NCBI RefSeq assembly: GCF_001642735.1
Contig: NZ_LWHM01000027.1
Span: 62,001-126,000 of the forward strand
Source of the DNA: Pseudohongiella nitratireducens
GTDB taxonomy: Bacteria > Pseudomonadota > Gammaproteobacteria > Pseudomonadales > Pseudohongiellaceae
DNA: 64,000 nt
Reading direction: 5' to 3'
Shown here: one piece after another, positions 1 through 64,000 of the stretch
Layout of the letters: every line of letters begins with the position of its first letter
How positions within the stretch are numbered: the stretch's first letter is position 1
Position numbers and translations under genes: made by a program
The notes under the pieces: generated by a model
Database searches by the model: none
Told to the model about the DNA's origin: nothing
The model's input: only the letters and a program-made list of their open reading frames with translations

Positions 1-246
1 TAAGTCTTCAATCTGGCCCAGTATGAACTCGCTGCGTTCGACAATATCCTGTCCCACCGGTGTGACAATCACAGCTTTATGTGATCGCTCAACCAGACTG
101 ACACCCAGGTTGCTTTCGAGCTCCTGAAGTGCCGTGCTGAGGGTTGATTGTGAAACATGGCAGGCTGAAGCAGCCTTACCAAAGTGTAAGTGTTCACCAA
201 TCGCACAAAGGTACTTCAGTTGTCGCAAAGTTGGGGGGTGAGCCAT
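1..246 (-). CDS. LysR-family (OxyR-like) transcriptional regulator, N-terminal part
   Basis: The first 82 codons of a LysR-type regulator; the gene starts at 246 and runs off the left edge, so the effector-binding domain is not visible. The visible part is the winged helix-turn-helix: LRQLKYLCAIGEHLHFGKAA, then CHVSQSTLSTALQELE and LGVSLVERS. The cysteine in SACHVSQSTLS and the overall wording resemble OxyR-type peroxide regulators, but the redox cysteines of OxyR lie in the missing part, so OxyR itself cannot be claimed. It is divergent from selD. Confidence 0.85.
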   Translation of the reverse strand, partial: MAHPPTLRQLKYLCAIGEHLHFGKAASACHVSQSTLSTALQELESNLGVSLVERSHKAVIVTPVGQDIVERSEFILGQIEDL

Positions 247-531
247 ATCCAATTAATCGCTTTTGTGTGTCCTGGTCGTTCAGAATCCGATCAGGACAGT
301 AGATGAAAATTATAATTTCGATCGAGTGCGTAGATTATAGTTGTGCTTCACAAATCGCCAATGAATCGATTAGATCATCATGATTCAGATAGTAGATCAT
401 TCCAATCAAGGCCCCGGCGCTATACTCTGTGCGATTGAGTCAGAGTGTATGCCGCTCATGCGATGGTGTGTAGCGGGTAATTCAACAGGTATAAAACAAG
501 TAATAAACAGCGCAAGGAATTCACGCCAGTC
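247..531. other. Intergenic region between LysR-type gene and selD
   Basis: Divergent promoter region of 285 bp. It contains A+T-rich stretches and several ATAG/GATC-like words but I could not fit a convincing OxyR-type operator or a clear -35/-10 pair. No gene is seen. Confidence 0.5.
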
Positions 532-1629
532 ATGACAACTGCAAGCCAGAAAGTCGCAAACGATAACCCATCCGAATCACTGTCGGATATCAGGCTCAGC
601 CAATACAGCCACGGTGCAGGGTGTGGTTGCAAAATAGCCCCAGCCATTCTGGACAGAATATTATCGTCGCAACGAGAGTTTGCGCCTGACCCCTCACTGC
701 TCGTAGGTAACCAGTCACGCGATGATGCAGCCGCTTATGATCTGGGTGATGGGCAAGTTATTCTCAGCACCACTGACTTTTTCATGCCGATTGTTGATGA
801 TGCCTTTGATTTCGGGCGCATCGCTGCCACCAATGCCATCAGTGACATCTATGCCATGGGGGGACGGCCGCTGATGGCTATCGCGATTCTGGGCTGGCCC
901 CTGGACAAATTGCCGCCCGAACTGGCGGCGGAGGTTGTTGATGGCGGGCGTCAGGCTTGTTCCGATGCCGGTATGGTACTGGCTGGAGGGCACAGTATTG
1001 ATTGTCCGGAGCCGGTCTTTGGATTGGCCGTTACCGGCCTGATTACCAGCGACAAGCTGAAGCGAAATGACACGGCCATCGAAGGCTGTTTGCTTTATTT
1101 GACCAAACCCCTGGGTATTGGTGTGCTTACCACAGCGGAGAAGCGTGGATTATTGGCAGAAGAACATAAAGGGCTGGCGCGAGACGAGATGTGCAAGCTC
1201 AATAAAGCGGGCCAGACACTGGCGACGCTGCCGGGTGTCAGGGCCATGACCGACGTGACGGGCTTTGGTCTGGCCGGTCACCTGCTGGAAATGTGTGAAG
1301 GCAGTGGACTGGACGCAGTGATTGATTTGTCTGCATTACCGGCACTTAGTGGTGTTGACGCCTATATTGAACAGGGCTGTGTTCCGGGAGGGACTCAGCG
1401 TAATGTGCAAAGCTATGGCGACCGGCTGGCGACGCTTTCCGCATCGCAGCAGGCCATTGTTTGTGATCCGCAAACCAGTGGGGGGCTACTGATTGCGGTA
1501 GAGCCTGAATCCAGAGAGTCAGTTGAGGCTGTGTTACGTGCGGAAGAGGTGGATCCGGCGCTGATTCGTCCGATCGGTAAACTGCAGGTTCAGGCTGGCA
1601 AGCAGGAACGGATTCGATTTGATGGCTAA
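532..1629 (+). CDS. selD: Selenide, water dikinase SelD
   Basis: Makes selenophosphate from selenide and ATP, the selenium donor for selenocysteine and for 2-selenouridine in tRNA. 365 aa, normal length. The N-terminal glycine-rich catalytic segment [13 protein letters not shown] is clear; the catalytic position is cysteine rather than selenocysteine. Further AIR-synthase-like motifs follow ([29 protein letters not shown] near residue 240, DPQTSGGLL near 315). It overlaps mnmH by 8 bp, and no selA, selB or selC is in the window, so the visible selenium sink is tRNA selenouridine. An AAGGA sits about 13 bp before the ATG. Confidence 0.96.
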
Positions 1630-2737
1630 ACGAAAGGATACAACGGATTATCGTCAACTTTTCCTGAATGATGTCCCGTTGATAGATACCCGTGCCCCGG
1701 TTGAATTTGCTAATGGGGCTTTTCCTGCCGCTACCAACTTACCGCTGATGTCGGATCAGGAGCGAGAACAGGTTGGCACCTGTTACAAGCAGTCAGGGCA
1801 GGCGGCTGCTCTGGCGCTAGGGGAGCAGCTGGTTGCCGGGCAGGTGAAAGAACAACGTATCGAACAGTGGCTTGCTCATGCCGAGCAAAATCCGGCGGGC
1901 TATCTGTATTGTTTTCGGGGTGGACTGCGTTCGCAAATCTGTCAGCAGTGGCTGGAAGAGGCAGGGTTGAATTATCCGCGAGTACAGGGTGGCTATAAAG
2001 CCATGCGCCGTTTCCTGATTGAGTATCTTGAAAGTTGCTGTCAGCAAAATAACTTCATTATCCTGGCCGGGTATACCGGTGCTGCAAAAACACGGTTTTT
2101 GCATCAGCTGCCTTTTGCCATAGACCTCGAGGGGCTGGCACACCATCGTGGCAGTGCATTCGGGCGCAGGCCCGCCGGACAGCCAACACAAATCAATTTT
2201 GAGAATACCCTGGCCATTGCCTTGTTAAAAGCCAATGAAAAATCGCCTGGGAAACCTGTCGTCCTGGAAGATGAAAGCCGATTAATTGGGCGTTGTGCGC
2301 TGCCGCTGTCGTTAAGAGAGGCCATGCAACGTGCTTCCCTGGTGGTACTGGATAGCGAACTGGATGAACGAGTCCATCATTCCTGGGAAAACTACATCGT
2401 TCAGAAATCTGAAGAGTGGCAGCAATTATTGGGTAAAGAGGCCGGTTTCAAGGCATTTGCTGAGGATATTCGCAACGCACTGTACCGTATTCGGAAAAGG
2501 CTGGGAGGTGAGCGATACCAGCAGCTGATCAAGATGATGGAAGCCGCCATTCAAGCGCACGAACAAGGTAATGCAAGTGCTCACAAACCCTGGATTCACA
2601 CATTACTGAGTGATTACTATGATCCAATGTACCGTTGGCAGTTGCGACAACGTCAGGATCAGATAGTATTTCGCGGTGACAGCAAGGCAGTTGAATCATG
2701 GCTAAAGCAACAAAGCGGGCAACCCAAAGCACGCTGA
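1622..2737 (+). CDS. mnmH: tRNA 2-selenouridine synthase MnmH (SelU)
   Basis: Converts 2-thiouridine to 2-selenouridine at the wobble base of some tRNAs, using selenophosphate. About 371 aa. The N-terminal rhodanese domain has [21 protein letters not shown] and the active-site loop [10 protein letters not shown] (catalytic Cys near residue 96). A C-terminal P-loop domain begins near residue 140 with GYTGAAKT, and [10 protein letters not shown] follows. The ATG at 1622 is preferred to the TTG three bases earlier. The gene overlaps the end of selD, so the pair forms one operon that supplies and uses selenophosphate. Confidence 0.95.
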
Positions 2738-2794
2738 ATATCTGCAGCACAGGAACAACAACGATAATAGTAAAGAAAGGAGTTGAGATCACGT

Positions 2795-4018
2795 ATGGAT
2801 CAGAGCCATAACCCACCATCTTGCACCGATTCCACCTGGCAGGTGTTCCTCATCTTTCTTCGTTTAGGTTTAACTTCCTTTGGCGGGCCGGTCGCGCATC
2901 TTGGTTTTTTTCGCGAAGAGTTTGTCGCCCGTCGAAAATGGATGTCAGACCATCAGTATGCAGACCTGGTGGCACTGTGCCAGTTCTTACCGGGGCCGGC
3001 CAGCAGTCAGGTTGGTCTGGCACTAGGTATGTCACAGCGCGGGTATCGCGGTGCTATGGCAGCCTGGTTAGGGTTCACCATGCCGTCTGCCATATTCCTG
3101 GTCGCTGCTGCTTATGGGTTTGCACAAGCCGATAGTTTGTCTTCCGGTTTGTTAAGTGGACTGAAAATAGCAGCAGTGGCGGTGGTCGCCCAAGCTGTCT
3201 GGTCTATGGCGCCAAACCTTTGCCCTGACCGGCCGCGCCAACTCATTATGTTACTTGCCGCTGCTATTGTGCTGATGTTGCCGATACCTGCAGTACAACT
3301 GGGCGTGTTGCTATTGGCTGCTGGCGCGGGATTTCTTTTACCTGCAGCCCAGATACCGGCACCAGCAGAACAGGGTCAGGTAAAAGGGTCATGGGCTACC
3401 CGCAAGGGAGCAAGGCTATCGGCTATATTATTGGCTCTGTTTGTGCTGATTTTCTTTATGTTGCCCGTTGTGGCAAATGCCACAGGTCTGGCCTGGTTGA
3501 ATCTTGCCGATATCTTTTATCGTACAGGGGCCCTGGTTTTTGGTGGTGGTCATGTGGTCTTGCCCTTGCTGCAGACTGAGCTGGTGCCAACTGGCTGGAT
3601 TAGTGAAGACCTGTTTCTGGCTGGCTATGGTTTAACACAAGCCGTGCCTGGACCCTTGTTTACATTCTCAGCGTTTGTGGGTGCCGCTGCCAATCAACCG
3701 TATCCAGGCTGGCTGGCTGCCCTGGTTTGTCTGCTCGCTATTTTTCTGCCTTCGTTCCTGTTAGTGGGAGGCATTTTGCCGTATTGGGAAAAGTTAAGGC
3801 AGTTGCAGTGGGTAAGACAGATATTGCTGGGTGTTAACGCGGCCGTCGTTGGTCTGTTGTTAGCCGCTTTGTATCAGCCGGTATGGACTTCGGCGATCAG
3901 TGGACAGCCGTCATTCGTACTGCTGTTACTGGCTTGTGCTGCCCTGTTTGTGCTGCGCTTACCGGTCTGGCTGGTCGTGATTGCCATGGCGGGTGCTGGC
4001 GCTGTGTTCTTGGGTTGA
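2795..4018 (+). CDS. chrA: Chromate transporter, ChrA family
   Basis: Predicted inner-membrane CHR-family ion transporter of 407 aa, the long bidomain form. Both CHR domains are visible: LRLGLTSFGGPVAHLGFFREEF near residue 20 with LCQFLPGPASSQVGLALG, and the second with FGGGHVVLPLLQTEL and GLTQAVPGPLFTFSAFVGA near residue 270. About ten hydrophobic segments are present. Family members export chromate or take up sulfate-like anions; the substrate here is not proven. The ATG at 2795 is chosen because AAGGAG lies 13 bp before it; the upstream in-frame TTG has no ribosome binding site. It follows mnmH by 57 bp and may be co-transcribed. Confidence 0.9.
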   Translation: MDQSHNPPSCTDSTWQVFLIFLRLGLTSFGGPVAHLGFFREEFVARRKWMSDHQYADLVALCQFLPGPASSQVGLALGMSQRGYRGAMAAWLGFTMPSAIFLVAAAYGFAQADSLSSGLLSGLKIAAVAVVAQAVWSMAPNLCPDRPRQLIMLLAAAIVLMLPIPAVQLGVLLLAAGAGFLLPAAQIPAPAEQGQVKGSWATRKGARLSAILLALFVLIFFMLPVVANATGLAWLNLADIFYRTGALVFGGGHVVLPLLQTELVPTGWISEDLFLAGYGLTQAVPGPLFTFSAFVGAAANQPYPGWLAALVCLLAIFLPSFLLVGGILPYWEKLRQLQWVRQILLGVNAAVVGLLLAALYQPVWTSAISGQPSFVLLLLACAALFVLRLPVWLVVIAMAGAGAVFLG

Positions 4019-4103
4019 ACCAGCGCCGATGATCCCGGAGGCTGTGACAGGATCAGACGGCGTGGTTAAGGAACACGTTGTTAGTTAACGTGGCATGACA
4101 GAC

Positions 4104-5036
4104 CTAATCCAGCGGTAGAAAACCCAGCGCATTGTTGTTGTTCATGGGAATAACCAGTTGATTCTGGATAGAGTCGTAGCAAATGGAAGCAGCGCTGGGG
4201 ATGCCCTCTGCAATGATTTCCGCTTCCTGACCCGGCCGGATACGGGAAATGCTGCCATAACGTACGCTGCTGACATACTTGGTGCCGTCTGTAGTGACCA
4301 CAACGCCATCGTTGCCACCTTCTGCGGCGTATTCCGTATTCAGCAGTTCGCCTTCGGGTGAAAAAGTCATCACGTGGTTATTGCCGACATTAATGACAAC
4401 CACATTACCGTCGTTATCCATTGCCACCCCATTGGGTGCCATCAGGGGGGCGCCGTCAACCAGTATGCTGGTTTCACCGTCAGGCGTGATTTTGTAGAGC
4501 CGCTGTGGAGGACGGGTGTTGGAAACATAAATGGTGCCATCTTCTGTGGCAGCAATGCCGTTCAATACGGAAGCATCCAGATCGGCCAGTGAAACAGACC
4601 GTAATGGTTCGCCGCTGGCCAGATCAAACAGCCGGACATGGTCACGGTCAGCAACGTAGAGTACATCACCAGCGATGGTGCTGCCCAGCGGATGGTTTAA
4701 AGTCAGACCATCCCGGGTTGCACCGATCCATTTAGCGGTGTGAACACTACCATCCGGGTTGATCAGTGAAACATAACCGTCATTGGGCTCCATCTCCTCT
4801 GAGACGCCCGCGTTCATCGCCAGAATCAAATTCTTGTCGGCATCAAACGTACAGCTTTCTGCAAACCGGAAACTGCCAAATACTTTAACATTGGCAGACA
4901 TCGTGCGTGCTTCACCAGCTTCATTAACCGTGCTCAGCGGTTGACCGGCCATGAACTCGCCAGTTTGTGACACAGCAGAGGCGCTTGCCAGCAGGCAGGC
5001 ACCAGAAATAAACAGGGTCAGGGAATTGCGCAACAT
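4104..5036 (-). CDS. Secreted SMP-30/gluconolactonase-like beta-propeller protein
   Basis: 310 aa with a signal peptide (hydrophobic run LFISGACLLASASAVSQ, likely cleaved after ASA), so periplasmic or exported. The mature part has repeated propeller blades: GYVSLINPDGSVHT, DVLYVADRDHVRLFDLASGEPL, GTIYVSNTRPPQRLYKITPDGE, VAMDNDGNVVVINVGNNHVMTFSPEGEL. The pattern is that of SMP-30/strictosidine-synthase/NHL-type proteins. The substrate is unknown; it could be a lactonase or a non-enzymatic binding protein. The start has GGAG 9 bp upstream. It is convergent with chrA, and a divergent LysE-type exporter lies on its other side. Confidence 0.75.
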   Translation of the reverse strand: MLRNSLTLFISGACLLASASAVSQTGEFMAGQPLSTVNEAGEARTMSANVKVFGSFRFAESCTFDADKNLILAMNAGVSEEMEPNDGYVSLINPDGSVHTAKWIGATRDGLTLNHPLGSTIAGDVLYVADRDHVRLFDLASGEPLRSVSLADLDASVLNGIAATEDGTIYVSNTRPPQRLYKITPDGETSILVDGAPLMAPNGVAMDNDGNVVVINVGNNHVMTFSPEGELLNTEYAAEGGNDGVVVTTDGTKYVSSVRYGSISRIRPGQEAEIIAEGIPSAASICYDSIQNQLVIPMNNNNALGFLPLD

Positions 5037-5124
5037 CGTGTTTCTCCATAAACGTTACTGAATGTATACTGCCGAATCTTCCGGCTGGCAGGCTCCTGTC
5101 AGCTAACAACTTGATTGTATCGAC

Positions 5125-5754
5125 TTGAGGAATCCCACTATCAGTCCAGAACTTGTCGTATCCGCCTTTCTGTTTGCCCTGGCAGCAGCCATCACACCAG
5201 GTCCAAATAACGTGTTTCTGATGAGTTCAGGCGCAAATTTCGGCATCAGGCTCAGTCTACCTTTATTGGCGGGCGTATGCATTGGCTTTCCTCTGATGTT
5301 TCTGGCCATTGGTCTCGGTCTGGGTAGTCTTTTTCAGCAGTTTCCCACGATTCACCTGGTTATCACTGTCATTGGTGTGGTTTATCTGACGGTACTGGCC
5401 TGGAAAATTGCCAACGCTGGTGCACCTGAAGAAAAGCAGAATACGCAGCCGATTACTTTTTTACAGTCAGCAGGCTTTCAGTGGGTAAATCCCAAAGCCT
5501 GGATTATGGCAACCGGAGCGATAGCCGCATTTACGCGACCCGCAGATGATATGCACTGGCAAGTGATTCAGTTAACACTGGTATTTATGCTTGCTGCCAT
5601 TCCCAGCGCCTGGACTTGGTTGCTTTTTGGTGTGGGTTTACAGAAGTTGTTGAAGGATCCGCGCAATTTGCGCATTTTCAACCTGTCCATGGCCATGCTG
5701 TTGATTCTTTCAATGGTGCCAGTCGTACTGGACCTTGTCGATCAATTGAGCTGA
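5125..5754 (+). CDS. LysE/RhtB-family amino acid exporter
   Basis: Inner-membrane exporter of 209 aa with about six hydrophobic segments. The family signature TPGPNNVFLMSSGANFG is at residues 24-40 and WVNPKAWIMATGAIAAF near residue 120. LysE-family members export amino acids such as threonine, homoserine lactone or lysine; the substrate cannot be read from the sequence. The start is a TTG at 5125 with no strong ribosome binding site, so the exact N-terminus is uncertain. The gene is divergent from the propeller gene at 4104-5036. Confidence 0.88.
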   Translation: MRNPTISPELVVSAFLFALAAAITPGPNNVFLMSSGANFGIRLSLPLLAGVCIGFPLMFLAIGLGLGSLFQQFPTIHLVITVIGVVYLTVLAWKIANAGAPEEKQNTQPITFLQSAGFQWVNPKAWIMATGAIAAFTRPADDMHWQVIQLTLVFMLAAIPSAWTWLLFGVGLQKLLKDPRNLRIFNLSMAMLLILSMVPVVLDLVDQLS

Positions 5755-5870
5755 GCGCCAGCCCGCCACAGGGATGTGATCAGACTGGCGTGTAGCGCTA
5801 GTGTTTTGCGAACCCTCCTGAGACTCAGGAAGGTCCGCCTAAACTTTGCAAAGGCCTTGGTGATTCAGCC
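5755..5870. other. Intergenic region between convergent lysE-type and NHL genes
   Basis: Contains an inverted repeat CCTGA-gac-TCAGG (about 5816-5831) that may act as a weak bidirectional terminator; there is no adjoining T-run, so this is uncertain. Confidence 0.35.
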
Positions 5871-7034
5871 TTAATGGTTCGGAAAGCTCTCTGGCAGGAT
5901 ACGAGGCGCAAACTTGGTCACACCTTGTACTGGGCCCACTTCGCCGGCGAAGATGTTGCCGTGTGCATCGACAGTAACGCCTTCACCCATGGTGCCATAG
6001 CCACCCATGCCGGATGGGCGTGCTGACATGTGCTCTGGCACATAGAACCATACCTCACCGGTTTTGGCGCTACCGATGCGCAGGCCTTTACGCCAGCCTG
6101 GGTTGTAGTTTTCGTCAGACTCGGAATCGATGGCATACAGTACATCATTGTCATCGATGAACAGGCCGCTGATACGGCTGAACTGGTACCAGGTGTCCTG
6201 GTGATTGCCGTCCTGGTCAAAAATCTGGATACGACGGTTACCACGGTCAGCGACGAATATACGGCCCTGGGAGTCCATAGCCAGTGCGTGTGGTGAGCGC
6301 ATTTCACCATCGTCATAGCCGAATACACCCCAGCTCTTGATGAAGTTGCCTTCAGCGTCAAACTTGGAGATTCGGCTAACGGCATTAGGGCCGTCCTGAT
6401 CCATGAACTGGGCACTGTGTGACTCACCGACATAGATAGAGCCGTCAGGGCCAACCAGCACATCATTAGGTGCGGTGAAATGCGTAGGCGGGTTGCCTTC
6501 TTCACCTGGTGTACCCAGCACCATCAGTACTTCACCTTCCGGGCTGAATTTTACAACCTGATGTCCGCCCATGAAAGCGTCGGGGTTTTCTTCCAGCTCT
6601 CGATCGTTAGGGCTGCGAGCATCAACTACGTAGACGTTGCCTTCAGCGTCTACATCCATACCGTGTGGCCAGGTGATCTGGTTGGCACCAAATGACTGGA
6701 CGACATTGCCATCCTGGTCCATTTTCACGATCGGGTCGACATCGGACAACGCACAAGAGTTTGCGCCACAACGATCACCGACCCAGATATGTTCACCGTC
6801 GATATCAACGTGAATGGCGCTGACTGAGCCCCATTCGCGACCATCAGGCAGCGTACCCCAGTTGCGGACAGTTTCGTAAGGGTTGGGCAGGTTATTGATC
6901 GGCTCAACGTCAGCGTGTTCTTCCGGGCCTGTGGCACCTGGTTGAGCCAGGGCGAGACTTGAACCCGCCAGCAGGGCGCTGGCGATGACCGAACGGAGCA
7001 GAGTACTGCGTTTGGATGATGGGAACATGTTCAT
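5871..7034 (-). CDS. Secreted NHL-repeat beta-propeller (peptidyl-alpha-hydroxyglycine lyase-like)
   Basis: 387 aa with a signal peptide (VIASALLAGSSLALAQ). NHL blades are plain: WPHGMDVDAEGNVYVVDA, HQVVKFSPEGEVLMVLG, FTAPNDVLVGPDGSIYVGES, SPHALAMDSQGRIFVADRGN followed by RRIQIFDQDGN. This arrangement is common in bacterial proteins annotated as similar to the lyase half of peptidylglycine amidating enzyme, but that activity is an inference. The ATG at 7034 is chosen because GAGGT precedes it by 6 bp; the upstream TTG lies inside that spacing. It shares fold with the 4104-5036 protein, though the two are not close copies. Confidence 0.75.
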   Translation of the reverse strand: MNMFPSSKRSTLLRSVIASALLAGSSLALAQPGATGPEEHADVEPINNLPNPYETVRNWGTLPDGREWGSVSAIHVDIDGEHIWVGDRCGANSCALSDVDPIVKMDQDGNVVQSFGANQITWPHGMDVDAEGNVYVVDARSPNDRELEENPDAFMGGHQVVKFSPEGEVLMVLGTPGEEGNPPTHFTAPNDVLVGPDGSIYVGESHSAQFMDQDGPNAVSRISKFDAEGNFIKSWGVFGYDDGEMRSPHALAMDSQGRIFVADRGNRRIQIFDQDGNHQDTWYQFSRISGLFIDDNDVLYAIDSESDENYNPGWRKGLRIGSAKTGEVWFYVPEHMSARPSGMGGYGTMGEGVTVDAHGNIFAGEVGPVQGVTKFAPRILPESFPNH

Positions 7035-7213
7035 CAAATTACCTCTATTTTATTGGTCTGATTTTCCTTGCAAGTCTTACTGCCAGCCGTATATGACGGC
7101 CGGAATCAGGCTCATGAAAATGTCTGTTTGGGGGACTAAAGTCAAGTAAAACCGGGCTGGATGGCCATCTAAGCAAGTTGTTGGCCATCCAGTCGGATTT
7201 AGAGGCAGGGGGG

Positions 7214-8098
7214 CTAGAGCGCTGTTTCAAAAATGCCCAGCATTCGATTCCAGGCTCGTTCGGCCTGAGCTTCGTTGTAAACGGTTGAGTCAATCACACA
7301 CCAGCCATGCATGGCACCTTCAAACACCTCGATTTCAGCCATGACACCGGTTTCCTCAAATGTGTCCATCAGTACTTCTTTGGCTTGCGGGTCACGCTCA
7401 TCGTCGTTTTCGGCAATGGCGATCCACATGTGGGCCTCCATATTCTCGATACCGAGATGCGGGCTGTCAGCGTTGTCGGTCACCAGGCCGCCACCATGGA
7501 AAGAACCGCCAGCACCAATTCGTTCAGGGATGGCAGCTGCCGTGCGCATTACCATGGGACCGCCCATGCAGTAACCCATAGTGCCGATCTTGCGGCTGGT
7601 ATCCACTGCTGATTGCTGATCCAGCCAGTCGACAAAGGCGTGCGCATCCGTGACATGTGTCTGGGCATTGAGTGCCCGGGCCATTGGCATGACTTTTTCG
7701 CGTGTTTCCGGATCACCGAAACTTTCCCCTTCTTCGACAACAGGGGATTTGGCGCTACGGTAAAATGGGTTTACAACCAGAACAGAGTATCCTGATTGGG
7801 CCAGCCGTTTGCCCATGGTGCGAAATGCAGGGCGCAGACCCAGAATGTCAGGCCACATCAGCACAGCAGCGTGGCTGCCATTGGCCGGATGGACAAAGTA
7901 GCAATCAGCTGTGCCATCAGGCGTTTCGATCATGACATCATTTTCGACAACATCCTGGGCATTGGCCAATGGCGGCAGCATGAAAGCAGCGGCAGCCCCT
8001 GCAGTCAGTTTGCCGAATTGACGGCGATTCATACTGGATTGAAAAGGGTTTCGCTTTAAATAGGCATCATTTTCATTAACGGTATCCTGATCACACAT
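7214..8098 (-). CDS. Dienelactone hydrolase family protein with Tat-type signal
   Basis: Alpha/beta hydrolase of 294 aa. The nucleophile elbow GTMGYCMGGPM carries the cysteine typical of dienelactone hydrolases; DPQAKEVLMDTFEETG and the late histidine in GAMHGWCVID fit the acid and base of the triad. The N-terminus has NRRQFGKLTAGAAAAFMLPPLANAQ, a twin-arginine motif followed by a hydrophobic run and an ANA-Q cleavage site, so export by the Tat system is likely, which is unusual for the cytoplasmic members of this family. The substrate is unknown. A GGAG lies 10 bp before the ATG at 8098. Confidence 0.85.
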   Translation of the reverse strand: MCDQDTVNENDAYLKRNPFQSSMNRRQFGKLTAGAAAAFMLPPLANAQDVVENDVMIETPDGTADCYFVHPANGSHAAVLMWPDILGLRPAFRTMGKRLAQSGYSVLVVNPFYRSAKSPVVEEGESFGDPETREKVMPMARALNAQTHVTDAHAFVDWLDQQSAVDTSRKIGTMGYCMGGPMVMRTAAAIPERIGAGGSFHGGGLVTDNADSPHLGIENMEAHMWIAIAENDDERDPQAKEVLMDTFEETGVMAEIEVFEGAMHGWCVIDSTVYNEAQAERAWNRMLGIFETAL

Positions 8099-8351
8099 GT
8101 TCTCGGTCTCCGGGTTGTTGTTTTTGCCTTGCTGGTCAGCAGATTATCTTATTGCTGAAACAGCCGCAAAGGAGATGCGATAAAATGCACATGTTGGCAG
8201 CAGGGGAATACAAACAGGCACTGGTTCGTCTGCCGCTAATGACTGAAAACCTATGTGATGCACTAAAATGGCGCAGCTTGACGCATTCCCGACATACGCC
8301 CATAGTATTGTGTATTGACCAAAAAAGAATGGAAGGCAGGGAGTCTGACCC

Positions 8352-9131
8352 ATGAAAAAAGTACTGATCGGCTTAGTGGTGGTTGTCGTTGCATTAGGCG
8401 GGGTTTTTTATTACCTGGCCAGCAATCTGGATAGCATCCTGAAACAGGTCATTGAATCAGAAGGTTCCTCAACACTGGGGACGGACGTGCGGGTAGACTC
8501 TGTCGCGCTGGACCTGCGTGGCGGCACGGCGACAATTAACGGTTTCACGGTAGCGAACCCGGATGGCTTCTCAGATGCAGACATGATTCGTTTTGATGAG
8601 CTGCATGTTGCGCTGGATCTGGCCAGTATCGGTTCCGATGTCATCCGAATTAATACCATTCGCTCGACCAATCCGTATGCGCGTTTCGAGTTGCAGGGTA
8701 CACGATCCAACATACAGGCGATTCGCGACCGTTTTCCGCCAGCATCATCCGAGCCGCCAGCGGAATCATCAGGACCCGCACCCGTTATTGCACTTGATGA
8801 TCTGACCATCAATGGTATTCAGGGTACTTTGCAATCTGACCAATTGCCCCGTGCCGTTGATGTGAATTTCGGCAATGTCCAGGTTACCAACGTGGAAGGT
8901 ACACCCGACGTACTGGCCCAGCAGATTGCACGTTCCATCATGGCCCAGCTGGCTGGCAATGCGCGCGATGCGCTTGAAGAGGTTGCTTCGGGTGCAGTTG
9001 AAGCAGAAATCAGAAACCGTGTTAACGAAGCGACAGACGATGTGCGTAACAGGGTGGATGAGGAGCTGCAAAATGCTGATCCGGAAGTCAGAGAAGCTGC
9101 CGAAGCCTTACGGGATCGTTTAGGCTTTTAA
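8352..9131 (+). CDS. Membrane-anchored protein, AsmA-like N-terminal region
   Basis: 259 aa with one N-terminal transmembrane anchor (VLIGLVVVVVALGGVFYYLA) and a periplasmic part. Residues 25-120 (IESEGSSTLGTDVRVDSVAL, ATINGFTVANPDGF, DELHVALDLASI) follow the beta-rich wording of AsmA/DUF748-type proteins involved in envelope lipid traffic. Residues 135-155 are a Pro/Ser/Ala-rich linker and the C-terminal 70 residues form a charged helical tail (RNRVNEATDDVRNRVDEELQ). AsmA proteins are usually much longer, so the call is only by resemblance. It is convergent with hrpB, 8 bp apart. Confidence 0.55.
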   Translation: MKKVLIGLVVVVVALGGVFYYLASNLDSILKQVIESEGSSTLGTDVRVDSVALDLRGGTATINGFTVANPDGFSDADMIRFDELHVALDLASIGSDVIRINTIRSTNPYARFELQGTRSNIQAIRDRFPPASSEPPAESSGPAPVIALDDLTINGIQGTLQSDQLPRAVDVNFGNVQVTNVEGTPDVLAQQIARSIMAQLAGNARDALEEVASGAVEAEIRNRVNEATDDVRNRVDEELQNADPEVREAAEALRDRLGF

Positions 9132-9139
9132 GTGCTGGG

Positions 9140-11665
9140 TCATTGCCCCTGTTTCCGCTTGGTGCCAGCGGTCGCTGGCGCCTCAAGCGGATCTTCCGGC
9201 CAGGGGTGCTTGGGGTATCGGCCCCGCATATCCTTTCTGACCGCAAAGTAGCTGCTGCGCCAGAACCCTGGTAAATCCTGGGTGACCTGAACTGGCCTTC
9301 TGGCGGGAGACAATAAGTGAACGCTGAGTGGCAGGCGACCAGCCATCAGGCTGGGGTGATCATCCAGGCCAAACATTTCCTGCAGTTTTACAGCCAGCAC
9401 CGGTGTGTCATGGTTATAGTCGATTCTGATATTTGAACCGCTGGGTACTCTCATATACAGAGGCAGTAAATCATTGAGCGTTTGTTGCTGTGACCAGTCC
9501 AGTTGCTGCAAGTAAAGGGTCATCAAAGACAGTGAATTGAGCTGCTCAAATCGGCTGAGTGATGCCAGGTGTGGTAGCAGCCAGTGTCTGGCGCTTGCCT
9601 CCAGTTCGGCTTGCTGAATATCCGGCCAGTCGCCATCCAGGTGCCGGTGTGCCAGGCGCAGACGCTGTATCGTCTGAAAATCGGCATCCTGCCAGGGCAA
9701 GCCATGAATTCGGATGCCTTCCATCCAGGCATTTTGCCTGGCTTCACTATCAACCGCGTGCAGTCCCGACGAGGCGGTTCGGCTTTGTAGCGTCAGTGAG
9801 TCATTACCTGAACGATAACAGCGACTTTCTCTGGCAACAATTCGTTGCAGTCGTTCATCCCAACCAGCTGACAGCGACCAATTTGCTGTCTCCGGCTGCA
9901 GCGATGTCAGCGTTTCCGCCTCTATGCCAATGGCAAGGTAAATGCGGGCGCCTTGCAAATTTCCATTTAGCGAAGGGACGACCAGCAACTCATGTCGACT
10001 CAGGGGATGGTGAGGATCTAGTTTTACCTGATGACCCGTTGCCAGTTGAAAGATGCCAGGCTGGCGCTTAACGGCCAGCCGTTCTGGCCAGGCATGTAAT
10101 AGTAGCCGGGCAAGCCAGGCGTGGGCGCTTTTTTCATGTTGCTGAGGAGGAGATGATGGCGATGGCTTTTGGTTCAGCTGGCGCTGAAAACGAGTCTGCC
10201 ATTGCTGGAAGGTGCGTATCCATTGCCGAAGGTTGGGTTGCCTGGTATTGGCGTTTGTGTCCAGATCCAGTACTGAGCCCAGGTCCTCACTTGTCAAGCT
10301 GCCCGGTGTTTCCAGCGTAGTGACCAGTCGGCATGCCAGTTCGCTGAGCATATCTTGTTGTTGAGGGTGACTGTGGGCAGCATCCAGAGCGGTTTGCAAA
10401 ACTATTGCCAGTCGCGGTGAGGTGGGCCAGGCTGTGCAGCGATTGCCTAAGGGGGTAAGCGTGCCTTTGCCGGATAGAAGGTGTAAACGAAACAGTGCAT
10501 CTTTTGCAGATTGCATGGCGGCACTGGGTGGAGGTGTTACCCAGGACAGACTGCGGGCATCCTCAACGCCCCAGCGGCTGAGCTCGAATTGCAGGCTTTC
10601 CAGATCACTGCAGTCAATCTCCGGCGTACGGTGGGCGGCCAGCATACTTTCCTCGGGCCACAGCCGATAGCAAAACCCAGGCCCGGTGCGGGCCGCCCGA
10701 CCTTGTCGCTGATCAGCGCTGGCCTGATTGACACGTGTGGTGATCAGGCGCGTCATGCCACTGCGGGGTTGATAGTCGGCACGCCGCTCCCAGCCAGCAT
10801 CAACAACGATTGAGACACCCGGCACGGTGAGGCTGGATTCTGCCAGTGCGGTAGTCAGGATAATCCGTCGCGTATTGTCTTTATCAGGGCTTAGCACGGC
10901 TTGTTGCTGTGACAATGACAGCCGGCCATGTAAAGGCATGATGTCTATAGCGCCAGCCAGTTTGGCGAACAGAGCGCGCTCCAGCTGACGAATTTCATGC
11001 TGCCCGGGTAAGAAAACCAGCGCGTCGCCATCGTGGGCCAGGATTGCTTCCTGTATGACACGAACCTGATGTTCAGTACTGTTTTCCTGCGGGCGGGCAG
11101 AGCGGTAGTGAGTACTGACTGGATACAGTCTGCCACTGCTTTCGATAACCGGCGTGTCCGATCCCAGCACAGCCAGCAGGCTGTTGCTGTCGAGGGTTGC
11201 CGACATTATCAGAATCTGCAGATCCTCTCGCAATCCCTGTTGAACATCCAGTGACAAAGCCAGGCCGACATCAGCATCCAGGCTGCGTTCATGGAATTCA
11301 TCAAAGATAATGCCCTGGATACCTTCCAGCATGGGGTCATCCTGAAGCATGCGGGTCAGAATGCCCTGGGTGACGACCTCCAGTCGTGTTTGCGAGCTGA
11401 CCTTATGTTCGCCGCGAACGCGGTAACCGACTCGCTGGCCCAAAGGCTCATCGAGTTGTTTTGCCATATAAGTCGCAGCCAGCCGAGCGGCGACCCGCCT
11501 GGGTTCCAGCAATAGCCAGCGCTTACCTGTGGGCAGCTCCTTTAACAAAGCGAGGGGGACGCGCGTGGTTTTACCGGCACCTGGTGTGGCAATCAGCAAA
11601 CAACGGTTATGCGTCTTTAAAGCGGCATTGATATCGTCCAGGACGTCATCAACCGGGAACTGCAT
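9140..11665 (-). CDS. hrpB: ATP-dependent helicase HrpB
   Basis: DEAH-box-type RNA helicase of 841 aa, the usual HrpB length. Motif I ATPGAGKTT is at residues 26-34, motif II is DEFHERS (a DEFH variant usual in HrpB), motif III is MSATLD, and motif VI is QRQGRAARTGPG. The C-terminal HrpB-specific domain is present, with YPKHPWPEDP near the end. Cellular role in bacteria is poorly defined. It overlaps the upstream GDT1-family gene by ATGA, so the two are translationally coupled. Confidence 0.95.
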   Translation of the reverse strand: MQFPVDDVLDDINAALKTHNRCLLIATPGAGKTTRVPLALLKELPTGKRWLLLEPRRVAARLAATYMAKQLDEPLGQRVGYRVRGEHKVSSQTRLEVVTQGILTRMLQDDPMLEGIQGIIFDEFHERSLDADVGLALSLDVQQGLREDLQILIMSATLDSNSLLAVLGSDTPVIESSGRLYPVSTHYRSARPQENSTEHQVRVIQEAILAHDGDALVFLPGQHEIRQLERALFAKLAGAIDIMPLHGRLSLSQQQAVLSPDKDNTRRIILTTALAESSLTVPGVSIVVDAGWERRADYQPRSGMTRLITTRVNQASADQRQGRAARTGPGFCYRLWPEESMLAAHRTPEIDCSDLESLQFELSRWGVEDARSLSWVTPPPSAAMQSAKDALFRLHLLSGKGTLTPLGNRCTAWPTSPRLAIVLQTALDAAHSHPQQQDMLSELACRLVTTLETPGSLTSEDLGSVLDLDTNANTRQPNLRQWIRTFQQWQTRFQRQLNQKPSPSSPPQQHEKSAHAWLARLLLHAWPERLAVKRQPGIFQLATGHQVKLDPHHPLSRHELLVVPSLNGNLQGARIYLAIGIEAETLTSLQPETANWSLSAGWDERLQRIVARESRCYRSGNDSLTLQSRTASSGLHAVDSEARQNAWMEGIRIHGLPWQDADFQTIQRLRLAHRHLDGDWPDIQQAELEASARHWLLPHLASLSRFEQLNSLSLMTLYLQQLDWSQQQTLNDLLPLYMRVPSGSNIRIDYNHDTPVLAVKLQEMFGLDDHPSLMAGRLPLSVHLLSPARRPVQVTQDLPGFWRSSYFAVRKDMRGRYPKHPWPEDPLEAPATAGTKRKQGQ

Positions 11666-12240
11666 CAGAATCCCAGCTTTTCGCCGACACCAAGCAGGGT
11701 CAACAAGCCAAGGGCAACGAAGACAAGGGCCGCAACCAGGTGGATCAAGCGAACTGGTAAGCGATCAGCAAACTTGTCGCCGAGATAAATGGCGGGGATG
11801 TTGGCGATCATCATGCCCGCCGTGGTGCCAGCAATGACCCAGAGCAGCTCATCGAAACGTGCTGCCAACGCGACGGTGGCCACCTGGGTTTTATCGCCAA
11901 TTTCGGCCAGAAAAAATGCAATGATGGTAGTTAACAACACTCCGTACTGGCTGGCATCCGGTGCATCATCGTCCAGTTTGTCCGGAATCATCATCCAGGC
12001 AGCCATGGCGAAAAACGTCACCGCCAGCACCCAGCGCAAGATTTCAGGGGTAAGAAGTTCAGCAAACCACTGACCAATGAAACCGGCAAAAGCATGGTTG
12101 GCCAGCGTAGCGATCAGTATGCCCAGCATGATGGGGACAGGGCGGCGGAATTTAGCGGCCAGTAAAAAAGCCAGAAGCTGAGTCCGATCGCCCATCTCTG
12201 CCAAGGTCACCAGACCGGTAGAAATCAGAAAGGCATCCAT
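11665..12240 (-). CDS. GDT1/TMEM165 (UPF0016) family cation exporter
   Basis: Small inner-membrane protein of 191 aa with two homologous halves, each starting with the family motif E-x-G-D-(K/R)-T: AEMGDRTQLLAF near residue 14 and AEIGDKTQVATVALAARF near residue 112. Six hydrophobic segments. Family members export Mn2+ or exchange Ca2+/Mn2+ for protons; in bacteria manganese export is the documented role. The ATG at 12240 is chosen over a TTG 12 bp upstream. The stop overlaps the hrpB start. Confidence 0.88.
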   Translation of the reverse strand: MDAFLISTGLVTLAEMGDRTQLLAFLLAAKFRRPVPIMLGILIATLANHAFAGFIGQWFAELLTPEILRWVLAVTFFAMAAWMMIPDKLDDDAPDASQYGVLLTTIIAFFLAEIGDKTQVATVALAARFDELLWVIAGTTAGMMIANIPAIYLGDKFADRLPVRLIHLVAALVFVALGLLTLLGVGEKLGF

Positions 12241-12473
12241 GGCAGGCCCCAATAATCGATAGCGTTAAACATTGTCAGCAGCACATGATCAGGAAAAGAC
12301 GGCAATGATACTGAGGTCAGAGTGGCCGGGCAAGAAGCGCTAATACCAACTTGTTGATGACAGAGGAGGACATCTAATACTAAGAACATAAAACACCGAT
12401 TGATCTGCCTGTTATCAAAACCAGTATAGATGAAGGCGAGCGACTGGATTATCCGGGACTTAAGTCACGTCCT

Positions 12474-12611
12474 GTGTGGGACGTGCTAGTGATTGTCCTG
12501 CTTTTCGGTGTAACCTGTCTGGTAGCGACAGGTACCTGGATGAGTTTCCGTCGAATCCGGCAGGACACCAGGCGTATGTTCAGGAAACGCAAGGCGAGAC
12601 AGGCGTCATAG
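12474..12611 (+). CDS. Candidate small single-pass membrane protein
   Basis: The reading frame from 12384 to 12611 is open but has no ATG before the membrane segment. From GTG 12474 it encodes 45 aa: VWDVLVIVLLFGVTCLVATG, a good transmembrane helix, followed by the very basic tail FRRIRQDTRRMFRKRKARQAS. The frame upstream also reads protein-like (LPVIKTSIDEGERLDYPGLK), with AGGAGG at 12365-12370 but no standard start near it. It lies 51 bp upstream of mlaA on the same strand. It may be a real small protein with a non-canonical start, or a decayed gene. Confidence 0.4.
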   Translation: MWDVLVIVLLFGVTCLVATGTWMSFRRIRQDTRRMFRKRKARQAS

Positions 12612-12621
12612 AGAATAAACA

Positions 12622-12660
12622 CTCGCCTGCTACGTTGAAGTATAAAATTCAGGAGGCGAG
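12622..12660 (+). promoter_or_regulatory. Inverted repeat covering the mlaA ribosome binding site
   Basis: CTCGCCT (12622-12628) pairs with AGGCGAG (12654-12660), a 7-bp stem with a 25-nt loop. The 3' arm contains half of the AGGAGG ribosome binding site of mlaA, so folding would hide it. Seen directly; the regulatory role is inferred. Confidence 0.4.
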
Positions 12661-12662
12661 CA

Positions 12663-13544
12663 TTGAAAAAAAGGGAATGCAAGTATAGGTATCTGTGGCT
12701 GGCTGGTCTTCTGTTGTCTGGCACACTCTCAGCACAACCGGATGATGGGTCTGGGTCAGATATTGAAGAGTCGCAGGCAGAGGCCGTTGAGAACATTGAG
12801 CCCAATGTTGTCGGCTTTCCTGAATCTGAATCGGATAATGACTCGCCTGATGGAAGTGGCAGCCAATTTGTCGCAACAACCGATCAACTTGTCATTGCTG
12901 ACCCCCTCATGCCTTTCAACCGGGTCATGCATAAATTTAACGATGTGACTTATCGTTATGTGCTTATTCCTCTGGCTGATGCTTACGTTTCAGTTACACC
13001 TGACCCTGTTGAGCGAGGCATAGGCAATTTCTTTGACAACATCAAAACGCCGATCTATCTGATCAATCATTTGCTTCGCGGTGACATTAAAGGTGCCGGG
13101 CGTGATATCGGCAGATTTGCTATTAACACCACGATAGGCGTTGCCGGCTTCGGTGATCCAGCCACAAACTGGTTTGAGATAGAAGAGGATTTGGCACGGG
13201 CCGGTGATACGATGGCAGGCTATGGTGTGGGTTATGGTTTCTATCTGGTGCTGCCATTCATAGGCCCCAGTAATGCGCGCAGCGGGGTCGGGATGTTCAT
13301 TGATGGTCAGCTCAACCCAATTCAGTATCTGATGGATAGTCCCGAAGACACCGGGGTACGTATTTTTGATAATTTCCAGGAGTACGGCCCTACGATCATG
13401 TCTTACACCGATTTACGTGAAGAGAGTGAAGACTTGTATTTGTTCATGAGAAACCTGCATGTGCAGGGACTATTGCGTGATCAGCAGTATCCTGAGCAGC
13501 CATCAAAAGCGAGCACGGAAGGGGCTGCGAATGTCGAACAGTGA
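12663..13544 (+). CDS. mlaA: MlaA (VacJ) family outer-membrane lipid asymmetry protein
   Basis: 293 aa. The MlaA core is clear: DPLMPFNRVMHKFNDVTYRY, then NFFDNIKTPIYLINHLLRG, RFAINTTIGVAGFGDPATNW and GYGFYLVLPFIGPSNARSG. MlaA removes misplaced phospholipids from the outer leaflet of the outer membrane. The start is a TTG with AGGAGG 6 bp before it. The signal sequence (WLAGLLLSGTLSAQ) lacks the lipobox cysteine that anchors classical MlaA, so this copy may be a soluble or porin-associated form. Its end overlaps the RND gene by 14 bp, a common pairing. Confidence 0.9.
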   Translation: MKKRECKYRYLWLAGLLLSGTLSAQPDDGSGSDIEESQAEAVENIEPNVVGFPESESDNDSPDGSGSQFVATTDQLVIADPLMPFNRVMHKFNDVTYRYVLIPLADAYVSVTPDPVERGIGNFFDNIKTPIYLINHLLRGDIKGAGRDIGRFAINTTIGVAGFGDPATNWFEIEEDLARAGDTMAGYGVGYGFYLVLPFIGPSNARSGVGMFIDGQLNPIQYLMDSPEDTGVRIFDNFQEYGPTIMSYTDLREESEDLYLFMRNLHVQGLLRDQQYPEQPSKASTEGAANVEQ

Positions 13545-15960
13545 AAGTGATGCACCGAAGGGCTTTCTGACTTCAGCGATACATGCGTTACTCAGATTCC
13601 CTTTGGCAGTGCTGGCAGTCTTTCTGCTGATTGTTGGTGCGTTGGGATGGCAGGCGCAGAACTTTCAGATTGACGCTTCACCCGATACATTACTGACACG
13701 AGATAACCCGCTGTACGTCCAAACCCAGCAGGTTAATCAACAGTATGCCCCCCAGGAATTTTTGCTGGTGACCTACCAGCCAGATAGCGCAAATCTGTTT
13801 TCGCAAAGCACATTAAATGATGTTGCAGCGATCAGTGATGCCATTGAGCAGCTCGATCGGGTCAACTCTGTCCGCTCGATTCTCAACGTACCCATCTTTA
13901 CCGAGAATACTTCCATAGACGGGCTGAGAGGTTCATTGAGTGATCTCACCATCGCCGGAGGTGATTTCGATCAGGCAACGTTACAGGAGGCCTTCACCGA
14001 TCATCCGGTATACACCAATTTGCTGGTGAACTCGGCAATGGATGCCACAGCCATGCAGGTGCTGTTTCAATCCAATCCCGAATTGCAATCACTTAATGAG
14101 GATATCACTGCGCTGAACGCCCAGCGAATGGCGCAGGATGGGCTTAGCGAGAGCGAACAGTCTGAACTGAAACGACTGGAGTCACAGCGCGAGCCGTTGC
14201 TGCAAGAGTTGTCTCAACAACGTCAGCAGGAAGTTGAAGCGATTCGGGAAATTTTAGAGCCCTACCAGGCACGTGCACAGTTGCACATGGGTGGTGTCCA
14301 TGTGCTGGCCTATCAGCTGATTGACATCATCAGCAGCGACCTGGTCGTCTTCGGTAGCGCAATTGCTGCGATGATTTGCCTGTTGTTATTTATTCTTTTC
14401 CGCAGCTTTCGCTGGGTAACAATTCCAGTACTCTGTTGTATTTGCAGTGTCTTGCCAACCATGGGGCTGTTTGCATTGCTGGATATTAAAGCCACGGTGA
14501 TTTCATCAAACTTTATCGCATTGCAATTGATCCTGACCCTGGCCATTGTCATACACTTGATCGTGGACTACCGGGAATTGTCCTCAGCTGACAGCAGTAA
14601 AAAACATCAAAAGCTGATAGAAGAAACATTACGAAGAAAAATCGGACCCTGTTTTTTTGCCGGTATCACAACTTCAGTCGGGTTTGGATCTTTGATTTTC
14701 AGTGGGATCCAGCCGGTCATCAGTTTCGGTTGGATGATGATTATCGCCATGTTTTTCTCAATCATGGTAAGCCTGATTCTGTTTCCAGTGCTGGTTACCT
14801 TAATACCTTCAGACAAGCAGCGCGATGATATTGGCTTGTTGAAAAGTGTTGTTAATGGTTTTCAGAGACTGACGAAACGCTGCGCTCCCCTGGTTATTTT
14901 AGGCAGTGTCGCCGCTGTGATCGCAGGTGGGCTTGGTGCCATGCGGCTAAGTGCAGAGAATAGCTTTATCAACTATTTTGCTGAAGATACGCAGATTCAT
15001 CAGGAGCTTGCCTATATTGATCAGGCATTTGGTGGTTCTACGCCGATGGATATTGTCTACCCTTTGCCCGACAAACCGGATAATCCGGATCTGATTATGA
15101 CGGCCGAATCTGTGTTGAAGCTGCAACAGATACAGGCGGTGCTGGCAGATTATGAGGCAACAGGTCGCATTCTTTCTCCGGTTAATCTTACGGATTTGGC
15201 AAGAGAAGTGAATAACGGACAACCGCTGACAGAATATGAGCTGACAGCTGTTTACTGGATGATGGATGAAAATTTCAGAGAGGATCTGATTGGTTCATTC
15301 TTTAGCGAAGAGCGTCAGGAAGTGCGGTTCAATGTCTGGATAGAAGACCTGACACCAGGCCTGGACAGAGAAGCGTTTTTGGCGGATATGCAACAGGAAC
15401 TGGCTGCTATTGATGTACCTCGGGACAGTTATCAATTAAGCAACTTGTTTGTGTTATATCAGGACATTATGTCGCGACTGGCTGACAGTCAGGTCATGAC
15501 ACTGGGTATTGTCTATGTGGTGCTGACGCTGACTTTCCTGGTCTTGTTTCAGTCTTTCAAAGTCGCGCTGATAGCCATTGTGCCAAATATCATTTCAACG
15601 GCGCTGATCTTTGGTGTCATGGGCTGGCTGGGGATACCGCTGGACTTAATGAGTGTAACAATCGCTGCGATTGTCATGGGTATCGCGGTTGACGACACTA
15701 TCCACTTTGTACATCGTTACCTGGAAGAGCGAAAAAACCAGCCAGCAAATCAAGCGATTGATAATAGCTACCGTTCCGTTGGTATGGCTGTGTTATACAC
15801 ATCAATTCTTGTTGCTGGTGGCTTTTCCATGCTTGCATTTTCAGACTTTGTACCGAGTATGACGTTTGGTCTGTTAACCGCACTGGCTATGCTGGTTGCA
15901 TTGCTGGCGGATTTGACCATCCTTCCCTGGTTACTGACCCGGTACATCCGCAGCAAATAA
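13531..15960 (+). CDS. RND-superfamily (MMPL/HpnN-like) exporter
   Basis: About 809 aa with 12 hydrophobic segments in two repeats: one helix near residue 20, a large periplasmic loop, five helices around 280-430 (SSDLVVFGSAIAAMICLLLF, TVISSNFIALQLILTLAIVI), then the same plan in the second half (LAAIVMGIAVDDTIHFVHRY is replaced here by VTIAAIVMGIAVDDTIHFVH). The motif GIAVDDTIHF is a hallmark of this RND group. Residues 190-250 form a charged helical stretch. The ATG at 13531 is preferred; the frame is open 72 bp further upstream inside mlaA. With MlaA it likely moves lipids or hydrophobic compounds between the membranes; the substrate is unknown. Confidence 0.85.
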   Translation: MSNSESDAPKGFLTSAIHALLRFPLAVLAVFLLIVGALGWQAQNFQIDASPDTLLTRDNPLYVQTQQVNQQYAPQEFLLVTYQPDSANLFSQSTLNDVAAISDAIEQLDRVNSVRSILNVPIFTENTSIDGLRGSLSDLTIAGGDFDQATLQEAFTDHPVYTNLLVNSAMDATAMQVLFQSNPELQSLNEDITALNAQRMAQDGLSESEQSELKRLESQREPLLQELSQQRQQEVEAIREILEPYQARAQLHMGGVHVLAYQLIDIISSDLVVFGSAIAAMICLLLFILFRSFRWVTIPVLCCICSVLPTMGLFALLDIKATVISSNFIALQLILTLAIVIHLIVDYRELSSADSSKKHQKLIEETLRRKIGPCFFAGITTSVGFGSLIFSGIQPVISFGWMMIIAMFFSIMVSLILFPVLVTLIPSDKQRDDIGLLKSVVNGFQRLTKRCAPLVILGSVAAVIAGGLGAMRLSAENSFINYFAEDTQIHQELAYIDQAFGGSTPMDIVYPLPDKPDNPDLIMTAESVLKLQQIQAVLADYEATGRILSPVNLTDLAREVNNGQPLTEYELTAVYWMMDENFREDLIGSFFSEERQEVRFNVWIEDLTPGLDREAFLADMQQELAAIDVPRDSYQLSNLFVLYQDIMSRLADSQVMTLGIVYVVLTLTFLVLFQSFKVALIAIVPNIISTALIFGVMGWLGIPLDLMSVTIAAIVMGIAVDDTIHFVHRYLEERKNQPANQAIDNSYRSVGMAVLYTSILVAGGFSMLAFSDFVPSMTFGLLTALAMLVALLADLTILPWLLTRYIRSK

Positions 15961-15984
15961 TGCTGCGGATTTTGCCGGTTCAAC

Positions 15985-16140
15985 TTACTGAGTGATTTCT
16001 TCAGTAGCATCTTCAGCTGCACGAGACATATCTGCAGCAGCCTCGTCAATATCCTCTCCCATTTGTTCTGCAGGACCGTCGTTACATGCTCCCAGCACCA
16101 ACATCAGGCTGAATAAACTCAGTATTGTCATCGATTTCAT
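15985..16140 (-). CDS. Small outer-membrane-type lipoprotein
   Basis: 51 aa starting at 16140 with GGAGAG 6-8 bp upstream. MKSMTILSLFSLMLVLGAC is a lipoprotein signal with lipobox LGAC, followed by Asn-Asp, then a short acidic helix (MGEDIDEAAADMSRAAEDATEE). The mature part is only about 33 residues, like entericidin or other tiny envelope lipoproteins, but I do not recognise a specific family. A longer in-frame start at 16179 exists but lacks a ribosome binding site. Confidence 0.7.
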   Translation of the reverse strand: MKSMTILSLFSLMLVLGACNDGPAEQMGEDIDEAAADMSRAAEDATEEITQ

Positions 16141-16472
16141 CACAACTCTCCTTAGTGATTGAATTTTGGCCTTGCGCATCTATCTAAACGTATCCTGGAC
16201 TCAGTGTCCAGTGACATTCTTGATAGTTCCTAAGGCTCTACCCTTGATAACGAGCGCGACACTCATCTATTCCAAACAACAAACAGCGTATAATGGGATA
16301 TGGCCTGAAGCTTGCAGCTGTGCACCAGTATACAGCAGGGGTAATTGCTGCCGGACTTTTCTAAAGGGAAGAGTTGTTTGTGCTCCCGGGCGGATTATGG
16401 GGACATATAACAGCCAATTAGCTACATATTACTGAAAATTACAGTGATTTTGGTGCACTTCATGGGGGAGGT
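16141..16472. other. Intergenic region upstream of nasR
   Basis: 332 bp that should hold promoters for the small lipoprotein (minus) and nasR (plus). I see no ORF with coding character and no sure sigma-70 or sigma-54 promoter here. Confidence 0.4.
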
Positions 16473-17750
16473 ATGCCTGATATACTGCACAATAATCGCG
16501 CGGTAGAGTTTCTTATCGCATCGAAACGGTGCGAAATTCAAGGATTAAGGGACTTTAACGTTATTAGCGGATTGATATCCGTTATCGGCGATCTCGTACA
16601 TTCATTGCAGCGAGAGAGAGGTGCCAGTAACTTATTTGTTGGCAGTCAGGGCAGTGACTACCAGGCGGAACTGATCGCAATCAGGGAAGAGTCTGACCAG
16701 AAGCGATCGGTGCTGGAGCACAGTCTGGATCAAAGTATACCTGCCATCCAGGGGATGGGGGCGTCTTCTGCGGTGCTTTTCAGCCGCCTTTCTCTTGCCA
16801 TACAGGCCATGGAAGAAATTCACACGTTACGGACGCAAACCTGGCAATGTGCCTGGGATGGTCAGGCCCTGACCCAGGCTTATAGTGCAATAATCAGCTC
16901 GCTGTTAGCGGTCGTTTTTGAGGCTGCTGACATTGCTCGCGATCCAAAACTCACAGAGATTCTGGTCGGTCTGTTTAATCTGATGCAGGGGAAGGAGTTG
17001 GCGGGTCAGGAAAGAGCGGCGGGTTCACTCGCCTTTGCCAGTGGCATGGCGCCGGTTGAAATCAAATCCAGAATTGAACATCTTATCGATTATCAGGAAA
17101 CCTGTTTTTCGACCTATCTCCAACATGTTGATCAGCAGGCAGTAGCCGTCTGGCGTGCATTAGAGTCTTCACCATGTTGCCTGCAGATAGCAGCCTTGCG
17201 AGATCATCTTTGTGGAACAGCCAAAGGTCGTTTGACCGGTGAGGATCTGGCGCGGCAATGGTTCACGGTACAAAGTGAAAAGCAGGATAAGATCAGGGAG
17301 CTGGAAATAGCATGTTATGAAGCCCTGTCAATGCAATGCCAACTGAGACTTGAAGAGGCTGAGAATCGTCTGTCAGCCAATGAAGATGCTGTTCAGCATT
17401 TTATGTCGTTGAACGAAGAAGAACCTACCAGCTCGATTGAAACGTTTTCGCTGCTCCGGACACCGGTTAACAATAATGTAACATCTCCAGGCCAATCCCG
17501 TACTTTGATGGATCTTGTGCAGTACCAATCCAAACGCTTACAGGAAGTAGAGCAATCACTGGATTTGGCCAGAACCGCTCTGGAAGAACGTAAGATAATG
17601 GAACGGGCCAAATATATTTTAATGAAACATCGTGGATTGGAAGAAGATGAAGCGTATCAGCTGATGAGGCAGACGGCGATGAATCAAAGCCGCCGGTTAA
17701 TTGATGTGGCGCGTTCTCTCATCGAAATGTCAGTTTTATGGAAGGGGTAG
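16473..17750 (+). CDS. nasR: Nitrate-responsive antiterminator NasR (NIT domain + ANTAR)
   Basis: 425 aa. The N-terminal two thirds is an all-helical nitrate/nitrite-sensing (NIT) domain, with the signature VHSLQRERGASNLFVGSQG near residues 42-60 and LFNLMQGKELAGQERAAGS near 170. The last ~60 residues (TALEERKIMERAKYILMKHR, then DEAYQLMRQTAMNQSRRLID) are an ANTAR RNA-binding domain. In Klebsiella NasR, nitrate binding frees ANTAR to bind a two-hairpin leader RNA and prevent termination. Candidate RNA targets are the leaders of nrtA (21112-21216) and nirB (21542-21662). GGGGGAGGT lies directly before the ATG. Confidence 0.93.
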   Translation: MPDILHNNRAVEFLIASKRCEIQGLRDFNVISGLISVIGDLVHSLQRERGASNLFVGSQGSDYQAELIAIREESDQKRSVLEHSLDQSIPAIQGMGASSAVLFSRLSLAIQAMEEIHTLRTQTWQCAWDGQALTQAYSAIISSLLAVVFEAADIARDPKLTEILVGLFNLMQGKELAGQERAAGSLAFASGMAPVEIKSRIEHLIDYQETCFSTYLQHVDQQAVAVWRALESSPCCLQIAALRDHLCGTAKGRLTGEDLARQWFTVQSEKQDKIRELEIACYEALSMQCQLRLEEAENRLSANEDAVQHFMSLNEEEPTSSIETFSLLRTPVNNNVTSPGQSRTLMDLVQYQSKRLQEVEQSLDLARTALEERKIMERAKYILMKHRGLEEDEAYQLMRQTAMNQSRRLIDVARSLIEMSVLWKG

Positions 17751-17771
17751 AAATGAAGAGGGCAGGCTCTC

Positions 17772-17807
17772 AAAAAGCGCTGCTGCCGGTACCATTTTCA
17801 GCAGCGC
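17772..17807 (-). terminator. Intrinsic terminator after nrtC
   Basis: On the minus strand GCGCTGCTG pairs with CAGCAGCGC (arms 17799-17807 and 17777-17785), 9 bp, followed by TTTTTG. It ends the nrtABC operon and may also stop nasR read-through from the other side. Confidence 0.85.
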
Positions 17808-17833
17808 CTGATTAGTATTAATGCGTCTTAGTA

Positions 17834-18613
17834 TTAATGGGTCCCACCATACAGGAATCGCAGGACATCATTTCGATAGCCAATGTAAGCCGTATCATCA
17901 GCCAATGCCAAGCGGTCACGGGGTCTTTCCAGATTGACTTCCAGTAACTCCCCGATGGAAGCTTCTGGTCCGACAGTCAGCATAACGATTTTATCAGACA
18001 GCAACACGGCCTCGTCGACATCGTGCGTAATCATAATGACGGTATTATTGAGTGAACTGTGAATACGCATCAACTCATCCTGTAAGTGTGCGCGGGTTAA
18101 TGCATCCAGAGCACCAAACGGTTCGTCCATTAGTAGCACTTTGGGTTCCATCGAAAGACCGCGAGCAATACCAACGCGTTGCTTCATGCCCCCAGAAATT
18201 TCATGAGGCAGTTTATCTTTTGCGTGTGTCATGCTGACCAGGTCCAGGTTGTGTTCAACCCAGCCTTTGACTTCTGATGCCGGGCGACGCCCTTTGAAGA
18301 CCTGTTTAACAGCCAGCTCCACATTTTCGTAGACAGTCAGCCAGGGTAATAACGCGTGATTTTGAAAGACAACAGCGCGATCAGGGTTGGGCGAATCTAC
18401 CTGACGACCCTCCAGAATGACACCACCTTCTGTTGCCTGGTGCAGGCCGGCAATAATGTTCAGGATAGTGGATTTACCACAACCGGAGTGTCCTATCAGC
18501 GATACGAAATCACCTTTATTGACTTTCAGGTTTACATTGCTGAGCGCTTTGAATGGGACATTATTGGTGTTGAATTCGATGCCAACATTGCTCAGTTCAA
18601 GATAACACTGCAT
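17834..18613 (-). CDS. nrtC: Nitrate ABC transporter ATP-binding protein
   Basis: ABC ATPase of 259 aa in the NrtC/NrtD/SsuB/TauB group. Walker A GHSGCGKST near residue 42, Q-loop FQNHALLPWLTVYENV, signature SGGMKQRVGIARGL near 140, Walker B VLLMDEPFGALD near 160, and the switch histidine MITHDVDEA. It has only the ATPase domain; the NrtA-like regulatory extension found in cyanobacterial NrtC is absent, so the name follows the role rather than that architecture. Third gene of the nrtABC operon, ending at a terminator; GGAG precedes the start. Confidence 0.9.
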   Translation of the reverse strand: MQCYLELSNVGIEFNTNNVPFKALSNVNLKVNKGDFVSLIGHSGCGKSTILNIIAGLHQATEGGVILEGRQVDSPNPDRAVVFQNHALLPWLTVYENVELAVKQVFKGRRPASEVKGWVEHNLDLVSMTHAKDKLPHEISGGMKQRVGIARGLSMEPKVLLMDEPFGALDALTRAHLQDELMRIHSSLNNTVIMITHDVDEAVLLSDKIVMLTVGPEASIGELLEVNLERPRDRLALADDTAYIGYRNDVLRFLYGGTH

Positions 18614-18642
18614 GGTTATTCTCCAAATACAATACGATTGAT

Positions 18643-19644
18643 TTAACGTAGGACAGCCGTTTTATCCCAGCTGACTTTGCGCTGAATCAACAACATGATT
18701 TTGTCCAGGGCAAAACCGATTAGGCCGATTGCAATGACAGCGACCATAATCCTTCCAAGTGAATCAGAACTTCCATTCTGGAACTCGTCCCAGATGAATT
18801 TACCCAGCCCAGGGTTTTGTGCAAGCATTTCGGCAGCAATCAGTACCATCCAGCCAGTCGCCAGCGACATACGCATCCCCGTAAAAATCATTGGCACAGC
18901 GGAAGGCAGTACAATCTTGGTTACATGTAAATGAGCCGGAAGCTGGATAACACGGCTAACGTTAATCAGGTCTTTATCAACACTGGTGACACCAACGGTG
19001 GTGTTAATCAATGTCGGCCACAGACTGCACAGTGACACCGTGATAGCTGATGTGACAAAAGCCTTTGTAAATACTTCACTGTCACTGACATAAAGGGCAC
19101 TGACAACCATGGTGACCAGTGGCAGCCAGGCCAGTGGTGAAACTGGTTTGAAAACCTGAATCAGCGGGTTGATGGCACTGTAAATGGATGAGTTCAGACC
19201 ACAAATGATTCCCAGGGGGATGGCGATAATTGTGGCAATGAAAAATCCGAATCCTACAGTAAGCAAACTGGTTTGAACCTGATCTACAAACGTCGGTCTT
19301 CCGGTATAAGGTCGTATGCGGGCATCATAGTCAGGATCTACGGCCAGACGTTCAGCATTTCTTTCTTGCTGACGAACCATGAAGTCGCGTTCGCGTTGCT
19401 TCTCGCGCTGATAATCAGCTTTGAGTGAACCAACCTGCTCCCAGACCTGGGTGGGGCCCGGGAACTGACCAAGCGATGTATTGATATTACTGGCAGCCAC
19501 ATGCCACATGAAGAGAAAGACCAGGATGCCTGTGCCGGCTAAAATCCAGGAGCGAAACATCTTGGTAATAGCGCTACCAGAAGCAAAGTCAAAACTATTT
19601 GCCGATGGCAGTGTCAGTCGGATTTTATTCAAAATGGCTTCCAT
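18643..19644 (-). CDS. nrtB: Nitrate ABC transporter permease
   Basis: Inner-membrane permease of 333 aa. One N-terminal helix (WILAGTGILVFLFMWHVAAS), then an unusual charged, helical insert around residues 75-110 (DYQREKQRERDFMVRQQERN), then five helices of the BPD_transp_1 fold with the EAA-like loop SRVIQLPAHLHVTKIVLPSA near residue 230. The close order nrtA-nrtB-nrtC and the family wording support nitrate/nitrite uptake. Related families carry bicarbonate, cyanate or taurine; the nas context favours nitrate. Confidence 0.9.
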   Translation of the reverse strand: MEAILNKIRLTLPSANSFDFASGSAITKMFRSWILAGTGILVFLFMWHVAASNINTSLGQFPGPTQVWEQVGSLKADYQREKQRERDFMVRQQERNAERLAVDPDYDARIRPYTGRPTFVDQVQTSLLTVGFGFFIATIIAIPLGIICGLNSSIYSAINPLIQVFKPVSPLAWLPLVTMVVSALYVSDSEVFTKAFVTSAITVSLCSLWPTLINTTVGVTSVDKDLINVSRVIQLPAHLHVTKIVLPSAVPMIFTGMRMSLATGWMVLIAAEMLAQNPGLGKFIWDEFQNGSSDSLGRIMVAVIAIGLIGFALDKIMLLIQRKVSWDKTAVLR

Positions 19645-19686
19645 AATATCAACCTGTTAAATACTGTCTAAACTTAAGATGTTCAA

Positions 19687-21078
19687 TTAGAGCGTTTCGT
19701 CTTTTAACCCAATATCCAGTGACTCAAGATAAGCATTGGGCTTGGAACCGTCATAAGGAATACCATCGAGAAAGTCGTCCTGCACTGGGCGATAACCGCT
19801 TTCTGTGTCGAAATTCGGAAAGTCCTCTGCCGACATTAATCCTTCGGCAATCAGTTCCTCTGCGGCAAGTTCATACACATCAGGTCGGTAGACTTTTTTA
19901 GCGGTATCAAAGTACCACTCATCACTCTTTGGTTCAGATATCTGACCCCAGCGACGCATCTGGGTTAAATACCAGATAGCGTCAGAGTAGTATGGGTAGG
20001 TAGCGTTGTATCGGAAGAAAACATTGAAATCAGGTACCTCAAGTACTTCCCCTTTCTGGTATTCAAATGTACCCGTCATGGAATTACCGATAACTTCCTC
20101 ATCGGCGCCAACATATTCACTGCGAGAAAGGATGTTTACAGCTTCTTCGCGATTAGCATTGTTGTTGTCATCCAGCCACTTGTTGGCACGTAACACGGCT
20201 TTAACCAGTCGCACAGAAGTATTGGGGTTTTCCTCGATAAACGATGCCGTCAAACCGAGAACTTTCTCTGGGTTGTTCTTCCAGATTTCATAATCAGTGA
20301 TAACGGGCACACCGATATCACGATAAATAGCCTGCTGATTCCAGGGCTCGCCCACGCTATACCCGAGAATGGTGCCAGCATCCAGCGTTGCTGGCATTTG
20401 TGGTGGCGGTGTCACAGAAAGTAGCGCATCAGCCTGTCGCATACCGGATATATCACCCAGGTGCGGTGCATAGTAGCCAGGGTGGATGCCGCCAGCAGCC
20501 AGCCAGTAGCGAAGTTCGTAGTTATGCGTTGATACCGGGAACACCATGCCCATATTAAAGGGGGTGCCTGCAGCTTTATATTCCTCTACAACGGGTTTCA
20601 GGGATGAAGCTGAAACCGGACGGACAATCTCACCGTCCTCAGTTGGTATGTGTTCCAGCATGGCATCCCAGATGTCGTTGGAAACAGTGATGGCATTACC
20701 ATTGAGATCCAGACTTAATGGCGTAACGATATCAGCCTGAGTGCCATAGCCGATGGTAGCGGCCAGAGGTTGGCCAGCCAGCATGTGGGCTGCATCAAGT
20801 CGGCCATCTATGACGCCGTCAAGTAAAACACGCCAGTTTGCCTGGGCCTCAAGCGTGACATATAAGCCTTCGTCTTCGAAGTAACCTTTCTCATAGGCGA
20901 TCGCTAACGGTGCCATGTCCGTAAGTTTGATAAAACCGATAGTCAGGTCTTCCTTCTCGGGCCAACCTGTTTCTGCCTGGGTGCCCGTTACCATGATGAC
21001 AGAAGTGCCAATTGCCAGTGACGCGGCTTGCAGACATCTAGTGAGTTGATGTTTGGTTGCTTTAAGTACGCTGCTCAT
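19687..21078 (-). CDS. nrtA: Nitrate ABC transporter substrate-binding protein
   Basis: 463 aa, exported by a signal peptide ([21 protein letters not shown]). The NrtA/CmpA-family body is clear: [78 protein letters not shown]. It captures nitrate in the periplasm for NrtBC. The ATG at 21078 is chosen because AGAGGG lies 8 bp before it; a GTG nine bases earlier is too close. Its 5' leader contains a terminator preceded by ANTAR-type hairpins, so expression should depend on nitrate through NasR. Confidence 0.93.
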
Positions 21079-21111
21079 GGATATCACCCTCTATCGTTAG
21101 CTCAAAAAAAA

Positions 21112-21160
21112 GCGCCCACTTCTATGATCGGCCGGATTAGTAGCCGAAAGAAATGGACGC
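21112..21160 (-). terminator. Leader terminator of nrtA
   Basis: On the minus strand the arm GCGTCCATTTCT (21149-21160) pairs with AGAAGTGGGCGC (21112-21123), a 12-bp stem without mismatch counting two G-U pairs. The run of eight T (21104-21111) follows, only 25 bases before the nrtA start codon. A strong intrinsic terminator inside a 5' leader is the mark of attenuation. Confidence 0.9.
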
Positions 21161-21207
21161 CATTGCCCTAAAACGTATCATGTCACCCGTCTTTGGGCGT
21201 GAGATAC
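21155..21207 (-). promoter_or_regulatory. ANTAR-type RNA hairpins P1 and P2 in the nrtA leader
   Basis: Reading the minus strand, P1 spans 21207-21175: lower stem GTATC/GATAC, then TCA/TGA and CCC/GGG closing the hexaloop AAAGAC. P2 spans 21168-21155: GGGC pairs with GTCC around the hexaloop AATGGC. Both loops have A at position 1 and G at position 4, the known ANTAR recognition rule. P2 shares bases with the 5' arm of the terminator, so the two exclude each other. NasR bound to nitrate should stabilise P1-P2 and allow read-through. Confidence 0.75.
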
Positions 21208-21226
21208 ATCGGTTCGCTAAGGGTAA

Positions 21227-21242
21227 TGCATTTAGTGTGCCA
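21227..21242 (-). promoter_or_regulatory. Sigma-54 promoter of nrtABC
   Basis: Minus strand TGGCACACTAAATGCA: perfect -24 TGGCAC, GG and GC separated by 10 bases, -12 ATGCA against TTGCA. Expected transcript start near 21216, just before hairpin P1. Confidence 0.7.
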
Positions 21243-21299
21243 AATTATTGTTGCGACCTTGAAGATTCTCTAACCCCCTTTATTTACAACAGTTTTTAT

Positions 21300-21400
21300 C
21301 CGTTTGCGGGCACTGCACAGCACTTTGTGTATATGAGCTATCGGATAACTTTTGTGCATCATTTCAGTGCGCTGTGCACTCTTTGCTGGCACAGGACGGT
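21300..21400. promoter_or_regulatory. Candidate NtrC-type enhancer between the divergent sigma-54 promoters
   Basis: A cluster of GCAC/GTGC half-sites. The best match to the NtrC consensus (TGCAC-N7-GTGCA) is TGCATCATTTCAGTGCG at 21355-21371, which differs in a few positions. It lies about 113 bp from the nrtA promoter and about 145 bp from the nirB promoter, suitable for activating both. Confidence 0.45.
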
Positions 21401-21515
21401 TACCTTTAGCCGTTGAACGGTTTGTGATTCGGTATAGTTATTCTAATAAGATACCCTTAATAAAATCTTAATATTCAATGAGATATGTTAATTCATGAAT
21501 TGTGTTATGAATGCC

Positions 21516-21531
21516 TGGCACACCTTTTGCT
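21516..21531 (+). promoter_or_regulatory. Sigma-54 promoter of the nirB-nasA operon
   Basis: TGGCACACCTTTTGCT matches the sigma-54 consensus (TGGCAC, spacer, TTGCT) at all fixed positions except the usual G after TGGCAC. Expected transcript start near 21542, 26 bases before hairpin P1 of the leader. Confidence 0.8.
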
Positions 21532-21567
21532 GAACACTTTAATGTCGCGCTATGGCAGCGGGACAGC

Positions 21568-21624
21568 AGCCCAGAACCAACGGCGATTTAAAGGGCTTAA
21601 TACAGAATCAAGGCAAAGGCGCCT
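21568..21624 (+). promoter_or_regulatory. ANTAR-type RNA hairpins P1 and P2 in the nirB leader
   Basis: P1 spans 21568-21597: lower stem AGCCC/GGGCT, internal loop, GAA/TTT (one G-U), a C-A mismatch and a C-G pair closing the hexaloop AACGGC. P2 spans 21611-21624: AGGC pairs with GCCT around the hexaloop AAAGGC. Both loops have A1 and G4. P2 overlaps the 5' arm of the following terminator, as in the nrtA leader and as known for ANTAR-controlled leaders. Confidence 0.75.
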
Positions 21625-21662
21625 GGGACTCGAGCATCGCTCGGGTATCAGGCGCTTTTTTT
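21619..21662 (+). terminator. Leader terminator of nirB
   Basis: GCGCCTG (21619-21625) pairs with CAGGCGC (21649-21655) and the stem continues inward through ACTCGAGC/GCTCGGGT to a three-base loop; seven T follow at 21656-21662. It lies 58 bp before the nirB start with no ORF in between, so it is an attenuator rather than the end of a gene. Confidence 0.9.
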
Positions 21663-21720
21663 ATGGCTGACCGAAACGTTAATGAGCGAGTCAGCAAGAG
21701 ACAGCAAACAGGAGTGACCC

Positions 21721-24243
21721 ATGAGTAAGCAACGATTGCTGGTTATCGGCAACGGGATGGTAGGCCAGCGATTTTTGGAAGAGCTGGTAGCCAAAACGCA
21801 GGCCTATGACATTACAGTCATAGGTGAGGAGATTCGCCCTGCTTACGACCGTGTTCAGCTTAGCGCCTGGTTCTCCGGTACAACGGTCGAAGAGTTGACG
21901 CTATGTGATGAAAACTTTTTTCATGATAACGGCATCACTTTTTTGACCGGGACGAAGGCAGTCTCCATTAACCGTACTGCAAAAATAGTTAAGACTGATA
22001 CCGGTATGGAACTTTGCTACGACACATTGGTATTGGCAACGGGGTCATATCCCTTTGTACCGCCAATCCCTGGCAATGATAAAGCGCATTGTCATGTTTA
22101 CCGCACCATTGAGGATCTCGAAGCCATACAGGCTTCAGCTTCCTCAAGTCAGAGCGGGGTAGTTGTCGGTGGTGGCCTGCTTGGCCTTGAGGCTGCAAAG
22201 GCACTCAAAGATAGTGGCCTGGTGACACATGTTGTGGAATTTGCGCCTCAGTTAATGGCAGTGCAGCTTGATGATATTGGCGGTGCATTACTGAGAGAGA
22301 AAATTGAAGCACTGGATGTGCGAGTGCATACCGGGAAAGCCACTCAAAACATCGGTACAGGAACGACAGCCAGGTACCGGTTGAACTTTGAAGAAGGTGA
22401 TCTGGAAACAGACATGATCGTTTTCTCCGCGGGTATACGCCCGCGTGATGAACTGGCGCGCAGCAGTGGATTAAGTATTGGTGAGCGAGGCGGCGTTATT
22501 ATTGATGATCACTGCAAAACGAGTGATGACAGTATTTATGCCATTGGTGAGGTCGCCCTGTGGCAAGGGAAAATTTACGGACTGGTAGCGCCCGGTTATG
22601 AGATGGCCCGGAATCTGGCTTCCACACTGACGGATGAAGCCAAAACATTTTCGGGTGCTGACATGAGCACGAAACTGAAGCTGTTAGGCGTTGAAGTGGG
22701 TTCAATTGGCGATGCCCACGCCCGGAGTGAAGGGTCACGCATTTGTTCTATCTCAGATGCCTCACGTGGAGTCTATAAGAAACTGGTCATCAGCAACGAT
22801 GGTAAAAAACTGCTGGGAGCTGTGCTGGTTGGCGACACAGGAGACTACGATTCGCTGCTGCAATATAGCCTGAATGATATCGACTTACCTGAGGAGCCGA
22901 TCAGCCTGATCAGTCCTCAGTCCGGTGATAAACCTGTGCTGGGTGTTGATGCGTTACCAGCCACAGCCCAAATCTGTTCCTGCAATAATGTCAGTAAGGG
23001 CGATATCTGTGCATCGATTGCAGCAGGTTGCACAACCATGGGCGCGATTAAAACCGAAACTCGTGCCTCTTCTACCTGTGGCGGATGTACCACGCTGGTC
23101 AAACAGGTTCTCGACGCCGAACTAAAAAGCCAGGGCATCGAAGTCAATAATGATATCTGTGAACACTTTTCCTACACGCGCCAGGGGTTGTATCACCTGG
23201 TCCGTATGCACGGTATTCGCAGTTTTGAAGAACTGCTAGAACGCTTTGGCAGTGGCAATGGCTGTGAGATTTGTAAACCCGCTGTTGGCTCTATTCTCGC
23301 CTCATGCTGGAACGATTTTATCCTGGACCCTAAACACGTCGGTTTGCAGGACACGAATGACAATTTCCTGGCCAACCTGCAAAAAGATGGTAGCTACTCG
23401 GTTGTTCCCCGGATTCCGGGCGGTGAAATTGGTCCAGAGATGCTGGCTGTCCTGGCAGATGTTGCGATTAAGTATGACCTGTATACCAAGATAACAGGTG
23501 GTCAGCGTATCGACCTGTTCGGTGCCCGTGTTGATCAGTTGCCTGCAATCTGGAAAGACCTGACAGACGCTGGATTTGAATCAGGTCATGCCTACGGAAA
23601 ATCCTTACGAACGGTCAAATCCTGTGTCGGCTCTAGCTGGTGCCGCTTTGGTGTGCAGGACTCGGTGAGCATGGCCATTTATGTTGAGAAGCGGTATCGC
23701 GGACTGCGTTCGCCGCACAAAATAAAAATGGCCGTTTCAGGATGTACGCGCGAGTGTGCTGAAGCACAGAGTAAAGATGTGGGTGTCATTGCGACAGAAA
23801 AAGGCTGGAATCTTTATGTATGCGGCAACGGCGGCATGCGTCCTCGCCACGCTGAACTTTTCGCCAGTGATCTCGATGATGAAACCTTGATCAAATATAT
23901 CGACCGCATCCTCATGTTTTACGTCAGAACGGCTGACCGGCTGCAGCGCACATCTGTATGGCGCGACAACATGGAAGGTGGGCTCGAATATTTACAGGAT
24001 GTAGTGATTAACGATTCACTGGGAATCGGTGAAGAACTCGAGACAGAAATGCAGGGCATTATCGATACCTATGAATGTGAGTGGAAAAGAACGATTAATG
24101 ATCCGGCTGCATTGAAGCGTTTTGAACCCTTCCTGAATGATGATACGCCTGATGGAGACATTGTGTACGTGCGTGAACGCGGACAGAAACGACCGGCTCG
24201 TGCTGAAGAAAAACAACAGTTAAAAGTCAAGGAGATTGCGTGA
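21721..24243 (+). CDS. nirB: Assimilatory nitrite reductase NAD(P)H large subunit
   Basis: Reduces nitrite to ammonium with NAD(P)H in the cytoplasm. 840 aa, full length. N-terminal FAD/NAD domains (VIGNGMVGQRFLEEL near residue 8; VVVGGGLLGLEAAKAL near 143), a BFD-type [2Fe-2S] segment with ICSCNNVSKGDICASI and STCGGCTTLVKQVLD near 420-460, then the siroheme/4Fe-4S domain with KSCVGSSWCRFG near 636 and the ligands CTRECAEAQSKDVG near 677 and LYVCGNGG. The ribosome binding site is AGGAG 6 bp before the ATG. First gene after an ANTAR-type attenuator; ends in ATGA overlap with nirD. Confidence 0.97.
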   Translation: MSKQRLLVIGNGMVGQRFLEELVAKTQAYDITVIGEEIRPAYDRVQLSAWFSGTTVEELTLCDENFFHDNGITFLTGTKAVSINRTAKIVKTDTGMELCYDTLVLATGSYPFVPPIPGNDKAHCHVYRTIEDLEAIQASASSSQSGVVVGGGLLGLEAAKALKDSGLVTHVVEFAPQLMAVQLDDIGGALLREKIEALDVRVHTGKATQNIGTGTTARYRLNFEEGDLETDMIVFSAGIRPRDELARSSGLSIGERGGVIIDDHCKTSDDSIYAIGEVALWQGKIYGLVAPGYEMARNLASTLTDEAKTFSGADMSTKLKLLGVEVGSIGDAHARSEGSRICSISDASRGVYKKLVISNDGKKLLGAVLVGDTGDYDSLLQYSLNDIDLPEEPISLISPQSGDKPVLGVDALPATAQICSCNNVSKGDICASIAAGCTTMGAIKTETRASSTCGGCTTLVKQVLDAELKSQGIEVNNDICEHFSYTRQGLYHLVRMHGIRSFEELLERFGSGNGCEICKPAVGSILASCWNDFILDPKHVGLQDTNDNFLANLQKDGSYSVVPRIPGGEIGPEMLAVLADVAIKYDLYTKITGGQRIDLFGARVDQLPAIWKDLTDAGFESGHAYGKSLRTVKSCVGSSWCRFGVQDSVSMAIYVEKRYRGLRSPHKIKMAVSGCTRECAEAQSKDVGVIATEKGWNLYVCGNGGMRPRHAELFASDLDDETLIKYIDRILMFYVRTADRLQRTSVWRDNMEGGLEYLQDVVINDSLGIGEELETEMQGIIDTYECEWKRTINDPAALKRFEPFLNDDTPDGDIVYVRERGQKRPARAEEKQQLKVKEIA

Positions 24244-24602
24244 TGAGTATGGCATCGAATGCAGAACGGTCAGAAGCGCTTGAATGGTTTGATATTGCAG
24301 GTGTTGACGACATTATTCCAGGAACAGGTGCTCCAGCCCGTTTAGGAGACAAACAAATTGCGGTGTTTAGGGATAAAACAAATATTTATGCCATTGATAA
24401 TCTCGACCCATTCAGTGACGCCAATGTGCTGAGCAGAGGGTTGCTGGCAGATATGAAGGGCAGGATCTGTGTAGCTTCGCCAGTCTATAAACAGCATTTT
24501 TGTCTCAAAACCGGTGAGTGCCTGGAGGATGCGACAGTCAATGTAAGAGCATATCCGGTGACATTACGAGATGAACGAATTCTGGTAGGAATAGCGGAAT
24601 AA
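24243..24602 (+). CDS. nirD: Nitrite reductase small subunit NirD
   Basis: 119 aa Rieske-fold partner of NirB. LEWFDIAGVDDIIPGTGAPA, KQIAVFRDKTNIYAIDNLDP and KTGECLEDATVNVRAYPV follow the NirD pattern. As in other NirD proteins the classical Rieske Cys/His ligand set is incomplete (only CVASPVYKQHFCLKTGE), so it probably carries no cluster. The ATG overlaps the nirB stop. Confidence 0.92.
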   Translation: MSMASNAERSEALEWFDIAGVDDIIPGTGAPARLGDKQIAVFRDKTNIYAIDNLDPFSDANVLSRGLLADMKGRICVASPVYKQHFCLKTGECLEDATVNVRAYPVTLRDERILVGIAE

Positions 24603-24606
24603 ACCA

Positions 24607-25923
24607 ATGGTAAGTCGTAATAAACCAGTCATTCTTATAGTGGGGTTCGGCATGGCAGCCGGGCGGTTACTGGAAGAGATTATTGATAAAGCAGAAAATG
24701 CTTTTGAAATTATCGTGGTGGGTGAAGAACCTCTGGCCGCGTATAACAGAATCCTGCTCTCCCCTTTATTGGCTGGTGAGATACCTTCAGATAATCTCGC
24801 ACTTCATGACAGTGCCTGGTATGAAACGAATGGTATCCGGGTCATTACTGGTGATCCCGTTACATCTCTGGATACAAACCGAAAACGCGCCACAACAGCA
24901 TCAGGTGAGCGGCTGGCCTGGGATTATCTTGTACTCGCAACAGGTTCACGACCGGGCAAACTGAAATTGCCTGGAGAGTCGCTGAAAGGTGTACAAGCGC
25001 TGCGTAACATGGCTGATGCAGAACGATTGTTAGGCAGTATTTCCAGCATTAAAAAAGCTGTTGTGATTGGTGGTGGTTTGCTGGGACTGGAAGCTGCCTG
25101 TGCACTGCAAGCGCATAACATCGATACGACAGTTGTTCACAATGCCTCCTGGCCTATGAATCGACAGCTGGATAGTGAGGCCGGAGAAAGGCTGGTTACA
25201 GCACTACATGAAAAAGGCGTAACCTTTGTGGCGGATGCACAATGTGAACGCTATCTGGAAGATGAACAGGGGGCAGTGGCAGGGCTTGCCCTGGCAGATG
25301 ACCAGGTTTTTCCTTGTGAACTGGTGGTAGAGGCTGTTGGCGTTGTTCCGGAAATCACATTGGCAAAAGCTGCCGGCATTCCCTGTGAGCGTGCCATTGT
25401 TGTTGACGACAAATTGCGAACACAAGTTGACGATGTGTTTGCCATTGGCGAGTGTTGTCAGATTGAAGAAGAATTATTTGGATTGGTGGCACCGATTTAC
25501 CAGCAGGCAGCGGTACTTGCCAATGTATTTGCGGTTTATGCCAACACAGAAAGTGAAGCAAGACGATTACTGTTACTAGCAGACTGCCAGGGGTATGTCA
25601 CACAGGCGCTGCCAACAAAATTGAAAGTCAGTGGCGTACATGTGTTCTCAGCCGGCACTCTGGTTGAATCAGAAAACAATACTATTGACGACAAAAGCTC
25701 TCCGGTGTCTATGGCCATGCGCGATGATCAGGGGGGGTACCGCCGCCTGTGGTGGCAGGACAACCGCTTGATCGGCGCAGTCATGTTTGGCGATACCGAA
25801 GACAGCCAATGTTATGTGGACATGATTGCGGAACAAAAAAATGTAGCCCCGCAAATGCAGGTGCTACTGGATCCCGCAGGGCTGGAAGCAGAGCTTTCTC
25901 CTGAGCAGGAGGTAAGTTCCTGA
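24607..25923 (+). CDS. nasC: FAD-dependent NAD(P)H oxidoreductase, nitrate reductase electron-transfer subunit
   Basis: 438 aa flavoprotein of the NirB N-terminal/rubredoxin-reductase family. FAD motif ILIVGFGMAAGRLLEEI near residue 9, NAD motif AVVIGGGLLGLEAACALQA near 150, and the second FAD motif VDDVFAIGECCQIEEELFG near 275. In Klebsiella, NasC passes electrons from NADH to the nitrate reductase NasA; the position between nirD and nasA and the ATGA overlap with nasA support that job. It is clearly homologous to the first 400 residues of NirB here. It lacks a C-terminal [2Fe-2S] domain, which NasA carries instead. Confidence 0.85.
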   Translation: MVSRNKPVILIVGFGMAAGRLLEEIIDKAENAFEIIVVGEEPLAAYNRILLSPLLAGEIPSDNLALHDSAWYETNGIRVITGDPVTSLDTNRKRATTASGERLAWDYLVLATGSRPGKLKLPGESLKGVQALRNMADAERLLGSISSIKKAVVIGGGLLGLEAACALQAHNIDTTVVHNASWPMNRQLDSEAGERLVTALHEKGVTFVADAQCERYLEDEQGAVAGLALADDQVFPCELVVEAVGVVPEITLAKAAGIPCERAIVVDDKLRTQVDDVFAIGECCQIEEELFGLVAPIYQQAAVLANVFAVYANTESEARRLLLLADCQGYVTQALPTKLKVSGVHVFSAGTLVESENNTIDDKSSPVSMAMRDDQGGYRRLWWQDNRLIGAVMFGDTEDSQCYVDMIAEQKNVAPQMQVLLDPAGLEAELSPEQEVSS

Positions 25924-28631
25924 TGCGTAATATCCCGGTTCAGGATCTGAGTGCTTCAGTGTCTTCTTCGCGTGTTCATACCACTTGTCCGTACTGTGGA
26001 GTTGGTTGCGGTGTCACACTTAGTCGGCAGCGAAATCAGGATATGCCGATTGGTGACGAGGATCATCCGGCTAACTTCGGTCGTATGTGTGTTAAGGGCA
26101 GCGCACTGCACGAAACAATCGGGGTGAATGGCAGATTGCTGCACCCGGAAGTTGATGGCAAACAGACGGACTGGAACAGTGCTTTAGACCGGGTAGCGCA
26201 ACGCTTACAGGAAACCATCGAAAAGTATGGACCGGATGCAGTGGCATTTTATGTCTCCGGTCAGCTTTTGACCGAGGATTATTACGTCGCCAATAAACTG
26301 ATGAAGGGCTATATCGGTTCTGCCAATATCGATACCAATAGCCGGCTGTGTATGTCAACGGCAGTGGCGGCGCATAAACGGGTATTTGGTGCCGATGCAG
26401 TACCCACCAGTTATGAAGACCTTGAATCGGCAGATCTGATTATTCTTTACGGCTCTAACATGGCCTGGACACACCCGGTGGTATATCAGCGTATTGCGGC
26501 AGCAAAAGCGGCCAGGCCGGAACTGAAAATTGTTGTTATTGATCCTCGTCGTACCTCTACAGCAGAACTGGCTGATCTGCACTTGCCGATTAAACCCGGC
26601 ACTGATATCGAGTTAATCGATGGTTTACTGGCCTATCTGATCAACGAAGGGCATGAGGATTCGGCATACCTTAAGAAGCATGCCGAAGACTATGAATCTG
26701 TTTGCCAGCAAATCATAGAGCGAAGTTCGAATCTGTCTGACATTGCAGAAACGTGTGATATCTCTCTTGAGAACCTGAAGCGATTTTATCAATGGTTTGC
26801 CAATACCGAGAAAACCGTATCTGTATTCTCCCAGGGTATTAATCAGTCTTCACGTGGTGTCGATCAGGCCAGTTTGATTCTTTACAGCCACCTGTTAACC
26901 GGGCGTATCGGGCAGGAAGGCAGTGGTCCATTCTCGATTACCGGACAGCCCAATGCCATGGGTGGCCGAGAAGTAGGTGGTCTGGCCAATCAACTGGCGG
27001 CCCACATGAATATTGAATCAGAAGCGCATAAAGAAATTGTTCAGACGTTCTGGGGAAGCCCGACAATCTGTCAGTCACCCGGCGCTAAAGCGATTGATAT
27101 GTTCCGGCAGATTGAAGAGGGGACGATCAAGTTTGTCTGGATCATGGCGACTAACCCGGTTGTTTCACTACCCGAAGCCGAGCGGGTCAAAAGCGCGTTA
27201 AGCCGTTGTCCGACAGTTGTGGTTTCTGACTGTATGGCAGAGACCGACACGGTTCGCCTGGCTCACATCAAATTGCCGGCAGCGGGTTGGGGTGAAAAAG
27301 ATGGCACAGTGACAAATTCCGAGCGCCGGATTTCACGTCAGCGAAGCTTCCTCGATTTACCTGCTGAAGTGAAACCGGACTGGTGGATCATTTGCCAGGT
27401 AGCTGAGCGTTTGGGGTTCGCTTCAGATTTCAACTTTGCCAAGCCCGCGGACATTTTCCGTGAGCATGCCCGCTTGTCAGCTTATAAAAACAAAGGAGAC
27501 CGGGCATTTAATATCGGCGGTATGATTGGCATGAGTGATATGGATTATGATCAACTTAAGCCTGTTCAGTGGCCGGTCATTGATCGTGACAGTGACGGCA
27601 ACTTTGTATCGACCAAACGATTGTTCACCGATGGTTTATTTTACACCCCATCAGGAAAAGCTAAATTTCATGATGTAGTGCTGGACACTTCACCCAGAAG
27701 ACAGGGTGCATTTCCTTTCATGCTCAATACCGGACGAATCCGTGATCAGTGGCACACCATGACACGGACCGGATTGAGTCGGCGGCTGCAGAAGCATTAC
27801 AGCGAACCGTTTGTTGAAATGCATCCGGATGATATGAAGGCGCTGGAGCTGCAGTCTGGTCAACTGGCCTCAGTATCAAGTCCACAGGGTAGCTGTACCG
27901 TTCGGGTCAGTGAGCATGACGGGCTAAGAAAAGGCGATGTCTTTATGCCGATTCACTGGAGTGACAGTTTCGCTTCTGCGGCTCGTACTGACACCCTGGT
28001 AGCTGCCATCTGCGATCCAATTTCCGGTCAACCCGCATTTAAACAGACACCCGTTGAGATCAAGTCCGTTAAAGTCAGGTGGCAGGCAATTCTGTTATTC
28101 AGTATACGGCTGCCGCTGCCAGGCAATGACTACTGGGCATATCGAGCGCTGGGTGATTGGCATATGTATATCCTGGCCGGTAACGCACGCCTGGATATCA
28201 AGCAAATGAAGAAACAGTGGCGCAAGCAATGCGATCAGTGGGCAGAAGTTGATGCCGGTGATCAGGCCATGATGCGTTTAGTAGGTAGCCGCCAGGGAAG
28301 GCCCACACTATGGATGGCATTACATGAAGAAATGCCGCAATGGAACGAAGACTGGTTACTGGATGCCATTAAGAATCCGGAAACGTCAATGCGAGCGCTG
28401 TTACTGGGTATGCCATTAGGTGCCCGTTTAAATAAAGGCAGTGCTCAGATTTGCACATGTAATCAGGTTGATGAAGACCGCATTACTGAAGCGATTAGCA
28501 AAGGATGCAGCACTGTAGAGTGTGTCGGTAAAAAGACCAGGGCGGGTACCACTTGTGGCTCCTGTATCCCGGAAATTCGAAAATTGTTAACTCGTGTTAA
28601 CAGCGATGAGCAGGAGGAGGTCCTATGTTGA
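25923..28631 (+). CDS. nasA: Assimilatory nitrate reductase catalytic subunit NasA
   Basis: Molybdopterin enzyme of 902 aa reducing nitrate to nitrite in the cytoplasm. N-terminal 4Fe-4S site with TTCPYCGVGCGV near residue 20 and FGRMCVKGSALHE near 50; bis-MGD domains follow, with GSNMAWTHPVVYQRI, GTDIELIDGLLAYL, GQPNAMGGREVGGLANQL near 340 and LNTGRIRDQWHTMTRTG near 600. The last ~60 residues form a BFD-like [2Fe-2S] domain (ICTCNQVDEDRITEAISKGC, TTCGSC), the usual electron entry in NasA. It overlaps the genes on both sides, so the operon is tightly coupled. Confidence 0.96.
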   Translation: MRNIPVQDLSASVSSSRVHTTCPYCGVGCGVTLSRQRNQDMPIGDEDHPANFGRMCVKGSALHETIGVNGRLLHPEVDGKQTDWNSALDRVAQRLQETIEKYGPDAVAFYVSGQLLTEDYYVANKLMKGYIGSANIDTNSRLCMSTAVAAHKRVFGADAVPTSYEDLESADLIILYGSNMAWTHPVVYQRIAAAKAARPELKIVVIDPRRTSTAELADLHLPIKPGTDIELIDGLLAYLINEGHEDSAYLKKHAEDYESVCQQIIERSSNLSDIAETCDISLENLKRFYQWFANTEKTVSVFSQGINQSSRGVDQASLILYSHLLTGRIGQEGSGPFSITGQPNAMGGREVGGLANQLAAHMNIESEAHKEIVQTFWGSPTICQSPGAKAIDMFRQIEEGTIKFVWIMATNPVVSLPEAERVKSALSRCPTVVVSDCMAETDTVRLAHIKLPAAGWGEKDGTVTNSERRISRQRSFLDLPAEVKPDWWIICQVAERLGFASDFNFAKPADIFREHARLSAYKNKGDRAFNIGGMIGMSDMDYDQLKPVQWPVIDRDSDGNFVSTKRLFTDGLFYTPSGKAKFHDVVLDTSPRRQGAFPFMLNTGRIRDQWHTMTRTGLSRRLQKHYSEPFVEMHPDDMKALELQSGQLASVSSPQGSCTVRVSEHDGLRKGDVFMPIHWSDSFASAARTDTLVAAICDPISGQPAFKQTPVEIKSVKVRWQAILLFSIRLPLPGNDYWAYRALGDWHMYILAGNARLDIKQMKKQWRKQCDQWAEVDAGDQAMMRLVGSRQGRPTLWMALHEEMPQWNEDWLLDAIKNPETSMRALLLGMPLGARLNKGSAQICTCNQVDEDRITEAISKGCSTVECVGKKTRAGTTCGSCIPEIRKLLTRVNSDEQEEVLC

Positions 28632-29422
28632 CCCTGGCAGAACACAAACCCGGATTGCCTGGTGGCGAAGTATGGCTGGTTGGCGCAGGTCCTGGGGACC
28701 CCGATTTGATCAGTGTGCGAGGGCTGAAACTGATTCGCCAGGCTGATGTTCTGGTTTACGATCGGCTGGTTGCACCTGAACTGATTGATGAAGCGCGCGT
28801 TGATGCAATTCGCATCTATGTCGGCAAACAGCCTGGGCATCATCCGGTACCGCAGGAAAAAATCGAAAGTATTCTGGTAGAGCAAGCCAGGTTAGGTCGC
28901 TCGGTTGTTCGCGTCAAAGGCGGGGATCCGTCTGTGTTCGGACGGGTTGGCGAGGAAATGATGCGACTGGAAGATGCCGGTATTCCAGTACATATCGTGC
29001 CGGGTATCACGGCTGCTTCAGCCTGTGCTGCTGCCGCAGGGTTTCCGCTGACTCAGCGCGGGGTTGCCGACAATGTCTGTCTGAGCACAGCCCACCATAG
29101 TGAAGGTGCTGAGGACAGTCACTGGGCATCGCTGGCCGCCGATAAAAATCGCACGCTGGTATTTTACATGGGCCTGTCTTCATTGGCAGAAATTCGGAAA
29201 CAGTTAGTCAAGCATGGTTTGGCGGCGTCGACACCAGCAGCGCTGATTGAAAATGGCAGTAAGAAAAATCAACGTGTTATTCACTGTGCGCTAGTTGATA
29301 TTGACAGAACAGCAAAAACGAAACAGCTGAAAACACCCTGTCTGCTTGTTGTCGGTGAAGTCACCGCAATGGCAGCAGAAAATCGTCAGAAACTAAACAC
29401 AAGACAGTCAACTGCTGCATAA
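28625..29422 (+). CDS. cobA: Uroporphyrinogen-III C-methyltransferase (siroheme synthesis)
   Basis: 265 aa SAM-dependent enzyme (SUMT) making precorrin-2 for the siroheme of NirB. Motifs: VWLVGAGPGDPDLISVRGLK at residue 16, DVLVYDRLVAPELID, VRVKGGDPSVFGRVGEE near 98, VPGITAASACAAAAGFPLTQRG near 125. It is the single-domain form without the CysG dehydrogenase/ferrochelatase part. It overlaps the nasA stop by 7 bp and follows a GAGGAGG site. Confidence 0.95.
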   Translation: MLTLAEHKPGLPGGEVWLVGAGPGDPDLISVRGLKLIRQADVLVYDRLVAPELIDEARVDAIRIYVGKQPGHHPVPQEKIESILVEQARLGRSVVRVKGGDPSVFGRVGEEMMRLEDAGIPVHIVPGITAASACAAAAGFPLTQRGVADNVCLSTAHHSEGAEDSHWASLAADKNRTLVFYMGLSSLAEIRKQLVKHGLAASTPAALIENGSKKNQRVIHCALVDIDRTAKTKQLKTPCLLVVGEVTAMAAENRQKLNTRQSTAA

Positions 29423-29499
29423 AAAATACGATACCAACAGCCCCCAGTGGAAAGTGGAGAATCAGTATCACTAAGCATACGACAGTAAGCGGGGAACAG

Positions 29500-30744
29500 A
29501 TGAACAGTATAAATATCAAAGGAAAGATTTTGTCAGGCTTAATATCACAGCGACTGACCTTAGCCACCGTATTGGGTGCCAGTGCGCTCATCAACAGCCT
29601 GTCGGTGTCGGCGCAAAATGATGGCGAAACGGCAGCAGAAAATGCCAGTCGTTTTGCCATCAATTTCCGAGCCCGGACTGAACATGTCAGTGATGAGGGC
29701 GTATCGGAAGATGCATTCGCCCCGTCGCTACGAACCCGGTTGAGATTTGATAGTGCCAGTTGGAATCAACTATCTGTGGCAGTCGAATTGGATAATGTCA
29801 CTTATCTGGGTGATGAACGTTTTAACAATACACGCAACGGTCAGGTGCAGTATCCGGTTATTGCAGACCCGAAAGGCAGTGACCTGAATCAGTTGTATGT
29901 TCAGTACAACAACAATGGCACAACACTGAAAGCGGGTCGGCAACGTATTCTTCACGCAGACCAACGGTTTATCGGCGGTGTTGGCTGGCGCCAGAATGAG
30001 CAGACTTACGACGCTCTGACATGGCAACAACAATGGGGTGACAATATTCAGCTACAGTACGGCTGGATAGATGAAACACAGCGCATATTTGGCCCTGATG
30101 AAGGGAGTCCCCCTGCATCACTGGAGAGTGATCATCACGTCATGAATCTGGACTGGAAAATCTCGGACAGTGTTAATGTTGCACTGTTCTCATATGATCT
30201 GGATTTTTCTGACGCAGCGGCATTATCCAGCCGAACAGTCGGACTGGATGTTAAAGGCGGGTTTGCAGACATCTGGGGATATCGGTTAACGGCTGCTGAA
30301 CAAAGTGATAGTGCCGGTAATCCATTTGACTACTCTGCCAGCTACTGGCTTGCATCATTGTCGGCCAAGTTGGACAGCTTCACTGTTGCAGTGACAGAAA
30401 CCAGCCTGGGTGCTGATGAAGATGCGAATCGTGCATTTCAGACACCGTTGGCAACGTTACATGCCTTCCAGGGCTGGGCTGATCGTTTTCTGACAACGCC
30501 TGGGTTTGGTATCAGGGATACGCAATTCACAATCAGCGGTACGTTGTTTGGTGCGAATACACAGTTGCACTGGCACCAGTATCGCAGTGATACCGGTGGT
30601 ATGGAGCTTGGCAGTGAGTGGAACTTCCAGATTGCGAAACAGATTGATCGTTATTCGTTGGCGTTGAAATTCGCTGATTATCAGGCTGATGAGTTTAGCC
30701 AGGACAGCAGTAAACTCTGGGTTACTATTGCGACCGGGTTTTAA
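29500..30744 (+). CDS. Outer-membrane porin, alginate-export-like family
   Basis: 414 aa beta-barrel with a signal peptide (LATVLGASALINSLSVSAQ). The mature part has alternating strands with aromatic belts (FAINFRARTEHVSDEG, LYVQYNNNGTTLKAGRQRI, WGDNIQLQYGWIDETQRIFG) and ends in Phe (LWVTIATGF), as outer-membrane proteins do. KAGRQRILHADQRFIGGVGWRQ resembles the AlgE/alginate-export-family wording. Its place at the end of the nitrate operon suggests a nitrate or nitrite pore, which is an inference; the export family name says nothing about substrate. Confidence 0.75.
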   Translation: MNSINIKGKILSGLISQRLTLATVLGASALINSLSVSAQNDGETAAENASRFAINFRARTEHVSDEGVSEDAFAPSLRTRLRFDSASWNQLSVAVELDNVTYLGDERFNNTRNGQVQYPVIADPKGSDLNQLYVQYNNNGTTLKAGRQRILHADQRFIGGVGWRQNEQTYDALTWQQQWGDNIQLQYGWIDETQRIFGPDEGSPPASLESDHHVMNLDWKISDSVNVALFSYDLDFSDAAALSSRTVGLDVKGGFADIWGYRLTAAEQSDSAGNPFDYSASYWLASLSAKLDSFTVAVTETSLGADEDANRAFQTPLATLHAFQGWADRFLTTPGFGIRDTQFTISGTLFGANTQLHWHQYRSDTGGMELGSEWNFQIAKQIDRYSLALKFADYQADEFSQDSSKLWVTIATGF

Positions 30745-30748
30745 TGCC

Positions 30749-31429
30749 ATGCGATCAGCTCGCTGTTCAAATTTCCAGCCTTCATGCCTGATTTATACAC
30801 TGGCCATCCTTTGCGGTGGCCAGGGCAGTCGGCTGGGTGGCGTGGACAAGGGGTGGCTGTCATCCGGAGACAGCAGTTTTGTCGAGAGAGCCATGCATCG
30901 TTTCTGCAGCCAGATTTTGTCAGAGCCTGCCGTGATTATCAGCGCCAATCGTAACCTGCATCAATACGAAGCATTAGGTGCCAAGGTTGTTGCTGATCAA
31001 CGCGCCGGTTTCCTGGGGCCATTAGCCGGCCTGGAAGCCGTGCTGCTGGCTGCCGATCCGGATCTGCCTTTACTGGTCATCCCCTGTGATATGCCAGACT
31101 TGCCAGCTGACCTTGCTACACGGTTGCTGACGCAGCTGTTGAACAGCCCCAAGGAATCGGTCGTTATTGCCAATGATGGCGAGCGCGCCCAGCCCTTATG
31201 CATGGCACTTTATCCATCAACGGTAAGACATGATCTGACAGCCTTTCTGGACAAGGGGGGGCGTGGCGTTTTTCAGTGGCTGAAACAGCATGAAGTCAGA
31301 GAGGTCCGCTACGCTGGCCAGCCTCAGCACTTCGTCAATATCAATGACGACAGTGCATATCAGGCGTATTTCGGCTATGATCCGCGGCATGAAAGCATCA
31401 GATTCCGCCAGATCCCAGCAACGCCTTGA
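30749..31429 (+). CDS. mobA: Molybdenum cofactor guanylyltransferase MobA
   Basis: Adds GMP to molybdopterin to make the MGD cofactor needed by NasA. 226 aa from the ATG at 30749. The nucleotidyltransferase loop LAILCGGQGSRLGGVDKGWL and VVADQRAGFLGPLAGLEAVL, PLLVIPCDMPDLPADLA are diagnostic. The ATG lies 2 bp after the porin stop, so it is probably part of the nitrate operon transcript. Confidence 0.93.
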   Translation: MRSARCSNFQPSCLIYTLAILCGGQGSRLGGVDKGWLSSGDSSFVERAMHRFCSQILSEPAVIISANRNLHQYEALGAKVVADQRAGFLGPLAGLEAVLLAADPDLPLLVIPCDMPDLPADLATRLLTQLLNSPKESVVIANDGERAQPLCMALYPSTVRHDLTAFLDKGGRGVFQWLKQHEVREVRYAGQPQHFVNINDDSAYQAYFGYDPRHESIRFRQIPATP

Positions 31430-32153
31430 CCGATTCCTCAGTCATGCCAGCCCATTCAGCCGCAAAGAAGTCAGGCGTTTACTGCATGCCAGCCGTGTGA
31501 CGGTAAATGGGGAGGTTGTCAAAAAATCCGACCGACAGGTCGACCCCGAGCAGGATATTGTGGAGCTGGATGGTCAGCGTTGCCACCTTGCCAGACCGCG
31601 TTATCTGATGTTGCACAAACCTTATGGTGTTGTTTGCGCCAACACGGATGGTGAACATCCCACCGTGATGGATCTGCTGGATAATCCGGAAGGTTTATCA
31701 GTGGCAGGTCGACTGGACCTGGATACGACGGGTCTGGTGTTGCTTAGTGATGACGGTGACTGGATTCATCGTATCATTTCGCCCCGTCGCAGTTGCCAGA
31801 AAACCTACCTCGCCACCCTTGATGGCAAGCCGGATCAGTCGGTTATTGACCAGTTCGCCAGTGGTATTATGTTGCGTAGTGAGAAACATCCAACAGCACC
31901 GGCCAGCCTGGCGGTGATTGGGCAGGATGAGACCGGGACAGATTATCAGGTCGAAGTGACACTGATCGAAGGCCGCTACCACCAAGTTAAACGCATGTTT
32001 GCCGCCTGCGGATTAAAAGTGCTGAAATTACATCGATTACGCATTGGTCATGTTGTGCTGGACAGCGAACTGCAGGAAGGACAAAGCCGTTACTTGAGTG
32101 AGCAGGAAGTTTCAGATGTGTTTAAGAGCCAGGTATCTTTAAATGAAAGATAA
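31389..32153 (+). CDS. rsuA: 16S rRNA pseudouridine synthase, RsuA-like
   Basis: About 254 aa. S4 domain at the N-terminus (QQRLDRFLSHASPFSRKEVR, ASRVTVNGEVVKKSD), then the catalytic domain with LMLHKPYGVVCANTDGEHPT and the active-site aspartate in AGRLDLDTTGLVLLSDDG, ending in GRYHQVKRMFAACG. This fits RsuA, which makes pseudouridine 516 in 16S rRNA; other RluB/E/F members are less likely. ATG 31377 and 31389 are both possible starts; they overlap the end of mobA. Confidence 0.88.
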   Translation: MKASDSARSQQRLDRFLSHASPFSRKEVRRLLHASRVTVNGEVVKKSDRQVDPEQDIVELDGQRCHLARPRYLMLHKPYGVVCANTDGEHPTVMDLLDNPEGLSVAGRLDLDTTGLVLLSDDGDWIHRIISPRRSCQKTYLATLDGKPDQSVIDQFASGIMLRSEKHPTAPASLAVIGQDETGTDYQVEVTLIEGRYHQVKRMFAACGLKVLKLHRLRIGHVVLDSELQEGQSRYLSEQEVSDVFKSQVSLNER

Positions 32154-33204
32154 TCTGTTGTCACTTGCTGTGACTTATCTGGCAGATGGCGTCACATGGC
32201 TGGTGGATGAAAATCTGACGGCAGACGATATCGGTGTTTTGCATTTGCCGACCGGGTTGCAAGCAGTGACAAATCGAAGTGACCTGAATAAGGCGCTGGG
32301 ATTGAAAAAAACACAAGTCAATTTCAGTGATTTCAATCTGGACGAAATGGCAGCTTCTTCAAAAGTTGTCTATCGTATATCCAAGGAGAAATTACTGGCT
32401 CATCACTGCATCAACCAATCACTGCGAAATCTGAAACGAGGTGGTGAGCTGATTCTGCTCGGTGGCAAACAGGATGGCATTAAATCCATTGTAAAGAATC
32501 TGGATAAAATCTACGGCAGCAAAACCCGGATTAAAAAGCACGGCACCAGTTATGTTGCCACCTGCACAATGGAGGATAGCCTTTACCAGCGCCTGCATGC
32601 TCAGCCGGATTTCCCCGGATTGCCTGATGACAGTTATACAAAGCTGCGTAAAGTGTCGCATCGAGGCGTGTCATTCCATAGCAAACCCGGTGTGTTTGGC
32701 TGGAACAAGGTTGACCGGGGCAGTGAACTACTGGTTTCCATGCTGCCCGAGATTTGCAAATACCAAAAGCAGCAGAATGATGTGCTCGACCTGGGTTGTG
32801 GCTGGGGCTACCTGATGCTGGCGACGGCTGATATGCCGTTCCAGCGTCGCATTGCCACTGACAATAATATTGCAGCAGTCAGTACCGCAGCATACAACTT
32901 TAAAGAAGCGGGCATGGCCGTAGAATGCGTTGCCGATGATTGCGCCAGTCAGATCAGTGGCCGGTTTGATCTGATATTGTGCAACCCGCCCTTCCATCAG
33001 GGTTTTTCAGTCAGTGACTCCATGACTGAAAAATTTGTTGCTGCTGCAGCCAGACTTTGCCGGCGTGATACCCGCGTTGGCTTTGTTGTGAATCAGTTTA
33101 TTCCACTGCCCAAAGTGGCAGAGAAGTACTTTCCTACCTGTCGGGAACTACTGGCTGCTGACGGGTTCAAGGTTTTTCTGCTCAGTCCGGCCTCGCCTCG
33201 CTGA
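32143..33204 (+). CDS. rRNA guanine-N2 methyltransferase, RsmC/RlmG-like
   Basis: 353 aa. The C-terminal half is a class I methyltransferase with motif I DVLDLGCGWGYLMLA near residue 213 and the catalytic motif ILCNPPFHQGF near 282 (NPPF as in RsmC and RlmG). The N-terminal half is the degenerate duplicated domain with ELILLGGKQDGIKSIVKNLD. RsmC (343 aa) and RlmG (378 aa) cannot be separated by eye. It overlaps rsuA by 11 bp and its last 23 bp overlap the convergent gene at 33182-34963. Confidence 0.85.
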   Translation: MKDNLLSLAVTYLADGVTWLVDENLTADDIGVLHLPTGLQAVTNRSDLNKALGLKKTQVNFSDFNLDEMAASSKVVYRISKEKLLAHHCINQSLRNLKRGGELILLGGKQDGIKSIVKNLDKIYGSKTRIKKHGTSYVATCTMEDSLYQRLHAQPDFPGLPDDSYTKLRKVSHRGVSFHSKPGVFGWNKVDRGSELLVSMLPEICKYQKQQNDVLDLGCGWGYLMLATADMPFQRRIATDNNIAAVSTAAYNFKEAGMAVECVADDCASQISGRFDLILCNPPFHQGFSVSDSMTEKFVAAAARLCRRDTRVGFVVNQFIPLPKVAEKYFPTCRELLAADGFKVFLLSPASPR

Positions 33205-34963
33205 TACGAATAAAGTGACTGAACATTTCCCCCTGATCGCTATAGGTATGTGACAACTCTTGATCCGGGTCGGCATTGAATGGGTTGGCTTCTGAATTAT
33301 CGTAAATGGTTTCCGCCCGTAAACGTGATCCGTCGGGCAGCCAGTTTTCATTAGCCTGGCGATAATCGAGTTGCCAGTTGAAATTAAAATTTGCGACATT
33401 GATCAGTAATTCATCTTCGTCACCCTGTTCTGGCGTTTCCAGATAAAGTCGCATCTGGGTGCCGCGACTATGTGCATGGGGAGAGTAGCTTTCCAGGCGA
33501 ACATCTTCACTGAGCGTTTCGCTGCGCATCACCACTTTGTGGTTGGCCGTGTTAGGTGGAATGGCCAGCTCTTCATCCTGCAGTGTGATAGTGCGTAAAC
33601 GCCGCTGCGGTGGCGTATCCCGGAAATACAGGCCAAGCCGGGTTTCATCCAGCTCCTCCCGGCCTGAGGTCAGGTAACGCAATTTCACGACCAAATCCTG
33701 ATCGGCCTTCAACAGAAAACCGGTGTCCGGTGAGAACTTATCAACTGTTTCACCTGGCACGAAGACGCTGAAATAGTCTGAATTGTCAGGACTGATCAGC
33801 TCGACAGGATCATTTGTACCATTGGCTTTGTCGATGGTATAAACCAGCACACTGTGCAGTACACTTTTTTCCCCAACATTATAGGCAATACCGGATAACC
33901 ATCGATCCTGTTGTAATGACAACGGTACTCGCTCGACCATAAAATCAACTGTACCGGTGGCAGGAATCTGTTGTGCTGGCAGGTCGACAATAAGATCCGG
34001 CTCTCCCGCTTCCCACTCCGGAGGCTCCGGTCGAGGCTCAGCCAAGGGGTCCTCCTCCCCTTCGCGAGGGGCGCGCTGATCGATCCAGGTCACCAGCATG
34101 GCCAGTTCTTCATCACTGAGTTCGTGCGATTTCTGCCAGTTGCCAACCTGGCCGTCAATCTGGCCGGGCGGCATGCGCTTGGTGACCAGGGTTTCTCGCA
34201 TCATAGGGCTCCAGCCCATCACCATCAGATAGCGATTCATGGCCCAGGGAGCCAGTCCGTCTTCGATATGACAAAAGGCGCAGCGCTCTGTCAGTAAAGG
34301 GGCGATATCATCAACATAGGAAATGCCCCGTTCGGTAAATGTTTCCTGGTAATGGTATGTCAGTGTCGGCCCTGCTGGTTCAGCAAAAGTGGGGCGGACA
34401 GGCCGCCCGGCCAGGATGTCGCTGATGGCTGTGCGTACGGCGGTTTCATCCCACTGGCCACGAAAATAGGGGGACAGCCCGCCGGGATCCATGCCAATGA
34501 CTTCCCCCAGCGCTTCGACTTCCAGTGTCGCTGCAGCGGTTTGCGAACCATCAATTAACACGGGCAGCGTCAGATCCTGTGCGCTTGCCCAGTCTGCTAT
34601 TGCCTGGGTTCGGGTTTCCGGATCGTGTAGTGCTGCCGCATCTGATTCCAGAAATAGAGCGACGATACCCTGGTCTGCCATTTCATGAGCAAGAGACTGC
34701 ATGGCGTGGGCGTTAACCAGGCTGTCCGGATCATTCATGGATACCGGCATGATCAAAACCAGGTTGTCATTGCTGTAGCGGCTGAGCTGGTGAAACTTAC
34801 CGTGCTGATCCAGCAACCCGAAGTCTTCAGCGTGGAGTGGTGCCGGAGACAGAAATAACAGGCACAGCGCGAGTACTGCTGTGAATACAGAGTGAATGGC
34901 TATTGCTGCCGGACGGCAGACAATGGTTGTTCGCTGGTGATCAGTGCTGTGCGGTAACATCAT
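33182..34963 (-). CDS. Exported redoxin-cytochrome c-copper monooxygenase fusion protein
   Basis: 593 aa. Signal anchor or peptide at 20-45 (LALCLLFLSPAPLHAED). Residues 46-185 have a thioredoxin/SCO-like fold pattern but no cysteine, so no redox site. A cytochrome c module follows: heme motif CAFCH at 228-232 and likely distal methionine 264 in KRMPPG. Residues 320-593 resemble copper type II ascorbate-dependent monooxygenases: H370 in VLHSVLVY, the HxH pair at 496/498 in YSPHAHSRGTQMR, and M580 in SDQGEMF. The tandem His of the first copper site is reduced to His-Ser. The substrate is unknown. Confidence 0.65.
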   Translation of the reverse strand: MMLPHSTDHQRTTIVCRPAAIAIHSVFTAVLALCLLFLSPAPLHAEDFGLLDQHGKFHQLSRYSNDNLVLIMPVSMNDPDSLVNAHAMQSLAHEMADQGIVALFLESDAAALHDPETRTQAIADWASAQDLTLPVLIDGSQTAAATLEVEALGEVIGMDPGGLSPYFRGQWDETAVRTAISDILAGRPVRPTFAEPAGPTLTYHYQETFTERGISYVDDIAPLLTERCAFCHIEDGLAPWAMNRYLMVMGWSPMMRETLVTKRMPPGQIDGQVGNWQKSHELSDEELAMLVTWIDQRAPREGEEDPLAEPRPEPPEWEAGEPDLIVDLPAQQIPATGTVDFMVERVPLSLQQDRWLSGIAYNVGEKSVLHSVLVYTIDKANGTNDPVELISPDNSDYFSVFVPGETVDKFSPDTGFLLKADQDLVVKLRYLTSGREELDETRLGLYFRDTPPQRRLRTITLQDEELAIPPNTANHKVVMRSETLSEDVRLESYSPHAHSRGTQMRLYLETPEQGDEDELLINVANFNFNWQLDYRQANENWLPDGSRLRAETIYDNSEANPFNADPDQELSHTYSDQGEMFSHFIRISEARPD

Positions 34964-35074
34964 TATTATTAGCTTTCAGTTTTACACAGCACCATTTAAC
35001 CATGACCGGAAGCAGCAGGGCTTGCGGGAAGTCGAAATAAGCTGACGAATTCCGAAAAAGTGGCTATTTAAGTG

Positions 35075-35668
35075 CTAATAAGAGTCTGCTACCCATTGTG
35101 TCAGTGCCGGAGCAATCTCTTTGCTTGCCTGGGACAATGCCTCGGCAGCGTCTTCTGCACTGTTACCGGATAGAGGGGCTTCGGCTCGAAAGCGTCGGCT
35201 GGCGATAATGCGCCGGGTGCTGGTATCCACCAGCATGGTGTCCAGCTGAATAATCGCCAGCCAGGGCTGCTGATCGCTTCTGACGTGAAAAGCAGACAGC
35301 CGGCTATTCAGTTCGCGATCGGCTTGCAACCCATCACTATCGCTACTTATGCCAGCAATACGCTGATCTTCCCAGAACATGTTGAGCAGCCATTCACGCC
35401 ATAATGATGGGATGTCACTTTGCCAGCGTGCCCCGCCAAAGGCCTGAAAACTCAGCTCGCTATCCTGAATCAGCAAGGTGCTGGTGGCCAGCATGTCAGA
35501 GGTTTCTGGTCTGACAATGCGCAGGCCGCCATCGTGCTCGGGTGTTGCGGGTCGAGTATTCCAGTTCGCTGGTTCGAGTGTGAAAAGGCGCACGGATTGC
35601 GGCTCCGGCAGTACAGAGCAACTACTGAGTAACACCGCCAGTAAGATAAGGCCTGATCGATACATCAT
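35075..35668 (-). CDS. ABC-type transport auxiliary lipoprotein (PqiC-like)
   Basis: 197 aa with a lipoprotein signal, lipobox LLSSC at residues 13-17. The family wording VRLFTLEPANW, LLIQDSELSFQAFGGARW, FHVRSDQQPWLAIIQLDTML is that of the PqiC/ABC_trans_aux group, outer-membrane partners of MCE transporters. Last gene of the MCE operon, with an ATGA overlap to the MCE gene. Confidence 0.8.
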   Translation of the reverse strand: MMYRSGLILLAVLLSSCSVLPEPQSVRLFTLEPANWNTRPATPEHDGGLRIVRPETSDMLATSTLLIQDSELSFQAFGGARWQSDIPSLWREWLLNMFWEDQRIAGISSDSDGLQADRELNSRLSAFHVRSDQQPWLAIIQLDTMLVDTSTRRIIASRRFRAEAPLSGNSAEDAAEALSQASKEIAPALTQWVADSY

Positions 35669-36582
35669 GGGGTATATTCCTGAATGGATTCGCCGCCCAG
35701 CAGGAAGTTGCCGGGGCTGTTTTCAAAGTCTCGAGCCATCCGGTTAAAGCGGGCCATGGTGTCGCGCAGATCGCGAATGGCTGGGTCCAGCCCGGTCAGG
35801 CTTTGCATACCGGCGTTAACCGCCTCGGCATTTTCATTTACCAACTGGTCCAGCCGTTCAACCAGCTGGTTGGCACTGGCAACGGAGGCTCGGGTTTCTT
35901 CCAGTATGGCACTGGTATGGCCTGCCGTTTCTGTCTGGATTTGTGTGACCAGCTTACTGATATCACGGCCTGCGGTGGCCATACTGTCCAGCGCTTCATG
36001 CAGACTTTCCTGTTCCGCCGCCAGGGACTGAGTCATGGCGCTGAGATTACTTAATACATCACTGATATGAGTGACATTGTTGTCAGAAAGAATATTGTTG
36101 CCGCGACCGACCAGTGAAGAGAGCTCCATCAACAGCTCATCCGCATCACCGCGCAACTGTTCCAGAGAGGAAGGTTCAGCAACAATAACCGGTACACCGC
36201 TGGTTGTTTCCAACAGTAAAGGGCTCTCTGGCATGCCCTGGGACAGTGATATGCCGGCCGCCCCGGTGATGTTCAGCAGTGTCAGGCGGGCGGCGGTATC
36301 TGTTTTGATAGGGGTGCGACCATTCACCCGGATGCGGGCCCAGACCTGGCGGGGATCCTCGGGGTCCAGGCTTAAGGTGCTGACCTCACCGACCCGGATA
36401 CCATTGTATTGCACCGGGTTGCCGACACTTAATCCGGAGACGGCTTCCCGGAATACGACATCGTAATTGTCAAAGGCCTGATCGCCATCGCTTTGGCTGA
36501 GCCACAGCGCAACTGCCAGCAGCGCAGCAATGCCGCTTAGGGTGAAAAGGCCGATAAGTATGTGGTGTGCCCGTGTTTCCAT
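35665..36582 (-). CDS. MCE-family lipid transport protein (MlaD-like)
   Basis: 305 aa, one N-terminal transmembrane helix (LIGLFTLSGIAALLAVALWL), then an MCE domain at 40-115 (YDVVFREAVSGLSVGNPVQY, GIRVGEVSTLSLDPEDPRQV). The C-terminal half is a long helical/coiled-coil region (SAMTQSLAAEQESLHEALDS), typical of MCE proteins that form tubes across the periplasm. It likely carries lipids between the inner membrane transporter and the outer membrane lipoprotein encoded next. Confidence 0.9.
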   Translation of the reverse strand: METRAHHILIGLFTLSGIAALLAVALWLSQSDGDQAFDNYDVVFREAVSGLSVGNPVQYNGIRVGEVSTLSLDPEDPRQVWARIRVNGRTPIKTDTAARLTLLNITGAAGISLSQGMPESPLLLETTSGVPVIVAEPSSLEQLRGDADELLMELSSLVGRGNNILSDNNVTHISDVLSNLSAMTQSLAAEQESLHEALDSMATAGRDISKLVTQIQTETAGHTSAILEETRASVASANQLVERLDQLVNENAEAVNAGMQSLTGLDPAIRDLRDTMARFNRMARDFENSPGNFLLGGESIQEYTP

Positions 36583-36594
36583 GAATGTACCCTG

Positions 36595-37452
36595 CTAATC
36601 GTTAGTGCGCCGTGGAGGTGAGCCAAAGCCATCGGATTTCACGTGCGACCCACTAGATGCCGTGTTGTCGTCCGTGGGGTAACTTTTTGCTGTTGCCCGC
36701 CCGCGAGGGCCAGCAAAGTATGACTGTATCCACGAATCGTCGGTTTGTGCAACTTCGGCCAGTGGTCCGACCACTAAAACCTGTTGCTGTGACAAGACGG
36801 CGATACGGTCACAGGCTGCGTGCAAGGAGTCCAGGTCGTGTGTCACCATCAGTACTGTCAGGCCAAAGGCGTCGCGCAGCGTCAGCAGCAGTTGATCAAA
36901 GGCAGCCGCACCAATGGGGTCCAGCCCGGCTGTTGGCTCGTCCAGAAACAGAATATCCGGGTCTAATGCCAGCGCTCGCGCCAGTGCTGCCCGTTTGATC
37001 ATACCGCCAGACAGATCGGCCGGGTAGAGGTCACCCGCATGCGGCGGCAGACCGGCAATGGCAATTTTGACAGCTGCGATATCAGCAGCCATCCGAGTAG
37101 ACAGACCGCGATGCTCTATCAACGGCAAGGAAACATTCTCTGTCACCGTCAGTGAAGAGAATAAAGCGCCTTGCTGAAACAGGACGCCGATGCGTTGCCG
37201 AATCTGCAACCGTTCTGTTTCATTGGCACTGGCCATATCACTGCCAAACAGACTGATTTCACCGGCAACGGGGCGTTGTAAGCCGACAATGCTTCTTAAC
37301 AGCACGGATTTGCCGGTGCCGGAACCACCAACAATACCCAGGATTTCTCCAGGCCGGACATCCAGGTCAAGATCACGGTGAACATAACGGCCATCAAAGG
37401 CATTACTGAGGCCACGAATACTGACAATAGCATTGTTGTCCGGGTTCACCAT
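36595..37452 (-). CDS. MCE-system ABC transporter ATP-binding protein (MlaF-like)
   Basis: 285 aa ABC ATPase. Walker A GGSGTGKSVLL near residue 42, Q-loop LFQQGALFSSLTVTENVSLP, signature LSGGMIKRAALARAL near 150, Walker B ILFLDEPTAGLDP near 170, VTHDLDSL. The SGGM-x-(K/R)-R wording and the LFQQGALFSSLTV Q-loop are typical of MlaF. About 45 residues beyond the core form a polar tail. It overlaps the permease by 7 bp. Confidence 0.92.
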   Translation of the reverse strand: MVNPDNNAIVSIRGLSNAFDGRYVHRDLDLDVRPGEILGIVGGSGTGKSVLLRSIVGLQRPVAGEISLFGSDMASANETERLQIRQRIGVLFQQGALFSSLTVTENVSLPLIEHRGLSTRMAADIAAVKIAIAGLPPHAGDLYPADLSGGMIKRAALARALALDPDILFLDEPTAGLDPIGAAAFDQLLLTLRDAFGLTVLMVTHDLDSLHAACDRIAVLSQQQVLVVGPLAEVAQTDDSWIQSYFAGPRGRATAKSYPTDDNTASSGSHVKSDGFGSPPRRTND

Positions 37453-38561
37453 CCCATCTCCATATAAAACAGGGCGGCGATGGCATCGACCACAATGACA
37501 AAGAAAATCGACTGAACCACGGCAGAGGTTGTGCGCTCACCAACGGAGCGGGCACTACCGGTAACTTTAAAGCCCTCCAGGCAACCGATCAGGGCGACGA
37601 TAGCTGCAAATAAAGGCGCTTTGGCAAGACCGAGCCACATATGGCGAATCGGGATTTCCTGCAGGATACCGAGGAATCTGGCCAGACTGATGTCCAGGGA
37701 GAGGATAGCGACTGCTGCACCACCTGCCAACCCGGACATAATGGAGAGGAATGACAGCAAAGGCATGACGATAAGCAAGGCGATGAAGCGGGGCAGGACC
37801 AGTATGTCAATCTGGTTCAGGCCCATTACCTCCAGAGCATCGACTTCTTCATTCACTTTCATGGCACCAATTTGAGCAGTAAATGCACTCGCGGTCCGTC
37901 CCGCAAGCAGGATGGCCGCCAGCATGACACCCAGTTCACGCATGAATGCGTAGGCGACCAGGTCGACCGTGTATTGTGTGGCGCCGAATGACTCAAGGAC
38001 AGTGGCCCCCAAAAAGGCCACCACGGCACCAACCAAAAAATTGAGCAGGGCAACGATGGGAACGGCATTCAGCCCTGCCTGGTGCATTTGCACCGTCAGC
38101 GCTGTCAGTCGCCAGCGCCACGGTGTGAGCAGTGTGACAGCAAGCCGGGTCAGGGTCAGACCAAAAAAACCAAAGAATTGCATAGTTTGCCGGCAGGCAT
38201 TGATGACCTGTTCGCCTAGAGAAGCAATTTGATCAATCAAGGAAAAGCGAGTACTTACTTTCGCTTCTTTGTCTTCTGGCATATGGCGGGCGACACTAAG
38301 TAACAACCCTCGTTGTGATGCGGAGAGACTTTCACATTCACTGACCAGTTCAGTCACCCGGGCTGACCCCAGCAATTGCACCAGCAGCCCCGCACCTGCT
38401 GTATCAATGCCTGTCAATTGACTGGCATCCAACGCGCTGATAGTGGAGTCTGGCACAATAGCATGGCGGTGGAGTTGAACATAGTTGTCCAATGTCCAGT
38501 CCCCGCTTATGACGAGTCGTGTCGGGTTGGCAGGGTCTGTCGACAGAGGTGCTGTCGTCAT
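37446..38561 (-). CDS. MCE-system ABC permease with N-terminal STAS-like domain (MlaE-like)
   Basis: 371 aa from the ATG at 38561, which has GGAAG 9 bp upstream. Residues 10-100 look like a STAS domain (LVISGDWTLDNYVQLHRHAI, GIDTAGAGLLVQLL). The rest is an MlaE permease: ARTASAFTAQIGAMKVNEEV reads here as LAGRTASAFTAQIGAMKVNE, then VDALEVMGLNQIDILVLPR and a C-terminal helix. The STAS fusion occurs in the MlaE family (in E. coli the STAS protein MlaB is separate). First gene of a four-gene lipid transport operon. Confidence 0.9.
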   Translation of the reverse strand: MTTAPLSTDPANPTRLVISGDWTLDNYVQLHRHAIVPDSTISALDASQLTGIDTAGAGLLVQLLGSARVTELVSECESLSASQRGLLLSVARHMPEDKEAKVSTRFSLIDQIASLGEQVINACRQTMQFFGFFGLTLTRLAVTLLTPWRWRLTALTVQMHQAGLNAVPIVALLNFLVGAVVAFLGATVLESFGATQYTVDLVAYAFMRELGVMLAAILLAGRTASAFTAQIGAMKVNEEVDALEVMGLNQIDILVLPRFIALLIVMPLLSFLSIMSGLAGGAAVAILSLDISLARFLGILQEIPIRHMWLGLAKAPLFAAIVALIGCLEGFKVTGSARSVGERTTSAVVQSIFFVIVVDAIAALFYMEMGW

Positions 38562-38643
38562 GAAAGGCAACTTCCGAATGCAATCGAATCATCATAGTAT
38601 CGGGGCATGATCACGGGATCAAGACAGACATTGCAGGATTAAC

Positions 38644-39315
38644 ATGCAACAGCAGAGCGATTTTTTTCTTAGTACAGACCAGGATGAGCAACTGGCTATT
38701 GGCCCCGGCGCTTTTTGTTTTAAAGGCGCGATCATCCAGGATGGCGTCGAGATTATTCGGGCGGTTAACGATGTTGTGGCCAAGGCCGAGTTTCGCCACC
38801 TGATAACACCAGGCGGGCGGCGCATGTCTGTCGCTATGTCCAACTGCGGTCGTCAGGGTTGGGTATCTGATCATGCAGGATATCGCTATCAGACCACTGA
38901 TCCACTGACCGGTAATGCCTGGCCCGTGATGCCGCGTATTTTGCTGGCAACTGCACAGAGTCTGGCTGCGCGTGCAGGGTTTGGCAATTTTAATCCTGAT
39001 GTCTGCCTGATCAACCGATATCGCGCCGGTGATCGTATGGGGCTGCACCAGGACAGAGATGAAGGCAATGTCACAGCACCCATTGTCTCGCTATCACTGG
39101 GGTTGCCGGCGACATTCATCTGGGGTGGATTACAAAGATCCGGCCCCACTCAGCGATTTATTCTTGAACATGGTGATGCCGTTGTCTGGGGTGGCGAAGA
39201 TCGCTTGCGTTTCCATGGAGTGGCGCCGCTGAAGGCAGGTGAGCACCCACTGACCAAAGATTGCCGGATCAACATCACCTTTCGCCAAACAGGCAGCCTG
39301 GATACATGCAGGTGA
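38644..39315 (+). CDS. alkB: Alkylated DNA repair dioxygenase AlkB
   Basis: Fe(II)/2-oxoglutarate enzyme that removes methyl groups from 1-methyladenine and 3-methylcytosine. 223 aa. Metal and co-substrate residues are visible: NRYRAGDRMGLHQDRDEGN (His-x-Asp), GDAVVWGGEDRLRFHGVAPL (distal His) and RINITFRQTG (2-oxoglutarate arginine). AGGA precedes the ATG. It stands alone between the divergent MCE operon and convergent copA. Confidence 0.95.
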   Translation: MQQQSDFFLSTDQDEQLAIGPGAFCFKGAIIQDGVEIIRAVNDVVAKAEFRHLITPGGRRMSVAMSNCGRQGWVSDHAGYRYQTTDPLTGNAWPVMPRILLATAQSLAARAGFGNFNPDVCLINRYRAGDRMGLHQDRDEGNVTAPIVSLSLGLPATFIWGGLQRSGPTQRFILEHGDAVVWGGEDRLRFHGVAPLKAGEHPLTKDCRINITFRQTGSLDTCR

Positions 39316-39368
39316 ATGCCGATCAACACCGTATGCTCTCCCAGCAGGACCAGCAGGGCATACAGGTG

Positions 39369-41816
39369 TCACGTGGCAAGAGAAACGCGGCGCAGCCGCA
39401 GTGCATTAGTAATCACAAACACGCTGGAGAAGGCCATGGCTCCGGCTGCCAGCATGGGAGATAACAGCAGCCCGGTCACTGGGTACAGCATGCCTGCAGC
39501 AACGGGAATCAGTGCTGTATTGTAGGCAAAGGCCCAGAACAGGTTTTGGCGAATATTACGCAAGGTCGCCTGGCTGATGGCGAAGGCGTTTACTACGCCA
39601 TTCAGATCATCTCGCATCAGCACCACGTCGGCTGATTCAATTGCTACATCAGTGCCGCTGCCAATCGCAATGCCGACATCTGCGGCTGCCAGCGCTGGCG
39701 CATCATTGATGCCGTCCCCGACAAAAGCGATGGTGCCGTGGCGCTTCTGCAGCCGTTTTACGTTGTCGACTTTACCATCGGGAAGCACGTCGCCGAGTGC
39801 CTCATCAATACCAAGCTCAGATGCAATGGCCTCAGTGGTCGCCTGGGCGTCACCACTGATCATGACGACATGAAGGCCCAGTTCATGCAGGGACTGAATT
39901 GCTGATGCACTGCTGTCTTTGATCGGATCAGCCACCGCGATCAGCGCTTTTAATTCACCGTCCACGGCCAGACAGACGGTGGTCTGACCTTTAGCATTGA
40001 GTGCGGCCAGTGTCTCATCAGCATTCCCCAGGTCAATCCCGACTTGTGTCATGTAATGCGGGGCACCGATGTTTATGGCCTGTCCGTTAACCCTGGCCTG
40101 AATGCCTTGTCCTGTCGCTGATTGAACATCTGTCGCTCGCGGCAGAGTCAGGTTCTCATTTTGAGCTGCGCGAACGATAGCGTGTGCGATCGGGTGCTCT
40201 GATGCCTGTTCTACGGCAGCAGCAATACCGAGGAGTGAGGATTTGTCATCACTGCTGATGGGAATCAATGACTGTAAGGCTGGCTTACCAATGGTGACGG
40301 TGCCCGTTTTGTCCAGGGCGACGACCTGCACCTCTCGCAATTGCTGTAACGCCTGGCCTTTGCGAAACAGCACACCGAGCTCTGCTGCTCGTCCCATGCC
40401 GACCATGATGGAAGTTGGTGTGGCCAGACCCATGGCACAGGGGCAGGCAATGATCAGCACGGCGACAGCATTTACCATGGCCATCGCCAGGGAAGGGCCT
40501 GACCAAAACCAGATCACAAAGGTCAGCACAGCAATGGACATGACCACAGGGACAAACACAGCTGTGACTTTGTCTACCAGTGCCTGAACAGGCAGACTGG
40601 TCGATTGCGCATCTTCAACCAGGCGGATGATGCCAGCCAGCACGCTATCGTCACCGACATCAGTCGCTCTGATCAACAGGCTGCCGCTTTGGTTGACGGT
40701 ACCGCCAACGACTTTGTCGCCCTCGCCACGGGCAGCCGGTTCAGGTTCACCGGTCATCATGGATTCGTCGACATAGCTGCTGCCTTCAATGATCACTCCG
40801 TCCACCGGGATTTTCTCGCCGGGACGGATCAGTACCTGGTCATCGCTTTGCACCTCAGCGATATCAATATCCAAGTAGTCCTCTCCCTGTTTAACCCTGG
40901 CTTGCCGTGCCTGGAGGCTCATCAGGTGGCGGATGGCGTCTCCGGTGCGTCCTTTGGCCCGGGCTTCCAGCCAGCGTCCGGCCAGTATCAGGGTCACGAT
41001 CACGGCTGATGCCTCAAAATAAACGAAACGCGAAGATTCAGGGAGTAACTGGCCGGCAAAAGTAGCTATCGTCGAATAACTCCACGCCGCCAGGGCGCCC
41101 AGCGCAACCAAAGAGTTCATGTCAGGGCTGCCCCGAACCAGCAGCGGCAAACCGATCTTCAGGAATCGCCAGCCGGGAATAAACAGGACGACGGAAGCCA
41201 GCGCAAATTGCACTGTCCAGTAGGCAGACTGATCCAGCTGCTGCAAAATCCAGTGGTGTAGCGGCGGATAGAGATGGCCACCCATCTCGGCAATGAATAT
41301 GGGCAAAGTCAGTATGGCCGCTACCAGTAAATCCCGTCTTAAAGCGCGTTGTTCCTCTTCTCGGCGATCCGGCCCGGGACTGTTTTGCTCAGAGCGTTTG
41401 ATGTGCGCCTGATACCCCTGGCCCGCAATGGCCTTGATCAATGACTGAGTGTCAGGGGCTTTCGCAAGCAGCTCCACGGTTGCTGATTCTGTAGCCAGGT
41501 TGACCTGTGCCGATACTACTGAATCCAAGCTCTCCAGTGCAGACTGCACGCGATTAACGCAGGATGCACAGTGCATGCCTTCAATCTCCAGGCGAAGGGT
41601 TTGCGTTGGTATCGCAAGGCCTGCCTCAGACAAGGCTTGCTGAGCGTTTGACAGGGTAGCTGCAGAGGACAATTCTGACTGGAACGAGGCAGTCTCACTG
41701 GCCAGGTTGACGGCGACATGGCTGAAACCATCGACAGCTGCCAGTGCTTTTTCCGCCCGACTGACGCAAGAGGCGCAGTGCATGCCTTGCACGGGTATAC
41801 GAACATCCTGGCTCAT
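39369..41816 (-). CDS. copA: Copper-exporting P1B-type ATPase CopA
   Basis: Pumps Cu(I) out of the cytoplasm. 815 aa from the ATG at 41816. Two N-terminal HMA domains each with GMHCASC (cysteines 14/17 and about 83/86), the transmembrane metal site [13 protein letters not shown], the phosphorylation loop [10 protein letters not shown], the TGE motif MMTGEPEP and the hinge [17 protein letters not shown]. It is downstream of and overlaps cueR by 4 bp (cueR stop within the copA start region), so both genes share one promoter. Confidence 0.96.
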
Positions 41817-42220
41817 GATGCCTCCATAGAATCGATTTTCTTTAAGATGGCGCAATCGGGATTATTGCCGCCGGGGCACTGGCTGATCATTTCTTGCAGC
41901 ATGGAAATCATTTGTGTCAGTCGTTGTTGCTGTTCATGCAGCTCCTGCAGGTGATCTTCGGCAACCGATTTCACCTCACTGCTGGCGCGTTGAGGGTCAT
42001 TGCGCAGATGCAGCAAATCGCTTATCTGAGCGGTGGAAAAACCCAGGTCGCGTGCATGTCTGATGAATATCAAAGTAGAAATCGCCGCCGGCGTGTACAG
42101 CCGGTATCCTGAGTCACTGCGGGTAGCCGGCTCAATCAGGCCGATCTGCTCATAGTGGCGAAGCATTTTGGCACTGACGCCACTTTGCCTTGCTGCCTCT
42201 CCAATGTTGATCATCGACAT
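41813..42220 (-). CDS. cueR: Cu(I)-responsive MerR-family regulator CueR
   Basis: 135 aa. MerR helix-turn-helix [31 protein letters not shown], then the dimerisation helix [20 protein letters not shown]. The C-terminal metal loop CPGGNNPDC has the two cysteines eight residues apart, as in CueR. It activates copA in response to copper. The start has GAGGA 6 bp upstream. Confidence 0.93.
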
Positions 42221-42272
42221 CGTGATTCCTCACCTGTTAATCAGGTACGATTGATAGTTGAACTGAGTTTCA

Positions 42273-42293
42273 ACCTTGACACTATGTCAAGGT
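42273..42293 (-). promoter_or_regulatory. CueR operator in the cueR-copA promoter
   Basis: A perfect 9-bp inverted repeat, arms ACCTTGACA and TGTCAAGGT with a CTA centre. On the minus strand a -35-like TTGACC overlaps its upstream edge, and the repeat would fill the long (about 19 bp) spacer typical of MerR-family promoters. It is 53 bp before the cueR start. Confidence 0.8.
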
Positions 42294-42351
42294 CAAGCAA
42301 AGTTTTGCAAATGCCGTTAAACTTGGCAGGACGTACCATTGAGGACATGAC

Positions 42352-42552
42352 ATGCGATACCTGTTAGCTTTGTTGCTGCCGCCGGTTGCCGTATTTCTTT
42401 GCGGCAAGCCCTTTCAGGGTATTCTGAATATTATTCTGACCCTGTGCTTCTGGGTACCGGGCATGATTCACGCCGTGCTGGTTGTTCACAATCACCTGGA
42501 AGACAAGCGTGCCGATCGCATCATCAAGGCGGTTGGCAGTCATAAACGCTAA
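42352..42552 (+). CDS. YqaE/Pmp3-family small membrane protein
   Basis: 66 aa with two hydrophobic helices: LLALLLPPVAVFLCGKPFQG and ILNIILTLCFWVPGMIHAVLVV. The LPPVAVFL...G and W-x-PG-x-IHA pattern is the Pmp3/YqaE family, small proteins linked to membrane potential and stress. GAGGAC precedes the ATG. Probably co-transcribed with the next gene, 15 bp away. Confidence 0.9.
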   Translation: MRYLLALLLPPVAVFLCGKPFQGILNIILTLCFWVPGMIHAVLVVHNHLEDKRADRIIKAVGSHKR

Positions 42553-42567
42553 GGGAGACGTTAAACG

Positions 42568-43224
42568 ATGATCAATCGCAAATTTGGCCTGCGAGGCTTA
42601 ATGATATTAACACTCGCCGCTGCACTGGCATCATGCCAGTCAGCTTATTACGGCACCATGGAAAGGTTGGGCGTACCGAAACGGGAAATTATGGTCAGCC
42701 GCATTTCCGAGGCGCAAGAGGCGCAGGAAGAAGGTCAGGAACAATTCAAGGATGCCCTGGAGCAATTCCGTAGTGTGGTTAATTTCGACGGTGGCGAGCT
42801 GCAGTCAGTTTACGATCGTCTGGATGCGGAGTTCCAGGACAGCGAAGCGGCGGCTGACCGGATCAGAAACCGAATTCGTGCGGTAGAAGATGTGGCTGAT
42901 GCGCTGTTTGATGAGTGGGAAGACGAGCTGGATCTGTATTCCAATGAAAGCCTGCGTCGTGACAGTGAGCGCCAGTTAGCAGATACGCAGCGTCGTTATC
43001 AACGCTTGTTGACTGCCATGCAGCGCGCGGAGGCAACCATTGATCCGGTCATGGATAATTTGCGCGACAATGTGCTTTATTTAAAGCACAACCTGAATGC
43101 ACGAGCGATTGCTTCAATTCGCGGTGAGCTGGACACCATCAATGCCGATGTAGATCGATTGATTGAGGCCATGGAAGCCGCAATCGCAGAATCAGATCGG
43201 TTTATCAGTGAAATGCAGGTCTGA
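42568..43224 (+). CDS. DUF2959-family lipoprotein
   Basis: 218 aa. Lipoprotein signal ILTLAAALASC with Cys near residue 23. The mature part begins YYGTMERLGVPKREIMVSRI and is otherwise nearly all charged helix with coiled-coil potential (QEAQEEGQEQFKDALEQFRS, SERQLADTQRRYQRLLTAMQ). This matches the DUF2959 family; function unknown. Confidence 0.8.
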   Translation: MINRKFGLRGLMILTLAAALASCQSAYYGTMERLGVPKREIMVSRISEAQEAQEEGQEQFKDALEQFRSVVNFDGGELQSVYDRLDAEFQDSEAAADRIRNRIRAVEDVADALFDEWEDELDLYSNESLRRDSERQLADTQRRYQRLLTAMQRAEATIDPVMDNLRDNVLYLKHNLNARAIASIRGELDTINADVDRLIEAMEAAIAESDRFISEMQV

Positions 43225-45207
43225 TCATTCGCAACATACCTGGTTACGTCCGGCATCTTTAGCCTGATATAACCGGGTATCTGCCAGGTTCAGCAGCTCA
43301 TCAAGTTCGTCTATATCACGCTTTGGCATCGTTGCCACGCCTATCGACACTGTCATCTGTAATGCCACATCGTTGCTGAGACGAGTGTTGGTATTGGCGA
43401 TATGCTCCCGTATGCTCTCAGCTTTTTGCAAGGCCTCTTCTTTACTCGCACCAGGCAAAAGCACGACAAACTCTTCTCCCCCAAAACGTGCCAGGATATC
43501 ACTTTTACGTAATTTCTCGGCACAGATGTGTGTCAGAGATACCAGTGCAGTATCACCATCAGTGTGCCCATAAGTATCATTGATTTGTTTAAAATGATCG
43601 ATATCCAGCAGCAATACAGAAACCGGTGATGACTCGACACCTTTTTTACCCATTTCCTGTGAGGCTAGCTCCCAGAAATACCGGCGATTGAAGACCCCGG
43701 TTAACGGATCAGTCCGTGCCTGTTCCTTCAAGGCATCTTCCAGTTCTGCCTGTTCGCTGAAATCCTGGACGCTGCAACGGCTCAGTACCAATGCCCCACT
43801 GCCATTGAAGCGAGGGGTAAAGGAGCAAACTGATGGAATGGCTGCACCATTTTTTGCTTTGATGGTCAAACGTCGTTGCTTGATACGCTTTGGCTGTTGA
43901 TCACCTGATTTTAGTTTTTGCAGATCAAAGGCGCCGGGGTCGTCCAATAAATCACTCAAGCGCATTTTGCCAATCATTTCCTGTTTCTTATAGCCTACCA
44001 GGTCCACCAGAGCACGATTGACCCGTTTGACATAGCCATCCGCATCAAATGTCAGATAACCGATCGGTGCGTTGTCATAGAGGTCTTTCATCTCGCGGAT
44101 GAAATGGGTACGCGTCGCGCGATACCGTGTCACCAGAAATGCCTGTATGAGACAGGCGGCAACCAGTAACGTCACGAGTAAATAACCCGCCCAGCTGCGG
44201 AAAAATGTCCCGTCCATACGACTGGAGAAATCGGTCTGAACCACAGCGTACCAGCTACCATTCTGTATGCTGGGCACAACACCCAGGTCAGTGGCATAGC
44301 GTCCGTCCAGTGTCTGTTCATCTGCCCCGGCAGGTTCGATGCGTCGATAGCTGAAGGACAGTTCACCTTCGTTATAGAGTCCATTGTCATTAGATTGCAT
44401 GGCGCTCCACAATGGTGACTTCCAGTCTTCCATCGTCAAGGAAGGCTGCTCCGTTTGCCAACCCCACTCATTTTCACGTTCGTGGTTGGACATCCAGTAG
44501 CCATCGGTATTGAGAAGCATGCCACGTTCGTCTTCGCGGAACAGGCTACGGAAACTGTTCAGTAAATGATTGGCCTTATAGTTCAGAACCAGCAATGCGC
44601 TGGTATTGGGGATATCGGCTGCTACGCGTTCTACGATCCGAATGACGGGCTGGTAAGGGATTTCAACCTGGCCCAGTTCGACATTCAGTTCCAGGGGGGA
44701 GATGTAGACTTCTTCATTAGCGAGCTGTTCGCCCTGGGTAACGTAGTCACGGCCTGATTTATCCTGCAGTTCGGAAACAGGCACAACATGGGCAGTTGAG
44801 TCCTCATAATTAATCCGGACCATTTCCATGCCATCCAGTGAAATGAGTCGGATTTGATCGTAATAGCCATAGCTGTCAGCGAAAGTGGCCAGGGTGTTTT
44901 CCAAAGCCATTCGTGCTTCAACGTTATCAGGTGCCTGCAAGAACGCTTCAATATCATTCAGCTCAGCCAGCAGGTGGGCATCCTGGACGGCGCGCAGCAA
45001 TTCAACATTGATCAGTTGTTCTGCCATGTCCAGACCATGCCCATGACTGACCAGCATTCTTTCACGCAAGCCGGACTCGAACACACGCTGCACGATGCCC
45101 AGTACCAGAAACAAGATAAGCAATGAGCCTGTTGACCAAAGTATAAATTTTCTGAAATAAGCAGACAGTGGCTGGTATTCGAACTCAGTCTTGCTTGATT
45201 TGGCCAT
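43225..45207 (-). CDS. Membrane diguanylate cyclase with Cache-like sensor and PAS domain
   Basis: 660 aa. Transmembrane helix near 20-40 (FILWSTGSLLILFLVLGIV), a periplasmic sensor region to about 335, second helix GYLLVTLLVAACLIQAFLV, a PAS domain at about 375-490 (YDNAPIGYLTFDADGYVKRV), and a GGDEF domain at the end (VLLLDIDHFKQINDTYGHTD, LARFGGEEFVVLLPG). The inhibitory RxxD site is present five residues before GGEEF (RKSD), so product feedback is expected. Makes cyclic di-GMP in response to an unknown extracellular ligand. Confidence 0.93.
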   Translation of the reverse strand: MAKSSKTEFEYQPLSAYFRKFILWSTGSLLILFLVLGIVQRVFESGLRERMLVSHGHGLDMAEQLINVELLRAVQDAHLLAELNDIEAFLQAPDNVEARMALENTLATFADSYGYYDQIRLISLDGMEMVRINYEDSTAHVVPVSELQDKSGRDYVTQGEQLANEEVYISPLELNVELGQVEIPYQPVIRIVERVAADIPNTSALLVLNYKANHLLNSFRSLFREDERGMLLNTDGYWMSNHERENEWGWQTEQPSLTMEDWKSPLWSAMQSNDNGLYNEGELSFSYRRIEPAGADEQTLDGRYATDLGVVPSIQNGSWYAVVQTDFSSRMDGTFFRSWAGYLLVTLLVAACLIQAFLVTRYRATRTHFIREMKDLYDNAPIGYLTFDADGYVKRVNRALVDLVGYKKQEMIGKMRLSDLLDDPGAFDLQKLKSGDQQPKRIKQRRLTIKAKNGAAIPSVCSFTPRFNGSGALVLSRCSVQDFSEQAELEDALKEQARTDPLTGVFNRRYFWELASQEMGKKGVESSPVSVLLLDIDHFKQINDTYGHTDGDTALVSLTHICAEKLRKSDILARFGGEEFVVLLPGASKEEALQKAESIREHIANTNTRLSNDVALQMTVSIGVATMPKRDIDELDELLNLADTRLYQAKDAGRNQVCCE

Positions 45208-45292
45208 GGGAGGAAATCCAATATTGAATCAGTTTGTTAGGTTATAACAATTATTCACGCTGCTCAAAGCTGAAAACGTATGGAGGGGCAGC

Positions 45293-46600
45293 TTATTCGG
45301 CTAGTTTCCGATAGAGCGAGCGTACGCTTATACCCGCTATTTGAGCTGCTTTATGCTTATTTCCTGCACAATAACGTAAGAGTTCTTCGAGGTATCGGGT
45401 TTCACTTGATTTGAGATCAGGATAATTAAGATGTTCTTCTGTGTCAGATAATTCTGACATGCCAGGCTGCTGTGTCGTGGAGCGAGCAATAACTGACTCA
45501 TCAATGATATTGGAATGTGCAAATATGGTTGCGCGTTCCAGTATATTGCGAAGTTCTCGAATGTTTCCTGAAAAAGAGAGTGTCTGTAAGTGGTTAACTG
45601 CAGAGCCTGTTAGACGATAGCGGGCGCCAGGATTGAGTTTTCTGATAATGGATTGGGCGATCAGAGAAATATCATCACGACGGTCCCGCAAGGGCGGCAG
45701 TGTAATAGGGAAAGCATTGATCCGGTAATAGAGATCTTCCCGGAACTCGCCTTTTTCAACCATGGATAACAAGTTTTTATGGGTAGCACAGACGAGTCGG
45801 AAGTCGGCCAGTTTTGGTTGTGTACTGCCGACTTCACGGTAGCTGCCAGTCTCCAGTAATCGCAACAGCTTGACTTGCATAGTAAGCGGAACGTCGCCGA
45901 TTTCATCCAGAAAGAGTGTGCCGCCTCGAGCTGATTCGAGTAAACCGGGTTTGTGATTCACCGCACCAGTAAAGGCGCCTTTGACGTGCCCGAAAAGTTC
46001 ACTTTCAAATAATGTATCAGTTAACCCAGCGCATTCCACTGTCACCATGGCACCATGGGCCCGAGGGCTCGTGTCATGAATAGCTCTGGCTGCCAGCTCT
46101 TTGCCGGTGCCAGATTCTCCCAGCAGCAAAACAGATGTTTCATGTGATGCAACCAGGTTGATTAATTCGAGCATGTGGTTGAAAGCAGGGCTTTGCCCGA
46201 CCATGTGCTCACTGCTGATTTCTGCGCTGGCATTTTTTACCGGTTTGAGTATTTCAATGAAATAACGCAGCTTCCCTTTCCTGTCTTTGAGAGGCAGCAT
46301 TTCAACATCAATATGCTCACGTCCCCGCGGTGTGTTGTGGATATGCAGCACACGTTCACGTTCGCCGGATTGTGTGCAGGCGAGCAATGGGCAGCTTTCG
46401 CCAGCCTGGTCACAGGGCCGGTCATACCCATGAGAAACCCGGAAACAATTATCCCCATAGGTGATTTCACCAAAGGTGTCCTGATAAAGCTGGTTGTTCG
46501 CCAGGATCTGATAGTCAGGCGTCAAAAGGATAGCGGGATGGTCAAGACCATCCAGCAAGGAACGAAAGTCCAGTTCACTGTCGCTTGCAATTACATTCAT
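45293..46600 (-). CDS. fisR: Sigma-54-dependent activator, FisR-like sulfane-sulfur sensor
   Basis: 435 aa. N-terminal PAS-like domain (1-120) with cysteines 52, 63 and 70; this spacing of 11 and 7 equals that of the persulfide-sensing Cys53/64/71 of Cupriavidus FisR. AAA+ domain 130-365 with Walker A GESGTGKE and the sigma-54 contact loop GAFTGA. C-terminal Fis-type helix-turn-helix ([20 protein letters not shown]). FisR activates pdo and sqr when sulfane sulfur is present; pdo-sqr lie 3 kb away here. It is divergent from cydAB, whose promoter is of the sigma-54 type. Confidence 0.85.
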
Positions 46601-46626
46601 TAGTTTGTCATTTCTGTCAGTAATAT

Positions 46627-46640
46627 TGTCGATAATGACA
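46627..46640. promoter_or_regulatory. Candidate FisR binding palindrome upstream of cydAB
   Basis: TGTCGATAATGACA, a TGTC(A/G)-N4-TGACA palindrome 98 bp upstream of the sigma-54 promoter. Two more TGTCA half-sites are at 46606 and 46615, and TGACC follows at 46641. The same palindrome form is found before pdo. Confidence 0.5.
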
Positions 46641-46737
46641 TGACCTCGCTGTTTTAGACAATCAGAATGATCCAGAGCAAGCGGGCAGAGGTCGATAACG
46701 TATAGTGTTTACTGATTTGCCAGCCATTGTTGTAGGA

Positions 46738-46753
46738 TGGCACAGGCATTGCT
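46738..46753 (+). promoter_or_regulatory. Sigma-54 promoter of cydAB
   Basis: TGGCACAGGCATTGCT: -24 TGGCAC and -12 TTGCT with the exact spacing. Expected start near 46764, 41 bases before the GTG start of cydA. Confidence 0.82.
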
Positions 46754-46804
46754 GTATTGCTCAGGTATCAATGTCTTTGCTTCGTCTGCATCCGGGAGGA
46801 ACTG

Positions 46805-48178
46805 GTGGATATCGACCCTTTTGTGCTGGCTCGCATCCAATTTGCCGCAAATATCAGCTTTCATATTTTATTTCCGGCAATTTCAATTGGTCTTGCCTGG
46901 TTTCTGCTTTTCTTCCGCATTCGCTTTACCCAAACAGGGGATAAGGCCTGGGAGTATGCCTACTTTTTCTGGGTAAAAGTCTTTGCCCTCACCTTCGCCA
47001 TGGGGGTGGTCTCTGGTATCACCATGAGTTTCCAGTTCGGGACAAACTGGCCGGGATTTATGGAAAAGGCCGGTAATGTAGCTGGGCCGTTATTGGGCTA
47101 TGAAGTACTAAGTGCTTTTTTCCTGGAAGCTTCCTTTCTTGGCATTATGCTCTATGGCAAAAACCGGGTATCGAACAACATTCATCTGATAAGTACGTTT
47201 CTGGTCGCCTTTGGCACAACCCTGTCAGCTTTCTGGATACTGAGCCTGAACTCCTGGATGCAAACACCAACCGGGTATTTCATTGAAGATGGGCGGGTCA
47301 TGGTTGATAGCTGGCTGGCCGTTATCTTCAACCCTTCGTTTCCTTACCGTTTCACGCATATGTTACTGGCATCGGTACTTACCTGTGCTTTTCTGATAGC
47401 GGGTGTGAGTGCCTGGCGGGCATTGAAAAAGGTCGATGGGCCGGCGACCTGGAAGGTCATGCGCACCGGTGTCATGGTGGCCGCCATTGCCGCGCCATTA
47501 CAGATTCTGGTCGGCGATATGCACGGACTGAATACCCTGGAGCATCAACCCGCGAAAGTCGCCGCCATGGAGGCTATCTGGGAAACCGAGCGTGGTGCGC
47601 CTTTTACGCTGGTTGCGATGCCGGATGAAGAGGCTCGCAGCAACCGTTTTGCGGTAGAAGTGCCCTATGCAGCCAGCTTGGTATTGACTCATCACATGGA
47701 TGGCGAGGTGCAGGGTTTGAATGACTTTGAGGGTGATCACCCGCCGGTGGCGATGGTCTTCTGGTCGTTTCGGGTCATGCTACTGGTTGGGGTGTTGATG
47801 CTCTGTGTGTCGTGGTGGGCGGCGTGGCGGCTGCGAAAAGGCAACCGCGCGGATCGCCTGGTACTCAGAGCGCTTTCCCTGATGACATTCTCTGGCTGGG
47901 TCGCTGTGCTGGCCGGTTGGTATGTGACAGAGATTGGCCGACAACCCTGGATCGTTAGCGGTGTGCTTCGGGTTCAGGATGTCGTCGCTGGCCACAGCGC
48001 TGCAACTGTTGTCAGTACACTGTTTGGGTATGTATTGCTATATGTGCTGTTATTGATCTCGTATGTGGCAGCTGTAAGACGTCTGGCGACCAAACCCGCT
48101 GAGTCATTGGCCATGGGACCCGTTGTATTTACAGAGGATAGTCATAGTCGTCAGCAAGCCCAAAAGGGGGGGGCATAA
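46805..48178 (+). CDS. cydA: Cytochrome bd-type ubiquinol oxidase subunit I
   Basis: 457 aa from a GTG at 46805, preceded by GGGAGGA 4 bp away; the frame is open upstream to 46757 but that part lies on the promoter and lacks a ribosome binding site. DPFVLARIQFAANISFHILF carries the N-terminal heme ligand histidine, then FWVKVFALTFAMGVVSGITM, FEVLSAFFLEASFLGIMLYG is read here as YEVLSAFFLEASFLGIMLYG, and GDMHGLNTLEHQPAKVAAME. The length and short Q-loop fit the cyanide-insensitive (CIO) branch. Reduces oxygen with quinol; bd oxidases tolerate sulfide. Confidence 0.95.
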   Translation: MDIDPFVLARIQFAANISFHILFPAISIGLAWFLLFFRIRFTQTGDKAWEYAYFFWVKVFALTFAMGVVSGITMSFQFGTNWPGFMEKAGNVAGPLLGYEVLSAFFLEASFLGIMLYGKNRVSNNIHLISTFLVAFGTTLSAFWILSLNSWMQTPTGYFIEDGRVMVDSWLAVIFNPSFPYRFTHMLLASVLTCAFLIAGVSAWRALKKVDGPATWKVMRTGVMVAAIAAPLQILVGDMHGLNTLEHQPAKVAAMEAIWETERGAPFTLVAMPDEEARSNRFAVEVPYAASLVLTHHMDGEVQGLNDFEGDHPPVAMVFWSFRVMLLVGVLMLCVSWWAAWRLRKGNRADRLVLRALSLMTFSGWVAVLAGWYVTEIGRQPWIVSGVLRVQDVVAGHSAATVVSTLFGYVLLYVLLLISYVAAVRRLATKPAESLAMGPVVFTEDSHSRQQAQKGGA

Positions 48179-49170
48179 TGGAATTCTGGTTACCTGTTAT
48201 CTACATGGCGACTATGGGTCTTGCCCTGCTGATTTACGTTATTCTCGATGGTTATGACCTGGGTGTTGGCATGTTGTTGCCATGGGCAGAAGAAGACGAA
48301 AAAGACACGATGATTGCGTCAATTGGCCCATTTTGGGATGCCAATGAAACATGGATCGTGTTGGGCGTGGGGATATTATTGATTGCCTTTCCCATGGCAC
48401 ATGGCATTGTGCTGACACATCTGTATATCCCGGTAACGTTAATGCTAATCGGGCTGACATTGCGCGGCGTTGCGTTTGACTTGCGGGTTAAAGCTGGTGA
48501 CCACCGCAAGGGGCTGTGGAATCGGGCTTTTTTTGCTGGCTCATCGCTGGCATCACTTTCCCAGGGCTGGATGCTCGGCGCGTATGTGACAGGGCTGCAA
48601 TCCAATCTGACCAGTTACCTTTTTGCTGGATTGATCGCGCTGACATTACCCGCTCTCTATTTTGTGCTTGGTGCTGCCTGGCTGTTGATGAAAACGGAGG
48701 CAGACCTTCAGCAGAAAGCGATTAAATGGGCCAGGGTCGCTATTTTGCCAATGGGTGTTGGTCTTCTGCTGATCTCAATTGCCACACCACTGGTCAGCCA
48801 GACCATTGCCGATAAATGGTTTACCTGGCCAAATTTGTTGATGATGTCACCCATTCCGATATTCACAGCGGCCTGTTTCGGGATCATGCTGTGGTTGTTA
48901 AAAAACCCAGCCCGTGTCGAGCAAGGGCAGGGCTGGATTCTCTATGCAGCCACTGTTGCTGTCTGCCTGCTGGTGAGCCTGGGGCTGGGGTACAGCCTGT
49001 ATCCCGATATCATTATTGGCCAGATGACCATTTGGGAGGCCTCGGCTTCTGTCAAGTCATTGCTTTTTACCTTGTTCGGTGTAGCCCTGACGCTGCCAGC
49101 CATCATCGTCTATACCATTGTGATTTATCGCATTTTCCACGGTAAAGCGGCGGATCTCAGCTACGACTGA
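48178..49170 (+). CDS. cydB: Cytochrome bd-type ubiquinol oxidase subunit II
   Basis: 330 aa, eight or so transmembrane helices. ILDGYDLGVGMLLPW near residue 22, IGPFWDANETWIVLGVGILL near 50, LRGVAFDLRVKA near 100, FAGSSLASLSQGWMLGAYV. This is the CydB signature. It starts in TAATG overlap with cydA. No cydX- or cydC/D-like gene follows. Confidence 0.95.
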   Translation: MEFWLPVIYMATMGLALLIYVILDGYDLGVGMLLPWAEEDEKDTMIASIGPFWDANETWIVLGVGILLIAFPMAHGIVLTHLYIPVTLMLIGLTLRGVAFDLRVKAGDHRKGLWNRAFFAGSSLASLSQGWMLGAYVTGLQSNLTSYLFAGLIALTLPALYFVLGAAWLLMKTEADLQQKAIKWARVAILPMGVGLLLISIATPLVSQTIADKWFTWPNLLMMSPIPIFTAACFGIMLWLLKNPARVEQGQGWILYAATVAVCLLVSLGLGYSLYPDIIIGQMTIWEASASVKSLLFTLFGVALTLPAIIVYTIVIYRIFHGKAADLSYD

Positions 49171-49196
49171 TTATTGCCAGTTTTGTCATAACCGTC

Positions 49197-49210
49197 TGTC
49201 ATTTTTGACA
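49197..49210. promoter_or_regulatory. Candidate FisR binding palindrome upstream of pdo
   Basis: TGTCATTTTTGACA with flanking CCGT/ACGG that extend the symmetry. The same TGTC(A/G)-N4-TGACA form precedes cydAB. It could also serve as a weak terminator for cydB, though the stem is short. Confidence 0.5.
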
Positions 49211-49316
49211 TACGGAAGACCAAGTGTTGCCTCTAAAAATATAACTGAAGACAAAGATGTGTAATTATTTTATCTAATATCAATATGTTAGGTTTGTTTT
49301 CGGAAAATAATAAAGT

Positions 49317-49332
49317 TGGTACGAATACTGAT
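49317..49332 (+). promoter_or_regulatory. Possible sigma-54 promoter of pdo-sqr-sulP
   Basis: TGGTACGAATACTGAT: the -24 element is good, but the -12 element reads CTGA rather than TTGC. It lies 107 bp downstream of the palindrome. Weaker than the cydAB promoter. Confidence 0.4.
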
Positions 49333-49382
49333 AGGTAGTTGTTAAGACATCACGATTAACTGAGATAAGCGAGGTAATGGTT

Positions 49383-50273
49383 ATGCGCACAATGCCCGAA
49401 ACGAACCTGAATTGCAGGCCAGAGGTCGTTCCTTTCTTTGATGAGGATACCAACACCTTTTCCTATGTTGTTAAAGACCCTGCATCGAATGCCTGTGCCA
49501 TTGTTGATTCCGTGATGGAGATAGATTATGCCGCAGGCCGCCTCTCTCTGGATGGGGCCGATAAGATCATTGATTATGTGAAGCGTCATGACCTGAAAGT
49601 TGAATGGTTAATTGAAACACATGTCCACGCTGATCACCTTTCAGCTGCGCCCTATATCCAGGAGAAAGTAGGAGGCAAGCTGGGTATTGGAGCGAAGATC
49701 ACTGTTGTGCAGGAAACCTTTGGAAAGATTTTTAATGCCGATACAGAGTTTGCTCGTGATGGTTCTCAGTTTGATCATCTTTTTGAGGACGGTGATGAGT
49801 ATATGGTCGGAGAAATGCGGTGTTTTGCTATCCATACGCCTGGTCATACACCCGCATGCATGACGCATGTGATGGGTGATGCTGCCTTTGTTGGTGACAC
49901 TTTGTTCATGCCCGATGCAGGCACGGCGCGAGCCGATTTTCCAGGAGGTGATGCCCGGGTTCTGTATCAGTCGATAGATAAGTTGTTGTCGTTGCCAGAC
50001 CAGGTCAGGTTGTTCATGTGTCATGACTACATGCCTGGTGGGCGAGAAGTGGAATATGAAACTACGGTAGGTGCCCAAAAAGCAGCCAATATCCATGTGC
50101 ATGCCGGAACCACTGAGCAGCAGTTTGTTGAGATGCGCGAGGCAAGGGACGCTACGCTGGATATGCCACGACTGATTCTGCCTTCGCTTCAGGTCAATAT
50201 GCGCGCAGGCCATCTGCCAGATGCTGAAGACAATGGCACGGTATATCTCAAGCTGCCACTCAATGTGCTTTAA
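49383..50273 (+). CDS. pdo: Persulfide dioxygenase-like MBL-fold protein
   Basis: 296 aa metallo-beta-lactamase fold. Metal ligands: ETHVHADHLSAAPYIQ (HxHxDH near residue 80), FAIHTPGHTPACMTHVMGDA, FVGDTLFMPDAGTARADFPG, LFMCHDYMPGG. This is the ETHE1/Blh-like persulfide dioxygenase pattern, oxidising glutathione persulfide to sulfite. There is no rhodanese domain. The ATG at 49383 is preferred because GAGG lies 8 bp before it; ATG 49377 is too close. First gene of pdo-sqr-sulP. Confidence 0.88.
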   Translation: MRTMPETNLNCRPEVVPFFDEDTNTFSYVVKDPASNACAIVDSVMEIDYAAGRLSLDGADKIIDYVKRHDLKVEWLIETHVHADHLSAAPYIQEKVGGKLGIGAKITVVQETFGKIFNADTEFARDGSQFDHLFEDGDEYMVGEMRCFAIHTPGHTPACMTHVMGDAAFVGDTLFMPDAGTARADFPGGDARVLYQSIDKLLSLPDQVRLFMCHDYMPGGREVEYETTVGAQKAANIHVHAGTTEQQFVEMREARDATLDMPRLILPSLQVNMRAGHLPDAEDNGTVYLKLPLNVL

Positions 50274-50286
50274 CGGGAGAATCAAC

Positions 50287-51582
50287 ATGACAAACAATAC
50301 TGAACAAGTAGCGACAGTAACACATGATCTGACCCGGAATGGCCGTGCGGAAGAATCTGCTGATGTTGTCATTGTGGGTGGTGGCGCAGCCGGAGGGGCG
50401 GTTGCAGCGAGTTTGCGCAAGCGTGATGGCAACATCCGAATCAGCATTATTGATGCAGCAGACGTTCATTATTATCAACCTGGCTGGACCATGGTCGGTG
50501 GTGGCATTTTCTCCGCTGAAGATACAGTACGAACGATGGCATCCTGTATCCCGGATGGTGTGAACTGGATCAAAGCTGAGGTGGCAGGGTTTATCCCGGA
50601 AGAAAACGTCGTTGTACTGGTTGATGGCCGCAGAGTGCACTACGAGAGACTGGTAGTTGCTGCTGGCATCAAGCTGAACTGGGGTGGCATAGAAGGATTA
50701 ACAGAAACCCTGGGCCGAAATGGCGTGACATCAAATTACAGATTTGATCTGGCACCTTATACCTGGAAGCTGGTACAGGAACTCAAATCAGGTCGGGCCC
50801 TGTTCACTCAGCCACCGATGCCAATCAAGTGTGCAGGTGCCCCCCAGAAGGCCATGTACTTGTCGGGCGATTACTGGAGTAAAAAACAGCGTCTGAATAA
50901 CATTGATATCGAATTCTACAATGCCGGTGCCGTGCTGTTTGGTGTGAAAGATTATGTCCCGGCATTAATGGAGTATGTCGAGAAATATCATGCTCAGCTT
51001 AAATTCAATCATAAACTGATCAGGATTGATGGCGAGAAGAAGACAGCCTGGTTCGAAGTCAGTGATGGTGAAGGAAATACAGAAACCGTTAGCCGGGACT
51101 TCGACATGATTCATGTGGTGCCGCCGCAAACGGCACCTGACTTTATCAGCAACAGCCCATTGGCAGATGAGGGCGGCTGGGTGGATGTGGACCAGTTCAC
51201 CTTGCGGCATAAACGTTATGAGAATATCTGGTCATTAGGTGATGTAATGAATGCACCTAATGCAAAAACAGCGGCAGCAGCACGTAAGCAGGCACCGATT
51301 GTTGCTAATAATATGATGGCTGATATGGGTAAAGGACCAGGCGTGGCTCATTACGATGGTTATGGCTCCTGCCCGTTGACAGTTGAGCGTGGAAAAATTG
51401 TTCTGGCTGAATTTGGGTACGGCGGAAAATTGCTGCCCAGTTTTCCAACCTGGGTGTTAAATGGCAAGAAAGCCACGTCACTGGCCTGGCTGATGAAGGA
51501 ACAATTAATGCCGCCACTGTATTGGCACGGTATGTTAAAGGGGCATGAATTATTAGTAAAACCCAAGCCGGTCAGCAAGTAA
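50287..51582 (+). CDS. sqr: Sulfide:quinone oxidoreductase, type II-like
   Basis: 431 aa membrane-associated flavoprotein passing electrons from sulfide to quinone and yielding persulfide. FAD motif VVIVGGGAAGGAVAASLRKR near residue 25, catalytic cysteine regions PPMPIKCAGAPQKAMYLS near 180 and YDGYGSCPLTVERGKIVLAE near 360. The YxSCPL wording with ILAEF-like follow-up is that of type II SQR (mitochondrial type). CGGGAGA precedes the ATG at 50287. Its persulfide product is the substrate of the upstream dioxygenase. Confidence 0.92.
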   Translation: MTNNTEQVATVTHDLTRNGRAEESADVVIVGGGAAGGAVAASLRKRDGNIRISIIDAADVHYYQPGWTMVGGGIFSAEDTVRTMASCIPDGVNWIKAEVAGFIPEENVVVLVDGRRVHYERLVVAAGIKLNWGGIEGLTETLGRNGVTSNYRFDLAPYTWKLVQELKSGRALFTQPPMPIKCAGAPQKAMYLSGDYWSKKQRLNNIDIEFYNAGAVLFGVKDYVPALMEYVEKYHAQLKFNHKLIRIDGEKKTAWFEVSDGEGNTETVSRDFDMIHVVPPQTAPDFISNSPLADEGGWVDVDQFTLRHKRYENIWSLGDVMNAPNAKTAAAARKQAPIVANNMMADMGKGPGVAHYDGYGSCPLTVERGKIVLAEFGYGGKLLPSFPTWVLNGKKATSLAWLMKEQLMPPLYWHGMLKGHELLVKPKPVSK

Positions 51583-51599
51583 TCCGGTGAGCGCATTTA

Positions 51600-53321
51600 A
51601 TGAAGCGTAGCCTTGCACAGTTTATGCCCATACTTGACTGGGGGCGAACCTATAACCGTCAGACAGTCAGTAGTGATCTGCTAGCAGCCGTGATAGTCAC
51701 TATTATGCTGATCCCTCAGTCATTAGCATATGCGCTGCTGGCCGGTTTGCCTGCCCAAGTCGGTTTATACGCCAGCATGCTGCCGCTAATCGCTTATGGC
51801 ATCTTCGGCAGTAGCCGCACTTTGTCGGTTGGCCCTGTTGCCGTGGTTTCATTAATGACAGCGACAGCTATTGGCCAAATCGCTCAGACCGGGACGATAG
51901 GTTACCTGCAGGCAGCCATGTTGCTGGCATTTATGTCAGGCGCATTTCTGCTGTTGATGGGGTTGCTTCGCATGGGCTTTCTGGCAAATTTTTTATCTCA
52001 CCCGGTCATAGCTGGATTTATAACCGCGTCAGGTATCCTTATCGCTTGCAGTCAGCTTAAGCACATTCTTGGCATAGAAGCTCATGGTGAAAACCTGCCG
52101 GTATTGATCAGCAGCCTGATAAGTAATCTGTCAGATGCAAATCTGGCAACCGTAGCCATTGGTGTTCCGGTAGTGTTGTTTTTATTCTGGGTGCGCAGTG
52201 GTCTGGCCAGGGTTCTGCGAGCAGTTGGTCTGTCGGCCTATGTCGCTAACCTGATTGCCAAAACTGGCCCGGTAACAGGTGTGCTGGTGTCCAGCTTTGT
52301 TGCCTATCGCTTTCAGCTAGGTGAACAGGGTGTCGCATTGGTTGGGCAGGTACCAGTTGGCCTCCCGGTGCTGAGTGTGCCGGACTTGACTCATCCTGCC
52401 TGGCGACAATTACTGGTGTCGGCCATTTTTATTTCTGTCATTGGCTTCGTAGAATCCGTATCAGTGGGACACACACTGGCGGCAAAACGGCGCCAGCGAA
52501 TTTCTCCGGACCAGGAACTGATCGGGTTGGGTGCGGCTAATATTGCTTCATCGTTTAGCGGTGGCTACCCGGTGACGGGCGGTTTTGCCCGTTCTGTAGT
52601 GAACTTTGATGCGGGTGCACAGACCCCCGCAGCTGGCATGATGGCAGCCGTCGGGATTGCCCTGGCCGCTTTGTATTTAACACCCTTGCTGGCATGGCTG
52701 CCTAATGCCACGCTGGCGGCAACGATCATAGTGGCGGTGCTGTCTCTGATCGATCTGTCCATTTTGAAACGCACCTGGGTGTATGCCAAATCGGATTTTG
52801 TCGCGGTGACAACAACGATTGTGGTGACACTGACCATGGGTGTGGAAACTGGTGTTGCCTGTGGCGTGCTGGCATCACTTGCGCTGCATTTATTCAAAAC
52901 GTCCCAGCCGCATATTGCTGTGGTTGGCGAAGTGCCGGGAACCGAGCATTATCGCAACGTGAACCGGCATCAGGTTGTGACTTATCCGTCTATTCTATCG
53001 ATCCGTATTGATGAAAGTCTGTACTTTGCCAATGCAACTTACATCGAGGACCAGATCTATGAACTGCTGGAGAAGAAGCCAACAGTTAAACATGTCATAT
53101 TGATGTGCACTGCTGTGAATGAAATAGATTTAAGTGCCCTGGAGGTTCTTGAATCCGTGAATCACAGACTTATGGATTCAGGTATAGATTTACACCTTTC
53201 CGAAATCAAAGGCCCGGTGATGGATGTGCTGGAAAGAACCCGTTTCATCGAAGACCTGAGTGGGAGGGTATGGCTGTCTCAACATCAGGCTGAACAATAT
53301 ATTATTAAGCATACACAATGA
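51600..53321 (+). CDS. SulP-family anion transporter with STAS domain
   Basis: 573 aa. SLC26/SulP membrane domain with the family signature MLIPQSLAYALLAGLPAQVGLYASMLPLI (residues 37-65, quoted as two parts: LIPQSLAYALLAGLPAQVGL and YASMLPLI), and NIASSFSGGYPVTGGFARS near 310. STAS domain from about 450 (ILSIRIDESLYFANATYIED, LMCTAVNEIDLSALEVLESV). Behind sqr it may export sulfite or sulfate made by sulfide oxidation, or import sulfate; direction is not readable. Confidence 0.88.
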   Translation: MKRSLAQFMPILDWGRTYNRQTVSSDLLAAVIVTIMLIPQSLAYALLAGLPAQVGLYASMLPLIAYGIFGSSRTLSVGPVAVVSLMTATAIGQIAQTGTIGYLQAAMLLAFMSGAFLLLMGLLRMGFLANFLSHPVIAGFITASGILIACSQLKHILGIEAHGENLPVLISSLISNLSDANLATVAIGVPVVLFLFWVRSGLARVLRAVGLSAYVANLIAKTGPVTGVLVSSFVAYRFQLGEQGVALVGQVPVGLPVLSVPDLTHPAWRQLLVSAIFISVIGFVESVSVGHTLAAKRRQRISPDQELIGLGAANIASSFSGGYPVTGGFARSVVNFDAGAQTPAAGMMAAVGIALAALYLTPLLAWLPNATLAATIIVAVLSLIDLSILKRTWVYAKSDFVAVTTTIVVTLTMGVETGVACGVLASLALHLFKTSQPHIAVVGEVPGTEHYRNVNRHQVVTYPSILSIRIDESLYFANATYIEDQIYELLEKKPTVKHVILMCTAVNEIDLSALEVLESVNHRLMDSGIDLHLSEIKGPVMDVLERTRFIEDLSGRVWLSQHQAEQYIIKHTQ

Positions 53322-53390
53322 TATAAACAAGCTGATACATTCAGGCTTTGTCACATGGCATCGAGCTGACAAAGCCGGCTGACTTCGTAT

Positions 53391-53918
53391 TTATAGACTG
53401 GGATAACTTTCCAGTAAACCGCGGAATGCATTTCGAAATTCGGGCCTGGCATCATTTTCATGCATATATTCGCCCGGTGTCACATTATGAATACGGTGAA
53501 TTTGGCCGCCCCAGACCACATCCTCCTCTTCTATTATCTCCACCGTTATTGTCGCAACATAGCGCAGCGTAAATCCCTCACCGGTTCTTCGATCAAAAGG
53601 GTCGATGTCCTCCTGTTCGGCATTAAGATTGACGTGCTGGTAACTTAGTTTCACCACAACATCGCCTAACCGGTCATTGCGCACGATACCCTTTTCCTGA
53701 AAAGCAGCCTCGAATTCATCGACAACGTAGTCAGACAGAAACTCAGGGATATCTTGTGTCTGAATACGGTAGGTCTGATAGCTACCATAATCACCGGGGC
53801 AGCAAACTGTCACATTGTATCCAATTTGATGTCCGGTGGTGTTTGCACATGCAGCTAAGGTTAACAGGAGAAATAAGCTTGACATCATTTTAGCCAGACT
53901 GAATTTGGTGTGATCCAT
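53391..53918 (-). CDS. DUF4136-like lipoprotein
   Basis: 175 aa. Signal LFLLLTLAACANTTG gives a lipobox LAAC near residue 23. The mature part YGSYQTYRIQ, DEFEAAFQEKGIVRNDRLGD, DVVVKLSYQHVNL resembles DUF4136, a family of envelope lipoproteins of unknown role. It is convergent with sulP. Confidence 0.6.
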   Translation of the reverse strand: MDHTKFSLAKMMSSLFLLLTLAACANTTGHQIGYNVTVCCPGDYGSYQTYRIQTQDIPEFLSDYVVDEFEAAFQEKGIVRNDRLGDVVVKLSYQHVNLNAEQEDIDPFDRRTGEGFTLRYVATITVEIIEEEDVVWGGQIHRIHNVTPGEYMHENDARPEFRNAFRGLLESYPSL

Positions 53919-54045
53919 GATGCACCTCTAGGTTAATGCAGGCGACTTTGCCTGTAGTCAGAATCTAGCATTGTGCAGGTATCTAATATTGAGCCATGTC
54001 AGCATTGTGGTGGTTAGTTCAGAGAGGGGGTCCGGCAGCAGCACT

Positions 54046-55239
54046 CTAATCCTGATACCACTGAACGCGATTGCGACCCTTGTTTTTGGCGCTGTATAGC
54101 GCCTTGTCGGCCTGGTTCAGCATTTTCGACAGTGTTGTCTCTGTGTTCTGGTTCGAAGAGACAAGACCGATACTGGTGGTTGGCGTACTTGAGGTGAATT
54201 CAGGGTTATCAAGGTAGAGTTGCTGGAATTGCTCCCGCAGATTGTCAGCAAAGGCCTGCGCCGATTCGTGGCTGCTCTCTGGCAATAAAATGGCAAATTC
54301 TTCACCACCAATGCGCCCTGCTACAGTAGTGTTATCAGACAGAGACTGAATGATCTGGCCAAAATCCCGGATCACTCTATCACCCGTTCCATGACCATAT
54401 AAGTCGTTGATACTTTTGAAGCGGTCCAGGTCAGCAAGCAGTAAAACGGAGATAGTCGCATTCGTTTTACTGCGCTGCAGAGCTTGTTCTGCACCTTCTT
54501 CAAATCCACGGCGGTTACTGAGTTTTGACAGACTGTCGGTAATTGCCTCCTTCTTAAGGTCATCCATCAAATCCAGTGAAACAGATACCATCAATGCAAT
54601 CGCCATGGTGATGGCCATCACGATAAAGCTGAAATGCACCAGCCCCCAGTAGGTAGACTGATCAAGCGCGTTGTAGGTGTCCGTTCCATCTGGTGTCCAA
54701 AACGCCATCAATGGGCGGATGATGAATATCGCCAGGGAGAAAATCATGACCCATAACAACAGGCGGTCAGAGAAGCGGTTTTGCATACCGGAAGAGAACT
54801 GCTTTAGCGGCAGAAATATCATCAGGTTCAAGGCGATGCTGGCCACCGCAATGCGTGCTACCAGGTTGGGGCTGACCAGTAAAAACCACACGAGTATAGC
54901 CATGGCAGAGAGCAAGGTGGTTGACATACTTATCCAGGGAATGGCTATTTTGTTTCGCTGCAAAGGCGCCACCAATATGGTGGCAACGCCCAGCAGAAAG
55001 CACAGATTGGAGGCGATACGCTGGGCATTCATGAGCCAGGGAGGGAAGGTATCCTGAAACAGGAAGCCAAACGCAGTCAGTAAGTAACCCAGTGATGCTG
55101 TCAGGATATAAGACAGTTCACGCTTTTTTAGCCAAAGCACGAAAAAGGCAGCAAACAAGATGATGCCTGTAGTGGGGCTGAGTAATGAAATCAGGAACTG
55201 ACCTGACAATGGAGCTCTCCAGGATGCCCTTTGTGGCAT
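54046..55239 (-). CDS. Membrane diguanylate cyclase
   Basis: 397 aa. N-terminal 220 residues form about seven hydrophobic helices (FLISLLSPTTGIILFAAFFV, IFSLAIFIIRPLMAF and others), a MASE-like sensor. C-terminal GGDEF domain: DRFKSINDLYGHGTGDRVIR, VAGRIGGEEFAILLPES. The inhibitory RxxD site is missing (DNTT in that place), unlike the cyclase at 43225-45207. Confidence 0.92.
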   Translation of the reverse strand: MPQRASWRAPLSGQFLISLLSPTTGIILFAAFFVLWLKKRELSYILTASLGYLLTAFGFLFQDTFPPWLMNAQRIASNLCFLLGVATILVAPLQRNKIAIPWISMSTTLLSAMAILVWFLLVSPNLVARIAVASIALNLMIFLPLKQFSSGMQNRFSDRLLLWVMIFSLAIFIIRPLMAFWTPDGTDTYNALDQSTYWGLVHFSFIVMAITMAIALMVSVSLDLMDDLKKEAITDSLSKLSNRRGFEEGAEQALQRSKTNATISVLLLADLDRFKSINDLYGHGTGDRVIRDFGQIIQSLSDNTTVAGRIGGEEFAILLPESSHESAQAFADNLREQFQQLYLDNPEFTSSTPTTSIGLVSSNQNTETTLSKMLNQADKALYSAKNKGRNRVQWYQD

Positions 55240-55318
55240 GCAGGTTTAGATAAGTTAAGGACGTAAAAAGCGGGCGAACCTATAATACACAATAGGGCCG
55301 AGAGTGTCCGTAGTGATC

Positions 55319-55357
55319 AACCGCCACGACCCCAGAACTGCTAAGGTTGTGGCGGTT
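55319..55357. terminator. Strong hairpin after the quinone-reductase-like gene
   Basis: AACCGCCACGACC (55319-55331) pairs with GGTTGTGGCGGTT (55345-55357), a 13-bp stem with one G-U pair and a 13-nt loop. No T-run follows on either strand, so it may stabilise the transcript end rather than terminate alone. Confidence 0.55.
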
Positions 55358-55395
55358 ATTGAGGTGGTATGTAAAAACCGATGATCAATGGGTTT

Positions 55396-56373
55396 TTACG
55401 GATGAACCAGGATTTTACCGGCTTTTCCGGCCTTTAGGCTGGCATTGACCGCATCCACGATATTATCAACGGCAAATTCACCGCCTGAGGGCAGATGAAG
55501 TTTTTGCTGTGCCGCCAGTGAAACAAGTTCGCCCATCAGGCGGGCACGTTCCTCATGAGGCATCTCATTGATAATGCGCGCTCCCCAAAAGCCTTTGACG
55601 ACAATGTGGTTGGAGATCACTTTGCTGGCGTTTAGCTGTAGAGGTTCCCCGGTGGCAGAACCAAAGACGACCAGTAACCCGTCAACACCCAGCAAGTCAG
55701 CCACATCAGCGACCACAGCCCCTCCCACAGAATCGATGGCAGCCTGGGCGCCATTCTCGCCCAGAATTTGCTGTGCTTTTTCCTGCCAGCCTGCATCATC
55801 AGTAGAGAGTACATGCTCGCCGCCGTGGTCTTTAACAGCCTGAATCGCATCTGATCTGCGTACCAGATTTAATACATTCAGGCCACGTTCGCGGGCCATG
55901 TCGATGAACAGCTTACCAACCGTGCCGTTAGCCGCGGTCTGGATAACCCAGTCACCTTCTTTCACGTCCAGGAACTCAAGCAGTGTGATCGTGGAGAAAG
56001 GCATGGCGACCAGTTGCGAAGCCACAGTGTCGGATACCTCTTCCGGTACCGGAATCAGACCTGACGCAAGTGCGATGAAGAAATCGGCCCAGGTGCCCAA
56101 AACACCTGCAGCCACCACTCTCTTGCCAACCAGTGTTTCATCACCCCCGGGAGCCACCGACTCCACGACACCAACGGCCTCCGAGCCGGCAAGTGCTGGC
56201 AACTCTGGTTTGATGCCATAGCTGCCGCGGATGGTCCACAGGTCGTGATTATGGATGGGAGAATAGATTGTCCGAATAACCACTTGGCCGATATCGGCCT
56301 CTGGCTTATCCATGTCGATCACTTTAAGTACGTCCCTGGGCTCACCGAATTGAGTATAACTTGCTGCTTTCAT
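55396..56373 (-). CDS. MDR-family NAD(P)H:quinone oxidoreductase-like protein
   Basis: 325 aa medium-chain dehydrogenase without the catalytic zinc cysteines. N-terminal KAASYTQFGEPRDVLKVIDM, GSYGIKPELPALAGSEAVGV, then the Rossmann part VKEGDWVIQTAANGTVGKLF and VDSVGG-like IDSVGGAVVADVADLL. It resembles quinone reductase or trans-2-enoyl-CoA reductase members; substrate unknown. The ATG at 56373 has AAGGA 7 bp upstream. Confidence 0.82.
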   Translation of the reverse strand: MKAASYTQFGEPRDVLKVIDMDKPEADIGQVVIRTIYSPIHNHDLWTIRGSYGIKPELPALAGSEAVGVVESVAPGGDETLVGKRVVAAGVLGTWADFFIALASGLIPVPEEVSDTVASQLVAMPFSTITLLEFLDVKEGDWVIQTAANGTVGKLFIDMARERGLNVLNLVRRSDAIQAVKDHGGEHVLSTDDAGWQEKAQQILGENGAQAAIDSVGGAVVADVADLLGVDGLLVVFGSATGEPLQLNASKVISNHIVVKGFWGARIINEMPHEERARLMGELVSLAAQQKLHLPSGGEFAVDNIVDAVNASLKAGKAGKILVHP

Positions 56374-56593
56374 GATCATTTCCTTGTTTTTACAGGTAAT
56401 AATTTATCAGACCAGGATTCGTTGAATAAGTGCCTGAACCTGTATGTGAGGGAATAAGACATGGGGGCAGTACGTTCAAATTACAACAGTCGTCTAGTGA
56501 CTGTCTCATTAACGGACAATGTGGACTTTGCATCCATTGGCCGATTCTGAGAGTATGAAGACGCAAGATAGCTAGACAGGAAAATGGACTAAC

Positions 56594-56610
56594 ACAGGTC
56601 TTGGACCTGT
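56594..56610 (+). repeat. Perfect inverted repeat before the DUF1328 gene
   Basis: ACAGGTC-TTG-GACCTGT, immediately upstream of the AGGGAGA ribosome binding site. It could be an operator or an RNA hairpin. Confidence 0.6.
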
Positions 56611-56622
56611 AGGGAGAAAACC

Positions 56623-56796
56623 ATGTTAGGTTGGGCTATTACATTTCTTATTGTAGCTTTGATTGCAGGCGTACTGGGCTTTACTGGTATCGCCGGGGCT
56701 GCAGTTGAGATCGCACAGATTCTATTCTTTATCTTTATTATCCTTTTCGTTATCGCCATGATCGCGAGGGCTGTGAAAGGTAAACCTCCGCTATAG
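56623..56796 (+). CDS. DUF1328 (YtjA-type) small membrane protein
   Basis: 57 aa with two transmembrane helices: [20 protein letters not shown] then [20 protein letters not shown] and a short basic tail [10 protein letters not shown]. The wording [24 protein letters not shown] is diagnostic of the DUF1328 family, often stress-linked. AGGGAGA precedes the ATG. Confidence 0.92.
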
Positions 56797-56811
56797 AGGT
56801 AGCTTGCATTA

Positions 56812-56843
56812 GTAGCAGGCCGGCCTAACGGCTGGCCTGCTAC
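56812..56843 (+). terminator. Hairpin terminator after the DUF1328 gene
   Basis: GTAGCAGGCCGGCC pairs with GGCTGGCCTGCTAC around a TAAC loop, 14 bp with one G-T pair. No clear T-run follows. Confidence 0.6.
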
Positions 56844-57005
56844 CATTAAACAATCGCATCCACATTTATTGCCAATCTTGTACTCATCACTTCAAATACC
56901 TTCCAGTACTGCTTAATAGAACACAAATTTCTTGTGTTACGCGATTAAGAAATCGTTGGAAAATCGTTAAGAAATAAAAAAGCTTCCGATAACCTAGATC
57001 AGAAA

Positions 57006-57021
57006 TGTGATCTGTTTCACA
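57006..57021. promoter_or_regulatory. CRP-type binding site upstream of the SCO gene
   Basis: TGTGATCTGTTTCACA, an exact TGTGA-N6-TCACA site 98 bp before the SCO start. The surrounding 56844-57118 is A+T-rich, with no gene; another 7-bp inverted repeat AACACAA/TTGTGTT is at 56920-56938. Confidence 0.65.
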
Positions 57022-57118
57022 ACTTTGTACGTATTCGTATGACTAAATAATTGCTGCGTACAGACAAATTGCTACGCCAACGAATTCGTTATCTGAGACT
57101 CTGGTAGAAGTGATCGCC

Positions 57119-57688
57119 ATGCAGAAACTCTCACTCTTGTTCTTGTTGATAGCCTGTGTGCTGCTGGCATTTGCCTTGCCATTATTGCCAGCCGTGGTCG
57201 ATGGTGATGAGTTTTACGGGTTAAGCGTGACCAATGATGTGCCTTCATTACCGTTACCAGTCTCTGATACGGAGGCGGACCTGCGAGTGGTTTTCTTTGG
57301 TTATCGTTCCTGTGCAACGGTGTGCCCGGTTCAGTTCGGCAACATGATGCAATTGCAAAAGCGTCTGCAAGGGCTGGCGGTTGAGTTTGTGTTTGTGACG
57401 CTCGACCCTGAACGCGATACCGACCAGTTGTTGAAAGAAACGGCAGAGCAGTTAGGACCACAGTTTGTGACATTTCGCCCGCAGAGTACCCGTGCTGCTC
57501 AAAAACTGGCGCTGGCCTATGGTGATACAGCGGCACGCGTTCAACATCGATCGGGATACGATTTCGATCACAGTGCCAATTTGTATGTCGTGACTGGACG
57601 CTGGCAGCGGCAACTGATTTATGCGCGCCACGACCTGAATATCGACAGGGTAGAAAACGATTTGCGCCAATTATTGGCAGCACGCTAG
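57119..57688 (+). CDS. SCO1/SenC-family copper chaperone-like protein
   Basis: 189 aa. N-terminal membrane anchor (LLFLLIACVLLAFALPLLPA), then a thioredoxin fold with the copper motif GYRSCATVCPVQFG (CxxxC) near residue 65 and the third ligand histidine in DFDHSANLYVV near 150; FVTLDPERDTDQLL is typical of SCO. These proteins help insert copper in cytochrome c oxidase or act as thiol reductases. No oxidase genes adjoin. The ATG at 57119 has AGAAG 8 bp upstream. Confidence 0.88.
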   Translation: MQKLSLLFLLIACVLLAFALPLLPAVVDGDEFYGLSVTNDVPSLPLPVSDTEADLRVVFFGYRSCATVCPVQFGNMMQLQKRLQGLAVEFVFVTLDPERDTDQLLKETAEQLGPQFVTFRPQSTRAAQKLALAYGDTAARVQHRSGYDFDHSANLYVVTGRWQRQLIYARHDLNIDRVENDLRQLLAAR

Positions 57689-57716
57689 TACCGATTTTTA
57701 ACAGGATTTATCACGA

Positions 57717-59234
57717 ATGATGAACGCTGCAGTGCTACATGATCAGGCTAGAGAAGATATGTTAAAGAGCGACAGGCAGCTGCTGGTCATTCTCATGCTG
57801 CATTTTCCGGTGGTGGCATTTCTGGTGCCCATTAATTATGGCACCACAATGTTTACTCTGCTGGCCACTGTGCTGGTGTGTATCATTGCACTTGCAGCTT
57901 ACTGGCTGCTTCGCGGTACACGATATTGCTCAATTGTATTTTCCCTCTGTCTGATGCTGTTTTCTGCGATTATGATCCAGGCTCAGCTGGGCCGGATAGA
58001 AATGCATTTCCATATTTTTGCGGCATTGGCGTTGCTGACGATATATCGGGACTGGTTGCCGGTGGTCATTGCAGCGGGGTTCATCGCGCTTCATCACCTG
58101 TTTCTCACGGCGTTGCAGTTAAGTGGCGCATCATTGGGGGCAATGCCGCTGATGGTATACAACTATGGGTGTAGCTGGGGTATTGCGTTCATGCATGCTG
58201 CCTTCGTAGTGTTTGAAGCGGCTATTCTGATTTTCTTTGCTTTACGGATGGGTGCGGAGCGAGAACAATCCTATCGCATGATTGCACTGATTCATGCGTT
58301 TTCCAACGACAAGGACTTGAGCGAAAGGTTATCGGGTGAAGCCGTAACGGTTCGAACCTTCAATGACATGCTTGATCAGTTTAGCGGTTTGATTTCCCGA
58401 CTTCGGGACTTGTCGACGTTATTGCTAAGCAATGCGAATCACCTGAATCAGGTCAGCAGTAAAACGGGAGAGATTGTCAGTTTCCAGCAAGCCCAAATGG
58501 AGCAGGCCGCCGCTGCGACGCATCAGATGTCGACCAGTATCCAGGACGTTTCTGGTAATGCGCACAGAGCCTCTCAGGCTGCGATTGAGGCGACTGAAGG
58601 TGCAGAGCAGGGCAGTCAGCGCATGGTTGAGGCTGTCAGCCTGACCCAAAATACCAAACAGGTATTGGAGCAGGCATTACTGGCTGTGAAAGAACTGGAG
58701 AGCAAGGTCGGTGCAATTACCACGCTAAGTGATCAGATCAATGATATTTCCGAGCAGACCAACTTGCTGGCACTGAATGCGGCCATTGAAGCGGCACGCG
58801 CTGGTGAGTCCGGGCGGGGCTTTTCCGTGGTTGCAGACGAGGTACGCTCACTGTCGCGGCGCACTTACGAATTCACCAATGAAATACGGCAGACCACGGG
58901 TGAACTGAAAACGGTGTCAGATAGTGCTATTGATGCTATTGAAAGAGGGCAGTCACATGCTTCGGAAACCAATGATGCGGTAGCTGAAACCCGACGCGTT
59001 ATCGAAGTGGTGCAACAGGCCATTCATGCAGTCAGTGATATGAACACGCAAATAGCCGCCGCCAGCGAACAGCAGGCTGCCACTTCCTCAGAGATCAACC
59101 GCAATATCCACCAGGTGGTGGATCGGAACGGCGACATAGTGGCAGAGACCGGAAAGTTGAATGCCATGGCGCGCGAACTGGATGCGTCCATCGAGCAGCT
59201 GGAACAGGCAGTAGGTCATTATCGAACCGAGTAG
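57717..59234 (+). CDS. Methyl-accepting chemotaxis protein with multi-helix membrane sensor
   Basis: 505 aa. Residues 20-190 hold about six transmembrane helices and no large periplasmic domain ([39 protein letters not shown] and others), so the signal is probably sensed in the membrane. The signalling domain follows, with the hairpin tip [20 protein letters not shown] and [18 protein letters not shown] near 355. AAGGA-like ACAGGA lies about 10 bp before the ATG. No other chemotaxis genes are near. Confidence 0.93.
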
Positions 59235-59609
59235 CAAAGTAAGCAGACAACAGGGTCAGGGAAGGTCGACTTGTTTAGTCTCGGGTAACTCATCACTTAA
59301 TCTGCGATGAAGAGTTCTTCGGACTTTACTATGCACGCATTGAATGACATTAGGCAATATTACTCAATATTCTGGATCTGCTCATTGAGTAGCGGTCTAG
59401 ACCCTCGAAAAATCAATAAGTTACCGAAAAGAAACCGTTCAAAAATGCCTGTTTGCCCACCAAACTGCCCACCACTTGCCTATGGCTTTTACTAAATCTT
59501 AGTGGTTAGCAATGGAAAAACAGTGCCGTTTTTATGCTGCTGTTAGAGCTAAAACATAGCAGTTTTGAAGGGCTTTATCGAGTGATTTTTCAACACCTCA
59601 TCCGTTAGC
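59235..59609. other. Left edge of the accessory island
   Basis: About 375 bp without a convincing gene, and visibly more A+T-rich than the DNA to the left. It holds the palindrome GGTCTAGACC (59394-59403) and a direct repeat TGCCCACCA (59454-59462 and 59466-59474). These resemble recombination arm sites but no integrase is in the window. Confidence 0.4.
59454..59474. repeat. Direct repeat TGCCCACCA
   Basis: Two exact 9-base copies with a 12-base period. A partial copy, GCCCACCAAA, recurs near 63534-63543 at the right side of the hip operon. Confidence 0.6.
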
Positions 59610-59666
59610 GGATACAATAGTATCCAATTTCTGTTTTATTTAGCTATAATGGATATAACTGTATCC
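59610..59666 (+). promoter_or_regulatory. hipBA promoter with two HipB-type operators
   Basis: Two 16-bp palindromes: GGATACAATAGTATCC (59610-59625) and GGATATAACTGTATCC (59651-59666), both GGATA-N6-TATCC with centres 41 bp (four helical turns) apart. TATAAT at 59645-59650 abuts the second operator. E. coli HipB also binds TATCC/GGATA words (inverted order), so autorepression is likely. Confidence 0.82.
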
Positions 59667-59681
59667 ACTCGGTCTTTGCGG

Positions 59682-59972
59682 ATGAATTTTACCTTACTTG
59701 ATGATACCGATGTAAGCCAAGCCTATGCGGCTTATTTACGTGAGTTACGAAAGCAGGCAAAGCTGTCACGAGCGGCGCTTGCTGAGCGAAGCTGTGTACC
59801 TGCGGCCACCATTAAGAAATTTGAGCTGACCGGGCAAATTTCATTTCGCCAATTGCTGTTGCTATGGCAGACCCTTGATTCGCTAGAGAGGCTCTATCAA
59901 CTCACACAACCTAGCAAAGAACGGGTCACTATGCCCTCTAGTATTGATGAGGTGCTAAAAGATGAGTTTTAA
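59682..59972 (+). CDS. hipB: HipB-like XRE-family antitoxin
   Basis: 96 aa. Helix-turn-helix at about 20-70: AYLRELRKQAKLSRAALAER, PAATIKKFELTGQISFRQLL. An ATG at 59649 would lie on the -10 element and operator, so ATG 59682 is chosen. It overlaps hipA by 11 bp. Expected to bind the two upstream operators and neutralise HipA. Confidence 0.85.
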   Translation: MNFTLLDDTDVSQAYAAYLRELRKQAKLSRAALAERSCVPAATIKKFELTGQISFRQLLLLWQTLDSLERLYQLTQPSKERVTMPSSIDEVLKDEF

Positions 59973-61311
59973 ACCCATTCAAAAGCTCGCCGTGACTCGC
60001 ACCTTAAGTTCAGGTGAGCAGGTTGCAGTAGGGGTCTTGGCGCAGAATCGGCAAGGCGTTTTTTTCCAGTATGCAGACAGCTATTTGCAGCAGTTTGGCA
60101 ACTTATCACCTTTTACCTTGCATGCGAACGCGCAAGTTCAAGTCGCTCCTAAAGCGCCGCACCAAGGTGTGCATGGCGTATTTGGAGATTGTTTACCCGA
60201 TGGCTGGGGCATGCTGTTACAAGATCGTATTTTCCGGCAAAAGGGCATCCTACCTAATCAATTAACGGCGATGGATAGGTTAGCCTTTGTCGGTGATAAA
60301 GGCATGGGAGCATTGTCTTTTTCTCCGGTGTCTGAGTTTTCAGCCACCACGCACGCGGATATTGATTTAGCGACGTTAGGCTTAGAAGCACAAACGCTGT
60401 TCGATTCTTCGATGTCAGATTATATGGATGATAATCACGATGAGTTAGATGGGCATACTCAACAGGTGTTGGCCGCATTAGTCGCCGGAGGTAGTTCGGG
60501 TGGGGCAAGGCCTAAGGCACAAATTTATATGCCTGCTGGGGAAACTCAGCATTGTCGAACCTTTGCTCAGCCTGGAGATGAGGCCTGGCTGGTGAAGTTT
60601 ACCTCTAAAAATCTCGCACTTGGCCATGAAGAAGGTTTGTGTGAGGCGGTTTATTTACAAATGGCAGAACTTGCTAAGTGTCAACCGCCGCAATGGCAAC
60701 TCATTGAAGCACCACCTACAAGCGGTGCGTCTGCTTGGTTGGCGCTTAAGCGTTTTGATTATGTCACTGAACAGGCCGACTTAGGCAGAAAGCGCAGTGC
60801 AGGTCGATTGCATATGCACAGCGCTTGCGGGCTGCTGGATGCAGACTTTCGAACGCCAAGTTTAGATTACATTGATTTAATTAAAGCCAGCCGTCAGTTG
60901 TGTAAATCGCCAGCGGCTGGACAGCTGCAATTTCGCCGCGCCATTTTTAATTTGCTGTCGTCTAATCAAGACGACCACAGTAAAAACTGGGCGTTTTTGC
61001 AAGCGGATGACGGTCAATGGAACCCTGCACCTTTTTACGATGTTACCTACAGCCCGCATCCATTCAACGAACACGCCACTGCTTTCGGCGGTTATGGCAA
61101 AGCGCCATCGCTTAAGGTGATGCAAAAACTTGCTACTAGTGCTGGCTTTGCGAATTGGAATGATGCAAAGCAAGTTATTGAAGAAGTCGCAGAAGCCATC
61201 AGCCAATTTACGTATCTGGCACAGCAGCAAGGGATCAGTAAAACAACAATGTCCGTGATTGCTAAGACATTGGAGCAGCGTAAACAAGAAAATGCAGCGC
61301 TTTTTCTATAA
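59962..61311 (+). CDS. hipA: HipA-family serine/threonine kinase toxin
   Basis: 449 aa. N-terminal HipA domain (VGVLAQNRQGVFFQYADSYL, GVFGDCLPDGWG), a Gly/Ser-rich loop GGSSGGARPKAQI near residue 175, the catalytic loop SSNQDDHSKNWAFLQ near 335 and the metal aspartate FYDVTYSP near 358. E. coli HipA phosphorylates glutamyl-tRNA synthetase; the target here is unknown. Follows hipB as in E. coli. Confidence 0.9.
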   Translation: MSFKPIQKLAVTRTLSSGEQVAVGVLAQNRQGVFFQYADSYLQQFGNLSPFTLHANAQVQVAPKAPHQGVHGVFGDCLPDGWGMLLQDRIFRQKGILPNQLTAMDRLAFVGDKGMGALSFSPVSEFSATTHADIDLATLGLEAQTLFDSSMSDYMDDNHDELDGHTQQVLAALVAGGSSGGARPKAQIYMPAGETQHCRTFAQPGDEAWLVKFTSKNLALGHEEGLCEAVYLQMAELAKCQPPQWQLIEAPPTSGASAWLALKRFDYVTEQADLGRKRSAGRLHMHSACGLLDADFRTPSLDYIDLIKASRQLCKSPAAGQLQFRRAIFNLLSSNQDDHSKNWAFLQADDGQWNPAPFYDVTYSPHPFNEHATAFGGYGKAPSLKVMQKLATSAGFANWNDAKQVIEEVAEAISQFTYLAQQQGISKTTMSVIAKTLEQRKQENAALFL

Positions 61312-61329
61312 CAATAAGAAGGGACAGTA

Positions 61330-62334
61330 ATGAAGCTCGGCCGAAACGATCCTTGCCATTGTGGCAGTGGTAAAAAATTTAAACGTTGTTGTATGAGCAG
61401 CGTTTCCAAGCAACATGCCCAAGTCTTCGATGATGTTGAAACCATGCTTGCAATGAACCCAAATTTGAGTCTTGATGAACTCAATACCGCTTTGCAGCAC
61501 AAAGTGCAAGAACGCAATCATCAACCTCATCCCGATTTTTGTGGCTTAACGCCAACGCAAATGGCCAATTGGCTTTATGCGCCTTTTGATGAATTAAAGT
61601 GGGTGACAATTTGCACTCCCGACTCTCTTTCTGCCAGCCCAATAATGCGTTATCTAGCCCTCATTCTTGATGAGGCCATGGCGCAAGAAGGCTCCTTCAA
61701 AGCCACGAGTAAAGGCAACTTACCGGCTAAGTTGGTTAAACAGGCCAGTGAGTTATTGCCTGAGTTTGCCGTTGCTCAATTCGAACGTAGTATAAGCATC
61801 AGCGAGTTTTCGGGCAGCAACGAAGACAAATTTAATGCCTTGCACTACACCCGAGTGCTTGCCGAAATTAGCGGTATTATTTATCGACGTAGCGGCCGCT
61901 ACCATGTGAAAAAATCAGCGCAAAAGCAGTATCAGGTGTTAGGTATACAAGCATTTTTTAAACCTATGTTAGAAGCCGCCATCAGCAAATATAACTGGGG
62001 CTATTTGGACGGTTTTGAGTTTGATGCCGACTTGCGAACCTTTTGGCTGTTTATGCTGTGGCGTATTCAAAGCCACAGTAGTGTAGATCTGCTGGTTGAA
62101 GAGGTGAAAGTGGCTTTCCCAGATTTACTACAGGGTTTCCCAGCAGATGATTACTTCTCGCCGGAAAGAAACTTAAGCATACTCATCGAATCACGGTTTA
62201 TTGAGCGATTTTTACAGTTTTGGGGATTTGTGACCCTTGATCCAAGAAGTTTTTTAAACACGGAATCTGTTGGTAGGACGGTACAGGTACTGCCTTTATT
62301 GAAACAAACTTTTCAATTCACAATAAATACATAG
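61330..62334 (+). CDS. SEC-C motif protein of unknown function
   Basis: 334 aa. The N-terminus GRNDPCHCGSGKKFKRCCMS is a SEC-C zinc motif. The rest, from about residue 60, has no family I recognise; it is rich in aromatic residues and helical (NWLYAPFDELKWVTICT, FWLFMLWRIQSHSSVDLLVE). AAGGGA precedes the ATG 18 bp after hipA, so it belongs to the hip transcript. Confidence 0.7.
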   Translation: MKLGRNDPCHCGSGKKFKRCCMSSVSKQHAQVFDDVETMLAMNPNLSLDELNTALQHKVQERNHQPHPDFCGLTPTQMANWLYAPFDELKWVTICTPDSLSASPIMRYLALILDEAMAQEGSFKATSKGNLPAKLVKQASELLPEFAVAQFERSISISEFSGSNEDKFNALHYTRVLAEISGIIYRRSGRYHVKKSAQKQYQVLGIQAFFKPMLEAAISKYNWGYLDGFEFDADLRTFWLFMLWRIQSHSSVDLLVEEVKVAFPDLLQGFPADDYFSPERNLSILIESRFIERFLQFWGFVTLDPRSFLNTESVGRTVQVLPLLKQTFQFTINT

Positions 62335-62344
62335 CAAGGTCATC

Positions 62345-63463
62345 GTGAGCGAATATCAATACTATAAATTTGAGCGTCTGGATGGGTATTTAGATGCTAA
62401 AGCACGTCAAGCACTCAGGGCCATTTCAAGCCGTGCCGAGATCAGCGCTACGTCCTTTCAGGTGTATTACACCTACAGTGACTTAAAGGCAGAGCCTTTT
62501 GAGCTGATGTTAAAATACTTTGATATCGGTTTTTACTATGCCGATTGGGGCTCAATCGATGCATACATCAAGCTACCAGCAGGAACGCTTCCAGATGCGT
62601 TACTTGGCTTTTCAAGTGATGGACTTCATGTTCACGAAAACGATGAGTGGCAGTTGCTGATTTTTTCCCTTGAGGAGTATGATGAGTATTTTGACGATGA
62701 GCATGCTGACGACTTTTTCCAGCATTTAGCTGCTTTACGCGGCGGGTTAATGCAAGGGGATTGGCGCCTTGTGTACTTTATGTGGCTCAAAGCGTTTGAT
62801 TTTAATGATGGCGTTGAGCGAGTGCCGTTAATTCAATTCGATTTTGAGCACCTCAGTGAAGAGGAGCAGGCGTTTGCTGCGCTGTATGATATTCCCTTAG
62901 CATTGGTTAAGTCGCTCGCCATGGTGCTGAGCGAACAACCCAGTCACCAAGCCAAACAAACTCAGCTTACGCTTGATGCGTGGATCCATAATCTCTCGCA
63001 AGCAGAGAAAGACACGCTATTACGCACGTTGTTTGAGCAAGGCCAGCTAACCCGTCACCAAGCCTTAGCGCTGACGCGAAAAGAACCTGTCAACACAGAC
63101 GAGATCTATCAATACTGGTTAACCTCCGCCGTCATTTCTCCTTTCATTGAGCAAGCGCAAAGTCAATTACAGCAAGAGCAAGCCGCAGCACTCGCAAAGA
63201 AATTAGCTATCGAAAAAGCGGAAAAAGAAAAAGCGTTGACGGATATCTACAATCAACGTGAGCACTACTGGCAGCAATCACAAGAGCAAGCGGATCGAAC
63301 TTGCGCCAGTGGTTACGATGCGGCATCACGCTATCTGCATCAGCTGTTTGAGGCCTATCAGTTCAAAGCTGATGAAGCGGCGTTTGAACAACGCTTTAAG
63401 CGCTTTGTTGTGGCGAATAATAGCCGTAAAGCACTGTTAAATCGCTTGAGTGATTTGCTTTAA
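62345..63463 (+). CDS. Unknown protein with C-terminal coiled coil, in the hip operon
   Basis: 372 aa, start GTG at 62345, 10 bp after the SEC-C gene. I do not recognise it. The N-terminal half is acidic with YYTYSDLKAEPFELML and EEYDEYFDDEHADDFF; there is a HxxL-like helical middle, and residues about 264-318 are a charged coiled coil (AAALAKKLAIEKAEKEKALT). The last 50 residues are basic (FEQRFKRFVVANNSRKALLN). No enzyme motif or signal peptide is visible. Linked to hipBA by spacing and base composition only. Confidence 0.65.
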   Translation: MSEYQYYKFERLDGYLDAKARQALRAISSRAEISATSFQVYYTYSDLKAEPFELMLKYFDIGFYYADWGSIDAYIKLPAGTLPDALLGFSSDGLHVHENDEWQLLIFSLEEYDEYFDDEHADDFFQHLAALRGGLMQGDWRLVYFMWLKAFDFNDGVERVPLIQFDFEHLSEEEQAFAALYDIPLALVKSLAMVLSEQPSHQAKQTQLTLDAWIHNLSQAEKDTLLRTLFEQGQLTRHQALALTRKEPVNTDEIYQYWLTSAVISPFIEQAQSQLQQEQAAALAKKLAIEKAEKEKALTDIYNQREHYWQQSQEQADRTCASGYDAASRYLHQLFEAYQFKADEAAFEQRFKRFVVANNSRKALLNRLSDLL

Positions 63464-63543
63464 ACGATGAGGCGATAGGCTGGCCAAATGACGTTAGCAA
63501 AAAACCGATTGAGGGTTGGTTGAAAGGTTGTAAGCCCACCAAA

Positions 63544-63594
63544 GGTCTACAAATTGTTACCTATGAAGTCACTTTGTGTAGACCTCGGGGTCTA
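63544..63594. repeat. Two overlapping inverted repeats at the right of the hip operon
   Basis: GGTCTACA (63544-63551) pairs with TGTAGACC (63577-63584); the latter also pairs as TAGACC with GGTCTA (63589-63594). Alternative hairpins could act as a terminator or a recombination site; no T-run is present. Confidence 0.5.
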
Positions 63595-63606
63595 AGCAAC
63601 GCGCTT

Positions 63607-64000
63607 TTACCATCTCTGTGGTAAATACTGCGTGAAATACAAAGGCATCACGATATTGGTTTGTTCTAACGCTGAAGAGCCTTGTGTACCAGTTAACTTA
63701 AAGGTTTTACTTGGAGTACATTTTTCTACGTAGGATGCCAACGATTTTGCTCTTGTACGTTTACCACTTTTGACTTCAACAGGGACGATATCGCCTTCAT
63801 CGGTTGCCAAAATAAATTCGATTTCGGCGCGAGCGTCATTCCATGAATAGCTTGGGTCAACGCCAATAGCAGTGAGCTCTTGTTGCACAAAGTTTTCAGC
63901 CACATAACCTTTGTATTCATATTTTTGTTGCTTAATCTCTTTATAACTGCTGCCTAGCATATGATTGAGCAGGCCCACATCAAACAGAAACAGTTTAACC
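63607..64000 (-). CDS. AAA-type ATPase with DUF4143 domain, C-terminal part
   Basis: The C-terminal ~130 residues of a gene entering from the right edge. KLFLFDVGLLNHMLG, AENFVQQELTAIG, YSWNDARAEIEFILATDEGD and VPVEVKSGKRTRAKSLASYV match the DUF4143 domain, which has a restriction-nuclease-like look (D...E-x-K). Such proteins have an N-terminal AAA_14 ATPase domain, outside this window. Role unknown; common in accessory regions. Confidence 0.85.
   Translation of the reverse strand, partial: VKLFLFDVGLLNHMLGSSYKEIKQQKYEYKGYVAENFVQQELTAIGVDPSYSWNDARAEIEFILATDEGDIVPVEVKSGKRTRAKSLASYVEKCTPSKTFKLTGTQGSSALEQTNIVMPLYFTQYLPQRW

Follow-up and report, generated by a model that had tools for sequence, protein, structure and literature searches.

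Among the closest described relatives of the RNA studied here is the leader of the nasF operon of Klebsiella oxytoca. In that system, a regulator containing NIT and ANTAR domains (NasR) acts on two hairpins whose hexaloops carry A1 and G4, the second of which overlaps a terminator, in front of a nitrate-assimilation operon (PMC3369936, PMC7496416). A1 and G4, together with closure of the loop by a C:G pair, are the features that NasR selects in SELEX (PMC7496416). ANTAR RNAs in front of nitrate/nitrite transporter and nitrite reductase genes were already listed by Ramesh et al. 2012 (PMC3369931), and in Bradyrhizobium diazoefficiens NasT-type hairpins have been predicted in the leaders of narK, nirA and other genes, that of nosR having been shown (PMC6759348).

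We analyzed a locus of Pseudohongiella nitratireducens in which nrtABC and nirB are divergently oriented; all coordinates refer to the window, that is, the whole 64 kb stretch of DNA that was analyzed. A sequence-only reading of this DNA had proposed that a second ANTAR-type attenuator, on the strand opposite to the first, governs nrtABC, and that it is unusual for uptake and reduction to have an RNA switch each. The features of the locus are the following:

16473–17750, plus strand: nasR, one-component regulator with NIT (138 bits) and ANTAR (64 bits) domains, beside nrtC
17834–18613, minus strand: nrtC, ATPase (TIGR01184, above cut-off)
18643–19644, minus strand: nrtB, permease (ntrB family, below its equivalog cut-off)
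19687–21078, minus strand: nrtA, nitrate-type ABC substrate-binding protein (NMT1_2, 315 bits); its ATG is at 21078
21104–21161, minus strand: intrinsic terminator of 12–13 bp plus T8, with its 5' arm overlapping P2 (folding; 44.5 bits with model R1, of which it is a training member)
21155–21168, minus strand: P2, antiterminator hairpin with C:G-closed loop AATGGC at 21159–21164 (folding; covariation over 29 distinct sequences)
21172–21210, minus strand: P1, hairpin with C:G-closed loop AAAGAC at 21189–21194 (folding; compensatory changes in congeners)
21227–21242, minus strand: sigma54 (-24/-12) promoter of nrtA, TGGCACACTAAATGCA, kept in all five congeners with a close NrtA
21355–21371, no strand assigned: NtrC-like site with two mismatches, between the nrtA and nirB promoters (pattern scan; suggestive only)
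21516–21531, plus strand: sigma54 promoter of nirB, TGGCACACCTTTTGCT (sigma54 scan; comparison with congeners)
21573–21590, plus strand: P1 of the nirB leader, with C:G-closed loop AACGGC at 21579–21584 and an A.C mismatch in the stem (from the sequence)
21611–21662, plus strand: P2 of the nirB leader (loop AAAGGC, 21615–21620) with overlapping terminator (47 bits, training member)
21721–24243, plus strand: nirB, with which the nirBD-nasB-nasC-cobA transcription unit begins (profile matches)

The plan claimed for the nrtA leader was borne out on the minus strand. Read from nirB towards nrtA, the gap between the two genes contains the sigma54 promoter, P1, P2, the terminator, eight Ts and the nrtA start, in this order. 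The leader corresponds to 21104–21216, and its transcription is expected to start near 21216–21218, as set by the sigma54 promoter. It has two hairpins with the hexaloops AAAGAC and AATGGC, both of which carry A1 and G4 and are closed by a C:G pair, as in the RNAs selected by NasR in SELEX (PMC7496416). Their stems of 5 and 4 bp exceed the minimum of 3 bp for a dual-hairpin RNA of this type. The upper stem of P1 pairs cgccc (21199–21195) with gggtg (21188–21184) around the loop at 21194–21189, and its lower stem pairs 21210–21203 with 21179–21172. P2 is formed by gggc (21168–21165) and gtcc (21158–21155) around the loop at 21164–21159. The 5' arm of the terminator (GGCGTCCATTTCT, 21161–21149) starts within the P2 loop, so that bases 21155–21161 are common to both structures; the 3' arm (AGAAGTGGGCGCT, 21123–21111) is followed by T8 at 21111–21104. 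The terminator had been described as a perfect 12-bp stem: 12 pairs are indeed present, but two of them are G.U wobbles, so the description holds only if G.U is counted as a pair, and an outer G.U brings the stem to 13. A terminator scan with a loop limit of 8 misses this terminator because of that limit.

Folding of the minus-strand leader, a check put forward with the sequence-only reading, gave the terminator form for the whole leader (-44.7 kcal/mol, z -4.76 against shuffles) and the P1+P2 form once the 3' arm of the terminator was removed. In a series of growing transcripts, P2 is seen once the length reaches 64 nt and persists, alongside P1, until 100 nt; from 104 nt onwards the terminator displaces it. 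P2 and the terminator are thus mutually exclusive in terms of shared bases and growing-transcript folding, and also in terms of the covariation of both forms.

The nrtA leader is kept, with compensatory changes, in the five congeners with a close NrtA (G007, G008, G010, G012 and G013), all of which also have the nirB leader on the opposite strand and a sigma54 promoter for each leader. Both the nrtA-side and the nirB leader are likewise present in three congeners with a more distant transporter (G002, G006 and G014). The gene order nasR, nrtCBA and divergent nirB is identical in all eight other loci of the genus examined, and nirD-nasB-nasC follows nirB in eight genus loci wherever the fetched stretch extends that far. 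For P1 and P2 together, 95.2% of the cells are paired in six sequences of the genus versus 88.8% in shuffles and at most 46% when the partners are slid; of six pairs compared in lower P1, two are broken in G008 and G010. Across 29 distinct P2/terminator sequences, 98.3% of the P2 cells are paired with 21 two-sided changes, versus 86.5% and 7.7 in shuffles, counts that are not probabilities, as the sequences are related to one another. The terminator arms change in step with P2 in this set, and sliding the partners abolishes the signal. The set was chosen by terminator register, which means that the terminator pairing percentage is partly built in; the P2 pairs beyond the closing C:G pair played no part in the choice. 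Covariation of both alternative pairings is as expected for mutually exclusive structures, and it lends comparative support, drawn from many species, to the exchange of P2 and terminator that Ramesh et al. proposed.

To assess chance occurrence and site specificity, we applied a strict rule requiring a pair of A..G.. hexaloop hairpins, each loop closed by C:G, and a terminator with at least T5 that overlaps the second hairpin. It was satisfied once in the window, by the nrtA leader, and in none of 20 shuffled windows; among the regions upstream of nrtA/nirB relatives it was satisfied in 24 of 115, versus none of 575 dinucleotide shuffles. Across 1.93 Mb of related loci (both strands counted; 553 terminators), the rule picked out sites immediately before nrtA or nirB and nowhere else. 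The core P2 pattern has 12 matches in the whole genome, and a strong overlapping terminator accompanies it only at the two nas leaders; one further match has a weak T4 terminator candidate. Many nrtA relatives among the 115 upstream regions fail the strict rule, so the detection rule does not hold for all of them, or else the mechanism is not general.

The product of nasR has an N-terminal NIT domain and a C-terminal ANTAR domain, and its alignment with the structure of K. oxytoca NasR (4akk; E 2e-40) spans the two. In this alignment, with the numbering matched by hand to PMC7496416, the residues that serve RNA binding and autoinhibition in K. oxytoca NasR gave a mixed picture: R340, K341, K347, R366 and E191 are kept, K345 is replaced by R and W362 by Y, but N373 is replaced by S, R193 by K and Q194 by S. 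NasR is the only ANTAR protein and the only NIT protein of the genome, whose assembly is estimated to be 100% complete; hence a functional nrtA leader would have no other candidate regulator of this class in the assembly. Pseudohongiellaceae outside the genus have NasT beside NasS in place of NasR; in Halomonas, too, NasR and NasST-type regulators are reported to be almost mutually exclusive (PMC8014003). Next to cobA, where the nas unit ends, comes an outer-membrane porin-like gene (Alginate_exp / Opr; 29500–30744, plus strand) that is kept there in three congeners and possibly encodes a nitrate porin.

Activation of the nrtA and nirB sigma54 promoters by NtrC under nitrogen limitation is probable. 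Because NtrC-like sites in the window are not in excess of chance (66 found, 107 expected), and because a site resembling that at 21355–21371 was seen in only two congeners, we keep this control as an inference. Two more NtrC-like sites, with two and three mismatches, lie upstream of nasR (16321–16337 and 16454–16470) and may be due to chance. A sigma70 scan detected only chance-level sites. A third sigma54-type promoter (46738–46753, plus strand) is located between a divergent sigma54-activator-like gene (45293–46600) and 46757–49170, whose translations, judged by eye, resemble those of a cytochrome bd-type oxidase operon.

Taken together, we consider that 21104–21216 is a transcribed nrtABC leader working as an ANTAR-type transcription attenuator, with a probability of roughly 0.88. 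RNA polymerase would start at the nrtA sigma54 promoter, and P1 and P2 would form first in the emerging leader. By default, the terminator would then invade P2 and transcription would stop at T8. When nitrate or nitrite is present, the NIT domain of NasR would free the ANTAR domains, and a NasR dimer would grip the P1 and P2 loops through A1 and G4; the 3' arm of P2, being held, would be unavailable to the terminator, and nrtABC would be transcribed. As the divergent nirB unit has its own leader, one NasR could open uptake and reduction together. Binding of NasR to A1/G4, release of its ANTAR domain by nitrate and read-through at the nrtA leader are proposed here by analogy with the work on NasR and EutV (PMC7496416, PMC3369931, PMC3369936).

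The terminated leader might instead be chiefly a stand-alone small RNA like P11 (NalA) of Pseudomonas aeruginosa, acting in trans or titrating NasR, for which the EutV-sequestering small RNAs known from titles cited in PMC7496416 would be a precedent. In an Rfam search at relaxed threshold only P11 was detected, weakly; it aligns across the nrtA promoter, P1, P2 and terminator with 20.5 bits, and nirB leaders of congeners reach up to 29.7 bits, but all of these scores are far below the RF00625 gathering cut-off of 70. Moreover, P11 itself is tied to the nirB leader acting by antitermination, in line with the title of Romeo et al. 2012 (a reference in PMC3795266), and we regard a role mainly as a small RNA as improbable. 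Slightly less probable still is that the structure is a mere intrinsic terminator, ending a short transcript or read-through from the divergent side, with coincidental hexaloops. Although the terminator is strong by itself (-27.9 kcal/mol, z -4.47), the combination of dual hexaloops and terminator never arises in shuffles, P2 covaries independently of the terminator-based selection, and the element sits in the leader of its own gene, after a sigma54 promoter and before the start codon. In a separate P11 search of the whole genome, the sub-cut-off matches look like chance and none lies at the nrtA locus; nine of 14 control genomes also gave matches.

Returning to the attenuator reading, the two leaders of this locus differ in P1. 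In the nirB leader (GAACC AACGGC GATTT), the A.C mismatch adjoins the closing pair, and P1 is absent from the minimum-energy fold. Since P1 is a full hairpin in the nrtA leader, uptake might open before reduction. Two leaders with unequal P1 served by one NasR could let uptake open at lower nitrate or NasR levels, or, once terminated, could compete for NasR, and such inequality would amount to a built-in order of expression; we consider this unlikely. The nirB leaders of the congeners have clean P1 stems and P1 is good on both sides there, so that a hierarchy of leaders by P1 quality showed no consistent order.

The sequence-only reading was supported in placing an attenuator of the same plan as the nirB leader before nrtABC, with NasR as the likely regulator; its claim that two switches are unusual did not hold. 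Both leaders are present in all eight other loci of the genus, and a covariance model built from P2 plus terminator, searched over 392 genomes of the order, was positive in 64. Two or three leaders occur in 14 of these, including ten genomes from other genera. In the present genome, the model matched exactly the two nas leaders, both training members. The multi-leader genomes have NasR or NasST, with leaders before nirB, nasB, nasC, a nitrite transporter gene or a chemoreceptor gene. Leaders precede nrtA and nirB in G181, which has NasT; nrtA and nasB-nirB in G355, which has NasST (G063 also has a nasB-nirB leader); nasC and nirB in G349; and nirB and another unit in G180, with NasR nearby. 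G369 (L192:4558-15347), where nasR lies next to these units, has three leaders: one before nirB, one before nrtABC and one before another NrtABC-like transporter that is divergently oriented. In G405 (L198:2950-4083, plus strand), an ANTAR-type leader and a sigma54 promoter precede a formate/nitrite transporter gene adjoining nasR. In G316 and G355 (L196:3001-5060, minus strand; L202:2487-4693, plus strand), a model-matched leader with a P2-type loop and terminator precedes a gene for a chemoreceptor, and a gene with a NIT domain comes next, which suggests nitrate-controlled chemotaxis genes. Such recurrent extra leaders offer a way of reading nitrate regulons from sequence.

That this organism specially invented the separate leaders for uptake and for reduction has next to no probability, and their uniqueness to it is refuted. 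In favor of that idea, Klebsiella has been described with a single nasFEDCBA leader (PMC3369936, PMC7496416), and many named NrtA relatives have nrtABC and nirB in one direction, where at most an nrtA leader was seen; against it stand the recurrences above and published NasT-type multi-leader regulons (PMC6759348). The recurring double leaders are consistent with the list of Ramesh et al. (PMC3369931) and with those regulons. Two leaders tend to accompany split units in the genomes compared, and the rule suggested is that a division of the nas genes among several transcription units allows a copy of the same leader for every unit. We found no description of NasR acting on two leaders in the open-access literature.

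Several leaders served by one nitrate-responsive ANTAR protein are also a property of the NasT-bound leaders (Bradyrhizobium nos, nirA and narK; Paracoccus nasA), but these depend on the two-component NasS-NasT, whereas the regulator here is a one-component NIT-ANTAR protein (PMC6759348, PMC3795266). In Enterococcus faecalis, one ANTAR protein, EutV, serves four dual-hairpin attenuators in one pathway (PMC3369931), although the signal there is ethanolamine and the ANTAR protein is a response regulator. The Pseudomonas P11/NalA nirB leader (RF00625) has a sigma54 promoter, a hairpin, an AAAGGC-type P2 and a terminator in the same order; P11, however, is on nirB and is tied in Pseudomonas to NasST, not NasR (PMC3795266). 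Compared with the K. oxytoca nasF leader, whose regulator, paired hexaloop hairpins and overlapping terminator have their counterparts here, the transporter and reductase genes of P. nitratireducens are divergent with a leader each, the transporter is NrtABC, and nasR lies beside nrtC. The NasR attenuator would thereby be extended from one Klebsiella operon to a layout in which uptake and reduction are split.
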